Source: a virus. From it: 57,437 bases of DNA. Below are positions 1 to 57,437 of this stretch, piece by piece. Location: positions 1 to 57,437 of the IMG/VR virus record IMGVR_UViG_3300018481_000008; one strand, given 5' to 3'. Positions within the stretch are counted from its first letter, which is position 1, and each line of letters begins with the position of its first letter. The notes below the pieces were generated by a model, which saw nothing but the letters and a program-made list of their open reading frames with translations, did not search any database and was not told where the DNA came from. Made by a program: the position numbers and the translations under genes.

Positions 1-123
1 AAAGGGAGGGAAGTAGCACTTTCAGTGGGCGCTACTTCCCTCCAACTAAATATGGAAGGAGCCACATCAAACGTAGCGGCGGTAACTTCCAGAGGTAGAG
101 GACTAAGCTACGCATGATCCTCT
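1..123. repeat. Exact 123-bp end repeat (circular overlap), left copy
   Basis: Bases 1-123 are identical to 57315-57437. The repeat begins inside the stop codon of the last small gene (57128-57316) and runs through a hairpin into the structured leader, so it looks like one contiguous locus read twice. The simplest reading is a circular or circularly permuted genome closed by an assembler. A genuine short direct terminal repeat is possible but less likely, since its border falls within a gene end. Confidence 0.9.
5..43 (+). terminator. 13-bp perfect hairpin after the last early zinc gene
   Basis: GGAGGGAAGTAGC at 5-17 pairs perfectly with GCTACTTCCCTCC at 31-43, and ACT 18-20 can extend the stem with AGT 24-26. 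On the circle it follows the stop of the 57128-57316 gene. It has no run of T after it, so it is either a weak terminator, a 3'-end stabiliser or the first helix of the leader RNA that follows. It belongs to a set of GGGAGGG-armed hairpins in this genome (also 2070-2104, 9354-9383, 57089-57131). Confidence 0.55.
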
Positions 124-356
124 GCACTGCTCCTTACCGTCTAGTCCCTCGAAAGACTAAACTGGTAAGGCTCAATGGGTGAGCTATTGCTTACAGCCGG
201 TGGGTAAACGCGATGCCGCGACCGGCTTACTAATTTAGATAGTTGAAGAGACTACACTAGTTTCATTAACTCCCTTCCCCGTAGCCCAAGCCGGGAGTTA
301 ATGTATCCTCACCGGCTAGTGTAGTCTCTTGAACTATGTAAGGATGCATAGTTCAG
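51..356 (+). ncRNA. Structured leader or ncRNA upstream of the collagen-like gene
   Basis: About 300 nt with no convincing reading frame but many helices. CGTAGC 72-77 pairs with GCTACG 107-112, and AGAGGA with TCCTCT near 97-123. CCTTACC and GGTAAGG enclose TAGTC/GACTA at about 132-170. GCTCA/TGAGC lies at about 170-184, and GCCGGT/ACCGGC encloses CGCG/CGCG at about 196-226. A 15-bp perfect stem joins 246-260 to 316-330, and after one G-G mismatch continues with six pairs (239-244/332-337). It encloses an 11-bp stem, 264-274/293-303. Bases 331-338 can instead pair with 347-354 (8 bp), which competes with the outer six pairs. It could be a regulatory 5' leader for the collagen gene or a free-standing RNA. 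Confidence 0.55.
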
Positions 357-382
357 TAGGGAATCCTAGATAGGAGAGACAT

Positions 383-1489
383 ATGGTGAGGAAGATCATT
401 CTCACACTAGTCTCGGTCGGCATTGTAGGTACATTTGCCGTTACCGCGACTAGCGCACCAACAGCAACACAGGATCAGGGGCGTAGGCTTGCTGGTCCTT
501 TCTGTATTGGTAAGAAGTTTCTTCGTCCTCTAACAAGGTCAGAAGAGAACCGCATTAAACAGGCTGAGAACATGAATGATGTTCGTCTTGGTCTTGCGGT
601 ACTTCGTGCAGGTGCAGTAAGGTCTGTTGCTAAGGGTGATAAGTGTCGTCCTTGGGAGAACCTTAAGCCAGGTGTAGCTGTTGCAGGTACACCCGGTCCT
701 AGGGGTCTTAAGGGTGAAGCAGGAGCAAGAGGTCCAGCCGGTGCTAATGGTGCCCAGGGTGCTAAGGGTGATACTGGTAGCGCAGGTGCAGTAGGAGCTA
801 CCGGAGCTACTGGCGCTACGGGTGCAACTGGTTCAACTGGAGCTACTGGCGCTACGGGTGCTAAGGGTGATACCGGAGCTACAGGTGCCCAGGGTGAGCA
901 GGGTCTTATGGGACTTACTGGCGCTCAGGGTATTCAGGGTGAACAGGGTGAACAGGGAATCCAGGGCATGATTGGTGCTACTGGTCCTATGGGTCCACAG
1001 GGGCTACAGGGTGTTCAGGGACTTATTGGTCCTCCCGGTGCTGATGGTGCTAAGGGTGAGACTGGTGCTACCGGCGCTCAGGGTCCAATTGGACCTGTTG
1101 GACCTGTTGGCCCAAAGGGCGATGATGGTGATGTTGGCCCTGCTGGTCCAAAGGGTGATACTGGTGATACCGGGCCTATTGGTCCTACAGGAGCTACGGG
1201 TGCTATTGGTCCTGCTGGTCCTACTGGTCCCGCTGGTCCAAAAGGTGATACCGGAGATATCGGTTCACTAGAGACTGTTATTGGTGGTACTGCTAGTGGA
1301 GATAAGCAGTTCACCGTTACGTGTCCTGCTGGTAAGCAGGCTATCTCTGGTGGGTTCGATATTCAGGGTAGTGTAACTGCTTCGTTTAGAAGTGATGCTA
1401 CTGGTGATCCAACTGGTACTAACGCTTGGACTATTATTCAGAGTTCAGGTGCCGATCTATCAGGCGTGGTATACGTCTACTGCGCGTAG
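383..1489 (+). CDS. Secreted collagen-like protein
   Basis: A 368-residue protein. Residues 1-25 form a Sec signal peptide with a hydrophobic core ending near SAP. Residues 27-100 are a small domain with two cysteines (C41, C88). Residues about 102-294 are some 64 uninterrupted Gly-X-Y triplets, rich in GAT and GPTGPAGPKGDTG-like units, expected to form a triple helix. The last 74 residues are a globular module containing a CPAGKQAISGGF motif of the kind found in secreted actinobacterial proteins. The start has AGGAGA six bases upstream. It is not in the tail cluster and has a signal peptide, so export by the infected cell is more likely than service as a tail fibre. Role unknown; attachment, aggregation or cell-surface alteration are possible. 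Confidence 0.85.
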   Translation: MVRKIILTLVSVGIVGTFAVTATSAPTATQDQGRRLAGPFCIGKKFLRPLTRSEENRIKQAENMNDVRLGLAVLRAGAVRSVAKGDKCRPWENLKPGVAVAGTPGPRGLKGEAGARGPAGANGAQGAKGDTGSAGAVGATGATGATGATGSTGATGATGAKGDTGATGAQGEQGLMGLTGAQGIQGEQGEQGIQGMIGATGPMGPQGLQGVQGLIGPPGADGAKGETGATGAQGPIGPVGPVGPKGDDGDVGPAGPKGDTGDTGPIGPTGATGAIGPAGPTGPAGPKGDTGDIGSLETVIGGTASGDKQFTVTCPAGKQAISGGFDIQGSVTASFRSDATGDPTGTNAWTIIQSSGADLSGVVYVYCA

Positions 1490-1495
1490 CTAAAT

Positions 1496-1521
1496 GAGAT
1501 AGGGGGTAAAAGCCCTATCTC
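1496..1521 (+). terminator. 9-bp hairpin after the collagen-like gene
   Basis: GAGATAGGG 1496-1504 pairs with CCCTATCTC 1513-1521, seven bases after the collagen stop codon. No T-run follows, so termination strength is uncertain. Confidence 0.5.
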
Positions 1522-1553
1522 GTTGAGCTACGTAACTACTAACAAGGACTACC

Positions 1554-1925
1554 ATGTTCGTAATCATTCTAGCAACACTACAACTAGGTGTTGATGTACG
1601 TTGTTATCAGAACAATGTAGAATGGGAAGCACAGAAAGCACTAGTGAATACTTATCCTACTGCTGTGGCGTATTTCAATCCCTATGAGGAAAAGCCACAT
1701 ATTGCAATTGGCCCAAAATACTGTAAAGCAATCAAGCGCCCTACGCTAATGGGCGCTTTTGTTTTAGGGCATGAATTGGCACACTACTATCAATGGCTTA
1801 ATCAAACACCCTTTGACGAAAAAGAGGCAGACGATATGGGCCGGCGATGGTCGCTAGGTTTGCTGCATAAATTGGAAAAGCTATTTAAGCGCAAATCACC
1901 CGCTCTCATCACGTTAGAGCCTTGA
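1554..1925 (+). CDS. Putative zinc metallopeptidase (HExxH)
   Basis: A 123-residue protein with GHELAHYYQ (HExxH zinc motif) followed about 15 residues later by EKEADDMG, which can supply the third zinc ligand as in small gluzincin-like or ImmA-like peptidases. The N-terminus is mildly hydrophobic and may be a short signal or simply a buried strand. AAGGA precedes the ATG. It lies between two genes with secretion signals. The substrate is unknown; host-repressor cleavage or envelope processing are both possible. Confidence 0.6.
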   Translation: MFVIILATLQLGVDVRCYQNNVEWEAQKALVNTYPTAVAYFNPYEEKPHIAIGPKYCKAIKRPTLMGAFVLGHELAHYYQWLNQTPFDEKEADDMGRRWSLGLLHKLEKLFKRKSPALITLEP

Positions 1926-1950
1926 CTTAAGGTTAAATTTCTGCTACCGT
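1922..1950 (+). promoter_or_regulatory. Candidate sigma70-like promoter for the Rpf-like gene
   Basis: TTGACT at 1922-1927, 17-bp spacer, TACCGT at 1945-1950. The -35 box is good and the -10 box weak. The predicted start near 1957 coincides with the first hairpin of a structured leader, which supports it. Confidence 0.5.
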
Positions 1951-1956
1951 GAATTG

Positions 1957-2132
1957 TGCGGGTTTCCAGACCTGCGCGCTCGTCGAAAGGGGCATTGAAG
2001 GAAGTTAGTACGGCTTCTTGTAAATGCTCCTTTCGGCTTTAAATTGGCAGAGTACCCCACTCGGCCAAAGGGGAGGGTTAGTCCAGACACAGCTAACCCT
2101 CCCCGTCTTTGTAAACTACGAAAGGAACTGGT
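1957..2132 (+). promoter_or_regulatory. Structured 5' leader with four successive hairpins
   Basis: Between the candidate promoter and the TTG start there are four hairpins: 1958-1963/1970-1975 (6 bp), 1984-1996/2023-2035 (13 bp with one G-T pair, extended by 1999-2004/2014-2019), TTGGC/GCCAA at about 2044-2068, and GGGGAGGGTTAG 2070-2081 with CTAACCCTCCCC 2093-2104 (12 bp perfect), followed by GTCTTTG. The last hairpin resembles a terminator placed before the gene, so attenuation is possible. Confidence 0.5.
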
Positions 2133-2642
2133 TTGAGATTTGCCTTGGCACTAAGCATAGCAGCGATGTTAGGGCTGCTTGCGGCAAACACGGCACAATC
2201 ACATCTAGTTACGAAGTCGAATGCAAAACACGATACCGCAGAAAATATACTCGCTAAACAGACCAAGAACCTCGCACACGTTAGCTATGTGTGTCGAAGA
2301 GGCAAAGGTACTACTCGACGGTGGCATTGTTTGGCACGTCGGTGGCTCATACGAGAACGCAAGGAGTCACTACAGCGAGTTAATCCGTACCATTCCGCAG
2401 GATATTGGGCTAACGTACAGATACTATACGCCACTAAACTTGCGAGGGATTCAAGAGCCGACCCTTGGCCCAATTGTCCCGATCCTGGTCCTAGAGACAA
2501 CCAAGGAGCAGGACATAGCTGGCACGACACTGTAGCTTGTGAAAACGGTGGCAACTGGCTAGATAGTCCAGGGTACTATAGATGTGGTCTACAATTCGAC
2601 CCAGGATGGGAAACACACTATGGAGTTAGGTTCTGTCCATGA
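2133..2642 (+). CDS. Secreted Rpf-like peptidoglycan hydrolase
   Basis: A 169-residue protein with a clear signal peptide (residues 1-20, ending near AQS). The C-terminal 40 residues resemble the resuscitation-promoting-factor or transglycosylase-like fold: WHDTVACENGGNW, then PGYYRCGLQFDPGWETHYG, with E137 in the position of the Rpf catalytic glutamate. The first half is basic and unrecognised. The start is TTG with AAGGA upstream. Rpf domains are characteristic of Actinobacteria, which is one basis for the host suggestion. Its early-region position, far from the holin-endolysin cassette, suggests a role other than final lysis. Confidence 0.7.
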   Translation: MRFALALSIAAMLGLLAANTAQSHLVTKSNAKHDTAENILAKQTKNLAHVSYVCRRGKGTTRRWHCLARRWLIRERKESLQRVNPYHSAGYWANVQILYATKLARDSRADPWPNCPDPGPRDNQGAGHSWHDTVACENGGNWLDSPGYYRCGLQFDPGWETHYGVRFCP

Positions 2643-2833
2643 TTGAAGATACGTGTGAATGTGGCTTAGGTGGTAATGGTTTCCATCAGTCATATTGTTC
2701 TATGGGAGCTTCACTAGAAAAGGTATCAGAGTCAACCAAGCGTGATCCCGAACGTTGGATTGAAAGCTATACAGACCGTAGTACTGAAAAAGTACGTGCC
2801 GGTGTACTAGCCTACTCCAACGGACATAGGTAA
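2639..2833 (+). CDS. Small Cys-containing hypothetical protein
   Basis: 64 residues. The start overlaps the preceding stop by four bases (ATGA), so translation is probably coupled. An N-terminal CECG followed by C20 and H17 could bind a metal. No family recognised. Confidence 0.6.
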   Translation: MIEDTCECGLGGNGFHQSYCSMGASLEKVSESTKRDPERWIESYTDRSTEKVRAGVLAYSNGHR

Positions 2834-3304
2834 ATGAGCGTAGGGCACCAACTTGAAGAAGAGATTGACTTTTGCCCCTCATGTGGTGAGAACGCAAGGT
2901 TAGTTGAATCAACAGGTTGGTGCCCTACATGTACTTTAGCAACAGAACCCAATCTCAGGCTTTGTTCATGTGGGCAGTTCTTTAGTCGAAAGGCCCACAG
3001 GAGCAAATGTTGGGATTGTAGAAGGGAGGAATGGTTAAGGAAACATGCAGATGAAATCGAGTCTTATCTGATTGTAGGGTTAACAGTCACCGCTGCAATC
3101 AAAGCAGTTAAGCGTGATATTCGTCCTACGTGCCACCGATGCAGGGAACCTATTAAAGGTGGTAAGCAGGGTGATCGCTTTTGCAGAAGAAATGACGAGT
3201 GCGAAAAATCATCAGATAACTATAGCGCACTACGTAAATCCGGGCTAGGACCGGACGTTGCTCTCGCCATTGCAATTGGCAGAGTAGCTGTTTTACACCC
3301 CTAG
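2834..3304 (+). CDS. Zinc-ribbon protein
   Basis: 156 residues with a series of CxxC pairs (CPSC, CPTC, CSCG, CWDC, CHRC) spread over the protein, separated by an alpha-helical stretch around residues 70-95. This looks like two or more zinc ribbons, probably for nucleic-acid or protein binding. It begins immediately after the preceding gene and lies directly before the SNF2-type helicase. Confidence 0.65.
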   Translation: MSVGHQLEEEIDFCPSCGENARLVESTGWCPTCTLATEPNLRLCSCGQFFSRKAHRSKCWDCRREEWLRKHADEIESYLIVGLTVTAAIKAVKRDIRPTCHRCREPIKGGKQGDRFCRRNDECEKSSDNYSALRKSGLGPDVALAIAIGRVAVLHP

Positions 3305-3326
3305 CAATTACAACTGAAAGGAAGTC

Positions 3327-5135
3327 ATGGAAGGCTTCTTTATTCCTGTTAAGGAAGAGGGTTACAACTCTACCGATTGGCAGGAAGAGGATCTAGCCAC
3401 ACATCTGGCTAAAGAGTTTGACGCCGTTGGTGGACATTATGCTGACTGGTCAGAAATGGGTTGCTACAAGACGACTAGCGGTATCTGGCTTGCAGAGCGC
3501 GTAATTGAAAAGCTTGGAGAGATTAACTTCACTCCGCGACTCTTGATCGTTACGTCACGTAACGGTAAGGGTACGTACTACGATGCTATTCCAAAGACCC
3601 TGGCTTTGAAGGGCTGGAAGTTCTTTGACATTAACGTGAATGGCGTCACTGAACGGTTGAATGATCTAATCATCAACAAATGGGAAATTTCGGACTGGTG
3701 TGATTACATTCAGGAAGAAAAGACTCCCCACGTAGTTCTTGCTCACTACCATTGCTTCACTAACAAGTCTCCGGTGCGTCAGTGGCTTTCTCGAATTAAC
3801 TACACGTTCTGCATCGTAGATGAGGCCCACAGGATCAAGAACAAGGATGGTCAGTGGACTCGACATATGAAGCGTTTGAACATTGTAGCGGGTAAGCACG
3901 TTATGACGGGTACTGGATTCGTTAACAGTCCTGATGAGATTTGGTCATTGCTTAACTTCCTAGATCCTAAGAAGTACGCAAGCTACGGAGCGTTCCGTCG
4001 GTACTTCTGCGATATTGTGGATATGGGCGGCTATACGCAGGTTACGGGAGTTAAGCGTGAAACCCGCGATGAATTCCGCGAGCTAGTTAGAAGCATCGGC
4101 CCACGTAGAGAAATGAGAGAGGTTCACAAGAACATCAAAGAACCAATCTTCTCCAATCGTGAGGTTGATCTTAACGCGATTCAGCGTTCAATGTACGAGC
4201 AGCTAAGAGCAGAGTTGTACATGTTGGATCAGAAGGGTGCGACTATTGCATCCCCCAACGTTCTTAGTCTGCTCAATCGTTTGAGGCAGATCAGTATTGC
4301 CACACCTGAGCTACAGTATGACTACTTCGACGATAACAAGCAGCGTCGTGTAGTTGGTGTTAAACTGGTTGAGCCTTCTTCCAAGCTAGACGAGCTAGAG
4401 GATCTACTGGATGAATTGCGATGGGACGATGAAGTTAAGCAGAAGGTTGTTGTCTTTAGTCAATTCAAAGATCCGCTTTTTCTCTTGGAAGCAAGATTGA
4501 AGGCAAGAAACGTTCCCTACCTCCACATGGAGGCTAAGCACAACGATGAGGAACGTTACAAGATGTGGCACGATGAGTGGGTGACTGACAAGCATCAGGT
4601 CTTTATGTCCACTCTTGATCTAGGCGGTGAGAGTATTAACTTGACGCCTGGACAGTATTGCGTATTTCTCGATAGGTCTTGGAGTCCTCGCGCTAATAAT
4701 CAGGCAATCGGTAGAGTGTACCGTCCTGGGCAGACTGAGGCAGCTGAGATTATCTACATCAATGCACGCAATACGACTGACCAGCGGCTCATCGCTACAG
4801 ATGCACGTAAGACAGGTTGGTTCCGTGAAATCTTCGGTGACGTAGATATGGAATCCGTTAGTCCTGTGGACGTTTTTAAGAATGCTCCGGTCTTTCACAC
4901 TACCGGACTTGCTCCACTCATTACGGCAAGACACTACAAGTACGAAGGCACCAATGTAGTTAAGTGTGGTGCTTGCTGGATGATGGACATTGTTAAGACT
5001 AATGCAGGGGATTACGTTGGCAATGAAGCCGTCAAACAGGAGAACCTAGAGCTACTCGACGACCATGAGCCGTGGCAATGCGATGAGTGCCTTACTCAGA
5101 ATGCAGCCTACGAACTTCTGGGAGAGGAAGCGTGA
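3327..5135 (+). CDS. SNF2-family (SF2) helicase/ATPase with C-terminal zinc ribbon
   Basis: 602 residues. Motif I is MGCYKT near residue 45, motif II is DEAH near 165, and motif III is TGTG near 193. In the second lobe STLDLGGESINL is motif V and GRVYRPGQ, near 461, is motif VI; that motif is typical of SNF2 proteins. After the helicase core, residues 547-588 hold CGAC and CDEC, a probable zinc ribbon. Such enzymes in phages usually act in replication or recombination by remodelling DNA. AAGGA precedes the ATG. It is the first large gene of the replication block. Confidence 0.88.
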   Translation: MEGFFIPVKEEGYNSTDWQEEDLATHLAKEFDAVGGHYADWSEMGCYKTTSGIWLAERVIEKLGEINFTPRLLIVTSRNGKGTYYDAIPKTLALKGWKFFDINVNGVTERLNDLIINKWEISDWCDYIQEEKTPHVVLAHYHCFTNKSPVRQWLSRINYTFCIVDEAHRIKNKDGQWTRHMKRLNIVAGKHVMTGTGFVNSPDEIWSLLNFLDPKKYASYGAFRRYFCDIVDMGGYTQVTGVKRETRDEFRELVRSIGPRREMREVHKNIKEPIFSNREVDLNAIQRSMYEQLRAELYMLDQKGATIASPNVLSLLNRLRQISIATPELQYDYFDDNKQRRVVGVKLVEPSSKLDELEDLLDELRWDDEVKQKVVVFSQFKDPLFLLEARLKARNVPYLHMEAKHNDEERYKMWHDEWVTDKHQVFMSTLDLGGESINLTPGQYCVFLDRSWSPRANNQAIGRVYRPGQTEAAEIIYINARNTTDQRLIATDARKTGWFREIFGDVDMESVSPVDVFKNAPVFHTTGLAPLITARHYKYEGTNVVKCGACWMMDIVKTNAGDYVGNEAVKQENLELLDDHEPWQCDECLTQNAAYELLGEEA

Positions 5136-5587
5136 GTAGGGAACTAACAAGGGTTCGTAGAGAACTACAACAACTGCAATCAGTGAGTGACTTGCTACTG
5201 AATCACATCAGTAAGCTAAGGGAGTACGAAGCTATCCTACTAGAGGAATCTAATGGCTATCGACGAACAGTGAGTAACGAATGGGTACTCCGTTCGGAAG
5301 TTGAAAGCCGCGTTCGTATCTACATGGATCTTCATATGCGGCAGTACGGTAATGAAGGACGTACTAAGCTAATTGAAGCTGCGAAGATTTCTACTCCTAC
5401 GTTGCAGAACATTCTCCAAGAATCTCCACAAGGAGAAAAGCAGAGACTAGTACGGTTAGATACAGCGTACCGTTTGTTTGATGCTATGAACATGCAGCAC
5501 GCTATTCACGAAATCGACGTTCTAACAGGTAGGCCCGGTCACGTCCAAATCCCCGAACCGCCACCTACGCAGTTTTTTGAGGAATAA
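5132..5587 (+). CDS. Coiled-coil protein with HTH-like C-terminus
   Basis: 151 residues starting at GTG 5132, which overlaps the helicase stop by four bases and is preceded by GGGAGAGGAAG. Longer upstream starts are possible but would lie within the helicase gene. Residues 1-50 are a leucine-rich coiled coil. Residues about 75-125 resemble a Cro/XRE-like helix-turn-helix. Possibly a DNA-binding regulator. Confidence 0.6.
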   Translation: MSRELTRVRRELQQLQSVSDLLLNHISKLREYEAILLEESNGYRRTVSNEWVLRSEVESRVRIYMDLHMRQYGNEGRTKLIEAAKISTPTLQNILQESPQGEKQRLVRLDTAYRLFDAMNMQHAIHEIDVLTGRPGHVQIPEPPPTQFFEE

Positions 5588-5598
5588 CACGTAGGGGG

Positions 5599-5627
5599 TT
5601 GACACAGGCGCGGATACCTGCTAGTGT
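5599..5627 (+). promoter_or_regulatory. Strong candidate sigma70-like promoter
   Basis: TTGACA at 5599-5604, 17-bp spacer, TAGTGT at 5622-5627, in a gap of 95 bp between genes. A GCCGT/ACGGC hairpin (5648-5652/5658-5662) lies just after the expected start. It would drive the nuclease and downstream replication genes. Confidence 0.65.
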
Positions 5628-5682
5628 CCGTCGTTCCACGTACTCCTGCCGTTAGCTACGGCTTAGCGCAGGAAGGAGCCAT

Positions 5683-5811
5683 ATGAGCAATAAGAAGGAA
5701 GTAGTGGCAACGGCCAAGTGCGCCTGTTTCCATTGTTCTGCCCAAGTTGCGGCAGATGAGTGGACAGCGCCGTATTGTCCACAATGTTATGCTAGTCCCA
5801 GGTGCAAGTGA
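5683..5811 (+). CDS. Small zinc-ribbon peptide
   Basis: 42 residues with CACFHC and CPQC, a minimal four-Cys zinc site. AAGGAGCC precedes the ATG, and the stop overlaps the next start (TGATG), so it appears translationally coupled to the nuclease. Confidence 0.6.
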   Translation: MSNKKEVVATAKCACFHCSAQVAADEWTAPYCPQCYASPRCK

Positions 5812-7037
5812 TGAGCAAAACCCCGGTAATGCCGGAGAGGGACATTCCCTCTAAATGGGACATTATGCCGGTTCACGCAAGCGACGTGGCTGCATTCAAA
5901 CGTTGCCGACGCTATTGGGATTGGTCAAGTCCTACACGTACCAACCTTAGACGCCGTACAGACATTCACGGCATCTACTTCCCTTTGTGGTTTGGTAGTG
6001 GAGCGCACTACGCACTACAATGTATGTACGATCCCGTTCTTCCACGCGACCCTGTGGAGGCTTTTATCACATGGTACGAGTATCAGTGGAACGGTGGTAT
6101 CGTTACGGAAGATTGGCTAGAGCATCTTCTAGACAATGAGCCTAGAGACTTGGGTGATGGAACCTTTAAGGTTAGAGGTTTGATTGAGCTACTGCCTGAT
6201 CCGATGCGTGAGAAGGAAGAGTTTGAGTACCATCGTGATCTAGGTATTGGCATGATGGAGTTCTACAAAGAGTACGCAGAGAAGAACGACGACTTTGTAG
6301 TAGTAGCTGCTGAGACTATGTTCTCAGTTCCTCTTGGCTTTGAGGTTATTGACAAGCGTGAAGATAGCCCCAACTACGGCAATAAGATTGAAGTCCACGC
6401 TAGAGGTAAGCGTGATGCCATTCTCTATAACCCTGATACTGAACGTTATGGGTTCATGGATCACAAGACCGCTGGTGAGATTGGTGACAGCTACTTCACG
6501 AAGCTAGAGCTTGACGAACAGGTACTCACATACTTTTGGGCTACGGAGTTTGAGGCAGAAGTGTACGATATGCCTTACAAGCGCATTGATCGTGTCATCT
6601 ACAATGTGCTGCGTAAGGCTTACCCCAAACCCCCCACAGTATTGAAGGATGGTTTTAGCCCTAGCATCAATCGTAAAGAGGAAATGACTACGGCTGCGTT
6701 GTTTGCCAAGCACATCAAAGACTATGGGATCGAAGTGCTGTACGAAAATGATGTTAAGTGGCAAGCATACTACAACTGGCTTAACGAGTTGGGTGACAGT
6801 AACTTCATTCAGCGTAAATCATTCCGATACAACCAGCATCAGGTTAACAACAGCCGAATGCATTATACGATGGTTGCTAAGGAAATGCTGTCTGAGGATT
6901 TGCAGATTTATCCGACTCCATCCGGTAACTGGCTTTGCACCAACTGTCAGTTTAGAGCGCCATGTATTGCTGTTGACGATGGAAGTGATTGGCTCTATAT
7001 GCTAAGTGACGGATATGAGGAGAATCGTGGCCGCTGA
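5811..7037 (+). CDS. PD-(D/E)XK nuclease, Cas4/RecB-like
   Basis: 408 residues from ATG 5811, chosen because it overlaps the preceding stop; GTG 5802 and 5808 are in frame. The N-terminal SDVAAFKRCRRYWDW is the Cas4/AddB-type motif that contributes one cysteine. MDHKTAG, near residue 217, supplies the catalytic D and K. The C-terminal CTNCQFRAPC gives three more cysteines, as in the 4Fe-4S members. It probably acts as a 5'-3' exonuclease in recombination alongside the RecA-like ATPase and DUF669 protein downstream. The start of the next gene lies inside its end. Confidence 0.85.
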   Translation: MSKTPVMPERDIPSKWDIMPVHASDVAAFKRCRRYWDWSSPTRTNLRRRTDIHGIYFPLWFGSGAHYALQCMYDPVLPRDPVEAFITWYEYQWNGGIVTEDWLEHLLDNEPRDLGDGTFKVRGLIELLPDPMREKEEFEYHRDLGIGMMEFYKEYAEKNDDFVVVAAETMFSVPLGFEVIDKREDSPNYGNKIEVHARGKRDAILYNPDTERYGFMDHKTAGEIGDSYFTKLELDEQVLTYFWATEFEAEVYDMPYKRIDRVIYNVLRKAYPKPPTVLKDGFSPSINRKEEMTTAALFAKHIKDYGIEVLYENDVKWQAYYNWLNELGDSNFIQRKSFRYNQHQVNNSRMHYTMVAKEMLSEDLQIYPTPSGNWLCTNCQFRAPCIAVDDGSDWLYMLSDGYEENRGR

Positions 7038-7242
7038 GCCTGTACTGCATCAAATTCTAGTTAAGTCGAAGTCAGGAGTTTTTGAGACTCAGCGTAGGCT
7101 ACTTCACAATGGCATCCTAGATTGTGAAATCGTATGGAGTAAGGGACTATGGCCACATAGAGTTAAATTCTTAGCTCCTGCTGACTTTGACGTTGACTTC
7201 CTACGTCCCGACATTCTACCTCCAAAGGATTACGTTGGATAG
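7027..7242 (+). CDS. Small hypothetical protein
   Basis: 71 residues starting at GTG 7027, preceded by GAGGAG. An in-frame GTG at 7006 lacks a ribosome site. Contains a hydrophobic, strand-rich middle and a proline-rich end. No family recognised. Part of a chain of overlapping small genes between nuclease and ATPase. Confidence 0.55.
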   Translation: MAAEPVLHQILVKSKSGVFETQRRLLHNGILDCEIVWSKGLWPHRVKFLAPADFDVDFLRPDILPPKDYVG

Positions 7243-7426
7243 CGTAACAGCACAGATCATCATGGACGGCTTTGCTGCTATCGAGAAAGCTATGGTGACA
7301 TTAAAGAATGAGGTACGGAGTATCGGTGTTGGGCATCATACTTGTCTCGCTGAGACTGACAAGGCATTTGAAGGTCTACGCTCTTACATGCATGATGGAC
7401 CGGAGCTAGATGATGCCGACGCATGA
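7235..7426 (+). CDS. Small hypothetical protein, helical
   Basis: 63 residues from TTG 7235, with AAGGA six bases upstream; ATG 7262 is an alternative. Mostly alpha-helical (AAIEKAMVTLKNEV) with an acidic C-terminus. Overlaps the previous gene by eight bases. Confidence 0.5.
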   Translation: MDSVTAQIIMDGFAAIEKAMVTLKNEVRSIGVGHHTCLAETDKAFEGLRSYMHDGPELDDADA

Positions 7427-7595
7427 GCTACTATGCGGGCATTGGACGTTCTACGGGCCTGAGCTTAACTTGACAGCTAGATGTGATCTAGAACAAGATC
7501 ACGATGGTATGCACACATATTGGATTACGCCCAGCGATACGTTCTCATGGTCTACTGTATCGGAGAAGCATGAGCGACCTCTTTCGGCCAGTTGA
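7410..7595 (+). CDS. Small Cys/His protein of actinophage type
   Basis: 61 residues. Contains CGHW followed by RCDLEQDHDGMHTYW, a Cys plus two His arrangement seen in many small actinophage proteins and likely to bind zinc. GGAG precedes the ATG. Overlaps both neighbours. Confidence 0.6.
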   Translation: MMPTHELLCGHWTFYGPELNLTARCDLEQDHDGMHTYWITPSDTFSWSTVSEKHERPLSAS

Positions 7596-7821
7596 GGGAA
7601 TTGAACTTGACTCACTTGGAACAGTTATCTCAGAAGGATCTAGTGGTTATCCGGCACCGGAACAATTTGGGCCGCTTAGATGGGTTGATTCAACATTGCG
7701 TTGTGCGTCAAGAGGTTGTAGTAGTCCCACGCATTGTAAGCTTAAGGGCATACCCTACTGCTTCTCACATTGTCTACGTGAAATGAATCAGATGCTACTA
7801 GACCTAGGGATTGAGAAGTGA
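7570..7821 (+). CDS. Small Cys-rich hypothetical protein
   Basis: 83 residues from ATG 7570 with GGAG upstream. C-terminal half has CASRGC, then C, then CFSHC, a plausible zinc site. The reading frame also continues upstream of 7570 but inside the preceding gene. Confidence 0.6.
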   Translation: MSDLFRPVEGIELDSLGTVISEGSSGYPAPEQFGPLRWVDSTLRCASRGCSSPTHCKLKGIPYCFSHCLREMNQMLLDLGIEK

Positions 7822-8006
7822 CTGATCCGCTAACTAATATCGAAGATCACAAAGCGCAACTAGACATTGGAGTGTTCGGAGCGCGCATCTTTCAGGGTGC
7901 TAAGAGCGAAGGTGCCCACGACTACCAAGCTTTCCTCATTGTCTGCGGATTCTACGTAGGCATGTTCCATCCTAAACCACCGATAGAAGAGGAAGGGGGT
8001 GAATAG
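7818..8006 (+). CDS. Small hypothetical protein ending in TAG, in frame with the ATPase
   Basis: 62 residues, GTG start overlapping the preceding stop. It ends with TAG 8004-8006. The very same frame continues without a stop into the RecA-like ATPase, so readthrough would fuse the two. SD-like AAGGGGGT at 7993-8000 lies inside its last codons and more probably serves the ATPase. Confidence 0.6.
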   Translation: MTDPLTNIEDHKAQLDIGVFGARIFQGAKSEGAHDYQAFLIVCGFYVGMFHPKPPIEEEGGE

Positions 8007-8009
8007 CTA

Positions 8010-8774
8010 ATAGCCGGACTAACAGTAGAGGAACTCCGTGAGAAGCTTGGAGTTAAAGCACCTGATGAATCTATTAGGTGGATTAACATTATGCCTTACG
8101 GAGAGCCGGGTGTAGGTAAGACTGAGCTAGCTGGTACTGCGCTAGATCATAAAGCCCTACGCCCTGTCTTGTATCTTGACATTGATGGTGGTGTCAAGAC
8201 TCTTCGCAAACGAACCGATCTAGATGTTCGTCAGGTACGTTCAATGAACGAGGCTAGAGAAATCTACAATGAATGTTACAAAGCTGTAGATTGGGAGAGC
8301 AAGAATCCAGAGCTACCATTTAAGACGGTAGTATTCGATACGCTCTCTGAGCTAGCCAAGCTAGATATGCGTGAGATTGCGAGAGCAGCTAACAAAGCCA
8401 ATCCGAATCAGAATGAATATGTACCCTCGCCAAGAGAGTACCTAATCAGTGGTGAACGAGTAAGAGAGATTGTACGTTCGTTTCGTGACCTACCCTGTAA
8501 CGTGGTATTCAACTGCCACAGTGGGGATGGTAGGGATAACAGTAACGCCACAATCTTCTTTCCTCAGTTTACTGGCAAGCTGCGACACGAAATCGCAGGA
8601 TTCATTGACATTGTTGGCTACATGACGTCAGCACAGAAGGAGGGTGAATTCGTCAATTTCATGCAGACGATGAAAACCAAGAACGTAGCAGCAAAGGATC
8701 GTAGTAAGGCACTACCCAAGCTCATCGAAATGCCAACACTACCGATGATTTGGGACTTGATCCATGAGTCATAG
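8010..8774 (+). CDS. RecA/Sak4-like ATPase with no standard start codon
   Basis: A P-loop ATPase with GEPGVGKT (Walker A) and TVVFDTLSELAK (Walker B), like the phage AAA proteins that accompany DUF669 recombination proteins. The first ATG, 8091, begins only three residues before Walker A and would delete the first beta-strand (RWINIMPYG). The frame is open back to 8007 and encodes a natural N-terminus (GLTVEELREKLGVK), but with no ATG, GTG or TTG. AAGGGGGT at 7993-8000 is a full-length Shine-Dalgarno positioned for CTA 8007 or ATA 8010, so I place the start at ATA 8010. If only standard starts count, the gene is 8091-8774. Confidence 0.8.
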   Translation: MAGLTVEELREKLGVKAPDESIRWINIMPYGEPGVGKTELAGTALDHKALRPVLYLDIDGGVKTLRKRTDLDVRQVRSMNEAREIYNECYKAVDWESKNPELPFKTVVFDTLSELAKLDMREIARAANKANPNQNEYVPSPREYLISGERVREIVRSFRDLPCNVVFNCHSGDGRDNSNATIFFPQFTGKLRHEIAGFIDIVGYMTSAQKEGEFVNFMQTMKTKNVAAKDRSKALPKLIEMPTLPMIWDLIHES

Positions 8775-8822
8775 TAAGCGAGTAGCGTGTATACCACATC
8801 ACTCAGATAGAAGGAGAATGCT

Positions 8823-9335
8823 TTGAGCGGTACGGAACTTGAAGGCTTTGGTGGAGCACTAGACCTTACTGGTGCTAACACAAAGGGTATGGAGCCGATG
8901 GACAGTGGCACATACGCCTTTGAACTGTTCGATTACAATTGGACAGAGACTAAGGGTGGCGAGGGTTCTAAGCTCCCTGCTGGTAGTCCTAGGCTGAACA
9001 TTCAGCTTAAGTGCATTGATGAGCCGTATGAGAATCGTAGAGCGTTTGACGGGTTTAACTTCCCGCCTGCTGACTACGATAAGGAGAAGCGTGAACAGGC
9101 GCTAGGTTTCTTCGCTCGGTTCCTCATCGCTATGGGACTTCCAGAAGATGAGGTTAAGAGCAAGAAGTTCAATGCTAACGAAGCGTTGGATGCTCTTGTT
9201 GGTGAGCCTGTTCTCGCTACTGTTGGTCTTAAGCAGTACACCCAGGGCGCGAGTGAAGGTGACTGGTACAACCCGGTTAAGGGCTACAAGCCTATTTCCC
9301 AGCGTGATGATAGTGCTGGCGGTGGCTTGCTCTAA
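8823..9335 (+). CDS. DUF669-like single-strand DNA-binding/recombination protein
   Basis: 170 residues; TTG start with GAAGGAG upstream. The pattern (YAFELFDYNWTETKGGEG, a strand-rich core, FNFPPADYDKEKRE, a glycine-rich tail ending GGGLL) fits DUF669 proteins, which pair with RecA-like ATPases in phage recombination modules. The acidic-glycine tail is typical of SSB-like proteins. Confidence 0.75.
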   Translation: MSGTELEGFGGALDLTGANTKGMEPMDSGTYAFELFDYNWTETKGGEGSKLPAGSPRLNIQLKCIDEPYENRRAFDGFNFPPADYDKEKREQALGFFARFLIAMGLPEDEVKSKKFNANEALDALVGEPVLATVGLKQYTQGASEGDWYNPVKGYKPISQRDDSAGGGLL

Positions 9336-9353
9336 GTAGCAACCAATCGTGTG

Positions 9354-9384
9354 AAAGGGAGGGTACTGCGGTGCCCTCCCTTTT
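9354..9384 (+). terminator. Rho-independent terminator
   Basis: AAAGGGAGGG 9354-9363 pairs perfectly with CCCTCCCTTT 9374-9383, followed by a further T. Outer GTG/CAC can extend it. It lies in the 70-bp gap between DUF669 and the deaminase and is the best plus-strand terminator in the replication block. Confidence 0.75.
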
Positions 9385-9405
9385 GCACATCTAAGGGGCA
9401 TTAGT

Positions 9406-9807
9406 ATGAACATTGACGAAGCGAAGAAAATAGCGGGTCGTAGTAGTATTGGAAAACACAAGACTGGTGCAGTTATTTCTATTGATGGAAGAATCATCAG
9501 TAATGGCTGGTCACATGTACCTCATTACAAACTACGCAGTAAGCGATCACTACATGCTGAGATTCATGCACTTGCTAGAGGACGTTACAAGGAACTCGAA
9601 CGTGGAGTAATTTGCATCGCTACGATTGCTAGACGTAGTGGAAACTACGTGAGCGCAAAGCCCTGTCTGGATTGTGCAATTGCACTACGAGCCGCTGGTA
9701 TCTATCAAGTATACTACACACTGAACAACGATTGGAATGATTTTCTCAATCTTCTTGATGAATCAGTGTTCGACGATTTGAAGATTTATGAGCGCAACGG
9801 CAACTAG
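9406..9807 (+). CDS. Cytidine/deoxycytidylate deaminase-like protein
   Basis: 133 residues with HAEIHAL (zinc His plus catalytic Glu) and KPCLDCAIAL (two zinc cysteines), the signature of the deaminase superfamily. Probably supplies dUMP for dTTP or edits another cytidine substrate. AAGGGG precedes the ATG. Its 3' end overlaps the primase gene by 20 bases. Confidence 0.8.
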   Translation: MNIDEAKKIAGRSSIGKHKTGAVISIDGRIISNGWSHVPHYKLRSKRSLHAEIHALARGRYKELERGVICIATIARRSGNYVSAKPCLDCAIALRAAGIYQVYYTLNNDWNDFLNLLDESVFDDLKIYERNGN

Positions 9808-11968
9808 CCTACGACTAGAGTTCTTCGACTATCTCTTTGAAGAGAGGGATGGTTTCCTGTGCATCGCTCATGCACCGAAGAACAACAAGAACAAGTTTGA
9901 GCAGAAGTTCTTTTCGTGGCCTGAACAACGCGAATTGATGGGACAGTACATTGATGAGAAAGTTACCGGAAACAATGTATGGTTCAGCGTCAACCTCTTT
10001 AGACGCCCCGAGCGCAAACGAGATTTTGCTCTGCCTACTCGACTTGTGTGGGCTGATCTTGATAACTGTGATCCAGCAGAGGTTGAACCGATACCACAAT
10101 GTCGTATCCAAACGTCTCCTAAGCGGTTCCAGGCATTTTGGAGATTAGATGAACTAATCGACCCGGAGTTGGCTCAGTCCTATTCTAAGCGTATTGCATA
10201 TCAGTATCGTGATAAAGGTGCTGATACGTCCGGTTGGGATATTGAGCAATTGCTACGGGTGCCTTTTACGTATAACTACAAGTACGATGATGGTGCTACT
10301 CACGTTCCAGAAGTAACTTTGATGAGTGCTTTTGAAGCTATGCTCCCTGTGGCGGTTTTCGATGTTGCAACAGTCCCCACAGTTGAGGAACAAGTAGCAG
10401 CCGATATGCCAATGCCAGACTTGGAAGGTCTGCCAGAGGTATCTACTATCGTCTACAAGTTTCAGTCTCATCTGCGTAAAACATCATTCGATGATCTATT
10501 CGCAACGGAGCCTAGCTCCGATTGGTCAGCAGCTATGTGGCACCTTATCAACATCTGCCTAGAAGCAGGTATGACGAATGAGGAAGCGTTCGTAGTCTGC
10601 ATGGAAGCTAAGTGCAATAAGTACGAGCGTGATAACAGACCAATCGGATACTTGTGGAAAGAAATTCTCAAAGCAGAGATTAAGCAGAAACAAATTGCTC
10701 TGATCGTTAGTGATGTTAAGCCGCTAGTCATCCCTGAACTGTACATAGGTGATCCGCCGGCGTCAATCATTGACGACTACAAAGCATGGGCAGTTAAGGC
10801 TACAGATGCGGTAGAAGAGTATCACGAACTAGCAAGTACGATGATGCTTTCATCAATTCTCAGTGGCGGTTTGTATTGTGATACTTCATGGGGTAAGGTC
10901 ATTCCTAACCTGTGGGGTCTTATCCTTGGTGACAGTACGTTGACTCGTAAGACTACTGCTATGAAAATGGCAATGGAATTTGTTAGTGAGATTGATCGTG
11001 AAATTGTAGTAGCCACAGATGGTTCAGTAGAGGGTCTACTGTCAGGTATTGCTACTAGACCTGGTGAAGTTTCAGTTTTCTACAAGGATGAAGTCAGTGG
11101 ATTCATCGACAGCATCAATAGAAAAGATTATCTCGCAGGAATGCCGGAAACGCTCACTCAGTTGTATGACGTGCCACCGTTCCTTACACGACGGTTACGT
11201 AAAGAAACTATCACTATTACAAACCCGGTATTCATCTTTTTTGGTGGAGGAATTCGAGATAAAATGTACGCATTGCTTAACGACGAACACATTTTGTCCG
11301 GCTTTCTCCCCAGGTTCCTTATCGTCGGTGGTGACGCAGACCTTAGTAAGATGCGTCCTACCGGCCCGTTGGCACCAAGCATCGATTCCAAAAGAAGAGA
11401 GTTAAGAGAACGGTTTGTTCATCTACATACCATCTATAGTGGTATGTCTGAAATGGAGATTCCAGAAGCAGATACCGTTCTAAAAATTCCAACGCAGACG
11501 GAGGTTGTGCTAACTAATGAAGCGTGGCAATTCTTCCAAGACACAGAAATGCTGCTTGCCAAAGCAGCGAGTGAGAGTACCGCAAGTATGGTCGCCCAAC
11601 CTACATTCGGTAGGCTTGCCTGGTCTGCATTCAAAATGGCGATGCTTTTCGCAGCATGTAGGCAGGAACCAAAGAAGGGCAAGATCACAGCAGAACTAGT
11701 TGATCTTCAAGCTGCTGTCTACTACGTACAGAAATGGGGTATTCATACAGTTGATCTGATTCTGAACGTAGGACGTACTACGAACCAACGTATCATCAGC
11801 AAAGTGTACGAGCACGTTAGGCGTAGGCCAGGATGCACTCGTAGCGAAATTTCACGTGTACATCATCTGAGCAAGAAAGAGCTAGACGTGATTCTTGACA
11901 CTCTAATCGACAGAGGACAAGTTAGAGTCCAGAAGGTAGGAAATGGGTACACAGTCCATCCCATCTAA
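9788..11968 (+). CDS. Primase-helicase (AEP-like primase plus DUF3987-like helicase)
   Basis: 726 residues. The N-terminal part (to about residue 200) has VWADLDNCD, a DxD metal site of archaeo-eukaryotic-type primases, followed by QTSPKRFQAFWRLDE and LLRVPFTYNYK. The second half has a P-loop variant, GDSTLTRKTT (about 381-390), and FYKDEVSGFI, like DUF3987 helicases. Residues about 660-726 form a winged helix (CTRSEISRVHHLSKKELDVI). Combined priming and unwinding at the fork is the expected role. It starts inside the end of the deaminase gene. Confidence 0.82.
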   Translation: MSATATSLRLEFFDYLFEERDGFLCIAHAPKNNKNKFEQKFFSWPEQRELMGQYIDEKVTGNNVWFSVNLFRRPERKRDFALPTRLVWADLDNCDPAEVEPIPQCRIQTSPKRFQAFWRLDELIDPELAQSYSKRIAYQYRDKGADTSGWDIEQLLRVPFTYNYKYDDGATHVPEVTLMSAFEAMLPVAVFDVATVPTVEEQVAADMPMPDLEGLPEVSTIVYKFQSHLRKTSFDDLFATEPSSDWSAAMWHLINICLEAGMTNEEAFVVCMEAKCNKYERDNRPIGYLWKEILKAEIKQKQIALIVSDVKPLVIPELYIGDPPASIIDDYKAWAVKATDAVEEYHELASTMMLSSILSGGLYCDTSWGKVIPNLWGLILGDSTLTRKTTAMKMAMEFVSEIDREIVVATDGSVEGLLSGIATRPGEVSVFYKDEVSGFIDSINRKDYLAGMPETLTQLYDVPPFLTRRLRKETITITNPVFIFFGGGIRDKMYALLNDEHILSGFLPRFLIVGGDADLSKMRPTGPLAPSIDSKRRELRERFVHLHTIYSGMSEMEIPEADTVLKIPTQTEVVLTNEAWQFFQDTEMLLAKAASESTASMVAQPTFGRLAWSAFKMAMLFAACRQEPKKGKITAELVDLQAAVYYVQKWGIHTVDLILNVGRTTNQRIISKVYEHVRRRPGCTRSEISRVHHLSKKELDVILDTLIDRGQVRVQKVGNGYTVHPI

Positions 11969-12116
11969 TGGTTCAGTGTGCCCTAAAAGTCCATTGTCTC
12001 CAAAAGGGCCACATCTGTATCAGATTGATAAGGGAGATAGGAACTTCAAAATCTGTTCGTGGTGTGATACAACAGCCTATCGAACCGACGATGATCTTAC
12101 GGAAGGGAAGGTGTAA
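11943..12116 (+). CDS. Small Cys-containing protein between primase-helicase and downstream genes
   Basis: 57 residues; ATG 11943 lies inside the primase end and is preceded by AGGA. Its TAA overlaps the next ATG (TAATG). Contains C13 and CSWC (38-41), possibly a zinc site. It fills what would otherwise be a 147-bp gap, which supports its reality. Confidence 0.6.
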   Translation: MGTQSIPSNGSVCPKSPLSPKGPHLYQIDKGDRNFKICSWCDTTAYRTDDDLTEGKV

Positions 12117-12433
12117 TGGGAACTAATGGTGGGGAGCCTACAGAGCTAGAGATTCTCCAAGCTAGGCTTAGGAAGGAAATGGAGAAGTGGGATCAGCTAG
12201 GTATTGATACCGGCGATATTACTTCCGGTGGTGGTCAGGTGCGGCTTAGTTTGCGGATTGACGCTCTTACGCAGATGATGGTAGAGAAGGGCGTTTTTAC
12301 CGAAGATGAAGTCAACACGAAGTTCTGCCAGATCGCACTAGAGTTCTATCCTGAGCTTAGAAAAGAAATGGAGCCGATGATTGTAGAGGCTCGTTTGGCA
12401 GCATTGAAGCGCGGCGAGATTAGGAAGCACTAA
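12116..12433 (+). CDS. Hypothetical protein
   Basis: 105 residues, helical and highly charged, with a heptad-like N-terminus (TELEILQARLRKEMEKW). Starts with TAATG coupling. No family recognised. Confidence 0.6.
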   Translation: MGTNGGEPTELEILQARLRKEMEKWDQLGIDTGDITSGGGQVRLSLRIDALTQMMVEKGVFTEDEVNTKFCQIALEFYPELRKEMEPMIVEARLAALKRGEIRKH

Positions 12434-12780
12434 TGGAGCTACCTGAATATCTGGACTACGTAGAAGCCGTACTAGACGACGAGCTACGTGAGTACGTCTA
12501 CAAGAAGTTCGATACTCTACAGGAGGATAAGGTTAGAGAGTTTGGGCAGCGCAAGGTTCCCTATGCTAACTCCTATTGGGAGAATCAGCTAGGTATGTAT
12601 CTATATCGAGCATGGACGCTTGGACTAGATACTCCCGCTGGCAGACAGGCACTAATGAAGTACGTTGCTACGGCAGTTGGTATGCTAGCTCAGAGCGTGG
12701 CTCTCTATGGAGAGCTTCCAGAGCCAGGAGTTACTAGTGGAGAGAATCTAGACAAGCTGAGGCCATTTGGAGACTATTAA
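12433..12780 (+). CDS. Hypothetical helical protein
   Basis: 115 residues, acidic and alpha-helical. Starts on the last base of the preceding stop codon (TAATG). No domain recognised. Located in the nucleotide-metabolism part of the block. Confidence 0.6.
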   Translation: MELPEYLDYVEAVLDDELREYVYKKFDTLQEDKVREFGQRKVPYANSYWENQLGMYLYRAWTLGLDTPAGRQALMKYVATAVGMLAQSVALYGELPEPGVTSGENLDKLRPFGDY

Positions 12781-12985
12781 CCACCCATCACATTACGGCG
12801 GTGATACTACATACGAAGCTATCAAGGTCATTGAAGCATGGGAACTAAGCTTCACTCTTGGTAATGCTGTCAAGTATATCTGTCGTGCAGGAAAGAAGCG
12901 TAGGGATCGTAGACTAGAAGATTTGAAGAAGGCTAGATGGTATATCGACCGTGAGATTACTAAATTGGAGAGCAATGAAAACTGA
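12767..12985 (+). CDS. DUF3310-like (SaV) protein
   Basis: 72 residues, TTG start. HPSHYGG at the N-terminus and NAVKYICRAGKK, then EDLKKARWYIDREI, match the pattern of DUF3310, a small family widespread in phages and sometimes described as nucleotide-kinase related. Overlaps both neighbours. Confidence 0.78.
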   Translation: METINHPSHYGGDTTYEAIKVIEAWELSFTLGNAVKYICRAGKKRRDRRLEDLKKARWYIDREITKLESNEN

Positions 12986-13463
12986 ACTCCGTTACGGTGA
13001 TGCTGTTGGTGAGATTTGTCCAGTGTGTAAATCCCTAGTTGGTACGTCACAAACAGTTGAGGAAGCACTCGTAGAGTTTCATGAAACGTATGGACTGGTC
13101 ATTAATGAAAGCCCAATCGGATTCACCTTTGAGGAAGATGAAGATAAGACTGAGCTATTCCAGCTACGTTCCAATCTAGTGATGGAAGAGTATAGTGAAT
13201 GGCAGGCCGCACATGAAGGTGAGGATCTAGTAGAGCTTGCTGACGCTATCTGTGATCTAGTCTACGTCCTAGTAGGTACTGCTGTAAGTTACGGTATTCC
13301 GTTTGATCGCTGCTTTGCAGAAGTGCAGCGTAGTAACATGAGCAAGCTAGGTGAAGATGGTAAGCCAATCGTTCGTGAGACTGACGGCAAGATTCTAAAG
13401 GGACCAAACTTCTCGCCGCCCGATCTACACAGCATCATCTATGGAGGAAACAATGAGAGTTGA
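12975..13463 (+). CDS. MazG-like nucleotide pyrophosphohydrolase
   Basis: 162 residues from ATG 12975 (GGAG upstream). An N-terminal CPVC adds a metal site. VMEEYSEWQAAHEGEDLVELADAICD carries the EExxE and ExxD metal-binding pattern of MazG-type enzymes, and the end (SKLGEDGKPI, GKILKGPNFSPPDL) is the usual phage tail sequence. Likely hydrolyses NTPs or alarmones, tuning nucleotide pools. Confidence 0.8.
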   Translation: MKTELRYGDAVGEICPVCKSLVGTSQTVEEALVEFHETYGLVINESPIGFTFEEDEDKTELFQLRSNLVMEEYSEWQAAHEGEDLVELADAICDLVYVLVGTAVSYGIPFDRCFAEVQRSNMSKLGEDGKPIVRETDGKILKGPNFSPPDLHSIIYGGNNES

Positions 13464-13647
13464 AATTCGCAATCGTAGAGTGTACTTGATTGCTAAGAAT
13501 CGCAAAACCCTTAACATGAGTGAGCAGTACGCAACTAACTGGAATGCTAAACGAGCAGCTAAAAGAATGTTCCCTGCTATTCCTGCGGAGGTAGCAAATG
13601 ACAACGACGGAGCAAGTCGTAGTCAGCCGGAAACACCCGCTAGCTGA
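13453..13647 (+). CDS. Small basic protein, DUF1508-like
   Basis: 64 residues from ATG 13453, preceded by GGAGG. VEIRNRRVYLIAKNRKTL and NAKRAAKRMFP resemble one YegP/DUF1508 repeat (strand-strand-helix). Its 3' half overlaps the start of the polymerase gene by 50 bases. Confidence 0.55.
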   Translation: MRVEIRNRRVYLIAKNRKTLNMSEQYATNWNAKRAAKRMFPAIPAEVANDNDGASRSQPETPAS

Positions 13648-16156
13648 CTGTGAAAAGTGTCCACTCTATAAGCGGAACATGGCTGCTTCACAATTCCCCA
13701 TAGGGGGTAAAGCTAGAGCCGCCATTGTCTCACGTAGTCCTGGCTTCCATGATGGTATGGCTGGTAGGCCGTTTGCTGGACCTAGTGGTCAGGTACTAGA
13801 TCATCTACTTCATCGCAATGGAGTAAAACGAGAGGATTGTCTTGTTACGAATGTCGTCCTATGTGAACCGCTACAGGGTGCGAAGGTTCCAAAGGAAGCA
13901 GTTGAAGCATGTTCTAAGAGACTTAAGCATGAAATTGACAAATCAGGTACAAGACTTGTCATTGCAGCAGGATCTGAGGCCGTCAATGCTATTGTCGGTA
14001 AGGGGTCGGTTGACAGTTATCGAGGTTACAGGCTTGAACGAGAAGGGCGAACAGTTGTTGCAACCAACAACCCTGCACTCGTACTCCGTGACGATTCTAC
14101 CTTCCCCAATCTCGTAAAGGATTTCAAACGGGCATTCAACCCAATGCCCGAACCAACAATGCCCAAGGTGGTATTGATCGAAGGAGTAGAAGATGCAAAG
14201 CAAGCCTTCAAGAGGCTACAGTCAGTACGCGGAACAGTTAGCGCCGATATTGAGTCTAGAGGAGGACTTACGCATAGAGCGCATATCGTTTCTCTCCAAC
14301 TTAGTCATGAAGGATCTTCTGCGATTGTGTTCGGAGAACGGGGTGGACTATTTAAAGACCGGGATTTCATTGATAATTACATGCGACCATTCTTTGAATC
14401 CACCACTCGTAGTTTTCTCTGGCATAACGGAATCTTTGACACTAAAATCCTCAGACACGGATACGGAATCGAAGCCAGAGTAGATGAAGATACTCTACTA
14501 CTGAGCTATGCACTAGATGAGCGCGGAGGAAAAGAGAACGAAGGTGGCTACCACACTCTAGAGTATCTAATGATGGAAGAGTTTGGTTGGCCGCACTATA
14601 CACCACCAGCGGTAAGCGCATTCAAAAAGACTGGCGAGATTGTACCATTGACGGTGCAGGCTAAACTAAAGAAGCAGTACGGGGAAGATTATAAGTCATC
14701 CGATGAGTATAAGAGAATCGAGAACGAGAATTATCTTGCTCTATACAAGTATGCGGGTTACGATGCCGCAGGAACTTTCCAGTTGTTTGCGGTCCAGTCC
14801 GAACGAGCTAAAGAAGATGGAGTCTTTGATAAGCCGTATAGGGAAACACTCCTAGCAGCAGAAGATGTACTACGTAGTATGGAAACTTGTGGTATGCCTT
14901 ACGACTACCATCGTGCTGCTGAAATGTTGGAGAAAGAAGTTGACCCGGAACTAGCAACTATCACGAAAGACCTACAGAAGCTAACCAAGAAGAATCTACT
15001 TAACCCTGCGTCCACCAAGCAAATGGCAGTAGTGTACTACGATGACTTCAAGGTCAACCATGAAATGCGTTCACGGCCAGACAAGGATCGTAGTACAGAT
15101 GATAGTGCTAGAAAGGAAATGACGGATGGACGCTTCGTATTTGTGGGAGAGCATACGGCAGTTATGGAAGAGGGTAGGATGGTTAAAAGACCTGCCCAAG
15201 ATGCCCAAAAGACCCGCAACCTAATTCAGCAGATTGCCAAGCAACATGATAGATTCCAGAAGCTAAACAAGCAAGCTGGTACTTACCTGCATGGCCTCAT
15301 TAAGGAGGCAGAGGATGATCCCGAGTCAAGAATCTATACGTCCCTACCTCGTCATGCAACGTCAACAGGGCGTCTTGCCTCACGAGGACCGAATCTACAA
15401 AATGTTACTAGAACCAAAGAAGGCTTGCCTGACATTCGCGGATTGTTCTTTGCTCTCCCAGGTACATTACTGGTACAGGCAGACTACTCGCAAGCCGAGC
15501 TTAGAACAATTGCTGCACTTTCTGGCGATAGACTCCTAAGCGGTTACTATGAACGTGGTGAGGATCTACACAACGCCACAGCCAGTAGGTTCTACGGTCC
15601 TGAGTTTACCAAAGAACAAAGAGCTAACTCTAAGAACATGAACTTCGGTGTGTTCTATCGACAATCAGCAGATACCTTTCAGGAGAAGCATGAAATCCCT
15701 GCCGAGGAAGCACAGAAGTACATTGATTGGGTATGGTCTACTTTCACTACTGTGGGTGAGTGGGAGAAAGACATTGAAAAGCAATGTCACGCCAACAAAC
15801 ATCGAGACTACACTTTCGTGGTTTCGCCATTCGGCCACAGAAGGCGATTTTATCTTATCACGAAGGAAAATCGGAACGCGGTGTATCGGGAAGCAATCAA
15901 CTTTCTTCCTCAAAACATTGCAGCCAACTTCACGCTTCACGCTTGCATTCATTTGCACAAAGAAGTGGACTACACTAAAGCAAAACTATGTCTCACGGTA
16001 CACGATTCAATACTCGCTCAAGTCGAAGAAGAATACGTTGAAGAATACCAAGGTATCTGTAAACAAGTGATGGAGTCTCTACCACACGATATGCTAGGTT
16101 GGACTCTTCCTTTCGTGGCTGATGTTGGTCACGGTAAAACATGGGCGGTGGCATAA
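13598..16156 (+). CDS. Uracil-DNA-glycosylase domain fused to family A DNA polymerase
   Basis: 852 residues. Residues 15-190 are a family 4 UDG-like domain with its four Fe-S cysteines (C18, C21, C89, C105) and TNVVLCEP. Its motif 1 reads VSRSPGFHDG instead of the usual GEAPG, and the HPA motif reads NPA (158-160), so activity is doubtful. Next comes a DnaQ-type 3'-5' exonuclease (D215-I-E217, NGIFDTK, YAGYDAAG). The polymerase domain has motif A QADYSQAELR (D628), motif B RANSKNMNFGVFY and motif C TVHDS (about 801). This is the replicative polymerase. Confidence 0.92.
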   Translation: MTTTEQVVVSRKHPLADCEKCPLYKRNMAASQFPIGGKARAAIVSRSPGFHDGMAGRPFAGPSGQVLDHLLHRNGVKREDCLVTNVVLCEPLQGAKVPKEAVEACSKRLKHEIDKSGTRLVIAAGSEAVNAIVGKGSVDSYRGYRLEREGRTVVATNNPALVLRDDSTFPNLVKDFKRAFNPMPEPTMPKVVLIEGVEDAKQAFKRLQSVRGTVSADIESRGGLTHRAHIVSLQLSHEGSSAIVFGERGGLFKDRDFIDNYMRPFFESTTRSFLWHNGIFDTKILRHGYGIEARVDEDTLLLSYALDERGGKENEGGYHTLEYLMMEEFGWPHYTPPAVSAFKKTGEIVPLTVQAKLKKQYGEDYKSSDEYKRIENENYLALYKYAGYDAAGTFQLFAVQSERAKEDGVFDKPYRETLLAAEDVLRSMETCGMPYDYHRAAEMLEKEVDPELATITKDLQKLTKKNLLNPASTKQMAVVYYDDFKVNHEMRSRPDKDRSTDDSARKEMTDGRFVFVGEHTAVMEEGRMVKRPAQDAQKTRNLIQQIAKQHDRFQKLNKQAGTYLHGLIKEAEDDPESRIYTSLPRHATSTGRLASRGPNLQNVTRTKEGLPDIRGLFFALPGTLLVQADYSQAELRTIAALSGDRLLSGYYERGEDLHNATASRFYGPEFTKEQRANSKNMNFGVFYRQSADTFQEKHEIPAEEAQKYIDWVWSTFTTVGEWEKDIEKQCHANKHRDYTFVVSPFGHRRRFYLITKENRNAVYREAINFLPQNIAANFTLHACIHLHKEVDYTKAKLCLTVHDSILAQVEEEYVEEYQGICKQVMESLPHDMLGWTLPFVADVGHGKTWAVA

Positions 16157-16314
16157 TGGACACACTACTAGACGTAATTCTCTGCTTTGTGGCACTAATC
16201 GTAATCACCACGTTTCTGATCGCCGCTTGTGGCGCAGGGGCGACCGGCCGATCCCCAAATCCGAATGCTGGAATTGAATCCTACGGGGCAGCGAGGGGTC
16301 TGCCGGTGGTCTAG
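16156..16314 (+). CDS. Small membrane protein or lipoprotein
   Basis: 52 residues; ATG overlaps the polymerase stop (TAATG). Residues 5-24 are strongly hydrophobic and end in LIAAC, which fits either a lipobox or a transmembrane anchor. The remainder is polar and glycine-rich. Membrane targeting directly after the polymerase is unexpected. Confidence 0.6.
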   Translation: MDTLLDVILCFVALIVITTFLIAACGAGATGRSPNPNAGIESYGAARGLPVV

Positions 16315-16361
16315 GGTCGGCGCTCAGGAGCCGTCAGAGACAGCCTCAAACTAGGAGCATA

Positions 16362-16814
16362 GTGAAGATACTCACGATAGACCCAGGAGATACAACAGGC
16401 TTCGTAGAGGCAAAGATCGACACAACCCTGCTAAGACTAAAGCCGTTTCAAGGAAGATACACAGCTAATCAGTTCTACAACGTACTGATTAAGTGCAATC
16501 CCGAACAGGTACTATGTGAGAAGTTTGAATGTCGTCAGCACAACACGTTAGGTATGAGCATGACTAGTGCACATCTAATTGGTGTAACGATGTTGTACTG
16601 TGAAGAGTACGATATTCCACTTAGAATGCAAGATCCATCTTTTGGTGAAGGTGGCTTCTTTAAAGGTATGAACAATCTAAAGAAAGCCGGTGTGTATATC
16701 GGCGGTGAGCCATACCATCATGCTATGGAAGCTATGCGCGGCTTCATGCAATGGTTTACATTCGGCCCTGGCTACAAGTACCACAACAAGCAGCAGATTG
16801 AGCTAATCAAATGA
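16362..16814 (+). CDS. RuvC-like Holliday-junction resolvase
   Basis: 150 residues, GTG start. ILTIDPGDTTGF (D7), VLCEKFE (E53) and the C-terminal HHAMEAMRGF place acidic residues as in the RNase H-fold RuvC family. The usual C-terminal D is replaced here by M/E. Resolves branched DNA before packaging. Follows a 47-bp gap containing GGCGCTCAGGAGCC, a short hairpin. Confidence 0.75.
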   Translation: MKILTIDPGDTTGFVEAKIDTTLLRLKPFQGRYTANQFYNVLIKCNPEQVLCEKFECRQHNTLGMSMTSAHLIGVTMLYCEEYDIPLRMQDPSFGEGGFFKGMNNLKKAGVYIGGEPYHHAMEAMRGFMQWFTFGPGYKYHNKQQIELIK

Positions 16815-16948
16815 GATACGATTTTGTGATCGTGATTCCATACTCGCAGCAGACAGAAGTGAAAGATCGTCTTGCAAAGGGTTGGGAACCATTCGCAATG
16901 TATGTGGACGATGGTACGCTCTGGATTGCGCTGAGACTACCATCGTGA
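16811..16948 (+). CDS. Small DUF1737-like protein
   Basis: 45 residues; ATGA overlap with the resolvase. The pattern (V-x-VIPYSQQTEVKDRLAKGWEPF, then short strands) is that of tiny phage proteins of the DUF1737 type with LxxGWEP. Its stop overlaps the next GTG. Confidence 0.6.
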   Translation: MRYDFVIVIPYSQQTEVKDRLAKGWEPFAMYVDDGTLWIALRLPS

Positions 16949-17310
16949 TTAGACGTGAAGTTATGGAAGCGCACTTCCCCGACTTCGTAAAGAAGGTCGA
17001 TAAGCTAGTTAGAGAGGCCGATGATTTCTGCCGTGAAGTTTGTCCACCACCACAGAGTAAACATATCTCTAAGAAGAAAACGCCGCGCTCTAAAAAGCAC
17101 AATGATCCCCGTCAATCAAAGATCCGTATTGAGATACTAGCCACTCTTGATATATATGGACTAATGAGACTTAAGGATATTGCGAGGTTATCGAATTATG
17201 GGTACGAAAGTGTAGCTGCTAAGATTCGTGATATGAAGGCCGAAGGGGAAGTTGTTAGTCCTGAACGTGGGTTCTACAAAAAAGGAGCACCTAGGCAGGA
17301 GAGAACCTAG
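16945..17310 (+). CDS. Winged-helix DNA-binding protein
   Basis: 121 residues starting at GTG 16945, which overlaps the preceding TGA. Two cysteines in the N-terminal helix region, a basic linker (KKKTPRSKKH), then a winged helix about residues 58-115 (ATLDIYGLMRLKDIARLSNY, a recognition helix, then KAEGEVVSPERGFY). Last gene of the early plus-strand run. Its final codons form the minus-strand terminator. Confidence 0.65.
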   Translation: MIRREVMEAHFPDFVKKVDKLVREADDFCREVCPPPQSKHISKKKTPRSKKHNDPRQSKIRIEILATLDIYGLMRLKDIARLSNYGYESVAAKIRDMKAEGEVVSPERGFYKKGAPRQERT

Positions 17311-17314
17311 GTGC
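17278..17314 (-). terminator. Rho-independent terminator of the late operon
   Basis: On the minus strand GCACCTAGG and CCTAGGTGC (plus 17287-17295 and 17306-17314) form a 9-bp perfect stem with a 10-nt loop, followed by TCC and six T (plus A-run 17278-17283). It lies within the 3' end of the convergent plus-strand gene. On the plus strand there is no T-run. Confidence 0.85.
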
Positions 17315-17347
17315 CCCATATCGCCGCGTCGCGCAGCGAACTTTAAG

Positions 17348-17641
17348 TTAAGGCTTAGGAGCTAGAGTCGTAGGAGCAATGACCGGAGGGGATTCAGCAT
17401 TAACGTAAGCTGACTCTACGCCAGGTAGTCCCTGAGCAGTACCACTATTACCGACTTTACTAGCAATAACTCCCTTGATTACTGCAATGATACCGGCGAT
17501 TGCAGCAACCTTTGCTTTAGTCCAAAAGTCGGCATCCACACTCTCTGTCGCACCGTCAACAAAGAGCAGAGCGCCAAATGTCTGTAGGAACGTCCAAATA
17601 GAACGTTCCGCCAGATCAAGTAGAAATGCCTTGTTAAACAC
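17348..17641 (-). CDS. Holin, r1t type
   Basis: 97 residues. SIWTFLQTFGALLF, then DADFWTKAKVAAIAGIIAVIKGVIASKVGN follow the r1t-holin pattern common in actinophages: an amphipathic first segment, a second transmembrane segment and a GTA-like end, here followed by a proline-rich tail. Forms the membrane hole that releases or activates the endolysin. Last gene of the late operon. Confidence 0.82.
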   Translation of the reverse strand: MFNKAFLLDLAERSIWTFLQTFGALLFVDGATESVDADFWTKAKVAAIAGIIAVIKGVIASKVGNSGTAQGLPGVESAYVNAESPPVIAPTTLAPKP

Positions 17642-17649
17642 GTTTCTCC

Positions 17650-17736
17650 TTAGAATGCATTAGTTCCAGCAAATACGACAATCACCATACAAACAGCAAT
17701 GATGATGAGACATACATCAGCTACGGTGAGATTCAT
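17650..17736 (-). CDS. Tiny single-TM protein in the lysis cassette
   Basis: 28 residues, ATG with GGAGAG upstream. Residues 9-23 are a hydrophobic segment (CLIIIAVCMVIVVFAG). It sits between endolysin and holin, suggesting a holin partner or antiholin. Confidence 0.5.
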   Translation of the reverse strand: MNLTVADVCLIIIAVCMVIVVFAGTNAF

Positions 17737-17743
17737 TACTCTC

Positions 17744-18526
17744 CTAGGGTGTTACATCGAAGTGCAAGTAACAGTTGATAGAACGATAGTTATGCGGATA
17801 GTGCCCCATAGGATAACCTCCCATCGAGTACACATGCATACCGCTATCACCTTCCCAACCTGCTACGTGAGTAGGACTACCTCTAGAGAACGCAGGGGAA
17901 TTAAAAGCGGTGAAACCATACATCACCATATCTCCTGGTTCCATATCTAGACGCCTACACTTTATGCCTCCGGCCATTAGCGTACCTGTGTACCCTAGAC
18001 CGTTGTAGGACATTCGTGATCCACCGACAACATTAGGATTCTTCGCATTAGCAGCGTCGTATCCTAGGATCATGGTGCCGGAACAGTCAATAGCTCTAGG
18101 TACTCGAAAGTCCATATCTACTCCATGCATAAATGGTCTGGACTGTGAGTAGCGAATAGAGCCTCTGCTTGCGTACATGCGTCGCCATGCAGCTACGATG
18201 TTCCCACGAATAACATCTTCTGGCGATACGTGATAACGTTCGTATTCAGCCTCCATGATCTTTACTGCGACAGGATCAAAAGCCATACCGGGCTTGCCCT
18301 TGGCTTTCGTATCCTCTAGATTGTTATGTGCCCTAGGACCATAGCCTGCTGGCTTACGGCCATGCTTCTTGTGCAGCGCATATACGGCATTTCTCATACC
18401 GACGCCATAGACGTTAGTAAAGTTTCCCCATTCCATAAAGCCCGCACGACTTAGTGCGCGTTTCACCGCAATCACGTCCGGCCCTCTCGTGCCAAAGACT
18501 AGACTACGGGGAAGTGGTACTTCCAT
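17744..18526 (-). CDS. Endolysin: peptidoglycan-binding plus NlpC/P60-type peptidase
   Basis: 260 residues. Residues 8-72 resemble a peptidoglycan-binding domain (GTRGPDVIAVKRALSRAGF, then a Y-G-x-x-x-x-A-V-x-x-hydrophobic pattern). Residues 143-235 fit an NlpC/P60 endopeptidase with C148 in AIDCSG and H220 in PTHVAGWEG. It would cut the peptide part of peptidoglycan at lysis. No signal peptide, so it depends on the holin. Confidence 0.82.
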   Translation of the reverse strand: MEVPLPRSLVFGTRGPDVIAVKRALSRAGFMEWGNFTNVYGVGMRNAVYALHKKHGRKPAGYGPRAHNNLEDTKAKGKPGMAFDPVAVKIMEAEYERYHVSPEDVIRGNIVAAWRRMYASRGSIRYSQSRPFMHGVDMDFRVPRAIDCSGTMILGYDAANAKNPNVVGGSRMSYNGLGYTGTLMAGGIKCRRLDMEPGDMVMYGFTAFNSPAFSRGSPTHVAGWEGDSGMHVYSMGGYPMGHYPHNYRSINCYLHFDVTP

Positions 18527-18645
18527 TATTTTTCTGCTCCTTCTGCTGCTTCTTCAGTTTCCTCTTCATCCTCTTCCTGTGGAGTATCTGAGGGATCACT
18601 AGGATCGTCCGGTGCGGGTAGTTCTTCCTCAGTTACTTCATGCAT
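18526..18645 (-). CDS. Small very acidic protein
   Basis: 39 residues, with AAGGAGG upstream of ATG. About half the residues are D or E, without aromatic residues. The stop overlaps the endolysin start (TAATG). Function unknown; it could be a coupling peptide or a disordered regulator of the lysin. Confidence 0.55.
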   Translation of the reverse strand: MHEVTEEELPAPDDPSDPSDTPQEEDEEETEEAAEGAEK

Positions 18646-18654
18646 GATTCCTCC

Positions 18655-18786
18655 TTAACGCCAGAATACTTCTAGGACAATTGAAGCCAATCCTACTACT
18701 GTGAAAAATAGTAGTGTAGTAGGATTCTTAAGAGCTATTTGTTTAGACTTATTGTGTATCGCTGCTACTGTTTTGTCAGAAATCAT
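18655..18786 (-). CDS. Small single-TM protein
   Basis: 43 residues: a basic N-terminal half (IHNKSKQIALKNP) then a transmembrane segment, residues 24-40 (LLFFTVVGLASIVLEVF). N-in topology is likely. Located in the lysis cassette and overlapping the preceding gene. Confidence 0.5.
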   Translation of the reverse strand: MISDKTVAAIHNKSKQIALKNPTTLLFFTVVGLASIVLEVFWR

Positions 18787-18985
18787 CTTTGATTTCCGAA
18801 GTGTCAATGTAACGAGTAATTGGGAAGCCCATCATTAATAATGCTGCCATTACGATGCTCCGATCAGTTACTTCCGACCAAAACGCTTCGTACAGTATAA
18901 TGCATAATCCACACAAAGAAACTAATGTTCTCCATAGCATGTATCCTTTAAATAACGTTCCTTTCTTTTTTCCTTCGTTTTGCAT
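18776..18985 (-). CDS. Small two-TM protein, possible second holin
   Basis: 69 residues. KKK at the N-terminus, hydrophobic segments about 17-34 (TLVSLCGLCIILYEAF) and 44-54 (IVMAALLMMGF), and an acidic end. Together with its neighbours it makes four small membrane or acidic genes around the endolysin. Confidence 0.55.
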   Translation of the reverse strand: MQNEGKKKGTLFKGYMLWRTLVSLCGLCIILYEAFWSEVTDRSIVMAALLMMGFPITRYIDTSEIKDDF

Positions 18986-19456
18986 TTAGAGTTCCGCCGG
19001 GAATTGGACCGGGGCCAAATCAAACCAAGTAGAACTGCCTACTTCTGGAACAATCAACCCATTGGCGTCTAGACGACAACTCCCAAAAAGACCATTTGAC
19101 ACACAAGCAAATCTAATATAGCCAAGTGAGAAACCGGGGCTAACATTAGGTCTAAACCCTATGGGTAGTGTAAAAGCTGCCGTACCTATTGTACCAGTTT
19201 TGATTAAGCCTCTTAGATGAACAATACCTGCTGCATCACGCATAAAAGCAGCGCGATGGTTCCCGTCTGAACCTGAGCTAAAATTAATCCAACTGTTTTG
19301 AAATGCAGGTGCTCCGGTAGTACCAACCTCGATCCACTTAGTAGAACGATCGTATTGACGTACATTGCCAATTTCTTCCCGCAGCTTTCCCTGTTCACTA
19401 TGAATATCAGGGAGGATGCCTCTACGCTTATATGCTCGTCTATCGTGAATACTCAT
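18986..19456 (-). CDS. Minor tail / receptor-binding-type protein
   Basis: 156 residues. After a short helical N-terminus (QGKLREEIGNVRQY) the protein is beta-rich: WIEVGTTGAPAFQNSWINF, AAFMRDAAGIVHLRGLI and FTLPIGFRP, a pattern common in tail-tip or fibre head domains of actinophages. Last of the tail genes, overlapping the hub-like gene by four bases. Confidence 0.6.
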   Translation of the reverse strand: MSIHDRRAYKRRGILPDIHSEQGKLREEIGNVRQYDRSTKWIEVGTTGAPAFQNSWINFSSGSDGNHRAAFMRDAAGIVHLRGLIKTGTIGTAAFTLPIGFRPNVSPGFSLGYIRFACVSNGLFGSCRLDANGLIVPEVGSSTWFDLAPVQFPAEL

Positions 19457-20589
19457 GTGGAGGAAAGTGGTAGATTGAGGGTTGCGGTATATTCTGTAAC
19501 ACCATCATTCTCTACAGAACATTCAAGTGCCATTACAGTAAAGGTGTCGTTTATATCAATCCATCCAAGATCAGCTTTCAATCCAACTCGCACACCCGGC
19601 CAGAAATATTCTCTAAACCAGGGAGAGAATTTTTCAGGTTCTTCTACCCATTTTACCTGAATTTCAATATCAGGAATAAGTGCTTCTTCAAGACTAGATG
19701 CGACCAATGTAGAAAGATTAGTGTAGGCATTGGGGCCAGTAAATTCTTCGGAAATATCCCATCTACGATAAGCTGACATACCGTTATTACCAAGAACTGC
19801 TTTCTTAGCACTTGGTCCTGATGCAAGACCGAAAAACCAAGTTCCTCTAATACCTCCATGTCTAAAAGATACTAACTCACAATTGCCACCCCGCGGGTTA
19901 GCATCGAAATCGTAAGCCGGAGTATCAATAGTAGAATAACGAGGTAGTAAGTTACTAGGAAAGTCATAGTTCCCATACTGATCTAATCGCAGGTAATAAT
20001 TTTCGGTGGAATCTCCAAGAGAAAACAAATCAGTAATATGCTGCCAGAGAGTTCTTGTATCCCCCGGTTCAACTCTATATCGAAACCCCGATCCAGTAGG
20101 ACTGGGGGCACCTGTGAACGAGGGAACAAAACTGTAATTGACATAACCTGTAGCTTCGCTGATTAATTTATAGACTAGGTAGTCGATGGTATCAGTATAA
20201 TCAAAGACAGTACCATTTGTACTATCCAAGAAAGTTGAAGTTCTGTAATTTGAATTCGGATCTCTAGGCCACATGATTCGTTCTAGATAATGTAGATAGT
20301 CTTTACCTGCTACCTTCATCATACGGGTGTTAAAGTAATCATCAATTGTAACTTCCGTATGAAATCCTCGCGTGATCCACTGACCACCATTACGATTCAA
20401 CAACTGCCAATCTGTACGATAAGGTTTTGTTCGTAATTGGTGCGCTAGGTGATTGTTAGCAATTGGCATATCGTAGGTAATGTAACCAGGGCCGTCAACA
20501 GTTACGCCCCAACGGAGATTTAAAGGAGTTACTTCTCCAATAATTCCTCCCGAAGTTTCGTAATGATATACTAGCCAGTCAGTAGCCAT
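19453..20589 (-). CDS. Minor tail protein (baseplate-hub / Gp37-like)
   Basis: 378 residues, beta-rich. Its position after the Dit-like gene and its pattern (NRNGGQWITRGFHTEV, KVAGKDYLHYLERIMW) are like the Gp37-type siphoviral tail proteins. Probably part of the tail tip. Confidence 0.62.
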   Translation of the reverse strand: MATDWLVYHYETSGGIIGEVTPLNLRWGVTVDGPGYITYDMPIANNHLAHQLRTKPYRTDWQLLNRNGGQWITRGFHTEVTIDDYFNTRMMKVAGKDYLHYLERIMWPRDPNSNYRTSTFLDSTNGTVFDYTDTIDYLVYKLISEATGYVNYSFVPSFTGAPSPTGSGFRYRVEPGDTRTLWQHITDLFSLGDSTENYYLRLDQYGNYDFPSNLLPRYSTIDTPAYDFDANPRGGNCELVSFRHGGIRGTWFFGLASGPSAKKAVLGNNGMSAYRRWDISEEFTGPNAYTNLSTLVASSLEEALIPDIEIQVKWVEEPEKFSPWFREYFWPGVRVGLKADLGWIDINDTFTVMALECSVENDGVTEYTATLNLPLSST

Positions 20590-21420
20590 TTAAATTGTGT
20601 AGGAGTTGTGCCAGTAGGTATAAAGTTGGGTTGCACCGCTAGTTCCTGTTCCATTGAGTCTTACATTCTTACCAAGAGCGCCCACAGTTCGGGGATCAAA
20701 CGGTGTCCAACCAAAAATAGCGTCTATGAAGGGATACAGATTACTTCCCGCGCCTGAGTAGATATAACGGTATCTTGGCTTTATCGAAACGGTGACGCCC
20801 GAACTAACCGTAAAGGAGGACATACTAAGAATAGTATTACCCTGCCAAAGAATCTGCGGATTAGTAATCGGCCCGACAATGAGGAACTCGGGCCAAGATG
20901 GTGCATTGCCAATACCAAAGTTACCTAGTGACAAGTTCGTATTTGGATTACCTTGTACAGTCTGTTGGTTCTGCCCACGGAACCAAGGATCATTACCGCC
21001 TAATACAAGACGCCAGTTACTAATTGTTGCTCCTGCTAGACCAATGGGAATTTGTGATGGTCCAATTAGCGAAGCATCTAGTACCCATACTTCGCTCTGG
21101 CCCGTCATTTGGATCTTTAACTCACCTAGAGTCAAGACAGGGACTATTGAAGTGAACTGCTGAGCAAACGCTAAACGCTCAGTCCAATACCCTGTAGGAG
21201 TATTGTGCATAACGTCACCTTCCATCTGCACAACAAGCCTACCAAGAGTGGTTGGTGTGGGAATTAGTCCTGGGCTATAAGGAACATCTTGTTGGTTATG
21301 GCGCACACTCTCAATACTAGCTTCAAAACCTTTAAGCGCGCAGCCAACGCCATTGACTACATTGTTGAGATTGTAGTCTGTAGACATTGAGGCATTACGG
21401 AATAAGATTGAGTCAATCAT
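20590..21420 (-). CDS. Distal tail protein (Dit)-like
   Basis: 276 residues directly downstream of the tape measure gene, the usual Dit position. Beta-rich, with LEGDVMHNTP-like and WRLVLGGNDPWFRG segments. No sharp motif, so the call is mostly positional. Confidence 0.6.
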   Translation of the reverse strand: MIDSILFRNASMSTDYNLNNVVNGVGCALKGFEASIESVRHNQQDVPYSPGLIPTPTTLGRLVVQMEGDVMHNTPTGYWTERLAFAQQFTSIVPVLTLGELKIQMTGQSEVWVLDASLIGPSQIPIGLAGATISNWRLVLGGNDPWFRGQNQQTVQGNPNTNLSLGNFGIGNAPSWPEFLIVGPITNPQILWQGNTILSMSSFTVSSGVTVSIKPRYRYIYSGAGSNLYPFIDAIFGWTPFDPRTVGALGKNVRLNGTGTSGATQLYTYWHNSYTI

Positions 21421-24400
21421 TCTGCAAACGTATTCCTCACATTGAAGGCAGCGCGACTAAGCACCTGTTCTAGTGACTCACTCTGAACTGCGTGTACTGG
21501 ACCAATCTGAATTGTGGTCGTAGAAGCAGGTACAGATGCAGCCGTGGTACTAGTCATTGCCATAGGTTGAGACGCAGCACCACCACCGCTACCGCCAGTA
21601 CCGGAACTGATTACCTTACCGTTACTATCAATGATAGTACCGTCTGGAAGTCTATAGAACTGACCACCGCCTGCACCACCCATACCTCCAATTGGTACTG
21701 CGCCCGAAGGTAATGGGCTACCGGGGGTAACACCAGGCATGTTAGGCATCTTGCCCTCTAGGAGATTCTGGAAGAGATTGCCAAAGAAGTTAAGTAGTGC
21801 CTGCTGTTCACTTGCTACGCCAGCGATAATTGCAGAAGCAACGTTCGCTCCGTGTCGATACCAAATATCTAGCTGATCCTGCATTAGCTTGTTGGTTGCG
21901 GTGTTCACTTTCTCCTGCGCAGTTTTCCATAGTGACACGTACTGGTTTAGTTCAGTTTGAGTCATGCTATTGAGCGCATTCATATAGGGCAGACCTTCTG
22001 GCCCCATCTGTGCAAGCTGCTTAATGATTTCTTCCGGCAAACCACGCTTACGAAGATCATCTAGCACTTTCTCAAACGTATCAAAGCCTGCAATTTGTGT
22101 CCGTAGACCACTGATAACATCAGCACCCGTAAGTGCTTTAGGTGCCTGATTCAAGAGATTGTTTAGCACGTCGGTTAAGCTTACGATATTTGCAGCTAGT
22201 TCCTTAGTAGCATTGAGAGTTGCCTGTCCTACAGCATCTTGACCTTCTCGCCACAGCTTGACGTATTCTGCAATCTGTTCAGCAGTTGCATTGTCTAGAA
22301 TCTTTAGTGAGTCAAGTGCTTCCGGGCCTAGCTCTTTCAATTGCGCTGCTAGATCAGCCGGTAGCTTACCAGCTAGAGAGGTAAGCGTACTCTGCCAATC
22401 CTTAAAGCGACCTACCTGCCCCTTTAGGTCTTGGAATAGATCATCGAAACCTAGTGCTACGCCCCACTCCTTCTTACTAGCTACGCCAGGATCGTTCTGT
22501 AGGAATTCACCAGCAAATAGCTGTCCTAGTGCTTGCTGCATAGAATCGTGAACTTCTCTAATCTGGCCCTGCAAGTCCTCAATCTGGCTACGGTAGTCAT
22601 CTACCTGAGTCTGCCATTCCTCTGTGGCGCTCTTAAAGCCTTCGCCGATCTTGTTCTCTAGACCCTGGAATAGCGGTCCCATGTTGTTCTCTGCAATGTC
22701 GTGTAGCTCGTTCCATGTATCAAGCAGCTTGTTAGCTGCGGTTTCTTTAAAGTCCTTTAGCTGATCTAGTGTGTTCTGCTTCCAGTTCTTGATATCTTCT
22801 AGCGATTCGATCTGTGAGCGTCTAATCTGACCCTGCATCTGATTCCACGCTCTAATGTACTTCTTAAACTCAGCAGGGCTAGCTGTCGCAAGCAGCTTGA
22901 TGTACTTCAAGCCGTCAATACCTAGCTCACGTAGATCATCAAGTAGACCGCGTGGAGCACCCTTGCGCTTAAGTTGATCTAGCGACTTATTGAACGCAAG
23001 CATATCTCTTACCTGACCCTTAGCATCCTTTAGTAGATCGCCAAAGGAAAGTCCCTTGCGTAAGCGCATCTTTGCTGCTTTCTCGCCAAACTCGTCAGCG
23101 CGAATCTTGTCGATTTGCTTCTTCGACTTCTTGAACTTAGCGAGAGCATCCTTCTGCTGCTGTAGATACTTGTCCAGCTTAAGCTGTGAGAACACTCCGG
23201 TATCACCAATAGCTTCAATCTTCTGATTCTTCTTTTGTAGGAATGCACCATTGAATAGGTCCATTACTAACGAAGCTGTCTTTTCGATCTTCTCCTTTTG
23301 GAGCAGACCTTTAATGATACCGTCGATCATGCTCTGACCAAGTGGAATGAAGAGTTTAGCGGGAGAACCTTCTCCTGCTGCTTCACCGCCGGCTGCTCTT
23401 GCTCTTGCTACAATTGCTGCCATAGCATTCGACACGGCATCGCTGCTATAGATTCCTGCTGCAACGCCCGAAGCAATACTAGCACCTAGAGAAGCTAGAA
23501 TACCCATATTGGGAATGCTTACGGTAATACTTTGCTTGATAGGACTCTTGAATGCGTTTTCGATTGTAGTACGAGCAGGTCCAGGCTTTGCCTTTGGAAT
23601 GATTGGAGGAATCTTTAGACCACCCATCCAACCCGGAGCTAGCTTAGGCTTACTTAGCTTAGTTGGAATGTTGAGGACACCCTTCTTAAGCGGCCCTTTG
23701 CCCTGAGATAGAATCTCTGCATTAGTTAGCTGATTAGCTTTGCCTGCTGCAATCTTAATATCCGCACTAAGCTTGATCTTCTCGGCGCGCCACTTACCAA
23801 TGAACGTTCTCATCTTCGTGTTGGCTGCGCCAGTATCTAGATTTAGTGCGATCTTAAAGAACTTGTTGAGTTGGTCAGGCGTCATTAACTTGCCAGTCTG
23901 ACGCTGGAAGTCCATAGCCATACGCCGCATATCTGCCGTGATGTTCTTAGGCAGCATGTTCATGTTCTGTAAGACAGTGATTACCTTATTGAAGCTCGTC
24001 TGAGCAGTTAGAGAGCCACGATTAACTTCCGTAGCCCAACTCTTAATCTGACGCTCTGAGGCTGCGATCTTCTGATTCAGTCTATCTAGCTCGGCCGCAA
24101 CTAGTCCCCGACCTCTGGGGGGAGTGGCAGCTAATTGCTGTTCTAGTACCTTACGGCGCTGTAGTAGTTCTGCGTGCTTTAGCTGTGCAGTACCTAACTG
24201 CGCTAGTGCAATTCGCTGTCGTGCAAGGTAATCACTAAAGCCGCCAGTTGCTACACGTAGGTTGTTGTAGGTCGTAGTGAGATTAGCTAGGACTCTAGCG
24301 CGATCAATGAATGCTTGATTAAGCTGCAACTGAATTTCACTACGCTCACCACCCTTTGCTGTCTTTAGCTGTCGCTGTAGATCAGCGATGGTTTTCTTCA

Positions 24401-27092
24401 CGCGCTGTGCATCTAACTGTGCCTGCTTAAAGTCGATGAGTGCAGCGCCAGTACCTCCAAACCTTGCAGCCGCCCTTTGTGGCGCTTCCATCTGTAGTGT
24501 GATGTTCTTGGTTTCCTGTGCTGCTTTCTTAACACCGTCCATATGACGCTTCCATAGATAAGCACCACCAGCAGCAGCGGCAATTGCAGCACCAGCTACC
24601 CACAGTGGCCCAGGAATTGCTAATGCCGCACTACTAGCAAGGAACAGTGTTTTCTGTAGTTTAGATGCACCGGCTGTAGCAGGGCCAATAGCCTTTAACG
24701 TCTTAGTTGCGCCCTGTCCTCTAGCGAACATACCTGCTAGACCACCTAACCCTGCTGCGCCTGTACCTGCTGCTTGTGCCACGGACGCCATTACATACGC
24801 ATTGCGTACTGCGAGGATCGCTCTAGATAGCTTTAGCGCACCAGCAGTAGCAATAGCGAACATCGCAATCCATCCCCACTTACCCTGATCGGTAAGACCA
24901 AAGAATGCTTCGATAATCGTGTTGAGTCCATCCCATTCACCAGTGAGCATAGCGATTGCTGCGCTAACTGCAAAGAACCCTACTCCTAGAGCAACAAAGA
25001 GTAGTCGTGCTTTAGCTAGTGCCGCTGCAATACGGATAAGTGGACCGAGTAGGAACATAGCGGCCGATGCTAGTCCTACGATCCCCACAGTGATTGCAGC
25101 GATATGTACGATGTTTGCCCTTAGTGCGGGATCAAGGTCTTGGAACCAGTCTACTAGCTTCTGAATGTGCGGAGCCAGTTTAAGAATTTCCGGTAGTACG
25201 TTGGCACCGATCATTAGAGCAATAGCTCTTAGCTGATTGATGAACTTCTCCCACCGGACTCCTGTGGTTTCCTCCATCGTCTTAAGCGAACGCTTGAACT
25301 CGTTATTGTCCGTAGTGACCTTACGAAGAATGCGCTGATAGCCGGTAAGGTTACGAGCAAGGAACACGAATGCGCGACGTGCCATTACTGTACCTTCTGC
25401 ATTCCCCACAGTCTTGAAGAACTGCATTAGAGCTAGGTCGCTCTTAGTAATGTCCGGTCGCTTACGAACGATGTTGCCGATGATCTTATCTAGCTGGAAC
25501 ATTCTACCACTAGAGTCGGCAACTTCAATTCCTAGCTTCTTTAGTCCCTCTACCATCTTAGGCCGTGTTAGGACTTCCATGAGTCGCGGAATACCAACAC
25601 GCGCTTTCGCTACGCCTAGTGGCTTAGAGAGAAATGCGAACGTACCTAGTGTAGTATCTAGGGTCTGTCCTGCTGCTTTTGCCGCAGGCGTCAATGTTGT
25701 CAGGGACTCATTTAGTTCTGCGAATGACATACGACCGAAACGAACCGCAGCGAACATGCGGTTTAGGATACGCTCTACGTTAGCCGCTGTAGGAGCGATG
25801 TTATCGAATGCAGAGAGTACGCCGATAACGCCTTCTGCTACGTCAGTAATTGGAGTCGATCCAGCGATAGCTGCATCACTGAATAGACGTAGCATCTTAG
25901 TGCCCTGCCCTAGTCCCTTACGACTATCTCCTAGCTGGTCAATCGTAGAGAACAGGTTGTAGGCTGCTGCATTGATATCATCCATGCTAGACGTACCACT
26001 AGCCTGAATATCAATGAATGCGCGCTGTAGGTACTTACTGTTGCTTACGATGGTCTTGGTAGTACGACCAAAGTTCTCATCTACCTTACCAGTCTGTGTA
26101 GCAACGAGCGTTACGTTCTTCTCAAACATTGCTGCTTGATGTGCAGCGTAAGCTAGTCCACCGCCGAATACGAGGAAGGCGTACTGTCCAACACGACCTA
26201 GATGCTGAACAGTACGACCTAGCGTACTAATAGGCTCAAACCGCGCAGCACGAATTTCCTTACTAAGTGCCCTCTGCTGCTGTTGGGCCATTGCGTACTG
26301 AGTAGCTACACCTGCTAGCTCAGAACGAAGGATATGCGCGCGGTTAGCAAGTTTGATGTGATCGGAAGCTAGCCCCTGTTGCGCCTTAGCTAGCTTTGCT
26401 GCTTCTAGGTTGGTGGAACGATACTTCTCACCTAGAGCGCCACCAGCCGCAATCTGTTGATTAATAGCTCGGTTCGTATTCTTAGCGTTTGCTGCCAATT
26501 CTTCCTGGCGCATACTATTCGCCGTGAGCATCCTGTCTAGGAGCGTCAAACGAGCGCGAGCATCTGCAATGCCAGCCTTAGAGCCTAAGTCGGCTTCACT
26601 TCCCTTCATCTTAGCTAGCCCGCCACCTTCTCTAAGCATAGTACGGCGGGACTTAACTAGAGCCTCTTCTGCTTTCATAGCTCTAGCTTGTCTAGCGTAC
26701 AGACGTAGCCTCTGCGTTTCTCTACGGAATTGATCGTTACTGATCTTGTTCAAACGATCCTGTTGTAGACCGATCTGTCTACTGATGTTGCCCCAATTGC
26801 GTAGAGCCGTACTACGCTTGCGTTCAATATCCGCAGCTTGCTTCTGTAGTTGTAGTGCTCTACGTTCTAGAGCAATACGACGTGAGCCTGACGTAATATC
26901 GGCAAGCTCATTACGGGCACGTAGCCCCTGACGCATTAGAGTCTGCTGCTTTAGCAGCATTTTCTGCTGTTGGATCTGCAAGTTACGATGCTTGCCCAAA
27001 GCAGACAAGTCTTTGCCGACTCGTCTTAATGCGCCAGAGGCTTGGTTCTGCGCCCTGACAATAAGCAGCATTTCTGATAAATGCCTTGCCAT
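21417..27092 (-). CDS. Tail tape measure protein
   Basis: 1,891 residues, the longest gene. The N-terminal 290 residues are charged coiled coil. A TP901-type core follows (FEKNVTLVATQTGKV, then FAELNESLTTLTPAAKAAGQ). Hydrophobic segments lie near residues 660-720 and 830-860, and long helical repeats fill the rest. If mostly helical at about 0.15 nm per residue the tail would be roughly 280 nm, long for a siphovirus. The start follows a weak ribosome site seven bases after the chaperone extension stop. Confidence 0.93.
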   Translation of the reverse strand: MARHLSEMLLIVRAQNQASGALRRVGKDLSALGKHRNLQIQQQKMLLKQQTLMRQGLRARNELADITSGSRRIALERRALQLQKQAADIERKRSTALRNWGNISRQIGLQQDRLNKISNDQFRRETQRLRLYARQARAMKAEEALVKSRRTMLREGGGLAKMKGSEADLGSKAGIADARARLTLLDRMLTANSMRQEELAANAKNTNRAINQQIAAGGALGEKYRSTNLEAAKLAKAQQGLASDHIKLANRAHILRSELAGVATQYAMAQQQQRALSKEIRAARFEPISTLGRTVQHLGRVGQYAFLVFGGGLAYAAHQAAMFEKNVTLVATQTGKVDENFGRTTKTIVSNSKYLQRAFIDIQASGTSSMDDINAAAYNLFSTIDQLGDSRKGLGQGTKMLRLFSDAAIAGSTPITDVAEGVIGVLSAFDNIAPTAANVERILNRMFAAVRFGRMSFAELNESLTTLTPAAKAAGQTLDTTLGTFAFLSKPLGVAKARVGIPRLMEVLTRPKMVEGLKKLGIEVADSSGRMFQLDKIIGNIVRKRPDITKSDLALMQFFKTVGNAEGTVMARRAFVFLARNLTGYQRILRKVTTDNNEFKRSLKTMEETTGVRWEKFINQLRAIALMIGANVLPEILKLAPHIQKLVDWFQDLDPALRANIVHIAAITVGIVGLASAAMFLLGPLIRIAAALAKARLLFVALGVGFFAVSAAIAMLTGEWDGLNTIIEAFFGLTDQGKWGWIAMFAIATAGALKLSRAILAVRNAYVMASVAQAAGTGAAGLGGLAGMFARGQGATKTLKAIGPATAGASKLQKTLFLASSAALAIPGPLWVAGAAIAAAAGGAYLWKRHMDGVKKAAQETKNITLQMEAPQRAAARFGGTGAALIDFKQAQLDAQRVKKTIADLQRQLKTAKGGERSEIQLQLNQAFIDRARVLANLTTTYNNLRVATGGFSDYLARQRIALAQLGTAQLKHAELLQRRKVLEQQLAATPPRGRGLVAAELDRLNQKIAASERQIKSWATEVNRGSLTAQTSFNKVITVLQNMNMLPKNITADMRRMAMDFQRQTGKLMTPDQLNKFFKIALNLDTGAANTKMRTFIGKWRAEKIKLSADIKIAAGKANQLTNAEILSQGKGPLKKGVLNIPTKLSKPKLAPGWMGGLKIPPIIPKAKPGPARTTIENAFKSPIKQSITVSIPNMGILASLGASIASGVAAGIYSSDAVSNAMAAIVARARAAGGEAAGEGSPAKLFIPLGQSMIDGIIKGLLQKEKIEKTASLVMDLFNGAFLQKKNQKIEAIGDTGVFSQLKLDKYLQQQKDALAKFKKSKKQIDKIRADEFGEKAAKMRLRKGLSFGDLLKDAKGQVRDMLAFNKSLDQLKRKGAPRGLLDDLRELGIDGLKYIKLLATASPAEFKKYIRAWNQMQGQIRRSQIESLEDIKNWKQNTLDQLKDFKETAANKLLDTWNELHDIAENNMGPLFQGLENKIGEGFKSATEEWQTQVDDYRSQIEDLQGQIREVHDSMQQALGQLFAGEFLQNDPGVASKKEWGVALGFDDLFQDLKGQVGRFKDWQSTLTSLAGKLPADLAAQLKELGPEALDSLKILDNATAEQIAEYVKLWREGQDAVGQATLNATKELAANIVSLTDVLNNLLNQAPKALTGADVISGLRTQIAGFDTFEKVLDDLRKRGLPEEIIKQLAQMGPEGLPYMNALNSMTQTELNQYVSLWKTAQEKVNTATNKLMQDQLDIWYRHGANVASAIIAGVASEQQALLNFFGNLFQNLLEGKMPNMPGVTPGSPLPSGAVPIGGMGGAGGGQFYRLPDGTIIDSNGKVISSGTGGSGGGAASQPMAMTSTTAASVPASTTTIQIGPVHAVQSESLEQVLSRAAFNVRNTFAE

Positions 27093-27098
27093 TACCTA

Positions 27099-27356
27099 CT
27101 AACTGTTACCCTTCGGATTACGTTGTTTGTGTTCATGGTACGCATTACGTGCTCTTAGGACTGTTTGCATCTTTGTCATGTGGGATGGTAGCTGTTGGAA
27201 CACTCCACCAGGATTAGGCAAACAACCCATCGTTTCGCAGAAGAACGTAATGTTCACCCAATACGCTACGTGAGCTATGAAACTTCCGTCGGCTCCGCTT
27301 CTTTCAAGTGTGGACTTCCGTCCTGCGATGAGTAAGAGTGCAATGTCGTAAAATCC
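27099..27356 (-). CDS. Minus-1 frameshift extension of the tail assembly chaperone
   Basis: From the slippery heptamer GGATTTT (plus 27350-27356) the minus-1 frame is open for 85 codons to TAG at 27099-27101. It reads GFYDIALLLIAGRKSTLE, then HVAYWVNITFFC, then MQTVLRARNAYHEHKQR, a protein-like sequence without its own start site. This is the G-T arrangement of siphoviral tail chaperones lying just upstream of the tape measure gene. GGATTTT is a known viral frameshift heptamer (dianthoviruses). Confidence 0.78.
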   Translation of the reverse strand, partial: GFYDIALLLIAGRKSTLERSGADGSFIAHVAYWVNITFFCETMGCLPNPGGVFQQLPSHMTKMQTVLRARNAYHEHKQRNPKGNS

Positions 27357-27781
27357 TCTTCATCCTCATCTTCCTCCGGCTCGTTAAGCTCAGTAAGAAT
27401 GCGGTCGATTTCAATACCGACTTTAGGATCGAGGTTCTTTACGTGAATGGGATTAGTGAAATCTAGCTTCTGCCCATCCTTAGTAGCAAGGTTGTGATCT
27501 ACGATGCAGTAGGCAAAGTCGTGATTAGCCATCCAAGCAGAAAGTGTCTTTAACTCAATCTTCTGAGTCTCAGGTTCATCCTGCCTAATTGACTTCTTTC
27601 GCTTATTACCACGCTGTACCTCTAGCTCCATGCCCATTTCTGTACCCTTGTCTCTACGGTCTAGAACCATACCGTAAGGAAGTGGACGGGCTACAATGAA
27701 GCCTGCTTCTAGATCATCTTCTGCCGGAAGGCTCCTTAGCTCAAACCGCTGTGGTTCAGTAGTAACTGTTGCGACGCGCAT
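27275..27781 (-). CDS. Tail assembly chaperone (G-like)
   Basis: 168 residues from ATG 27781, with GGAGAG upstream. An earlier ATG at 27844 lies in a hairpin and lacks a ribosome site. Mixed alpha/beta, ending in a very acidic run (EPEEDEDEED) exactly at the frameshift site. In the zero frame it continues 24 residues to TAG. Binds the tape measure during tail assembly. Confidence 0.75.
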   Translation of the reverse strand: MRVATVTTEPQRFELRSLPAEDDLEAGFIVARPLPYGMVLDRRDKGTEMGMELEVQRGNKRKKSIRQDEPETQKIELKTLSAWMANHDFAYCIVDHNLATKDGQKLDFTNPIHVKNLDPKVGIEIDRILTELNEPEEDEDEEDFTTLHSYSSQDGSPHLKEAEPTEVS

Positions 27782-27810
27782 ATCGTTCTCTCCTGTTCTC
27801 TCCTGTAGTT

Positions 27811-27844
27811 GTGCCCCCACCCACAAGCGGCGCGGTGGGGGCAC
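27811..27844 (-). other. 10-bp GC hairpin between tail tube and chaperone genes
   Basis: GTGCCCCCAC 27811-27820 pairs perfectly with GTGGGGGCAC 27835-27844. No T-run. Its place after the highly expressed tail tube gene suggests mRNA 3'-end protection or partial termination. Confidence 0.6.
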
Positions 27845-27858
27845 ACTTGATAAACCAA

Positions 27859-28869
27859 TTAGACGATTGTTGTAACCTGTGTCTTGACCGTAACTGAGTA
27901 GGCATCGCCACCTGCAATACCAAGCATACGACCTTCTGTGTCTGCGGCTACTAGATCACCCATCCCTTCTAGCGGAATGCTATACGTGTTGAAGAAGTAG
28001 TTGTTAGCCTGTAGCTCTACTCCGTGTGTTGCAGCAGCTAGTGTTGCACCACCTGTAAGCGATGAGATACGAATAGCACGCTTGTTGGTAGCCTTGAAGA
28101 AGTCGTAATCAGCGCGGGTTAGGAAGTCAATCTCTGCACTTACTGTACCCTCAGTGATTCCAAAGCTGATGTACGATGCACTTCTGTCCTGACGAATACG
28201 ATTCTGTGCTTCTGCATTGAAGTTAACTCCGAACGTGATACCGTTATGGTTAACGTCAGCAGCGGCAGCGAACGCCGGTGCAGCACCAGCAGTATCAAGC
28301 TTAAGCACATGAGAGTCGGCACCATATAGCTTAGGTGCGACCCATGCCTCAGTAGGATCAGCCGCTACTGCTTCACTCAAACCAAAGATATTGAGCGTAG
28401 CCATTAGAATACCGCTATCGGTATCAATGCTGAATTCAAAACCGCCCAAAGCGCATCCGGTATAACCGAACACTTCACCGTTACGTACAACAGTGATGGA
28501 AGCAGTTTTCTGCGTTGACGGACCGGCTGCTGTAGACGCCGTACCTGCTGAGTTAGGTGTGAACTTGTATGTCCACGGAGTTGCTGCACCAGTCTTAACG
28601 ACTGTGTGCCTACCAAGATAGAGGAAGTAGACGATAAGCTCGGGGTCCACTTCCATTTCGATATCGCCCTCTACATGGTAGTAGGAAGGCTTTGCTTCTG
28701 TATGAATACTCTGCTGACGAATCTGCTCACTGAGGTACTTTTCCTCAGTATACTCTAGAGACTCTGAAATGATGGGAATGTAGATAGTTGGAGGTACATA
28801 CGTTCCCATTGTAGTCTCAAAAGCAATGCCGACAGAACCGCCACCACCTAGTCCTGGTGTTAGTGCCAT
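27859..28869 (-). CDS. Major tail tube protein
   Basis: 336 residues. A GGGGSVGIAFETTMGTYVPP start and YYHVEGDIEMEVDPELIVYFLY are typical of siphoviral tail tube proteins, which open with an ExxxGT segment. Beta-rich throughout. Located between completion proteins and chaperone, the standard position. Confidence 0.85.
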   Translation of the reverse strand: MALTPGLGGGGSVGIAFETTMGTYVPPTIYIPIISESLEYTEEKYLSEQIRQQSIHTEAKPSYYHVEGDIEMEVDPELIVYFLYLGRHTVVKTGAATPWTYKFTPNSAGTASTAAGPSTQKTASITVVRNGEVFGYTGCALGGFEFSIDTDSGILMATLNIFGLSEAVAADPTEAWVAPKLYGADSHVLKLDTAGAAPAFAAAADVNHNGITFGVNFNAEAQNRIRQDRSASYISFGITEGTVSAEIDFLTRADYDFFKATNKRAIRISSLTGGATLAAATHGVELQANNYFFNTYSIPLEGMGDLVAADTEGRMLGIAGGDAYSVTVKTQVTTIV

Positions 28870-29198
28870 TAGCTGCTGCTCCCTTCACTTGCTGCGGGTT
28901 CTGCGGGTGGTGCTGACTCTAACTCTTCTGCTAGTTCCTCGTTAGCCGTAAAATGGAATGAGGGCGCAGGGAACATATCCTCTACTGCCTTAGTACCATG
29001 TTTCGGATTACCACTGATCTTCACGTATGGGCTATCACCAGCCCAATCCTTTACTGACTTGTGATGCCTACCGACGAATGCAAGCTCCTGTTCGTCGTCT
29101 AACTCTACACTTCCACCATTCTCAACAAGCACACCACCGATATCTAGTTCAGTGCCCTTGTCCATATTAGGGAAGTCTGCTGCGATCTTAACTCCCAT
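28869..29198 (-). CDS. Small virion-region protein
   Basis: 109 residues from ATG 29198, with AGGAGG upstream. Short beta-rich N-terminus, then an acidic alanine-proline-rich tail. Stop and next start overlap. Probably a tail or head-tail component; unrecognised. Confidence 0.6.
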   Translation of the reverse strand: MGVKIAADFPNMDKGTELDIGGVLVENGGSVELDDEQELAFVGRHHKSVKDWAGDSPYVKISGNPKHGTKAVEDMFPAPSFHFTANEELAEELESAPPAEPAASEGSSS

Positions 29199-29206
29199 TG
29201 TTCCTC

Positions 29207-29644
29207 CTAGTATGGCGCACGACTCTCTCCGTTCCAAATCAACATCGTTGCTACATTAGCAACACCCTTAGCGTCTGCAATAGTACCTGGGCGTTCCGAT
29301 AGGACGTGACCAAAGATTACGCCACCACCGAGCGTATAATCCTCATGTAGCTTGTTTCGGATTCCCGCTGCTAGCTGCATATCCTCCTTTGTTCGTGTCC
29401 TATGGCTTGCTGTCATCCTTGCGTGATAGACTTCTAGCTGTACGATGAATTCCAGTTTATATGTCCGTGTGGTGTGCAACGACCGCGTGATGGGCACATT
29501 GTATGAAACCACCACAGCGGGGTAGTGAGGCAGTAACCGCTCGTCAGCATATCCTACAAACTTGATGCCTAGAGTCCCCTTGTTACTGTCTATCAACGTA
29601 TAGATATGATCTAGCAATTCCTCCGGTTCAGTAAAGTATGGCAT
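29207..29644 (-). CDS. Tail terminator / completion protein
   Basis: 145 residues. Layout (helical start, LPHYPAVVVSYN, YKLEFIVQLEVYHA) and position match tail-terminator proteins that cap the tube before joining to the head. Starts on the last base of the preceding stop. Confidence 0.65.
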   Translation of the reverse strand: MPYFTEPEELLDHIYTLIDSNKGTLGIKFVGYADERLLPHYPAVVVSYNVPITRSLHTTRTYKLEFIVQLEVYHARMTASHRTRTKEDMQLAAGIRNKLHEDYTLGGGVIFGHVLSERPGTIADAKGVANVATMLIWNGESRAPY

Positions 29645-30291
29645 TAGTCGTCGAGTGGAGCAAATTTACCAATGTGCCGCTTTGCATGACGGAAGTATGG
29701 CTTTCCTAGTGTTGAAACAGCGAATGCTACCTCTCCATCGAACCAAGCATAAAATGCTGCATCCATCCTAAACTGTGCCGAGGTACTAATACCGAGGAAC
29801 GTTCTTGGCGGTAGAACGTTCTCTCCTGGCAACGATCCAAATTCATCATCTTCAAGCAATTCAAAGTCTAGTCTAAATTGCTTGTTAGCTGCTTTGTTCT
29901 CTTCCCCCTGGGTACGTTTAGCACCAAAGTTGTTCCACATACCCCATTCAGGAATCCCACTAGTGTCAATGAACAGACCTTGATTAGTAGGAACGTAGGC
30001 TGATCTTTGACTAATTGCTTCTAGCGTATCTCCTGATCTTACCAACATACCGCCGATGTTGTTCGCTAGTGCGTCTGCAATGTAGCTTACTCTCCATGCA
30101 GGCCAAGGTTCTCCATCGGGGCTTGTTTTTGTAGCGAATCTTTCCTGAATATCTACGCGAGCTAATTCTCCTGCTACCGCCATAGGCTCAACCATTTCTT
30201 CTAGTTCATCAGCAAGCCTGATTAATGCACGCCTAACCTCTGTTGGTGTGGGCTTTGCCCAAACGTAATCCCACGTAGTGAATATGGACAC
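29644..30291 (-). CDS. Virion morphogenesis protein (HK97 gp10 / gpG-like)
   Basis: 215 residues. A long helix followed by ERFATKTSPDGEPWPAW is characteristic of phage virion-morphogenesis and gp10-like head-tail joining proteins. Confidence 0.7.
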   Translation of the reverse strand: MSIFTTWDYVWAKPTPTEVRRALIRLADELEEMVEPMAVAGELARVDIQERFATKTSPDGEPWPAWRVSYIADALANNIGGMLVRSGDTLEAISQRSAYVPTNQGLFIDTSGIPEWGMWNNFGAKRTQGEENKAANKQFRLDFELLEDDEFGSLPGENVLPPRTFLGISTSAQFRMDAAFYAWFDGEVAFAVSTLGKPYFRHAKRHIGKFAPLDD

Positions 30292-30294
30292 AAC

Positions 30295-30735
30295 CTAAAA
30301 CTCCATATCCATTGTAAACTTAGGAGCAGGCAACTGAACGTAGTTAGCTTCTGTTAGCCTAGCACCCGTATCTACTGTTTCGTCTACCTCGGGCAAAGTC
30401 AATTCACCAGTTACGATCATTTCAAGCATCTGCATTGCTTCCAGATACTTCAAGCGAGCGTAATCAGCATCTTCTGGCCAATCCTGCGCTAGCCTATTGC
30501 GGTACATCAATGCCGCTACTAAGCGACCACCGATAGCTCTAATGGTTTCAGGTGTAGAAGTAGGGCTGTTCCAACCGGCTAGGGTTAGGGGAGAGAACGT
30601 TCCACTCAAACGACCCTTAATGATGCGTTCAGAATCTAGCTTAGCTTTCGCTACGTCCTGTGGGTAATCGGCCAGTAGAAACTTGTCTACCGGAAGATGT
30701 ACCTGCACATCATCGTCGTGAATGAAAGATGCCAT
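30295..30735 (-). CDS. Head-tail connector
   Basis: 146 residues, mostly helical. Position directly after the capsid genes and the pattern fit gp6/DUF1320-like connector or adaptor proteins. Confidence 0.62.
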   Translation of the reverse strand: MASFIHDDDVQVHLPVDKFLLADYPQDVAKAKLDSERIIKGRLSGTFSPLTLAGWNSPTSTPETIRAIGGRLVAALMYRNRLAQDWPEDADYARLKYLEAMQMLEMIVTGELTLPEVDETVDTGARLTEANYVQLPAPKFTMDMEF

Positions 30736-30751
30736 TCTCTCCCCTACCTAG

Positions 30752-31141
30752 TTACTTCTTCTCTTCTGCCTTAGCAGGCTTAGTTTCTGCGGCCTTCTCA
30801 ACTAGAGATTCCTCAGAATCCATTGCACCTGCTACCTGTGCCGTAAGTAGTTCCTCCTGTGAAGAGGCTGCTTCTGCTAGCTTCTTCTGTAGATGGACTA
30901 CCGGGCTATCCGTTGATCCAGCAGGCATATCAGGATACGGATACGGACGTGCAACACCCGCTTCTACCCATGCTTCCCATTCTTCCTCTGAGGAAGCATC
31001 GGACTCGCTAATCTCTTCACCGACAGTCTTGATGTTACGGCTGCTAATCACGTTACGCTCTCCACCGTTCGGAGTACGTACCGTAGCCGATTCACCACCA
31101 TCGTAGAGATTGGACCAAAGATAGTGCTGTCCCTTTGCCAT
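30752..31141 (-). CDS. Hypothetical head-region protein with acidic/lysine tail
   Basis: 129 residues. The N-terminal 30 residues are strand-rich (YDGGESATVRTPNGGER). The rest is E/S/A-rich with a KPAKAEEKK end. Immediately downstream of the capsid gene. Unrecognised. Confidence 0.6.
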   Translation of the reverse strand: MAKGQHYLWSNLYDGGESATVRTPNGGERNVISSRNIKTVGEEISESDASSEEEWEAWVEAGVARPYPYPDMPAGSTDSPVVHLQKKLAEAASSQEELLTAQVAGAMDSEESLVEKAAETKPAKAEEKK

Positions 31142-31158
31142 TTCCGATTACCTCCCTT

Positions 31159-32157
31159 CTACCATGCCGAGGCGCTAAACGCCGTCTTGATGATGTAACC
31201 TGCCATACCTGAAACAACCTTTGCATCGTAGCGCATGGACTTACGTACTAGGTCTGACTTACGACCTTCCTCACGCCACCTATCGACAGGGCCGATAGTA
31301 CCATCGGGGTAGCGAACCGCAAACGTCTTACCGAACGTAAGAGTATTGAGGTTTGGTTCCGGCTCGACATAACCGATAAACACGTCCTTACCCCACAGTG
31401 AGGTAATAGACTCGGCTGCGTCGATATTATCTGCCGCATTGTACTTTGAATCGACTGTAAGCACAGTACCCTCAAAGCCCACTAGCTTCCGCCACGCTTC
31501 ATCATCCATTAGCGAGAAGTTGATGAAGCGAGCAACAATGTCCGGGTGTGACTCTAGCCACGGAACACCCTCAGTTGGAATTGCCATGAGGTTAGGCGGA
31601 CGACCAATGAGATTAGTCACCTTCTGCACAGCAGCCCGGATAATGTCAATCGGATTGCTTGTTGCACCTGCGTAGTTATCCCACTGATCTGCTGCTGCTA
31701 GCGTGATGGTTGAACCACCAGGGTAGTTAGCAGTATTGCGTACTGTGTCAGCTACTAGCTTCTCGTGCCTAAGCAGGATTGCTGTAGTAACTGCCTCAGT
31801 AGCATCCTCCATCGGATCAATCTGTAGAGGCCCACCGAATGCATCATTAGCAAGACCACCGGACGAATTGAGGAACTGATCTTCTTCATCGTGTACGGGA
31901 GACTGTAGTGAGTGCTCCTGTGTGCGATAAACGTCCTCACTCCACTTACGACCGGCGATTTCGTTTGCAACCGTACCAGGCTCTCTACGATCAGGATGCA
32001 TCAACCAGTGTGAACGGTCGAATACCCTGTATCGTCCAGAGGGTGAAGTTACTTCAACGAACGGCATAATCCGCTGACCGTAGAGGTTCTGCGGTGCGTA
32101 CCCTAACGAGAAGTTAGTGAGTAGCGGATCACTGTATAGTGTACCGGGATCGTACAT
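31159..32157 (-). CDS. Major capsid protein
   Basis: 332 residues in the order protease, decoration, capsid. LTNFSLGYAPQNLYGQRIMP, ATEAVTTAILLRHEKLVADTV and the central IDIIRAAVQKVTNLIGRPPN segment are like HK97-fold capsid proteins of the E-like group. No delta domain is visible; scaffolding is probably supplied by the protease fusion upstream. Confidence 0.88.
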   Translation of the reverse strand: MYDPGTLYSDPLLTNFSLGYAPQNLYGQRIMPFVEVTSPSGRYRVFDRSHWLMHPDRREPGTVANEIAGRKWSEDVYRTQEHSLQSPVHDEEDQFLNSSGGLANDAFGGPLQIDPMEDATEAVTTAILLRHEKLVADTVRNTANYPGGSTITLAAADQWDNYAGATSNPIDIIRAAVQKVTNLIGRPPNLMAIPTEGVPWLESHPDIVARFINFSLMDDEAWRKLVGFEGTVLTVDSKYNAADNIDAAESITSLWGKDVFIGYVEPEPNLNTLTFGKTFAVRYPDGTIGPVDRWREEGRKSDLVRKSMRYDAKVVSGMAGYIIKTAFSASAW

Positions 32158-32178
32158 TTAATCAATTCACCCCCTCTA

Positions 32179-32562
32179 TTACGGATGCAGGAAGCCAGGA
32201 ATAACAAGCTGAACTCTAGCTCGCTCACCGGCATTTGATGTAGGTTCAACACACATACCAACTACACGCTCACCAGCAGCGCCAGTCTTACAGCGACCAT
32301 CAGAAGCCATTGTGACTAGTGCTCCTACAGCGATAGCGGCAGAGCATTCCCATTCGGTAGCACCCATGACTCTTACGGATGCACCCTTACCCTTAGTAAT
32401 TTCACCAGCGGATACAGCTACCTGCGTTACACCGGCGATCTGATCGGTTGCGGCTGTTACGGGAGTAACAGTTTCTTCTGCGGAGAACTTAACGCCACGG
32501 AACTTCGCTAGTGCTGCCGCAACGTTATAGCCCTTGTCCATTACATAGTTGCCAGTTGCCAT
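32179..32562 (-). CDS. Head decoration protein (DUF2190-like)
   Basis: 127 residues, alanine/glycine/valine-rich beta structure with GVTQVAVSAGEITKGKGASV and LVTMASDGRCKTGAAGERVV, the pattern of DUF2190 decoration proteins encoded beside capsid genes. Confidence 0.8.
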   Translation of the reverse strand: MATGNYVMDKGYNVAAALAKFRGVKFSAEETVTPVTAATDQIAGVTQVAVSAGEITKGKGASVRVMGATEWECSAAIAVGALVTMASDGRCKTGAAGERVVGMCVEPTSNAGERARVQLVIPGFLHP

Positions 32563-32580
32563 TTGCTTCTGTCACCCCCT

Positions 32581-34266
32581 CTAGTTTGTAGCGTAGGCTT
32601 CGGCTAGTTCAGGATAACGCTTTGCAGCTTCAAGCATTGCATCCTTCTGATTAAGGTTATCTTCCGTCATTAGCTGACTAACCTTATCCGCAAATGCCTT
32701 ACGATCCTTCACACGATTACCTGTAGCCTGAACAACGTCCACAGTCTCATCTACACGTGAGCTACCAATCTCACCCAACTGGACTCCACCAGTAGCTACT
32801 GTTTCGACTAGCTGCTTTAGATCATCAGGAACAAGATTACCCATACCAAGCTTCATATGAGTCTGCTTAACTACGTCTTGCGCCCTGACCGATAGACGAT
32901 ACTTGGTCTTTTCTCCTTCTCCTTCACCTGCAACTTCAAAGTCTGCAAGAGAGTTGGCAAAAGATACAGCCTCATTTTCTCTATTCGTCCTTTCAAGCTT
33001 GGCAAGCCTTTCAGCCTGCTCTGGATACGCCTGTGCAAACGCAACCTGCTCAGACGCAACCTGTGTAGCTTCTCTTAGCTCAGAAACCAGTTCAACCTGT
33101 GAATCTAGAGCTTCCGTAACCTTGGTGGCAAGGTCCGCATCCTCTAGATCAGCAGCATTACTGATACCGAGCCTTTCTGCATACTGCAACAGTAGTTCAC
33201 GGTTCATTAGAGATTCCTCCAACTCTGGAAGGTTCGGCGGTCGATGTAACCTACCTCCATTTGCTTTCCAATCGTCGATATGCTCATCTTCCGGTGCTTC
33301 TCTAGGCTGTGGTTCTCCACCTAGACCACTACCGGGTTCTGAGTGTTCTTTCTCCTTATCAAAGCTAGCGCGAAGGCTAAATCCTAATCCTTCACTACTA
33401 CCATTATTAGCTACTTGTACCGCTGTGCCACCACCATTTAGCATTGCACCTAGAACCTCATCGTAGGTGCGAATACCATCTACCATGCCTGAATCAAGAG
33501 CCTTCTTTGCGCTAACAATGCCTCCTTCTCCATAGTTCTGCCTTACGTTTTCCTCAGTCGTGTTACGTCCTGCTGCTACCGACTGAATGAACAGATCGTT
33601 CGCATCTTTTACTACGCTCTGTAGATACTCATGGCTGTCATCATTAAGTGGAAGAATCTCCGCTGCCTTGAAGCGACCTTCCTTAATGACGGTCTGCTTA
33701 ACACCAATGTTCTCTGCTAGCTGGCTCTCATCAGTATGTACCATGAAAGTACCGATGCTGCCTACCATGCCACTGTCAGACACGTACATTTCACTTGCCT
33801 GACTTGCTAGATAGTAGGCGGCGCTAGCAGCCATTGTGTTTGCAACAGAGTAAATTGGCTTAATGTCTCTAGCCTCTCTAATCTCCTGGGCCATTTCTTC
33901 CAACATGAACGAAGAACCACCGGGACTATCTACATCAAGCAGAATACTCTCTACACGATCGTTCTGTAGTAGCTCACGGAAGTCCTGAGTGAACTGTTCC
34001 ATTGACGTAGCACCTGATAGTTCTGTCATCAGGTTAGCCTTTGGAAAGATTGGGCCATGCAAGGGTAGAATACCAACACTACCATGCTGTGAAGGTAGGC
34101 TACCACGATCACGCTTTGAATCCCTTGCTTCCTGCTTAAGTTGCTCAATGTCAATCTTACCATCAAGATGGGCATTGACAACTTGTAGGATCTGCCGTAG
34201 ACCACCCTCGGTAATCAACCAAGGAGTATCTTGGATCATTGAGATTACTCTTGCGTAATTCTTCAT
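32581..34266 (-). CDS. S49-type prohead protease fused to scaffold-like domain
   Basis: 561 residues. Residues 60-280 are a SppA/S49 peptidase: LDVDSPGGSS, catalytic S148 in MAASAAYY, K200 in GRFKAAEILP. Residues about 340-561 are helical and charged, resembling a scaffold. Such fusions process the prohead and shape its assembly. Confidence 0.88.
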   Translation of the reverse strand: MKNYARVISMIQDTPWLITEGGLRQILQVVNAHLDGKIDIEQLKQEARDSKRDRGSLPSQHGSVGILPLHGPIFPKANLMTELSGATSMEQFTQDFRELLQNDRVESILLDVDSPGGSSFMLEEMAQEIREARDIKPIYSVANTMAASAAYYLASQASEMYVSDSGMVGSIGTFMVHTDESQLAENIGVKQTVIKEGRFKAAEILPLNDDSHEYLQSVVKDANDLFIQSVAAGRNTTEENVRQNYGEGGIVSAKKALDSGMVDGIRTYDEVLGAMLNGGGTAVQVANNGSSEGLGFSLRASFDKEKEHSEPGSGLGGEPQPREAPEDEHIDDWKANGGRLHRPPNLPELEESLMNRELLLQYAERLGISNAADLEDADLATKVTEALDSQVELVSELREATQVASEQVAFAQAYPEQAERLAKLERTNRENEAVSFANSLADFEVAGEGEGEKTKYRLSVRAQDVVKQTHMKLGMGNLVPDDLKQLVETVATGGVQLGEIGSSRVDETVDVVQATGNRVKDRKAFADKVSQLMTEDNLNQKDAMLEAAKRYPELAEAYATN

Positions 34267-35778
34267 TTAGCTCCCCGCATTATCTGTTGGAGCATCGGTA
34301 TTACCACTTGAACCACCACGATCTTTACCCTTACCATTTGAACCATCAAAGGCGCCTGATTCAGTACCGTCACTAACCTTCTGTGGGGGAACGTTAGCTT
34401 CCGGTGTCTGTGAACCTCCAAGCTTAAGTGGCATATCACACCGAGAGCGCACCCAATTCTCAGTCTCTAGATCAAGAGTAATGAGATTTCGTGCAGCTAG
34501 GTTAGCTAGTGCTGATGCCCACTGTTGTAGATCCCTTGTTTCACCAATGTTCCGCACCTTCATCTGTGGGAAGCTATCGGTTTCAAAGTTGTATGCTACA
34601 AGCTGCGGGATAACGTACAGGTTGAACATATCACAAACGAGGTTAGCAAGATATCGCTGGCTCTTAGTGAACATATCCTGATGTGAACCAGCGGTTGCTC
34701 TACCTCCACCTTCTGCGATACCCATTAGGAGGAACTGCACCATCACGTTCAACATAATCATGCCGTTATGATGGTCGATTGACTTCATAACGTCCACAGG
34801 TTGTCCAGGCATATCTGCGAAACGTAGAATCCAACCAGTAGGTAATACCGCCCCCGCACGTTCATTAGTACGGATATTGCTAATTAGGTCTAGACCAACG
34901 CGAATATCGTTGTCATTAGCTGTGGGCGGTAGCTCTAGGATCGGGAAACCCATACCGTGACGTTCTTTCTGAATGCCGTCAATCTTGTATAGGTTTTCTT
35001 TGTAGACCCAATTCTTGTAGGACGTGCGAAGTAGCGATTTACCGTCTAGGTTGCCACCCTTCTTATTGTGCGTAAGAATGAGTAGCTTGCTAATAGGGAT
35101 GGTTACGTCCTGTGGTCGGTTGTCCTTGCGAATAGCAGAATGAACAACTGACTCGGGGCCACCGTTGTCGTCATAAATGAACTCTTTGATGGTAGGAGCC
35201 AAGCGTGGAGCAATCTTACGTAGCATTGTATATTTACGTCGATTGGCACCGTCGCGCGTTGGACTCCACTCGCGTTCTTCAAAGACTTTCTCCCCAATGC
35301 TGAAACCATGTTCCATCATCCTCAGCATATCGTTAAGTACATTGAGGAATGGACTTGTCTGTGACTGTAGAAGATTGTACTCTACAAATTGGGCGATTTC
35401 CAGATTGATGCCCTTATCTGTCCAAGGCTCAATAAAGAAGTCAGCACCGACAATGGGCATCTTGCCTGCACGTAGGGAAACGTCAATAGCTGCATCGTTA
35501 GTGGACATTCGCTCGTAGACACTGATAGCTTGCCCACGTGTAGCTAGCTCAGGTACAATGTCACGAATAGGTGCAACACGGCCGGAACCCTGGTCTACCA
35601 TCGCGCCGGCGTCTACTGGAATACTGCCCTTAGCGTTGTAACTTGTGCCAGTAGAGCGTCTACGAGGATCAGGGTCAGCCATAGCAATGCCGAGTCCATC
35701 AGCAAGAACGGCTAATGCCTCGTAGTTAGCAAATGGGTCTTGTTTCTTACTTAGACCCAGGGATTGTGCTAAACCCAA
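34267..35778 (-). CDS. Portal protein (DUF935-like)
   Basis: 503 residues. MLRMMEHGFSIGEKVFEE, NGMIMLNVMVQFLLMGIAEG and SHQDMFTKSQRYLANLVCDM fit the Mu gp29/DUF935 class of portals. The tail end is glycine/serine/aspartate-rich and probably disordered. Overlaps the terminase end by ten bases. Confidence 0.85.
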   Translation of the reverse strand: MGLAQSLGLSKKQDPFANYEALAVLADGLGIAMADPDPRRRSTGTSYNAKGSIPVDAGAMVDQGSGRVAPIRDIVPELATRGQAISVYERMSTNDAAIDVSLRAGKMPIVGADFFIEPWTDKGINLEIAQFVEYNLLQSQTSPFLNVLNDMLRMMEHGFSIGEKVFEEREWSPTRDGANRRKYTMLRKIAPRLAPTIKEFIYDDNGGPESVVHSAIRKDNRPQDVTIPISKLLILTHNKKGGNLDGKSLLRTSYKNWVYKENLYKIDGIQKERHGMGFPILELPPTANDNDIRVGLDLISNIRTNERAGAVLPTGWILRFADMPGQPVDVMKSIDHHNGMIMLNVMVQFLLMGIAEGGGRATAGSHQDMFTKSQRYLANLVCDMFNLYVIPQLVAYNFETDSFPQMKVRNIGETRDLQQWASALANLAARNLITLDLETENWVRSRCDMPLKLGGSQTPEANVPPQKVSDGTESGAFDGSNGKGKDRGGSSGNTDAPTDNAGS

Positions 35779-37163
35779 CTTTTATTCTCTTCTCTGGTAA
35801 TGGTCGCTTCTTGCGTGAAGAACTGCATAGCTTCGCTACCTGAATGGGCGGCAGTATAAATGTCGGACAGGCGTGGCCCCACGCCAAGAACGTACATATG
35901 ATTAAAGAAGTACCTAAGTGCATCAGGACCATGATCGTCAAAGTCATGCTGCATTTCCTTATGGTTCTTACCATCTTTAACTTCAACGAAATGCAGACGT
36001 TCCATCTGCCTAATGATATTCTCTTGCCTATAATCAAACCATAGCTTAGGACTACCATCAGGCTGTAGTTTAAGATGTGACTTAACTGCTTCAATTCCTA
36101 GTTTCCATCCCACAGGCTCACTTAACACTGGCCCTAGAATCATTGCTAGAGTTGCTGCTTCATCTGCTCCACGAGGATCACCAAACATACCATCAATGTG
36201 GTAGCCGGGAGGGTTCTTCCTATTACGGATGATCTGCCCATGCTCCCACGTACTCATAGAAGTAACCTGATACTCACGCCAAACGTACACATTATCACTA
36301 GGATCGACCATGATATCAAGACACACGAATGGGTCAGCAAATCCATAGTCGAACACTAGATAGTTACGCCATGCAGGATTGTAGTTGATTTCCTTAACGT
36401 GAATTTTCGGGATAAACTCGGTGTAGATTTTACCCTGGTACGCAACAAAGTCAGCAGCATACTCCTGTAGCCAAGTAACCTCAGGAGTAATCCGCTTAAG
36501 CTCGATCATTTCCTCTTCTTCCATACCCTTTGGATAACGAGCTTTGTTAGTCCACGTAGGTAGACGCCAAGACTCGTATTCAGGGAAGTCAGGCAATTGG
36601 CCCATCATCCACATACCCTGATACCAGTTGTACCCACGTGGGGTACTAGGAAAGATAGCCCATCCTCTACGATCACTCAATGCAGGTCTAACGTACATAT
36701 CCCACGTATCCTTATCGTGGGATGCTGCTTCTGCCATTACTACACCATCAAGCCCCTCACCGACAAGTCCATCTTTCCGGTCAGCGGATTTAACTTCAAT
36801 GACAGTTCCCCAGGGCATTTCAATACGCATTTGGCCTTGGTTGACATTGTACTGCTTCTTAATCCTACTACCAAGTCCGAGTTTCTTGACGAGGTTGCTG
36901 TAAAGTACACGGAACTCCTTTTCTCCTAGTGAGTAGTTTGGGCCTACGATCCAATACACCGGAGGATTGCTAGTGTCGATGTTTTCAGTCTCTAGTGCTG
37001 CGGCTGTAAGCTCATTACCACCGAACGTAGTCTTACCCCAACGGCGTCCACAGCAGGGGATCTTGAACCTTGCACCACTTAAATGGCATTCCCACTGTTC
37101 CTCACTGTGGGGTTCGTACTTAAGGGTCTTAAACAGACTACGCTTGGCAGTTTCGTTGAGCAC
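35769..37163 (-). CDS. Terminase large subunit
   Basis: 464 residues. Walker A CGRRWGKTT (38-46), Walker B LDGVVMAEAA with catalytic E145, coupling motif STPRGYNW (173-180), and an RNase H-like nuclease with LVFDYGFADPF, GMFGDPRG and DDHGPDALRYF. Motor and nuclease for DNA packaging. Unusually, it is separated from the small-terminase candidate by about 7.4 kb of surface-type genes. Confidence 0.92.
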   Translation of the reverse strand: MLNETAKRSLFKTLKYEPHSEEQWECHLSGARFKIPCCGRRWGKTTFGGNELTAAALETENIDTSNPPVYWIVGPNYSLGEKEFRVLYSNLVKKLGLGSRIKKQYNVNQGQMRIEMPWGTVIEVKSADRKDGLVGEGLDGVVMAEAASHDKDTWDMYVRPALSDRRGWAIFPSTPRGYNWYQGMWMMGQLPDFPEYESWRLPTWTNKARYPKGMEEEEMIELKRITPEVTWLQEYAADFVAYQGKIYTEFIPKIHVKEINYNPAWRNYLVFDYGFADPFVCLDIMVDPSDNVYVWREYQVTSMSTWEHGQIIRNRKNPPGYHIDGMFGDPRGADEAATLAMILGPVLSEPVGWKLGIEAVKSHLKLQPDGSPKLWFDYRQENIIRQMERLHFVEVKDGKNHKEMQHDFDDHGPDALRYFFNHMYVLGVGPRLSDIYTAAHSGSEAMQFFTQEATITREENKSWV

Positions 37164-37471
37164 TAGATACCTACAACGTCGAATTCATACGGTCCGAGCC
37201 ACGGTAGCTCAGGAGAGGTAGTAAAGCGTAACTGCAAACGATACGTACCAGGGTCCCACCCGCCACCCGTACTAGTGTCTACTAGGCACTTTACCTTCAT
37301 TAGTGAAACTACCAGCCCTGTGTTAGTCCATGTGACTTTATCTGTATCTAGAGGATCAGGATTGATTACCCTAAACTCAGGAGTGTGGCTTGAAAGATCA
37401 GCAATAGCACCTAGTTCATCTTCCACATCAATTACTAGGTACTCTTTGGTATTTTGTGGCAACTCAGGCAT
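37163..37471 (-). CDS. Small beta-rich hypothetical protein
   Basis: 102 residues; beta-sandwich-like pattern (YRLQLRFTTSPELPWLGPYE). Its stop and the terminase start touch, as do its start and the repeat-protein stop. Probably structural. Confidence 0.6.
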   Translation of the reverse strand: MPELPQNTKEYLVIDVEDELGAIADLSSHTPEFRVINPDPLDTDKVTWTNTGLVVSLMKVKCLVDTSTGGGWDPGTYRLQLRFTTSPELPWLGPYEFDVVGI

Positions 37472-39160
37472 TTACTTCCTTCCTAGAATAGCTGACCAAC
37501 GTTTACTTAATGCAGCACTGAACCGATTGCCCATTAAACCGCCACTCCACCGGCGTTCACCGAGCGTAGCAGAAAATCTATTGCCTGACAAGGTAGCTGA
37601 GTAGTTCGTGCTCAAACGTCCTACAAGTAGAGAATCGTAGGGTAGATATACTTCTTGAAATAGCCCAGGCGTAATGCGGAAGTAGACCGTTGCCGCATCT
37701 ACCATACTTGCGCTGAAATAATCTTCTACAGCACTTGGCGTAATAGTCAGCGTCGCGGTACTTGAATCTACTGCCTCGAACACCTGTGTCGAACTAGGAC
37801 TAATTGTGTATGTAACTGTGGCTGTATCTTCGTAGCCACTAGTAAGCGTATCTACGCCAGATGGAGTAAGGTCTAGATAGACCTCATTACTATCTGTAGA
37901 TGTTCGTTCTTCTGCCGCGCTAGGCGTAAGAGCAAATCGTACCTCAACTGAGTCAGTACTCTCTCTTGACTCAGTTGCGCTTGGCCCAATAACCAGGGAT
38001 ACTGTGGAGGCATCTGTACTCTCTCTCGATTCAGTTCCACTAGGAGTTAGGATGATAGATACAGTACTGCTGTCTACAACCTCTAGCGCGTCACTAGACG
38101 ATGGAGTGATCGCTAATGGAATAGTCCCGGCATCAGTAGTAGTACCACTCTGAAATTCGACGCCGCTAGGAGTGATCGCTACTGGAATAGTTGTGGCATC
38201 TGTTATCTCACGGCTTTCGATACCACTTGGAGTTAATATAACTGTTATGGTATTAGCGTCGGTATATTCCTTTGCAGGGAATTCGATCGCGCTAGGTGTT
38301 ACATCTACGTAGACAGTAGCAGCGTCAGTTACCTCACGTAGTTCACTACCACTAGGCGTAATCTTTAATACGGCCGTATTCGTATCTGTGTACTCTTTGG
38401 CTTTGAACTCTACTGCACTTACCGTAAGAGTTACGAGCACCGTAGCGGCATCAATACCCTCACGAATTTCGGTAGCACTGGTTTGCAGATCAACTAGTAC
38501 CGTATTGCTATCAGTCGATTCACGATTCTCTGTGCTGCTAGGAGTAATATCAACGTAGATCGTTCCAGTATCCGTATATTCTGTACCGCTTGCTACAACA
38601 GCACCATAGCCCATATCATCTAGGTGTGATGTAGCTCCTGCCTGATAAAGATCAAAGCCAGGAGCGCCGGCTGCGTTGTAGTTAGAATCGGTAGTAGAAA
38701 TTCGTTGTGTCCATACACCACTAGTACGTGTATAACACTTAATAGTTGTACCAATACATTCTAGTCCGACAGCATCGCCTGGAGCTTTATTGAAACTAAC
38801 AGATGAACCGATCTGAGTTTGTAGGCCGTTATCAAGACGCTGTAGCGTGAGGTTGTTTGAGCCAGTTGCCCACGATGCTTGGAATCCATCGTAAGCTCCA
38901 CCACCTGTTGTAAGTCTGCAAAAGACACCACAGTAGTCAGGATTGTCTACATTCGTTATAAAGCATTCCTGATCTGCAGCAAAACTAGCTGGTGTGTCAA
39001 GATAAGCACCAACATAAGGCTCGATAGTATTTGCGACCATGTTACTTTCGATGCCAGCAGTATTTGCACCACCAAGAGTGCTAAAATCGGGATCGCGAAT
39101 ATGCAGCAGCCCGTTCGCGAATGTGAATGTCTTAACTACGCTTGTAGTTGGGAAAGCCAT
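37472..39160 (-). CDS. Repeat-rich surface protein with jelly-roll-like N-terminus
   Basis: 562 residues. Residues 1-190 look like a LamG/concanavalin-type jelly roll (DGFQASWATGSNN, GDAVGLECIG). Residues 195-499 are about 15 tandem units of 20 residues with consensus TDAxTVxxxxTPSGxExRES. The last 63 residues are short aromatic-Ser repeats (GNRFSA, RRWSGG, KRWSAI) ending LGRK. No signal peptide. Likely a head fibre, decoration or tail-attached adhesin. Shares repeats and tail with the gene at 39675. Confidence 0.65.
   Translation of the reverse strand: MAFPTTSVVKTFTFANGLLHIRDPDFSTLGGANTAGIESNMVANTIEPYVGAYLDTPASFAADQECFITNVDNPDYCGVFCRLTTGGGAYDGFQASWATGSNNLTLQRLDNGLQTQIGSSVSFNKAPGDAVGLECIGTTIKCYTRTSGVWTQRISTTDSNYNAAGAPGFDLYQAGATSHLDDMGYGAVVASGTEYTDTGTIYVDITPSSTENRESTDSNTVLVDLQTSATEIREGIDAATVLVTLTVSAVEFKAKEYTDTNTAVLKITPSGSELREVTDAATVYVDVTPSAIEFPAKEYTDANTITVILTPSGIESREITDATTIPVAITPSGVEFQSGTTTDAGTIPLAITPSSSDALEVVDSSTVSIILTPSGTESRESTDASTVSLVIGPSATESRESTDSVEVRFALTPSAAEERTSTDSNEVYLDLTPSGVDTLTSGYEDTATVTYTISPSSTQVFEAVDSSTATLTITPSAVEDYFSASMVDAATVYFRITPGLFQEVYLPYDSLLVGRLSTNYSATLSGNRFSATLGERRWSGGLMGNRFSAALSKRWSAILGRK
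37664..38578 (-). repeat. About 15 tandem 60-nt coding repeats
   Basis: Each unit encodes 20 residues (22-23 in four units with inserts such as FKAKEY). Diverged enough that amino-acid identity exceeds nucleotide identity, so this is an old, selected repeat rather than a recent slippage product. Confidence 0.8.
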
Positions 39161-39675
39161 TATTCAGTAATCCTGACATCTACATCGGTATAAGGCTTAA
39201 CAGGAACTTGCTCAGTAGTAAAAACATAGTCGTTACCCGAACGTGCTGGCTTAAATCGCTTTGAGCATAGTAGTCCCAACAGATCATCCAGTGTACGAGC
39301 GCGCCAGCTAGTTAGATTAGAACCCATTACGGCTGTAATTTCTTGTGTTGTGTATCCTAGTGATTGCAACTTGTTATTGATTTGGTTTCGTTCACCATTG
39401 GTCATGTTCGCAAACGACGATGTTAAATCTACCCATCTGCGTGGAATAGCTATAAAGTTAGGTGCTGCATCAATTGTGCTCAGTAGAGCATTAGATGCAC
39501 GAACCTTAACTACCGCACTGTCTCCTAATACCTCAATTTCTTCCCACGTACCGCCCTCAGCGAAAATCTGCTCACTAAAGTCGTCCATAGCACAGTATCT
39601 ACCGGGACGAATGAGAAAACCGTCTAGAATTAGATCACGGCGCTTGTATGGTGTAATGAACCAACCTAGTGGCAT
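39160..39675 (-). CDS. Hypothetical virion-associated protein
   Basis: 171 residues between the two repeat proteins, with overlapping starts and stops on both sides. N-terminal half beta-rich; a helical middle with LGYTTQEITAVMGSNLTSW, which resembles a small helix-turn-helix or tail-fibre-associated segment. Unrecognised. Confidence 0.6.
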   Translation of the reverse strand: MPLGWFITPYKRRDLILDGFLIRPGRYCAMDDFSEQIFAEGGTWEEIEVLGDSAVVKVRASNALLSTIDAAPNFIAIPRRWVDLTSSFANMTNGERNQINNKLQSLGYTTQEITAVMGSNLTSWRARTLDDLLGLLCSKRFKPARSGNDYVFTTEQVPVKPYTDVDVRITE

Positions 39676-42212
39676 TATTTACGTCCTATCACGCCGGCCC
39701 ATCGCTTACTAAGCGAAGCAGCCCATCTATTACCAGCTAGTGCAGCAGAGAAACGCACATTTCCGATCTTGGCTGACCAGTGACTAGTGAAAGTAGCACT
39801 CCAACGTCTATCTCCCATACTACCGGAGAAGCGAGTACCAGCTATCGTACCTGACCAGTGCCTAGATAATGTTCCTACCAGTAATGCATCAAAGTAACTA
39901 ATGAATTCACTTAGTGTACCCGGTGTGATTCTTACGTAGACTAAGCCTTCATCTTCGTTACCAAAGCCAACACGGAATTCATCGGCGCTTACTGTTAAAA
40001 CCACCACAGTTGTGGCGGAATCTATGCTCTGTAGTGTAGAGGTGGAAGATGGAGTGATTACTAGAGGAACAGTGCCGGAATCAACGTAACCAGAAGCAAG
40101 AGTATGATCGTCAACGCCACTAGGCTGCAAATCATAGTAAATGGTGTTGGAGTCTGAAACCTCTCTACTCTCAGTACCATTCGGAGTAAGCGTAACCGGG
40201 ATCGTAGACGCATCAGTTACTTCTCTCTGTTCAGTACCGCTTGGAGTAACGTCAACGTAGATTGTAGCGGCATCCGAAACTTCTCTAGTATCAGTAGAGC
40301 TAGGAGTGATCGTTAGAGTTGCGGTTGCGCTATCAGTGCTTTCCCGTAGATCAGTTGCGGAAGGGGTAAGAACAAAGTTGATGGTGCCTGCGTCCGTAAA
40401 GCCACTAGCACTAGTGTGGTCATCTACCCCACTAGGCGTGATTGAATAGGCAATGGTCGCGGCGTCGGTAGATTCCCGAGCTTCGGTACTAGAAGGCGTT
40501 AGTGCAAGCGTAATTGTTGCTGCGTCAGTAGTCTCTCTAAATTCGATACCGCTAGGAGTGATACTAAGAGGGACTGTTGCGGTATCAACTGTGCTAAGTA
40601 GATCAGTTCCACTCGCGTTGAGGTCAACGTATACTGTTCCTGAGTCACTGATTTCCCTGATTTCGGTTGCGGATGGAGTTAGTACGACATTTACGGTAGC
40701 TGCATCAACTCTCTCCGCAACATCAGTAGAGCTAACTGTAAGAGCAAGGCTGACAGTAGTAGCATCTGTGCTTTCACGTGCTTCCACTCCACTTGGCTGT
40801 AGGTCAACATAGATGGTTCCGCTATCTGTAAGTTCTCTGCCATGTACTTCAACTCCACTCGGAGTTAGAACAACCGTAACTGTGTTAGCATCAGTTGACT
40901 CTCTAGCTTCCGTTGCTGAAAGCGTAATAGTAAGTCGTACTGTGTTTGTGTCAACATAATCTGCGGCATCCGTGGAGGAAGGTTGAATGTCGAGATAAGC
41001 TGTAGCTGCATCAGTGGATTCTCGATTTTCTGTAGATGAGAGTTGAAGGTCAACATAGATGGTATTAGCGTCTGTAATCTCGCGGAACTCAGTTGCGCTG
41101 GCCGTTAGAACGAGTGGAACTGTATTGCTATCGACACCTTCAAAGACTTCAACACTACTAGGTGTGATATCTACATAAATGGTTCCTGAGTCGGTAAACT
41201 CAGTACCACCACCAGTAGGTGCTTCATCGGGAAGATTAAGCCGTAACTGGTCAATTTCAAAGGTAGCGGTTGAACCGTCCGCACAATATCCATACCATCT
41301 AATCTCTAGGTCAGAGTAATCCGTAATGAGTTCAGCATTGGCATCAGCAATTGGTATGTCGTAATCTACTAATGTGCCCGATAACAGTCCACTCGCACGA
41401 TTACCCGATCGGTTGTTAGCGCCCTCATAAAGAGCAATGATGAGTTCTCCTGCTCCACCTGTTACTCTAGCCCTAAGCTTAAATGAATGCGCTATTTGAG
41501 CAGCAGGTGTTGAAGGGTGCGCTGCGAGACTCATACGCCCTACTGATGTTTGCTTAGGAACAACAGGATGAATAACAAGCGTATTTGCGCGCCAACCACG
41601 TGAAGCGTTCTGTGTAAACGTACCGGGATTTTCTGATGAGGTAGCACTAACTTGTCGTGCTGCTGCACCAAGACCACCGGATAGGTTAGTACCGCCTGTA
41701 CCGCCTGTCTTTTCTACCTGACCACTCGTATAGTTAGATGGGAAGGTGGTAACAAGTACGTCGGTGTCTGCTACTTCTACAGCACCAGTCATAGAGAAAA
41801 AGGCTAATGCTAGAATATCCTTTGGTCCACCCGTTACTGCTCTAGACGGTGGATCAGGTGTAGTAGACGTTCCAGTAGCGGTAGTGCCAATTTCAGGAGT
41901 GATTGATTTATCGGCTCCTGTAATCCGATAGGCACACCATACTGAACGAGAGGCTACTGACTGAACAAACGTCGGATTAGAGGGAACGCCGGTTCCTGTA
42001 TAGCGAATAACCGCTAACCCGGAAGCTACTGCTTCATCTAGAATCTCAGTCCAGTTAGCTAACGCATTGATAGTACAGGAGACAGAACCTTTAGCAATGA
42101 TGACGATGTACTCATCGGTTGCTGCACCACCACCCGGTAGTGTAACTGCTAGGTTAGTACCGTTAGCAGTAAGACCACCTTCGACTACGGCAGCTACAGC
42201 AGGAGAAGCCAC
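39675..42212 (-). CDS. Large repeat-rich surface protein
   Basis: 845 residues. Residues 1-215 form one beta-rich domain, 222-328 a second that resembles a carbohydrate-binding sandwich (FKLRARVTGGAGELIIALYE, ATFEIDQLRLNL), and 339-765 hold about 21 units of the same 20-residue repeat as the 37472 gene. The last 80 residues carry seven short aromatic-Ser units (HWSGT, TRFSGS, RRWSAT, HWSAK, VRFSAA, NRWAAS, KRWAGV) ending IGRK. Probably a long fibrous appendage. Confidence 0.65.
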   Translation of the reverse strand: MASPAVAAVVEGGLTANGTNLAVTLPGGGAATDEYIVIIAKGSVSCTINALANWTEILDEAVASGLAVIRYTGTGVPSNPTFVQSVASRSVWCAYRITGADKSITPEIGTTATGTSTTPDPPSRAVTGGPKDILALAFFSMTGAVEVADTDVLVTTFPSNYTSGQVEKTGGTGGTNLSGGLGAAARQVSATSSENPGTFTQNASRGWRANTLVIHPVVPKQTSVGRMSLAAHPSTPAAQIAHSFKLRARVTGGAGELIIALYEGANNRSGNRASGLLSGTLVDYDIPIADANAELITDYSDLEIRWYGYCADGSTATFEIDQLRLNLPDEAPTGGGTEFTDSGTIYVDITPSSVEVFEGVDSNTVPLVLTASATEFREITDANTIYVDLQLSSTENRESTDAATAYLDIQPSSTDAADYVDTNTVRLTITLSATEARESTDANTVTVVLTPSGVEVHGRELTDSGTIYVDLQPSGVEARESTDATTVSLALTVSSTDVAERVDAATVNVVLTPSATEIREISDSGTVYVDLNASGTDLLSTVDTATVPLSITPSGIEFRETTDAATITLALTPSSTEARESTDAATIAYSITPSGVDDHTSASGFTDAGTINFVLTPSATDLRESTDSATATLTITPSSTDTREVSDAATIYVDVTPSGTEQREVTDASTIPVTLTPNGTESREVSDSNTIYYDLQPSGVDDHTLASGYVDSGTVPLVITPSSTSTLQSIDSATTVVVLTVSADEFRVGFGNEDEGLVYVRITPGTLSEFISYFDALLVGTLSRHWSGTIAGTRFSGSMGDRRWSATFTSHWSAKIGNVRFSAALAGNRWAASLSKRWAGVIGRK
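39918..41198 (-). repeat. About 21 tandem 60-nt coding repeats
   Basis: Same TDAxTVxxxxTPSGxExRES unit as at 37664-38578. Each unit suggests two beta-strands with turns at TPSG and RESTD. Three units carry longer linkers (VHGREL, DDHTSASGF, DDHTLASGY). Confidence 0.8.
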
Positions 42213-42829
42213 TAGCTAGCCGTTCCTGTGATAACCGTACCGTCAGCAGAGAGTTCGTCAACCTTAGACCATAGTGGAGCAGGAGCCCATCCTGTAGTTA
42301 CGATATCACCATCTGGTACTAGATCAATCATTGCAGCATCGGGAATTTCGAATGCTACATAATCTATACGACTCTCATTGAATGTTATACCACCATCGTC
42401 TGCTTGATAGACTCGTACACCGATATTACTGTAGTCGATGATCGCAGCGATTTCGCCACTAGACAGTACGTAGTCTTGATCTGTGTAGGCATCAATACCA
42501 GTAGGCACCATACCAAACATTGCGATAGTAGAACTATCGGAAATATTATATAGTTCAATGTCACCGTCAATTGCGGTATCCTGACGTACATAGATTGTAT
42601 GAGTACCTGCGGTAGGGGGTAGAAGAGGCTGCATCGTACAAAAAATGTTAGCGAATACTGTTCCCGATGCGGTAAAGTTGAGAATCGCTGCGGCACCACC
42701 AATTGTAGATAAAGCCTCAGCAAATGAACTAGCTGATCCAAATGGTGCCCAACTCCAGCCTGTATTGAAGGTATCGCTACCGTCAAGATCGGTAGTAATA
42801 TCGGTACTTGGAAATGAGATTTGCGCCAT
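42212..42829 (-). CDS. Beta-rich structural protein
   Basis: 205 residues, rich in aromatic, Thr, Ser and Asp. Shows a lectin-like sandwich pattern (GTHTIYVRQDTAIDGDIELY, then SRIDYVAFEIPD) also seen in the second domain of the 39675 protein. ATG is only nine bases after a T-run terminator, so the ribosome site is weak or unusual. Confidence 0.6.
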   Translation of the reverse strand: MAQISFPSTDITTDLDGSDTFNTGWSWAPFGSASSFAEALSTIGGAAAILNFTASGTVFANIFCTMQPLLPPTAGTHTIYVRQDTAIDGDIELYNISDSSTIAMFGMVPTGIDAYTDQDYVLSSGEIAAIIDYSNIGVRVYQADDGGITFNESRIDYVAFEIPDAAMIDLVPDGDIVTTGWAPAPLWSKVDELSADGTVITGTAS

Positions 42830-42839
42830 TGTGTATTAA

Positions 42840-42903
42840 AAAAGCCCTGCCCCGCTATACTGCCAGGACAGGGCTTTTGTTGGCTTGGGGTCGAAAAGCC
42901 AAC
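42840..42903 (-). terminator. Double hairpin terminator inside the late region
   Basis: On the minus strand a GTTGGCTT/AAGCCAAC stem (plus 42879-42886/42896-42903) is followed by AAAAGCCCTG/CAGGGCTTTT (plus 42840-42849/42869-42878, 10 bp), then TTTTTT. It lies directly after the small secreted gene and before the run of repeat proteins, so it should reduce readthrough into the rest of the late operon. Confidence 0.8.
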
Positions 42904-42932
42904 CCGTTAGTTACTTAGGAACCATCCCATCT

Positions 42933-43178
42933 TTATGGGTGAACGTGGAATAGATGCCACGTAGCCGTATTAGGGCTACACCAGTATCCATCTGTCGGAT
43001 ACCTAATCCATACGATCTGATTAGGTGATCCACCATTGAAACACGACCAGCCAGTATTCGTAACGTGCTGTGGTGCATCAATAGTAGCTCCCCCACGCGG
43101 AGGCGCGTACTGTGCTGCTGTAGTACCTGCAAATGCTAGTGCTACAAGGACAACTAGTAGTGTCAGTCCCTTACGCAT
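42933..43178 (-). CDS. Small secreted two-Cys protein
   Basis: 81 residues with a canonical signal peptide (MRKGLTLLVVLVALAFAG, cleavage near TAAQ), leaving a mature domain of about 59 residues rich in Trp, Tyr and His with two cysteines, likely a disulfide. An exported phage protein in the late operon, followed by a strong terminator. No family recognised. Confidence 0.65.
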   Translation of the reverse strand: MRKGLTLLVVLVALAFAGTTAAQYAPPRGGATIDAPQHVTNTGWSCFNGGSPNQIVWIRYPTDGYWCSPNTATWHLFHVHP

Positions 43179-43183
43179 TCTTA

Positions 43184-43732
43184 CTAGCCTGCCTTCACTG
43201 TGATTGTCACCTTCTCGGTATCACCAACTGCAAACGTTCGTTCAGCCGCCGTATCACCAGCGCAATGCAAGTTTCCTGCGTTAAGGGTAGCACCTTCCGC
43301 AATGAACCATGAATCAGCACCGTTTGGCGACGGAGCACCTGCAAATGCGCCGAACGTAACTTGATCTGCTGCTGTTGACTGACCACCCGTAGAGGGTGTG
43401 TTGTCGAAGGTTGAAGTTCCCCAGTCAATTGAGCCAGTGTTGATAGACTTGGCGATTGTCTGTCGTGCATAACCGTTAGCAGTACCGGAACCTAGCTCGT
43501 TCACGTTCGTACCTGAGACTGTAACGCTCAGGACGGAGTTACGAGCCATAGTGCTTACTGCTTGAGTAGCTAGTCCTACACGCCAATCAGACGGAGGCGT
43601 AATAGAACCTGAAGCTCCTAGTACGTAGTCTGTGAATAGCTGTGAAAACCGCTGGAACACGATAACCGCGTTGTGTTCTTTAAAAGTCTCCACAGGGGGT
43701 TCGGAATGGTGAAGGTGAAGTCCTGGCTCCAT
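43184..43732 (-). CDS. Beta-rich virion-type protein
   Basis: 182 residues with TDYVLGASGSITPPSDWRVGLATQA and a long Ser/Thr/Gly/Asn-rich beta region (IDWGTSTFDNTPSTGG). Similar patterns occur in phage structural or capsid-fibre proteins. Starts on the last base of its upstream neighbour. Confidence 0.55.
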   Translation of the reverse strand: MEPGLHLHHSEPPVETFKEHNAVIVFQRFSQLFTDYVLGASGSITPPSDWRVGLATQAVSTMARNSVLSVTVSGTNVNELGSGTANGYARQTIAKSINTGSIDWGTSTFDNTPSTGGQSTAADQVTFGAFAGAPSPNGADSWFIAEGATLNAGNLHCAGDTAAERTFAVGDTEKVTITVKAG

Positions 43733-44145
43733 TATGACTTACCTCCCTTAGACTCTAGATCGGCGATAGCGAACTCCTTACTCTCTTTCATCTTGTAGTT
43801 TGAATCGTGAGGTCCGCTCTGAACTGTACTAGAGCGAACATTAGCCACGATAGCGTGGAGTACCGGAAGATGGATGACGCCGTTCTCGTCTGCGGCTTCA
43901 TCAACTGCGGCTGAAAGCTGTGCCTTTACTTCATCGGCACTAAGAGCGTCACTAATCTCGCCAGGATCGCTGTCGTACTTAAAGACCTTAACTGCTCGTA
44001 CTGCCATTGAACCCGCCGGCCCACCCTGCTCACCGTTCTTAGCTCTGTTATGCTGTGCTAGAACTGCCGTTTCCATCTGTTCATCGTTATCGTAGTTTGC
44101 GAGAGAGTGTTCACCGCTCTCCCAAATGATTTCGTATGTCGCCAT
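43732..44145 (-). CDS. Hypothetical protein
   Basis: 137 residues, acidic. N-terminal IIWESGEHSLANYDNDEQME and a helical middle. Unrecognised; late operon. Confidence 0.58.
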   Translation of the reverse strand: MATYEIIWESGEHSLANYDNDEQMETAVLAQHNRAKNGEQGGPAGSMAVRAVKVFKYDSDPGEISDALSADEVKAQLSAAVDEAADENGVIHLPVLHAIVANVRSSTVQSGPHDSNYKMKESKEFAIADLESKGGKS

Positions 44146-44147
44146 TA

Positions 44148-44567
44148 CTACCCTTCTGCGTCGTCGGTAGGGATTGGAGAACTTTCATATAGAGCATCGG
44201 AGTGCTCTTGACTCGTTGCTCCATCGCTCATATCAATTACGCCGAATGCTACGAGTCGCTGTGCAGCTTCGGGAGTGGCCCAATTACCACTAAGGGCTAG
44301 TGCTTGATGTTCGGCTTCACTATGCGTCTTAGCGTGTTTGTGTGACCACTCCTTCCGCATACCAAGAGCGTACAAGTCAACGTTAGTAGGCTTAAAGTCG
44401 AATTCACGCGGATTAGCTTCAAATACGTCAGCCGGAAACCGATCTGCCTCGGACTGAAATACTGCTCCGCAAATCTTACAACCACAAAAAGGGCGATGGG
44501 GCAGGAACCTTAACCCGGTAAGGGTTTCTAGTCCTACTGCCCCACCTGTAAGAATTACGTGCTCCAC
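44148..44567 (-). CDS. Zinc-finger-like hypothetical protein
   Basis: 139 residues with PFCGCKICGAVF (three Cys) and several His in HKHAKTHSEAEHQ. Could be a DNA-binding or packaging-associated protein next to the small-terminase candidate. Function not assigned. Confidence 0.58.
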   Translation of the reverse strand: MEHVILTGGAVGLETLTGLRFLPHRPFCGCKICGAVFQSEADRFPADVFEANPREFDFKPTNVDLYALGMRKEWSHKHAKTHSEAEHQALALSGNWATPEAAQRLVAFGVIDMSDGATSQEHSDALYESSPIPTDDAEG

Positions 44568-44938
44568 TACCCGTTTTTCTCATTCATACTAGCTAGGAGT
44601 GCTTCTAGTGGATCGCCGACTAGAGCGCCAATCTCCTTACCAACGGCCTTATCAATGATGTACTGAGCAGCCCTAAGACGATTAGACTCGTTGGCACCAT
44701 GTTGAGCGATATGAAGCATAACTGCTACTGCTTTAGGAACAGCACCAGTTAGTAGTTCTTTCGTCTTTTCTCTAATCTGGACGGGAGTTAACTTTCCATC
44801 TGTGTACTGTTGATTCGTTTCCCACTCTTCCTGCATAGCCTGATGGTAGCCCTTAAGTGTTTCCTGTAGAGCACGTTCGTTAGCTTCCTTATCAGGCCCG
44901 TTAGGAGTAGGGTCAACTGTGAACTCGTCATTGTCCAT
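44567..44938 (-). CDS. Candidate terminase small subunit
   Basis: 123 residues, helical. The C-terminal half (AVPKAVAVMLHIAQHGANES, NRLRAAQYIIDKAVGKEI) resembles small-terminase or DNA-binding helical repeats in actinophages. First gene of the late operon, with AGGGAGG upstream. The call is moderate because no clear HTH is visible. Confidence 0.5.
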   Translation of the reverse strand: MDNDEFTVDPTPNGPDKEANERALQETLKGYHQAMQEEWETNQQYTDGKLTPVQIREKTKELLTGAVPKAVAVMLHIAQHGANESNRLRAAQYIIDKAVGKEIGALVGDPLEALLASMNEKNG

Positions 44939-44969
44939 TTAGTACGTACCTCCCTTCTGCAAATTGGAG

Positions 44970-44999
44970 TGTATATGATGGTGAGGTATGGTGCTACAA
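44970..44999 (-). promoter_or_regulatory. Weak candidate late promoter
   Basis: On the minus strand TTGTAG (plus 44994-44999), 18-bp spacer, TATACA (plus 44970-44975), 32 bases before the first late gene. Position is right; boxes are imperfect, so a phage-specific factor may be needed. Confidence 0.35.
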
Positions 45000-45059
45000 G
45001 TCACTACTACATAGTAACAATACGCACAAGTCCATTTGGAGCATTGGAGATACTTGGGG

Positions 45060-45765
45060 CTGATCGCCACTTCGCTACGCTCGCCGTATGTAGAGTCCCT
45101 CCCACGCCAAAGGAACCACGTGGGAACAGGGGTGCTGCTCCTCTCTCACAAAACAGAGGCTACGCGCAGGGTAGGGCGTAGGGCGAGACTTGGAAGCGAA
45201 GGATTGCGCGCAAGGGCTAGCAGTAGACAGCGCGGGTCTGGAAGCGGCACGTTCGAGAGGATGCCGTCGAGTCAGGGTAGAGCACCTATCCGGTAGTGAT
45301 TGCGCCTCACGCCTCTACGGGTGAGAACGCGCGGCGAGCAGTAGGGACTACTCAAACCCCTAGCCGCGCAACGCTAGCTACTGAACGCGCACGAAGGGAC
45401 GTAGCGCCGGTTTACGGCTCACGCGGTCTAGAGTGTACGAAGCATGGTAGCGGGACGGCTCACGCCTAACCCGCCACTAGCCGAGTACCGCATACATAGA
45501 CGCCCATACAGGGACGGTGAGAGTAAGACGGTAGCGCTGACAAAGAACGTGCGTAGAGCGTAGACCCCTTGCAAGGTCTACGCTAAGTCTTGGCAGGGTA
45601 CGCGCTACCGTAGGCGTACCTTGCACTAGGCCGTAGGGCAGAGAACAGGGACATACCGCAGGGCACACTAGCCACATACCCGCTAGACCCCTAGCAACCC
45701 GCCCGTAAGGGCTATCCCGTACCCTCTACGGCCTAGTGCAGGGTTTCCTGCTACGGAAGGGACAC
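45060..45765 (+). ncRNA. GC-rich stem-rich block, candidate large ncRNA (strand inferred)
   Basis: About 700 nt with no credible gene on either strand. In three consecutive lines (45241-45420) I count 112 G+C of 180 (62%), against 24 of 60 in a coding line at 50221. Helices include CTCAC/GTGAG 45306-45310/45321-45325, AGTAG/CTACT 45340-45352, GCGGG/CCCGC 45450-45474, a 10-bp stem 45557-45566/45575-45584, GGTACGC/GCGTACC 45597-45603/45614-45620, and a 15-bp stem 45622-45636/45726-45740. The last encloses GCCC-GTAA-GGGC, a GNRA-type tetraloop (45701-45712). An 11-mer, ACGGCTCACGC, occurs at 45414 and 45455. It lies between the divergent operons, so an origin or packaging site is an alternative. 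Confidence 0.5.
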
Positions 45766-45768
45766 ACA

Positions 45769-45978
45769 ATGGCACGCGCAACACTAAGCAATAAGGGTGA
45801 ACGCGCATTGCGGAAGTACCGCGGCGCCGATCGTAGCGTTACGCTAGGCGGTGTGATTAACCCGCCGACGAAGAATGCAGCCAAGTCTGCATTCAGGGCG
45901 CAGAAACCGCGTCTAGCTACGAATACGCCAGTGAAGGGTACAGGGCACGTTGTAAAGGTTCCAGGGATCTACGGCTAG
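45769..45978 (+). CDS. Small basic protein
   Basis: 69 residues from ATG 45769 (GGAAGGG upstream). Very basic (RATLSNKGERALRKYRG), probably nucleic-acid binding. First gene of the right early run, just after the GC-rich block. Confidence 0.6.
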   Translation: MARATLSNKGERALRKYRGADRSVTLGGVINPPTKNAAKSAFRAQKPRLATNTPVKGTGHVVKVPGIYG

Positions 45979-45986
45979 GTTCGTAG

Positions 45987-46028
45987 AAAGCAGGGCTAGT
46001 TAAGTCCCCACTCGGCTAGCCCTGCTTT
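45987..46028 (+). terminator. 13-bp hairpin terminator
   Basis: AAAGCAGGGCTAG 45987-45999 pairs perfectly with CTAGCCCTGCTTT 46016-46028 eight bases after the preceding stop codon. The T-run is short. Confidence 0.65.
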
Positions 46029-46055
46029 ATGCAAACCGCCACAGGGAAGGATGCT

Positions 46056-46214
46056 ATGTACGAAGTGATTATTCGCCGGAAACACTGGCATGGTAATTGG
46101 CGCATCATTGACCGCGCCGAATTCCCTATCGGTCAGTGGAAAGAGATTGGCTACTGGCTGGACGATTGTGGGTATATCGAAACCGATACGAAAGTCGAGG
46201 TTACTGTCAAGTGA
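46056..46214 (+). CDS. Small hypothetical protein
   Basis: 52 residues from ATG 46056 with GGGAAGGA upstream. Basic start, Trp-rich middle (HWHGNWRIID). Overlaps the lipoprotein start by four bases. Confidence 0.5.
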   Translation: MYEVIIRRKHWHGNWRIIDRAEFPIGQWKEIGYWLDDCGYIETDTKVEVTVK

Positions 46215-46402
46215 GAACAGCACTAGCACTAGCGGTGTTCTTCCTTGCATTCGGCATTGCCGGGTGCATGGATAAGCAAGATGCCGAACGAGCGGAGAAA
46301 GTAACGGAAGATATGCTATTTTGGGATTGCACGAGTAGCGGCAACTTCAAGTGTGGCGAACCAATCACCAATTACCCTGTTCCAGGGGCACTGACGCCAT
46401 AA
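46211..46402 (+). CDS. Small lipoprotein
   Basis: 63 residues from GTG 46211 (GTGA overlap). Signal sequence with LAFGIAGC as lipobox; mature part of about 45 residues with two more Cys. Membrane-anchored on the outside. Phage lipoproteins of this size often interfere with superinfection, but that is inference. Confidence 0.65.
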   Translation: MRTALALAVFFLAFGIAGCMDKQDAERAEKVTEDMLFWDCTSSGNFKCGEPITNYPVPGALTP

Positions 46403-46602
46403 TCGGATTCTATCCTACTGAGTAACAGTCGGGAAGTGTGCAAATCGAACGTATGTTTTCTACCACTGCCCCTAGTAGCACACTGTTACTCAGTAGGATA
46501 CAATCGGACTGACGTAAGTATCAATCTATCCTACTAAGTAACTATGTGTGACTTACTACTAGGGAATACATACACAAATAGCACACTGTTACTCAATAGG
46601 GG
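46401..46602 (+). repeat. Duplicated hairpin unit in a 275-bp gene-free gap
   Basis: Unit 1 (46401-46500): AATCGGA, then a 19-bp perfect inverted repeat, 46411-46429/46482-46500. Unit 2 (46502-46602): AATCGGA again, then TATCCTACTAAGTAAC 46527-46542 and GTTACTCAATAGG 46588-46600, pairing 11 of 13. Both units share TATCCTACTRAGTAAC on the left and AGCACACTGTTACTCARTAGG-like right arms. Bases 46603-46660 show nothing further. Confidence 0.75.
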
Positions 46603-46676
46603 AGAATGTGCCTACGTAACTCCTTGCTTGTATCGAATTTGCCCCTTTTGCCCATATCTAAATTCCGGGAGGTGTT

Positions 46677-47123
46677 CTGCTTACGGAAACTCTAGAGCAA
46701 TACAAAGCACGTACCGCACCATTGATTCAATCGTTTCACGATTCAAGTACGGCAATGCAAGCTAGCGCAATAAAGCGCGAACGTCTATACAAGGAGCTAA
46801 GGAAAATGTTTGATAGCAATAGTTTTATCGTTCTTGACGCCGATGAGGCGCAGGAGGTTCTTGATTCAGCGTCCATGAAGGGTATCTACAAGGATATGCT
46901 CAATAGCCTTACCACGGCTTATGAGGCATGGCGCGCAGAGAATCCCGAGGGTAGGTTCGTGGTTCCGATCACTGGCGATGGTACGGCATTCGGTGGAAAG
47001 AATACCGATACCGTTTACCAGGGAGTCACTAACGCTCTTAAGGCCGATGCCTTTAAGGGTGAGTGGCGGCTCATCCGTAAGACGAAGGATGAGGTTACTA
47101 CCATCCTGATCGCTAAGCTCTAA
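46677..47123 (+). CDS. Hypothetical protein with apparent CTG (non-standard) start
   Basis: The frame is open from 46662. A perfect GGGAGG at 46667-46672 is followed four bases later by CTG 46677 and then CTT and ACG, but the first standard start is TTG 46722, which has no ribosome site. From CTG the protein has 148 residues (TETLEQYKARTAPLIQSFHD, a long helical region, then strand-rich VVPITGDGTAFGGKN). If only standard starts count, it begins at 46722. No family recognised. Confidence 0.65.
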   Translation: MLTETLEQYKARTAPLIQSFHDSSTAMQASAIKRERLYKELRKMFDSNSFIVLDADEAQEVLDSASMKGIYKDMLNSLTTAYEAWRAENPEGRFVVPITGDGTAFGGKNTDTVYQGVTNALKADAFKGEWRLIRKTKDEVTTILIAKL

Positions 47124-47143
47124 GCAACAACTAGCCCTGTAAG

Positions 47144-47310
47144 CTAGGGGCTAGTGAAGTACCGGGAAGAGACTAACGTAACCTTCGATCCCAATTCACT
47201 CCACTAAGACTTCTCTATCTTAGTGCCCGGAAGGTAGCCCACTATTATATTATCAGGGCGAGAGTGTTAACGGCGGGATTACGTTAGCCCGGTACTTCAC
47301 TAACCCCTAG
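47144..47310 (+). ncRNA. Multi-helix structured RNA element
   Basis: The closing helix pairs 47144-47166 with 47288-47310 in 22 of 23 positions (one C-A mismatch). After a 6-nt bulge it continues with CTAACGTAA/TTACGTTAG (47173-47181/47279-47287). Inside are CCTTC/GAAGG (47182-47186/47230-47234) enclosing CACTAAGA/TCTTAGTG (47202-47209/47218-47225), and GCCC/GGGC (47237-47240/47256-47259). It ends 15 bases before the start of a 35-codon gene, so it may be a regulatory leader or an independent RNA. Confidence 0.65.
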
Positions 47311-47325
47311 TGAAAGGAGAAATAA

Positions 47326-47433
47326 ATGAGGGTGAAGGATAAGAACGGCATCATCTTTCACGTTTCGGACGTTAACCGCGAATGGATCATTAAGATGATC
47401 CTGAGCCAGACTAGATTGGTGGTCTGGCCGTGA
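47326..47433 (+). CDS. Small hypothetical peptide
   Basis: 35 residues; ATG with AAAGGAG upstream; stop overlaps the next GTG. Short basic peptide (NREWIIKMILSQTRLVVW). Directly follows the structured element. Confidence 0.55.
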   Translation: MRVKDKNGIIFHVSDVNREWIIKMILSQTRLVVWP

Positions 47434-47621
47434 CACTAGAAACTCTAGATCGTGCCATTAAGGATCTTGAAAGTGAAATCCGATACGGCATTGAGCATCC
47501 TTACGCAGGATACTGCGGCGAGGATGATGCTAGGCAAGATAGATTGGATTCGCTAAAGCTTGAAAGAGAATACCATCTAAGGAGTGTGGCAAATGAATTG
47601 CGGAACTTGGACTTGGGGTAA
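47430..47621 (+). CDS. Small helical protein
   Basis: 63 residues, GTGA overlap. Coiled-coil-like (ETLDRAIKDLESEIRYGI). Unrecognised. Confidence 0.55.
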   Translation: MTLETLDRAIKDLESEIRYGIEHPYAGYCGEDDARQDRLDSLKLEREYHLRSVANELRNLDLG

Positions 47622-47814
47622 GCCTACGAATCAGCTTTCGATTCAGATGCCCGACGTAGTTAGCATCAAAAAGGAACTTTCGGAAATGATTACGGGTAAC
47701 TTTAGCGTTAGCTATTCGATTCGGTTTATCGTAGCTAAGCATTCGCTACGTAACTTCCGGCATCGTGGTAACGCATGGATTGATGATATCTGCATCGTCC
47801 ACGCTCAACTCTAA
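47593..47814 (+). CDS. Small hypothetical protein
   Basis: 73 residues from ATG 47593 (AAGGAG nine bases upstream; GTG 47584 is too close). Mixed alpha/beta. Overlaps the previous gene by 29 bases. Confidence 0.5.
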   Translation: MNCGTWTWGKPTNQLSIQMPDVVSIKKELSEMITGNFSVSYSIRFIVAKHSLRNFRHRGNAWIDDICIVHAQL

Positions 47815-47823
47815 GGAGGAATG

Positions 47824-48042
47824 ATGCTAAAGAAGGAAGTAAGGGTTGGAGCGCACTATGCTATTCGGCATCATGGTGACCGTAATCTAAGTGTGGTTCG
47901 GATTGATTCCGAATCACGTTTCGGAGGATACAACGCTACGAAGCTTAAGACGAATCGAAGTATCCGTATCAAGTCCGCAGCGAAGTTGAGGTTTGAAGTT
48001 GAGCGCAACCCTGACAACCAAAAGTGGAGGGAGGTTAAGTAA
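47824..48042 (+). CDS. Small basic hypothetical protein
   Basis: 72 residues. AAGGAGG is followed by ATGATG; the second ATG (47824) has the better spacing. Basic, beta-rich (YAIRHHGDRNLSVVRID). Confidence 0.55.
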   Translation: MLKKEVRVGAHYAIRHHGDRNLSVVRIDSESRFGGYNATKLKTNRSIRIKSAAKLRFEVERNPDNQKWREVK

Positions 48043-48257
48043 TGCATACCATCGGAAATGAGACTACTGAGTTTGTGAACATTCGGGATCTAATCATGGA
48101 TTCCGTCCGAGCACTTTGTAGGTACGGCATTCTTCCTGAGAATGCAAGCAAGGAGATTGTAGTGCAGGAAGTTTGTGAGTCAACCGGATTGCCCTTGTCA
48201 AACAACTCGATCGGTGCTAGTATTGCCTACGGTGCATACGAACACTATCAGCACTAA
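48042..48257 (+). CDS. Small hypothetical protein
   Basis: 71 residues; starts on the last base of the preceding stop (TAATG). Helical, two Cys. Unrecognised. Confidence 0.55.
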   Translation: MHTIGNETTEFVNIRDLIMDSVRALCRYGILPENASKEIVVQEVCESTGLPLSNNSIGASIAYGAYEHYQH

Positions 48258-48269
48258 GGAGATATAGCT

Positions 48270-48392
48270 ATGAAGATTCGGATGGGAGTCGGAGTCTGGA
48301 ACGTTACTGCAATTTGGTTTGGTGCTGAGCGCGTGGTTTACTCTCATCCTGATATCTTCGCTTGTTTCAAGTGGGTTAGGGATAACGAGTAA
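48270..48392 (+). CDS. Small hypothetical protein
   Basis: 40 residues; AAGGAG upstream of ATG. Strand-rich, aromatic (VWNVTAIWFGAERVVYSHPD). Last gene before a 1-kb gene-free stretch. Confidence 0.5.
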   Translation: MKIRMGVGVWNVTAIWFGAERVVYSHPDIFACFKWVRDNE

Positions 48393-48394
48393 GT

Positions 48395-48550
48395 AAGTTC
48401 GTCTTAGGAGTCATATCGGGACACTTGGGCAATGGGCCAAGTCACGAACTTTGAGTCGGACTGTAGTAGCCTAAGAATCTACAGTCTGCATCTTAGAGGG
48501 AATGTAGAATCCGGAGGGAAATACGCTGTATTCAGGTAGGAGCTTACAGC
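48395..48550 (+). ncRNA. Structured element with possible pseudoknot
   Basis: AAGTTCGT/ACGAACTT (48395-48402/48444-48451) encloses ACTTGG/CCAAGT (48423-48428/48437-48442). Next is GACTGTAG/CTACAGTC (48459-48466/48479-48486), whose loop holds CCTAAG (48470-48475), complementary to CTTAGG 48403-48408 inside the first helix. GCTGTA/TACAGC (48525-48530/48545-48550) follows. No gene in this stretch. Confidence 0.5.
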
Positions 48551-48562
48551 ATGGTTGGTATG

Positions 48563-48712
48563 GTTAATAAGCGGGGAGACTTCCCTCAGTGAAAGGCAAT
48601 TAGGTTAGCGGTACAAGCCTACCAAGGTAGTTGGCCCGGTTCTAACTGAAAGCATACTCACTGGTATAGTCGGCCTCTCCCCGCTCATTAACTCTATTGA
48701 CTATAGAGTTAG
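48563..48712 (+). ncRNA. Structured element A with overlapping 3' hairpin
   Basis: Closing stem 48563-48579/48676-48692 (16 of 17 pairs), with GTTAG/CTAAC (48604-48608/48642-48646) and CTAC/GTAG (48619-48622/48627-48630) nested inside. The last four bases of the closing stem, TAAC 48689-48692, also begin a 9-bp perfect hairpin TAACTCTAT/ATAGAGTTA (48689-48697/48703-48711), so the two helices compete. Same design as 48932-49078. Confidence 0.6.
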
Positions 48713-48744
48713 GTAGGACAAGATAAGGTAAATGTAATGACCAT

Positions 48745-48875
48745 GCCCCGGAAGCATAAGGGTATATGCGCCCGAAAGCATTGTGACTAGTCATCACTAG
48801 TAAGTCTTTCCACTAACTAGACTGGTTAGTGTACCGTGTGTAGGGAGATAGCGGGTTTGAATCCCGTCCGGGGCT
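48745..48875 (+). ncRNA. tRNA-shaped element with a 65-nt anticodon loop
   Basis: Acceptor GCCCCGG 48745-48751 pairs with CCGGGGC 48868-48874 (7/7), then T as discriminator. D arm GCAT/ATGC (48754-48757/48766-48769) has an 8-nt loop with GGG. G at position 26. Anticodon-like stem CCCGA 48771-48775 with TAGGG 48841-48845 (4/5). Variable loop AGATA. T arm GCGGG/CCCGT (48851-48855/48863-48867) with loop TTTGAAT. Everything is spaced as in a tRNA except that 65 nt replace the 7-nt anticodon loop. Those 65 nt contain ACTAGT/ACTAGT and CACTAAC/GTTAGTG hairpins. No CCA is encoded. Confidence 0.6.
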
Positions 48876-48931
48876 GCTTATCTTAGCAAGTAACGAGGCG
48901 TCGTTCCACGCCTACCTACCAAAGAAGTAGT

Positions 48932-49078
48932 GTTAATGAGATACAAAGGTTGCCTGTTGCTAGGTATCCGTGAGAGGTTGACTGTCCCCAGGCCGACGGG
49001 CTATGCCACAGTCTGTTCTACTCTCAATGCCAATCGGAGCATCTTTGTATCTCATTAACTCTACTAAGGTAGAGTTAG
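48932..49078 (+). ncRNA. Structured element B with overlapping 3' hairpin
   Basis: Closing stem of 17 perfect pairs, 48932-48948/49043-49059, with TCCG/CGGA (48967-48970/49035-49038), TGAGAG/CTCTCA (48971-48976/49021-49026) and GACTGT/ACAGTC (48980-48985/49008-49013) nested inside. Its last bases TAAC (49056-49059) also begin TAACTCTAC/GTAGAGTTA (49056-49064/49069-49077), a 9-bp hairpin with a TAAG loop. Paralogous in design to 48563-48712. Confidence 0.65.
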
Positions 49079-49080
49079 TA

Positions 49081-49391
49081 AGGCAGTAGGTTTGCCTCTG
49101 ATAGTGTAAGACCTAGAATGGAGGAAGTTCGCAACTTGCGTCCATATAAGGCTACAGCAGAGGGTAAAACTAAGAACACGATACCGTAGGTAGGCGTGAG
49201 TCTTAGGGTGATCTAGGATGCCTAGGATACTTCCTAGTGAGCTAACGATACCAAGAAGGATCGCTAGGATAAACAATTCCAACAGTGACCTACTGATCTA
49301 TTGTTAGGGTGATGTTGGTATTGCGAGGTCGGTGTTCGTGCCTTGCCTAGCCAAACTTACTGTCTTACTAACTTTACTAAGGAAAGGAGGA
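49081..49391 (+). other. Gene-free stretch with minor hairpins and a degenerate motif copy
   Basis: No supported gene. AGGCA/TGCCT (49081-49085/49093-49097) and AAGTT/AACTT near 49126 are short hairpins, and TAAGAC 49107-49112 can pair with GTCTTA 49200-49205. TAACTTTACTAAGG at 49369-49382 matches TAACTCTACTAAGG of element B (49056-49069) at 13 of 14 positions and leads directly into the ribosome site of the next gene. Confidence 0.45.
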
Positions 49392-49394
49392 ATG

Positions 49395-49562
49395 ATGATC
49401 GGTACTAAGGTTGTAGCAACAGTGCCATACACTACTCGTCAGAAACACGGCGAGGTAATCGCTATGAAGGATGGTTTGGCTGTCATCAAGTGGAACGGCT
49501 GTCATCATACGCAGATGGTCATTCCTCGTTTCCTGCACCGATTGGAGGTTCGTAATGACTAG
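49395..49562 (+). CDS. Small hypothetical protein
   Basis: 55 residues. AAAGGAGG followed by ATGATG; the second ATG (49395) is preferred by spacing. SH3-like beta pattern (GTKVVATVPYTTRQKHGEVI). Confidence 0.55.
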   Translation: MIGTKVVATVPYTTRQKHGEVIAMKDGLAVIKWNGCHHTQMVIPRFLHRLEVRND

Positions 49563-49680
49563 GCTCGATCAGCTTAAGGATAATCCCGGCGTGATTAGCA
49601 TTACGATCTATCCGGGTCTTGCAAAGGGTTACAACAGGAATCTTCCTACTAAGCTTCCTGCGGCGGTGAAGGTTAAGTGA
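49555..49680 (+). CDS. Small hypothetical protein
   Basis: 41 residues from ATG 49555 with GGAGG upstream, overlapping both neighbours. Begins TRLDQLKDNPGV; unrecognised. Confidence 0.5.
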   Translation: MTRLDQLKDNPGVISITIYPGLAKGYNRNLPTKLPAAVKVK

Positions 49681-50171
49681 ACTTCACTCCGCTAGATGAG
49701 AATGATCCGATTGCTCAGGAACTTAGCAGGGAAGATGAAATCACCCAAGTCGCTAAGATGTTCATGTACCACGAGGGACTCGACGATTGGAAGTTTGAGC
49801 TATCGAATGGTATTAACACTGTGGGATGGTGTGACTATCGCAGTAAGACCATTTCATATTCCAAGCGATACCTTCATGTAGGATGGAATGAGATTGAGGA
49901 TACCATTCTGCATGAGATTGCTCACGCTCTAGTTGGGCCAGACGTTAAGAGTCATGGCTACGAATGGAAAGCTATGGCACGTAAGGTAGGAGCACGTCCT
50001 GAAAGATGTGCTCCACCTAACGTTAGGCCAATTGAGCCTCCTAAGATGTTCTACTTTGAGTGTCCCGATTGTAAGCAGCGATGGTATCGGCACAGAATTA
50101 AGTCTAACATGATCGGTAGACTTTCTAGATGCTGCCGTAAGCCACTAAAAGCTTACAAGGAGAAGAAATGA
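49677..50171 (+). CDS. SprT-like zinc metalloprotease
   Basis: 164 residues, GTG start overlapping the preceding stop. ILHEIAHALVGPDVKSHGYEW gives HExxH plus the more distal His of SprT/Spartan-type enzymes. The C-terminus has CPDC and CC, a zinc ribbon as in SprT. Related proteins act on DNA-protein crosslinks; here the target is unknown. Confidence 0.8.
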   Translation: MNFTPLDENDPIAQELSREDEITQVAKMFMYHEGLDDWKFELSNGINTVGWCDYRSKTISYSKRYLHVGWNEIEDTILHEIAHALVGPDVKSHGYEWKAMARKVGARPERCAPPNVRPIEPPKMFYFECPDCKQRWYRHRIKSNMIGRLSRCCRKPLKAYKEKK

Positions 50172-50407
50172 ACACACTTGTTCTAACGGATGATGAGTAC
50201 GCCCACGTTCTAGCTTGTTTGGGCAGAGTAGATGATCCATATACTTTTCCCAATAGCATGGAATTCTATGCTAGACTTCATCGTAGTGCCAATGCTAAGG
50301 TTCTTGAACGGTTTGAGCCTTACTACGACAATATGACGTTTAGCCCTTCCCGGATGGAAAAGATTAGGAGGAATCGTGCGAAATCGCTATACGATTCAAA
50401 GCATTGA
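50168..50407 (+). CDS. Small hypothetical protein
   Basis: 79 residues, ATGA overlap with the protease. Helical (LTDDEYAHVLACLGRV). Unrecognised. Confidence 0.55.
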   Translation: MNTLVLTDDEYAHVLACLGRVDDPYTFPNSMEFYARLHRSANAKVLERFEPYYDNMTFSPSRMEKIRRNRAKSLYDSKH

Positions 50408-50720
50408 AGAAAAGATTAATGAGCATCCGCCGCCTAGTGAGGATTACGATATTGCCTACGATGTTCATATCCCCACCTGTGGGGACGTTGAAGATGCATA
50501 TGCCGCGCTTAAATCGAACTATTGGGATAGTCTGGATATTAGGGCAGATGAGGTAATCTGCTATCCTGCTGACAGTAACATTGACTATCGTACCGGGGAG
50601 CGCAGTAGAACGCAGATCATCATTAAGGGTAAGGAAAACGCTATCGAGCATCTAATGGACTACTACTTTCGTAAGGAGGATGGAAAGCGTGGTATTTCAC
50701 ATTCTACTAAAGGATCGTAA
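50376..50720 (+). CDS. Hypothetical protein
   Basis: 114 residues, GTG start with AGGAGG four bases before. Acidic; mixed alpha/beta. Overlaps the preceding gene by 32 bases. Confidence 0.55.
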   Translation: MRNRYTIQSIEEKINEHPPPSEDYDIAYDVHIPTCGDVEDAYAALKSNYWDSLDIRADEVICYPADSNIDYRTGERSRTQIIIKGKENAIEHLMDYYFRKEDGKRGISHSTKGS

Positions 50721-50865
50721 TAGCGAGAATCGTCGTACTGTCGAAGTGAGAACGTGTGAGAGTTTTAAAGAGGCAGAGACTAAGCTGCTTCATGATGAGC
50801 GTTACCACTTTGATCCTAAGTTTGAGGAAATGATTGCGATTGTGAAAGATGACTACGTGGTATGA
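50689..50865 (+). CDS. Small hypothetical protein
   Basis: 58 residues. ATG 50680 abuts the GGAGG and is probably too close; GTG 50689 has nine-base spacing. Beta-alpha pattern (VFHILLKDRNSENRRTVEVR). Confidence 0.5.
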   Translation: MVFHILLKDRNSENRRTVEVRTCESFKEAETKLLHDERYHFDPKFEEMIAIVKDDYVV

Positions 50866-51029
50866 AGGATTACGTAGTCATCACTGAGATTGCAGTTCAG
50901 GTCTATGCAGTAGATGAGAAGGATGCAATTAAGCAAGTGTCCCGCTCAACTACGAATTGGGACGATTGGAACATTACCTCAGCTACCCCACAGGTTAAGG
51001 AGGGTGATCTTAATGACCATGCTAACTAA
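50862..51029 (+). CDS. Small hypothetical protein
   Basis: 55 residues, ATGA overlap. YVVITEIAVQVYAVDEKDAI followed by a Trp-rich segment, a ferredoxin-like small fold common in phage early genes. Confidence 0.55.
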   Translation: MKDYVVITEIAVQVYAVDEKDAIKQVSRSTTNWDDWNITSATPQVKEGDLNDHAN

Positions 51030-51228
51030 GCCAGATGAGATTGAGGCATTTAGACTACTCAGCATTAAGGGTAGGCTGTCTCTAGAGCTTAAAGGACTGC
51101 GGTTTAGGATCAATACGTTCGCTGCTGTCAAGCGCGAGTTTGGATTCAAGGGTAATAATCAGAAGGTGTACGATCAGTACATCGCTATGCTTAAGGAAAG
51201 GGGCATTCTTGCCGATACTGAAAATTGA
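51013..51228 (+). CDS. Small hypothetical protein
   Basis: 71 residues from ATG 51013 with AAGGAGGGTG upstream. Helical, basic (LELKGLRFRINTFAAVKREF). Unrecognised. Confidence 0.55.
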   Translation: MTMLTKPDEIEAFRLLSIKGRLSLELKGLRFRINTFAAVKREFGFKGNNQKVYDQYIAMLKERGILADTEN

Positions 51229-51415
51229 GATTGATTCGGACAATGCAGCATTCGGCACAGTAAGTGATTTCGCTGAGTGTGTTGAAGCAGTAGCAAGGAG
51301 AATCCGTGATGGAGAAACGAGTCATGGAATCTATGATTCCAATGGAAACTACGTCGGTCAATACTACATTACCGGAGTGGAGAGTTTCGCAGATTCAGAG
51401 TCTTTGGAAAACTAG
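51209..51415 (+). CDS. Small hypothetical protein
   Basis: 68 residues from TTG 51209 with AAGGGG upstream. Strand-helix pattern, ends in an acidic stretch. Confidence 0.45.
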   Translation: MPILKIEIDSDNAAFGTVSDFAECVEAVARRIRDGETSHGIYDSNGNYVGQYYITGVESFADSESLEN

Positions 51416-51491
51416 AGCCGATTCATTCTCCCGTCATCAGCTTAGAGTAATCATCAAGATGGAGCAAGCAAAACGAGCGGAGGCTTGGTAA
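51306..51491 (+). CDS. Small basic hypothetical protein
   Basis: 61 residues, GTG 51306 with AAGGAG upstream (ATG 51309 also possible). Overlaps the preceding gene by 110 bases in another frame, so only one may be strongly expressed, but both have ribosome sites. Confidence 0.4.
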   Translation: MMEKRVMESMIPMETTSVNTTLPEWRVSQIQSLWKTRADSFSRHQLRVIIKMEQAKRAEAW

Positions 51492-51640
51492 TGTATAGCA
51501 TTGCAGGCATCATCAATGGTAAGAATTCGGAGGATGCAGTTACAGTACATCGTACTGCTTCTCATCCTGAGCAGATGTTCAAGATTCTAGAGGCACTTAC
51601 AACTTTGGGTGCTGTCAGTATTTCGGTGGTGAGGAACTAA
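51491..51640 (+). CDS. Small hypothetical protein
   Basis: 49 residues; TAATG coupling on both sides. Beta-alpha-beta pattern (YSIAGIINGKNSEDAVTVHR). Confidence 0.55.
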   Translation: MYSIAGIINGKNSEDAVTVHRTASHPEQMFKILEALTTLGAVSISVVRN

Positions 51641-51795
51641 TGTGGGAAGTTACGGGAGTAGATGTTAATGGTAAGCGATTCAAGATCGTAACAAATAACT
51701 ATCTCTACGCTAAAGGAATCAATCTCTATCGTGGTTCAGTTTGGCAAAGGTATTCGGACGGTACTCGTCGTCTACTTTGGAGGGTATGGAACTAA
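51640..51795 (+). CDS. Small basic, Trp-rich protein
   Basis: 51 residues, TAATG start and stop overlaps. Four Trp and many Arg; strand-rich. Unrecognised. Confidence 0.55.
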   Translation: MWEVTGVDVNGKRFKIVTNNYLYAKGINLYRGSVWQRYSDGTRRLLWRVWN

Positions 51796-52199
51796 TGTAC
51801 GCAAGAAACATAACTGAGCGCAATCTCAAAGACATTGCACACTCGCTAAAGTTTGAAGTAGAGTGTGATAAGCGCGGTAACAAGATCAAGTTCAAGTTGC
51901 GTAACAACTCTGGACGGTACTGGAAGATTAGTCGTAACCTTTGGGGTAATGATAGGGTTCGTTCCGATCTAGTATGCTATCACGGTGTTTATGCCTTTCT
52001 CCATGTTCTATTCGATATCTTTCCTGATGCAATCGTAGAGGCATCGTGGTACGGTTACGTTAAGTACACAAAGGATACCTATATTGAGTTGGCCGATGCA
52101 ATTGGCGATAGAGTGATTCGTCAGTACGATCAGCTTACTCCTAGAGATCAGTGTAACTGCGAAGATCAGGATTGGTACAACTTGGAAAGGAGTTGTTAG
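51795..52199 (+). CDS. Hypothetical protein
   Basis: 134 residues from ATG 51795 (TAATG). Beta-rich start, aromatic helical middle, CNC end. Unrecognised. Confidence 0.58.
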   Translation: MYARNITERNLKDIAHSLKFEVECDKRGNKIKFKLRNNSGRYWKISRNLWGNDRVRSDLVCYHGVYAFLHVLFDIFPDAIVEASWYGYVKYTKDTYIELADAIGDRVIRQYDQLTPRDQCNCEDQDWYNLERSC

Positions 52200-52200
52200 A

Positions 52201-52359
52201 ATGAAGCTTCAAAAAGGTGACGAGGTTAAGTTCTTCCATCCCGGCATGATGGGAGTGATTAAGGAGGGTACGGTCGAAAAGATTGGCAGCAAGTATATCT
52301 ATGTCAATTGGATGGAATCCACTGTTAAGATTCGTCCTAGTGATTTGGTAGTGATCTGA
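52201..52359 (+). CDS. Small SH3/KOW-like protein
   Basis: 52 residues with AAGGAG upstream. KGDEVKFFHPGMMGVIKEGT followed by two strands is the pattern of small SH3-like barrels. Confidence 0.55.
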   Translation: MKLQKGDEVKFFHPGMMGVIKEGTVEKIGSKYIYVNWMESTVKIRPSDLVVI

Positions 52360-52532
52360 TGAACTTCTCAGAACTGCTGATGTTTCTTGCAATGCACTAC
52401 AGACTTAGTGCTCAGAAGGATGATCCACAGGTGATGTTTTACGATACAAACGGGCATCGTTACATCTTCACAGACACAGTGTATACCGATGACGATATTC
52501 TGTGTTTTGATATGGAAAGGGTCACGGCATGA
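52359..52532 (+). CDS. Small hypothetical protein
   Basis: 57 residues; TGATG overlap. Acidic and aromatic. Unrecognised. Confidence 0.5.
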   Translation: MNFSELLMFLAMHYRLSAQKDDPQVMFYDTNGHRYIFTDTVYTDDDILCFDMERVTA

Positions 52533-53071
52533 GTTTGCCTAACATCACTAAGATCGACATTAACTGGAATCATGGTTGGGCAAATGCCCCACAGGTTGAG
52601 ATTACAGTTGATGGTAAGATGCCCGAGCCTAGTGAATGGATCTATCAGGCTACTACGGATTGGGAAAACGATCCTACGATGCTGATTAGTAGGAACTTTG
52701 ATCCCTGGGTGAGATTCGTCTATATTTCTAAGCGCGATGGTCAGGCACAATTTGATGGTGCGCTAGGTGGGGATTATCGCTTGACAAATGGCGAGGTACT
52801 TAAGAGCAGAACGGGATGGTCTAGTCGTGCTAGCGTAATCAACGTTAAATACTCCACATTCATTCCCGATGATATTCTAGAGCCTACGCTCATCATTCCA
52901 TCTAAGTATGGGGCAATGAAATGGGCAGGATACGCAGTCACGGCTAAGTACATTCGTGAGCATGAGTTGTGGCCCAAGGATATCTACCTAGTGATTGATA
53001 ACCGTCGTAATGATGAGGTTCACTACGCACCCTCCATTGATCCTACGGAAGTGAGGAAGCCGAATGGTTGA
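52529..53071 (+). CDS. Hypothetical protein
   Basis: 180 residues, ATGA overlap. Beta-rich with many Trp. The largest protein of this stretch; no motif recognised. Confidence 0.6.
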   Translation: MSLPNITKIDINWNHGWANAPQVEITVDGKMPEPSEWIYQATTDWENDPTMLISRNFDPWVRFVYISKRDGQAQFDGALGGDYRLTNGEVLKSRTGWSSRASVINVKYSTFIPDDILEPTLIIPSKYGAMKWAGYAVTAKYIREHELWPKDIYLVIDNRRNDEVHYAPSIDPTEVRKPNG

Positions 53072-53321
53072 TAAAGAGCGCATGGAGGAAATGCTCCTAG
53101 AAGCAGACTACTGGAAACAGATGATCGCTCTAGGTACAGAGATTAATGAGGCACTGGATAAGATGAATCAGATTTTGCCAGACTGTGTTACCAATCCGCA
53201 ACTGATCCTAACTGCACAGGAGCACCTAATTGATTCACTTAAGCCGCTGGAAACGATGATGGGGATTATCGCCGGCCGGGGTAGATACCTGAAAGGAATC
53301 ATCAATGACAGTAACGTGTGA
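53064..53321 (+). CDS. Small helical protein
   Basis: 85 residues, all-helical (EEMLLEADYWKQMIALGTEI). Overlaps the preceding gene by eight bases. Confidence 0.55.
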   Translation: MVDKERMEEMLLEADYWKQMIALGTEINEALDKMNQILPDCVTNPQLILTAQEHLIDSLKPLETMMGIIAGRGRYLKGIINDSNV

Positions 53322-53457
53322 GGATTATCCCTGTTGTGGTCATGAATGGGGAGATTGTGATGGTAGCAAGTACGGTAGTGATGAGGACATTAAGCAGGCT
53401 GTCTACGATCGGATGCGTGATGGTGATGATGACCACCCGCAGGATGGAGAAGAGTAA
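53305..53457 (+). CDS. Small Cys-rich protein of actinophage type
   Basis: 50 residues, GAAAGGA upstream. TCEDYPCCGHEWGDCDG is a motif repeatedly seen in tiny actinophage proteins, probably binding zinc; the rest is acidic. Supports an actinobacterial host. Confidence 0.65.
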   Translation: MTVTCEDYPCCGHEWGDCDGSKYGSDEDIKQAVYDRMRDGDDDHPQDGEE

Positions 53458-53603
53458 TGTGTAGCGTTGACGAAGAGTGGAGTCACTACTGTAAGCATGG
53501 TTACTATCACGGACGAGATTGTCCCGACTGTGATACTTCGCACCCTGTGGGGGTTTTTATTGAAAACAACGATCCGGGAGACGAGACAGATGCAGAGGAT
53601 TGA
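53457..53603 (+). CDS. Small zinc-ribbon-like protein
   Basis: 48 residues, TAATG coupling. YCKHGYYHGRDCPDC gives a Cys-His cluster; acidic tail. Confidence 0.55.
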   Translation: MCSVDEEWSHYCKHGYYHGRDCPDCDTSHPVGVFIENNDPGDETDAED

Positions 53604-53814
53604 ACTGAACATTGATACCTACGACAAGCACTACGGACGTATGGATCTTGCTCCAAGGGTTCTAGGATTGGAAGCATTCGAAGGAAATACAGGCTATCTA
53701 CTCGCATACCTCCCAGAAACTGCGGTTTTCGTGATTCAGTGGGATGGAGCACTTGGAGAGGTTACGGACGTTAGGGTGGAGGAATTCAAAGTAATCGCAG
53801 GAGTGACGTTCTAA
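53590..53814 (+). CDS. Small beta-rich hypothetical protein
   Basis: 74 residues from ATG 53590. Beta-rich (TGYLLAYLPETAVFVIQWDG). Overlaps its neighbours. Confidence 0.5.
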   Translation: MQRIELNIDTYDKHYGRMDLAPRVLGLEAFEGNTGYLLAYLPETAVFVIQWDGALGEVTDVRVEEFKVIAGVTF

Positions 53815-53897
53815 TGCCAACCATTAGTCGTATGGGATTCATCGAATTTAGCCTTGGAGCATTTTGGGGTCATTTCTTCATTGACCTGCTCTTTTAG
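53814..53897 (+). CDS. Tiny hydrophobic peptide
   Basis: 27 residues, TAATG coupling. Mostly hydrophobic (FIEFSLGAFWGHFFIDLLF), possibly membrane-active. Ends three bases before a promoter. Confidence 0.4.
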   Translation: MPTISRMGFIEFSLGAFWGHFFIDLLF

Positions 53898-53899
53898 GG

Positions 53900-53928
53900 T
53901 TGACAACTAGGAAAGAGTGTGATAGAAT
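53900..53928 (+). promoter_or_regulatory. Strong sigma70-like promoter
   Basis: TTGACA 53900-53905, 17-bp spacer, TAGAAT 53923-53928. Best promoter match in the window, in the 58-bp gap before the 53956 gene. Confidence 0.8.
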
Positions 53929-53955
53929 CTCGCTACCTACTGATCGGAGGATTGT

Positions 53956-54195
53956 GTGGAGACTTGGCTTATCGGTGTTACCGTAGGCTCAGGTGTAGTC
54001 TTTCAGGGTGATAGAGAACAGGCACAGGAACACCTGAATGCCTACGTTGCTCATCTTGAAGGGATTTTCAAGGAGAATGGTCTAGCTTTCGTTCGTAAGG
54101 AACATACCATTCGTCAAAAAGGGGTAGCTGTTGCCGAGGATGAGTCCATTGACGTTAATGCATCTACAAACGGCACAGGACTCCTTAGCGATTGA
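53956..54195 (+). CDS. Small hypothetical protein
   Basis: 79 residues, GTG with GGAGG upstream. First gene after the promoter. VTVGSGVVFQGDREQAQEHL suggests an alpha/beta fold. Confidence 0.58.
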   Translation: METWLIGVTVGSGVVFQGDREQAQEHLNAYVAHLEGIFKENGLAFVRKEHTIRQKGVAVAEDESIDVNASTNGTGLLSD

Positions 54196-54289
54196 TATAG
54201 AGAAAAGCGATCCTGAAAGTTTAGAGCGCGTACAGCTATCGGTTGATCTGGAAATTCTAAAAGAGATTGTTAGGAGAAATAGTGATTGA
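54158..54289 (+). CDS. Small helical protein
   Basis: 43 residues from ATG 54158 within the preceding gene; the ribosome site is weak. VQLSVDLEILKEIVRRNSD is protein-like and fills the gap to the next gene, so it is probably real. Confidence 0.4.
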   Translation: MHLQTAQDSLAIDIEKSDPESLERVQLSVDLEILKEIVRRNSD

Positions 54290-54524
54290 CACTATCGACA
54301 CGGCAGAAATTGACGTAGATAGTATTGATGCCGATGGAGAGATTCCACAGCGTACCATCGTCACACTGCACTTGCATGGTGACTTTCAACTTACCGCAGA
54401 ATGCTATCTAGGCATTGATGGTCCCGATGGTAGTGGTAAAGAAGGTAAAGCATTGGTGTTCCAGTTGCACGACGATGTTGCTAAGGAACTTCACACCCAA
54501 CTAACGAGGTTGCTGTATGGCTAA
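54282..54524 (+). CDS. Small acidic hypothetical protein
   Basis: 80 residues from GTG 54282 with AGGAG five bases before. Acidic, strand-rich, with GIDGPDGSGKEGK in the middle (P-loop-like by chance, not followed by an ATPase fold). Confidence 0.55.
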   Translation: MIDTIDTAEIDVDSIDADGEIPQRTIVTLHLHGDFQLTAECYLGIDGPDGSGKEGKALVFQLHDDVAKELHTQLTRLLYG

Positions 54525-54645
54525 GGGAGCACGTAATCGTAAGATTCGTAAGGATGCGCTGCTAGTTAAGGAAGGTGGCGATCCTCGTCCGATTAAGTCC
54601 ATTGCACGTTGGCTACGGAGGAATAAGAATGTTCGTATTGCGTAA
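54517..54645 (+). CDS. Small very basic peptide
   Basis: 42 residues, GAGG upstream. Arg/Lys-rich (KGARNRKIRKDALL, ARWLRRNKNVR); probable nucleic-acid binding. Confidence 0.5.
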   Translation: MAKGARNRKIRKDALLVKEGGDPRPIKSIARWLRRNKNVRIA

Positions 54646-54865
54646 GAGTTTCGGTGCATACAGCGCAGGAACTAGAATTACAAGTCAGTACGAGCCAGGT
54701 CGTGAGTTTCTTGGTATTGATGGGATTAAGATTCCAGCCGAGCTAATCGTACAGCGCCGTAATATGACTGTGATGCGTCCTAACGTTCTTAACAGTCGTG
54801 AGCGTCGTGCAATCAAGCGTAGTGAACGTAAGAGACTGTTGGAGGTACAGAATGCCAATCAGTAA
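54629..54865 (+). CDS. Small basic hypothetical protein
   Basis: 78 residues from ATG 54629, GGAGG upstream. C-terminal basic helix (SRERRAIKRSERKRLLEV). Overlaps the preceding gene. Confidence 0.55.
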   Translation: MFVLRKSFGAYSAGTRITSQYEPGREFLGIDGIKIPAELIVQRRNMTVMRPNVLNSRERRAIKRSERKRLLEVQNANQ

Positions 54866-55148
54866 GCAGGGTAGCGGATACTTTCTTCCACTACCGCCTA
54901 ATAAGGCAATTGAGAATTATGAGTTCCAGCACGCTCATAAGGCTGCTATGGGTGCATTCACTGATAAAGCGCGTGATGCACTTGCTAAGGCAGTTGAGAA
55001 GAACAAGCCCACAGTGGTTATGGATGATCGTACAATGGACATTAAGTATTACGAAGAGTATGTCCATGTTAGCGCACAGCGCGTAGGACTTCCGTGTGGT
55101 AACTTCGACCGCAAGGTACTTGCTAGCCGATTGGAGCCTAGTCTATGA
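54852..55148 (+). CDS. Hypothetical protein
   Basis: 98 residues from ATG 54852, GGAGG upstream. Mixed alpha/beta; unrecognised. Confidence 0.55.
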   Translation: MPISKQGSGYFLPLPPNKAIENYEFQHAHKAAMGAFTDKARDALAKAVEKNKPTVVMDDRTMDIKYYEEYVHVSAQRVGLPCGNFDRKVLASRLEPSL

Positions 55149-55669
55149 ACGCACAGAGCATTTGGGCTGGTGAAGAGTATGCCTATATGGAGTACAAGCC
55201 TAAGAGTCGCTTTGTAACCAATGCAAAGCGTATTCGGGCTACGAAGGTTGAAAAGAAAGTAGAGTGGGGTAAGGAGCGCGCAACAGCTTTTGTAGTTGGT
55301 GATCGGCTTAACGATGATGGAGAAGTCATTGTTTCAAACATCACCATTCGTGTAAGAGATTGTATCGACTTCTGGGATAGCTACGTTGCAGAGCGTGAGT
55401 CACTTGAAACAGAGCGCCAGCAGCGAGCTAGAGAAGCAGAGGCAGAGCGCGAAAGGTGGCGTCAAGAGCGCGAAGAGAGAATTCGTCTAGAACAGGAAGC
55501 TAGGGAGGCAAAGCAGCGTCAGGATGCAGAACGCCGTGAGAAGCTGATTAAGGCGTTTGTTGAGCGTACTAGCATTCCAGAGGTTGCTATTGCTCAGATC
55601 AGTGAGACTCATGTTACGCTAGATCGCGTTAGTCTGGAATTGTGGCTGAGTGTTAATGGTAACAATTGA
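55145..55669 (+). CDS. Long-helix charged protein
   Basis: 174 residues, ATGA overlap. Residues about 84-140 are a continuous Arg/Glu-rich helix (EAEAERERWRQEREERIRLE), probably a single alpha-helix or coiled coil. Globular beta part before it. Confidence 0.58.
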   Translation: MNAQSIWAGEEYAYMEYKPKSRFVTNAKRIRATKVEKKVEWGKERATAFVVGDRLNDDGEVIVSNITIRVRDCIDFWDSYVAERESLETERQQRAREAEAERERWRQEREERIRLEQEAREAKQRQDAERREKLIKAFVERTSIPEVAIAQISETHVTLDRVSLELWLSVNGNN

Positions 55670-55940
55670 CAGGAACACAACTGGCGCAATGTGGATTCGT
55701 GCAATCTTCCGTTACTACTGCAAGTTGTACGATTGCACAGTAATTAAGGTTAGCGAATCCACATACGCTGCCGAGGGTGAAGAGGAAAATAGAAAGGAAG
55801 CAGAGTTTCACTACGAGCGAGCAATGGCTACTTTGCTCATCCAGATCATTAACGCCAGAGCTAAAAGTCCTAAGCGTCCTAGTAAGACTGTGACGCTTGA
55901 AGTCATACGACGCTTTACAAAGGAGCTATGGAGTGTTTAA
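55656..55940 (+). CDS. Small helical protein
   Basis: 94 residues, ATG 55656 inside the preceding gene end; weak ribosome site. Helical, two Cys. Unrecognised. Confidence 0.48.
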   Translation: MVTIDRNTTGAMWIRAIFRYYCKLYDCTVIKVSESTYAAEGEEENRKEAEFHYERAMATLLIQIINARAKSPKRPSKTVTLEVIRRFTKELWSV

Positions 55941-56268
55941 GGAAGTCGATGCCGGTTTGGAAAGTTCAATCCTAGCAAGTAGTGAACGAAAGAAAAGAGG
56001 TCCAGACTTTTCTATCCGTACTGTTGTACATTGGCTTACACTTCCGCACAAGCTTAGTTTCTGTTCTGTGCCTAGTCACTATGACAATGTTCCCGATACT
56101 GATATGAATGGACAACCATATGACAAGTACCCTACTCGTCTTTGCATTGAGCTTGATGAGTTTATGGTCTGTCGCTGGTGTTTTATTGCTTCTGCTGATA
56201 TTGCAGCACATGAAGCGGGTTTGAAGCCTGTTCCAGCCGGAGAGGATGCTAATGCCAGCAGTAAGTAA
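55933..56268 (+). CDS. Hypothetical protein
   Basis: 111 residues from GTG 55933 (GGAG upstream). C-terminal CRWCFIASADIAAHEAG resembles a Cys-His site. Unrecognised. Confidence 0.52.
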   Translation: MFKEVDAGLESSILASSERKKRGPDFSIRTVVHWLTLPHKLSFCSVPSHYDNVPDTDMNGQPYDKYPTRLCIELDEFMVCRWCFIASADIAAHEAGLKPVPAGEDANASSK

Positions 56269-56695
56269 TGAAACTCTTTTGCGTTACTGTCATCAGTTGT
56301 ATGACATTCTTGCAAAAGATGCTAAACGTAAGAAGATTGACGGCAAGTTCGTACAGCTATGGGAAGGTAAGATCGTAGAGACTTTCAGTGGAAGTGGAGT
56401 TAGCAATGCTTTCTATGGTAAGGTGCTGAATACTCTCTATGAAACTGGCTCTCTTATGCTTGTGCGGCGTGGAGCGCGCGGGACGCCTACACAAATCATT
56501 GTGCTGCGTCGTCCAGAGGCAGAGGATTTGGAGCGCGTACACGGACTCACAGGGCACTTGACAAGTCCGAGCGCGTATGATACGCTCTCGCAGAGAGTAA
56601 GCACACTGGAAAGGAGGTTCGACGGCATAGACGTAGCAAAACTCATTGCCTCGCACGAAGCTAGGATTAGAGAGCTAGAGGCTAAGGGAAGTTAA
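56252..56695 (+). CDS. Winged-helix plus coiled-coil protein
   Basis: 147 residues from ATG 56252 (56246 also possible). Residues about 45-90 look like a winged helix with a basic wing (RRGARGTPTQIIVLRR); residues 110-147 form a coiled coil (LSQRVSTLERRFDGIDVAKL). Possible transcription factor. A weak TTGACA-N17-TACGCT lies inside it at 56558. Confidence 0.55.
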   Translation: MPAVSNETLLRYCHQLYDILAKDAKRKKIDGKFVQLWEGKIVETFSGSGVSNAFYGKVLNTLYETGSLMLVRRGARGTPTQIIVLRRPEAEDLERVHGLTGHLTSPSAYDTLSQRVSTLERRFDGIDVAKLIASHEARIRELEAKGS

Positions 56696-56704
56696 GGAGA
56701 GCGC

Positions 56705-57058
56705 ATGGCACGTCCTAGAAGTAACAAGACAAACGAAAGCACTACAATTAAGGAGAATACTGTTATGTCCGATATGTTTACCCCGATTGAGGATACCGAC
56801 CTTCTCGCCGATATCCTTTCAGGAGCGCGTGGTCGTGGTGACTACAAGACCGTGATTAAGGCATTCATTGATTCCGGTTATCGTCTTGTTGAGGTTCCTC
56901 TCACTTCCGGTCTGTTTGAGGGTAAGAAGGCTCAGACGGTTAAGACTGGTTTTGAGAATGCCAAGAACGCTAAGGAGCCGGCTGAGGGTTCTGACAAGGT
57001 TAAGGTCGTTAAGAAGGGCGATCAGATTTACCTCGTCAATCAGGCAGTTTCGGCGTAG
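56705..57058 (+). CDS. Hypothetical protein
   Basis: 117 residues, AAGGAG upstream. N-terminal basic disordered stretch, helical middle, strand-rich end (DKVKVVKKGDQIYLVNQA). ATG 56765 is an in-frame alternative with AAGGAG upstream. Confidence 0.58.
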   Translation: MARPRSNKTNESTTIKENTVMSDMFTPIEDTDLLADILSGARGRGDYKTVIKAFIDSGYRLVEVPLTSGLFEGKKAQTVKTGFENAKNAKEPAEGSDKVKVVKKGDQIYLVNQAVSA

Positions 57059-57071
57059 GGTAGTTAGTATC

Positions 57072-57131
57072 GGGGGGTTAGTAGCCCCCCATACTAAACC
57101 TCCCTACAACTCGAAGGGAGGTTTAGTATGG
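57072..57131 (+). promoter_or_regulatory. Hairpins sequestering ribosome site and start codon
   Basis: A 16-bp perfect stem pairs 57089-57104 with 57116-57131 (11-nt loop). Its right arm contains the whole GGGAGG ribosome site (57116-57121) and the ATG (57128-57130) of the next gene. Just upstream GGGGGG 57072-57077 pairs with CCCCCC 57085-57090, sharing two bases with the second stem. Translation should be low unless the stem is opened. Confidence 0.75.
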
Positions 57132-57316
57132 AACGGTACTGTCCATATTGTGAGTTTTCTACTCTAGAGTATTCAGTAGCGCATAACTGCTTCTACTGTC
57201 TAGAGTGTGAGTTCGTGTGTGTAGTGCCTAGGGGCGACCATACTAGAGGTATAAGGTATGGCGTCAAGACTACAAGGCTACCATCAAGACGAACGCTAGG
57301 CAGGGTAGTCATTTAA
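57128..57316 (+). CDS. Small zinc-ribbon protein
   Basis: 62 residues. CPYC and CLEC form a four-Cys zinc ribbon; the C-terminal half is basic. Its start is buried in a hairpin. Its TAA spans the end-repeat border, so the gene crosses the circle junction. Confidence 0.65.
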   Translation: MERYCPYCEFSTLEYSVAHNCFYCLECEFVCVVPRGDHTRGIRYGVKTTRLPSRRTLGRVVI

Positions 57317-57437
57317 AGGGAGGGAAGTAGCACTTTCAGTGGGCGCTACTTCCCTCCAACTAAATATGGAAGGAGCCACATCAAACGTAGCGGCGGTAAC
57401 TTCCAGAGGTAGAGGACTAAGCTACGCATGATCCTCT
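57315..57437. repeat. Exact 123-bp end repeat (circular overlap), right copy
   Basis: Second copy of bases 1-123. Joining the two copies gives a 57,314-bp circle in which the plus-strand early region continues without a break from 45,769 through the junction to 17,310. Confidence 0.9.

Follow-up and report, generated by a model that had tools for sequence, protein, structure and literature searches.

A phage non-coding RNA family with a tRNA-shaped central domain and a variable head

Results

The analyzed DNA, termed the window here, is the whole 57,437-nt stretch of an IMG/VR virus record. Both of its ends (positions 1–125 and 57313–57437) carry the same sequence and, because they repeat each other, suggest a complete, circularly assembled genome. 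Terminase relatives of the window were phage contigs from metagenomes, and the nearest named ones belonged to Arthrobacter and Microbacterium phages at about 35% identity. A plus-strand tract of ~1 kb (48393–49390) contains no convincing gene and folds into long-stemmed units, comprising E1, a tRNA-like element, E3 and E4; the features of this tract described below lie on the plus strand. E1 (48560–48698), a structured RNA with a long closing stem, is located directly upstream of the tRNA-like RNA, and its motifs GTGAAAGGCRATTAG and TGAAAGCATACTCA..TCGGCCTC recur in a related phage genome, G048 (L208, 14390–14530), 5′ of the orthologue described below. The RNA-like units E3 (about 48930–49060) and E4 (about 49070–49375) each have a closing stem of at least 17 bp. 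A search of 48250–49450 for terminator-like sites found none.

Other parts of the window are also gene-poor and strongly folded, namely 44939–45735 and 47124–47310. Part of the first, 800-nt tract folds far better than shuffled sequences (z about −7 at 45501), and a close relative, G001, has a long-stemmed unit with a 20-bp stem at the matching place (L001, about 500–660). Another relative, G012, contains a long-stemmed unit that matches window positions 47152–47302.

The first-pass annotation had described a tRNA-shaped element at 48745–48875, and every part that it listed is present where it had been placed. The acceptor-like 5′ strand GCCCCGG (48745–48751) pairs at all seven positions with 48868–48874, where the 3′ strand CCGGGGC is followed by TG (together 48868–48876), and compensatory changes occur in this helix among orthologues. 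A D-like arm, GCAT-AAGGGTAT-ATGC (48754–48769), recognized by both a structural descriptor and orthologue comparison, is separated by a single base, G26, from an anticodon-type stem in which CCCGA (48771–48775) pairs with TAGGG (48841–48845) at four of five positions; the orthologues have CCGTT/AGCGG and GCCGT/TCGGC. The variable loop is AGATA (5 nt), the T arm is GCGGG-TTTGAAT-CCCGT (48851–48867) and the discriminator is T. Acceptor, D and T arms thus lie at the spacing of a functional tRNA (RF00005). The 7-nt anticodon loop, U33 and anticodon of such a tRNA are absent; the loop comprises 65 nt and has no U33. Tertiary signals are weak, with A instead of U at position 8 and U at T-loop position 56.

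To describe this shape, the descriptor combined a perfect 7-bp acceptor, a 4-bp D stem with GG in its loop, a single following base, a 5-bp stem tolerating one mismatch, a loop of anywhere from 7 to 120 nt, a 4–5-nt variable loop and a T arm with a TTYRA loop. It matched once in the window, with acceptor, D-like arm and T arm as given above, versus no match on either strand of 1,959 order-1 Markov genomes of equal size, so the element is not a chance arrangement. Standard tools passed over the element: ARAGORN, including its intron mode, made no call on it and returned only noise at lowered thresholds with introns, and a search with Rfam 15 left it undetected at gathering cut-offs and at E up to 10.

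Comparison with orthologues showed that 48745–48875 spans no more than the central domain of a longer RNA at 48712–48920, which is closed by the two helices P1 and P2 and ends in a hairpin, H5. In P1, GGTAGG (48712–48717) pairs with CCTACC (48915–48920), a pairing supported by the fold as well as by relatives with GGATGG/CCATCC (G056, a second related phage) and AGTAGG/CCTACT. The P2 5′ strand AAGATAAG (48720–48727) pairs with the 3′ strand CTTATCTT (48877–48884), replaced in relatives by ACAGTAAG/CTTACTGT (G048) and AAGGTAAG/CTTATCTT. Between P2 and the acceptor runs a 17-nt leader (48728–48744), which measures 15–20 nt in nearly all homologues and 17 nt in most; in G048 it extends to 42 nt through an inserted hairpin. 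H5 (48895–48914) has the sequence GAGGCGT-CGTTCC-ACGCCTA with flanks AAC/CC, pairs 48896–48901 with 48908–48913 and, as AACGAGGCGU..ACGCCUACC, is near-invariant in 19 phages. Just 5′ of P1 lies a further hairpin with a 7-nt loop, H0 (AACTCTA-TTGACTA-TAGAGTT, 48690–48710). Its pairing is maintained through compensatory changes in G056 (AACCTAG-TTGACTA-CTAGGTT) and in G048 (AGCTAAG-TTGACAA-CTTGGCT), where the hairpin is positioned inside the leader. The unconstrained minimum-energy fold of 48710–48922 (−73.0 kcal/mol) retains P1, H5, the acceptor and the T arm and omits P2, which when enforced gives −69.5 kcal/mol, a cost of 3.5 kcal/mol.

The orthologues were obtained from relatives identified by terminase and helicase, among them G048 (59.3 kb) and G056 (a 42.9-kb contig). 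Their elements share the frame of the window RNA, with acceptors GCCCCCA..TGGGGGC and GCCCCTA..TAGGGGC, connectors of 99 and 106 nt (99 in the window), the same 3′ flank TGCTT after the acceptor, and inserts that each combine CTAGTCA with a hairpin bearing a 7-nt loop. Scanning IMG/VR for this CTAGTCA/hairpin arrangement returned nothing beyond G056, G048 and another contig with an identical copy. Of the 53 pairs in the three orthologues, 28 have both bases changed in one comparison or more, and only two of 159 cells are broken. Beforehand, the finding that no homologue keeps the pairings had been named as decisive against the element; homologues keep them, and with covariation. The same covariation already contradicts the reading as a tRNA gene in decay with an acquired insertion, which we consider highly improbable. 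Such decay would fit A8, U56, the anticodon-stem mismatch and the missing anticodon, but the orthologues have diverged to low protein identity and still retain every helix and the insert motif, and the wider family is conserved as well.

Within the 65-nt head that replaces the anticodon loop (48776–48840), CTAGTCA (48787–48793) is identical in all three orthologues. The first-pass annotation had proposed that the insert folds on its own. Of the hairpins it listed, CACTAAC/GTTAGTG recurs in relatives, whereas ACTAGT-CATC-ACTAGT is not kept, its first half coinciding with the conserved CTAGTCA. The retained hairpin, CACTAAC-TAGACTG-GTTAGTG (48811–48831, 7-nt loop), corresponds to GTCAGT-CTGACTA-ACTGAC and CCTTGA-TTGACTG-TCAAGG in the orthologues; all six pairs are changed on both sides while loop size is constant. 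GACT in each of the loops TAGACTG, CTGACTA and TTGACTG is able to pair with AGTC of CTAGTCA, pointing to a putative pseudoknot.

The head is inserted at the anticodon loop, and flanking stems pair, which raises the question of a pre-tRNA with a new short intron whose head would be removed and whose halves would be joined to a working tRNA. ARAGORN in intron mode indeed calls the orthologues tRNA-Glu with introns of 62 and 66 nt, and some homologues have standard D and T arms with an 8-bp stem under the insert (L323). However, the three orthologues would yield His-, Glu- and Glu-type triplets, only one has U33, and no splice junction that would give a standard anticodon loop is common to them. 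The insert is also far too short for a group I or II intron, Rfam called no ribozyme, and a search for an RtcB ligase gene found none. In addition, the acceptor ends are held in conserved, covarying outer helices that a mature tRNA would lose, and some family members do without a large insert (L286, 73 nt; PMBT37, 72 nt). A spliced tRNA is therefore unlikely. The first-pass annotation had left the choice between an interrupted tRNA and a tRNA mimic, the latter as a possible ligand of tRNA-processing enzymes or host anticodon nucleases; covarying homologues favor the mimic, while the interrupted tRNA gains no support, as no common junction or anticodon emerged.

Beyond these close relatives, BLAST with the window RNA revealed a 27-nt identity over H5 with Pseudomonas phage Psa21 (E 5e-4), at a gap without annotation that lies within a tRNA cluster. 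A weaker match, in an Erwinia phage, also adjoined tRNA genes. Starting from these matches, the RNA was traced to Serratia, Pectobacterium, Klebsiella and Salmonella phages and to phage TPWB-08. The layout P1–P2–17-nt leader–tRNA-like–UG–P2′–H5–P1′ recurs in the Salmonella, Pectobacterium and Klebsiella phages and, with a shorter acceptor, in the Erwinia and Serratia phages, usually in unannotated gaps near tRNA genes. PMBT37, CBB, RaK2, 2050HW and pEa29 have a common spacing (acceptor to P2′, 2–3 nt; P2, 8 bp; leader, 15–18 nt; P1, 6–9 bp), and the acceptor of 2050HW and pEa29, the Serratia and Erwinia forms, is no longer than 5 bp. The tRNA-like part of PMBT37 scores 49.5 bits as a tRNA in Rfam, yet is unannotated in its record. 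After the acceptor, most homologues show a T/C-G-C-T signature.

An H5 pattern scan of IMG/VR returned at least 119 stretches, a figure that does not count family members, as some exact matches look protein-coding and are probably due to chance. Among the 77 H5 loci with enough upstream sequence, a canonical T arm was present in 25, compared to 1.7% of control windows, and a T arm followed by YGCT in 18 (0.09% of control windows). For P1, P2, the acceptor and the T stem in ten phages, 253 of 254 cells were paired, with compensatory change in 22 of 26 pairs; re-dealt partners paired in 60% of cells on average and never in more than 73%. Because partners in P1, P2 and the acceptor were picked by complementarity, the share of paired cells is overstated; covariation, fixed spacing and an independent model match are the stronger evidence.

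That model, R1, spans the T arm through H5 and was trained on 19 phages outside the group of the window, at loci chosen for H5 and a T arm. Its E-values are rough. In the window it gave a single match at E up to 5 (48851–48915, 57.9 bits, E 4e-14), in which T arm, acceptor, YGCU, P2′ and AAC-GAGGCG..CGCCUAC follow in family order; the window RNA likewise has the family's closing helices P2 (8 bp) and P1 and its leader of 15–20 nt. Outside the training set, R1 matched G056 (61.4 bits), CBB (53.2), Psa21 (52.1), G048 (50.5), TPWB-08 (49.3) and RaK2 (40.0), and the remaining matches, at most 28 bits, were mostly ordinary T arms. A CBB-type consensus matched 44 records, and an IMG/VR-derived consensus of the H4–H5 part matched none among named phages. 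The RNA is unnamed and unannotated in Rfam 15 and in the genome records searched. We found no description of it in the literature, which is weak evidence given that few subscription journals were covered.

Across this family, the base is the constant part of the RNA and the head the variable one. The tRNA-like parts range from 60 to 145 nt: L286 (73 nt) and L294 (112 nt) have nearly identical leader, P2 and linker but different tRNA-like parts, and L289, L301 and L323 carry parts of 111, 123 and 145 nt on one scaffold. Neither an intron within an unchanging tRNA nor decay fits this pattern well, whereas a constant handle that carries a binding head does.

A further reading takes the domain as a tRNA-like processing mark, cut by RNase P and a 3′ tRNase to separate E1 upstream from E3 and E4 downstream. 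mascRNA is a tRNA-like RNA released by RNase P, and the Serratia phage domain weakly resembles it (30.1 bits, below cut-off); the canonical T arm and acceptor and an array lying all on one strand would also suit cutting. Leader and trailer are, however, locked together by the covarying P2 and P1, and H5, the fixed 17-nt leader and a structured head would be superfluous for a mere cutting mark. We regard this role as rather unlikely.

H5 also occurs without the tRNA-like domain, between Q and the holin gene of coliphage CUS-3 and, in Kumotta, ReT1v-1 and Vibrio and Acinetobacter phages, in gaps that are devoid of genes and lie upstream of other genes; it may thus serve a separate function. E. 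coli genomes contain the CUS-3 stretch, unannotated among the matches listed. H5 additionally ends a different conserved RNA that has no tRNA-like domain (L262, L263, L246 and L247, with GCUGUCCCAGGUUGCCGCUGGGGAAAACC..GGUCAGCCUAAGAACGAGGCG in L262 and L246) and thus looks like a reusable module. These solitary copies in the CUS-3 gap and similar gaps make a cis-acting leader or operon element the main rival. H5, P1 and P2 would then be a signal in the nascent RNA that either modifies RNA polymerase or directs how long untranslated or late transcripts are processed, with the tRNA-like domain as a structural or RNase P-recognized part. The location in arrays of non-coding RNA or tRNA and the lack of a terminator-like site around the window RNA are in line with such a signal. 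On the other hand, downstream genes differ everywhere, the fast-changing heads are left unexplained, CUS-3 already has the Q antiterminator, and the cis antiterminators known to us are compact with no need for tRNA mimicry. We consider a cis-acting role doubtful, although it deserves more weight than splicing or a processing mark.

The RNA is accessory, as no family-level R1 match was obtained in G012, the closest full-length relative found, or in G003, G008 and G023. As the closest long relatives lack the RNA, a DNA comparison with the first terminase relatives yielded no homologue. An exact T-arm/acceptor pattern likewise found no match in IMG/VR, nor did a search with the neighboring SprT-like protein. 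A link to G012 through the motif TTGAC..AGGTAGGA was rejected, since the array there corresponds by synteny to another part of the window. Descriptor matches in G006 and G038 fell inside protein-coding stretches and were set aside as chance.

Several relatives contain other unusual tRNA-like structures. G012 has a 112-nt tRNA-like element with an expanded anticodon arm (L137, 10806–10917), treated here as another gene on account of its different synteny and the absence of CTAGTCA and H5, as well as an RNA closed by 24 bp that shows only the tRNA top half, with acceptor, T arm and a 14-nt connector (L137, 19368–19412, minus strand). An array in G055 (L199, 560–1460) comprises several T arms, ~7 copies of a motif like GATGCGNAG..GGGTTACTTC and tRNA-like halves; as a 3′ half precedes its matching 5′ half, the sequence may encode a permuted or interrupted tRNA. 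In the more distant G029, G030 and G032, the D or anticodon arm of certain tRNAs is enlarged (L127 10169–10287, L150 18851–18969 and L130 2599–2727), and some of these tRNAs are followed by ACGT or ACGC in place of CCA.

Discussion

Among characterized RNAs, the functionally nearest is YrlA, with which the phage RNA has in common a basal stem and a tRNA-like domain. YrlA, a bacterial Y RNA (RF02553), has a basal stem formed from both ends and a tRNA-like domain that copies the D, T and acceptor arms; this domain is a binding site for PNPase and a substrate of the modification enzymes DusA and TruB (PMC8394870). The YrlA model gave no match at E up to 10 in 48300–49450, and a search for an Rsr/Ro60 (TROVE) gene found no phage-encoded one in nine genomes, the phage and its relatives; a host-encoded partner is possible. 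We know of no YrlA with H5 or with the P1–P2–leader layout.

Like tmRNA (RF00023), the phage RNA joins a tRNA-like top half to other sequence in place of the anticodon region. It differs in having a D stem and no tag frame conserved among orthologues, and the tmRNA model has no match in the window. True tmRNA genes exist in G012 (L137, 10362–10694, minus strand, 85.3 bits) and G056 (L203, 15383–15676, 79 bits), for which ARAGORN reads the unusual tag peptides GADNKCPDFIPDWVMDEVLVAV and AERNTSNKVLTTLKVSGGGVRKAAR, respectively. At the place of the tmRNA array of G012, the window has a gene for a collagen-like repeat protein (383–1489).

Other comparisons are more remote. RNAs C and D of phage T4, which are stable but not tRNAs, are transcribed together with a tRNA cluster and may be comparable. 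GOLLD and ROOL, large ornate RNAs of phages and bacteria often found near tRNA genes, are much larger than the phage RNA, and neither has an Rfam match here. Archaeal and eukaryotic tRNA introns and bacterial group I tRNA introns resemble it in the insertion at the anticodon loop, whereas the phage RNA has conserved outer helices, the wrong size and no conserved exon–intron junction or anticodon. Since the RNA is not YrlA by Rfam or by a phage-encoded partner, and has no tmRNA tag frame or model match, we assign it to a new family within the tRNA-mimicking non-coding RNAs, built like YrlA but distinct from it.

On balance, the element probably forms the central, tRNA-shaped part of a ~210-nt non-coding phage RNA that functions as a stable, trans-acting, non-decoding tRNA mimic. 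It is organized into a base of P1, P2 and H5, a middle of acceptor, D-like and T arms, and the variable head on top. The RNA would be transcribed together with its neighbors, elsewhere often tRNA genes, and its closed base may keep it stable. Acting in trans as a mimic that does not decode, it could offer its T/D elbow to elbow-recognizing proteins, for example TruB-type modification enzymes, RNase P or PNPase-type partners, with H5 and the base perhaps holding a second partner. The head would confer specificity and diverge fast, as expected for a decoy or adaptor in phage–host conflict. More tentatively, it is possible that the family represents a widespread, uncatalogued class of phage RNA in which exchangeable tRNA-shaped heads on a constant base (P1, P2 and H5) serve as interchangeable decoys or adaptors directed at host systems that handle or cut tRNAs.

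Few covarying tRNA-shaped non-coding RNAs are known in bacteria, tmRNA and YrlA among them, and the one described here is conserved in several unrelated phage groups. The covariance model makes this family searchable. Why phages carry tRNA clusters has long been puzzling, and a head-swapping, non-decoding mimic inside them, if true, would provide a testable reason for part of these clusters.
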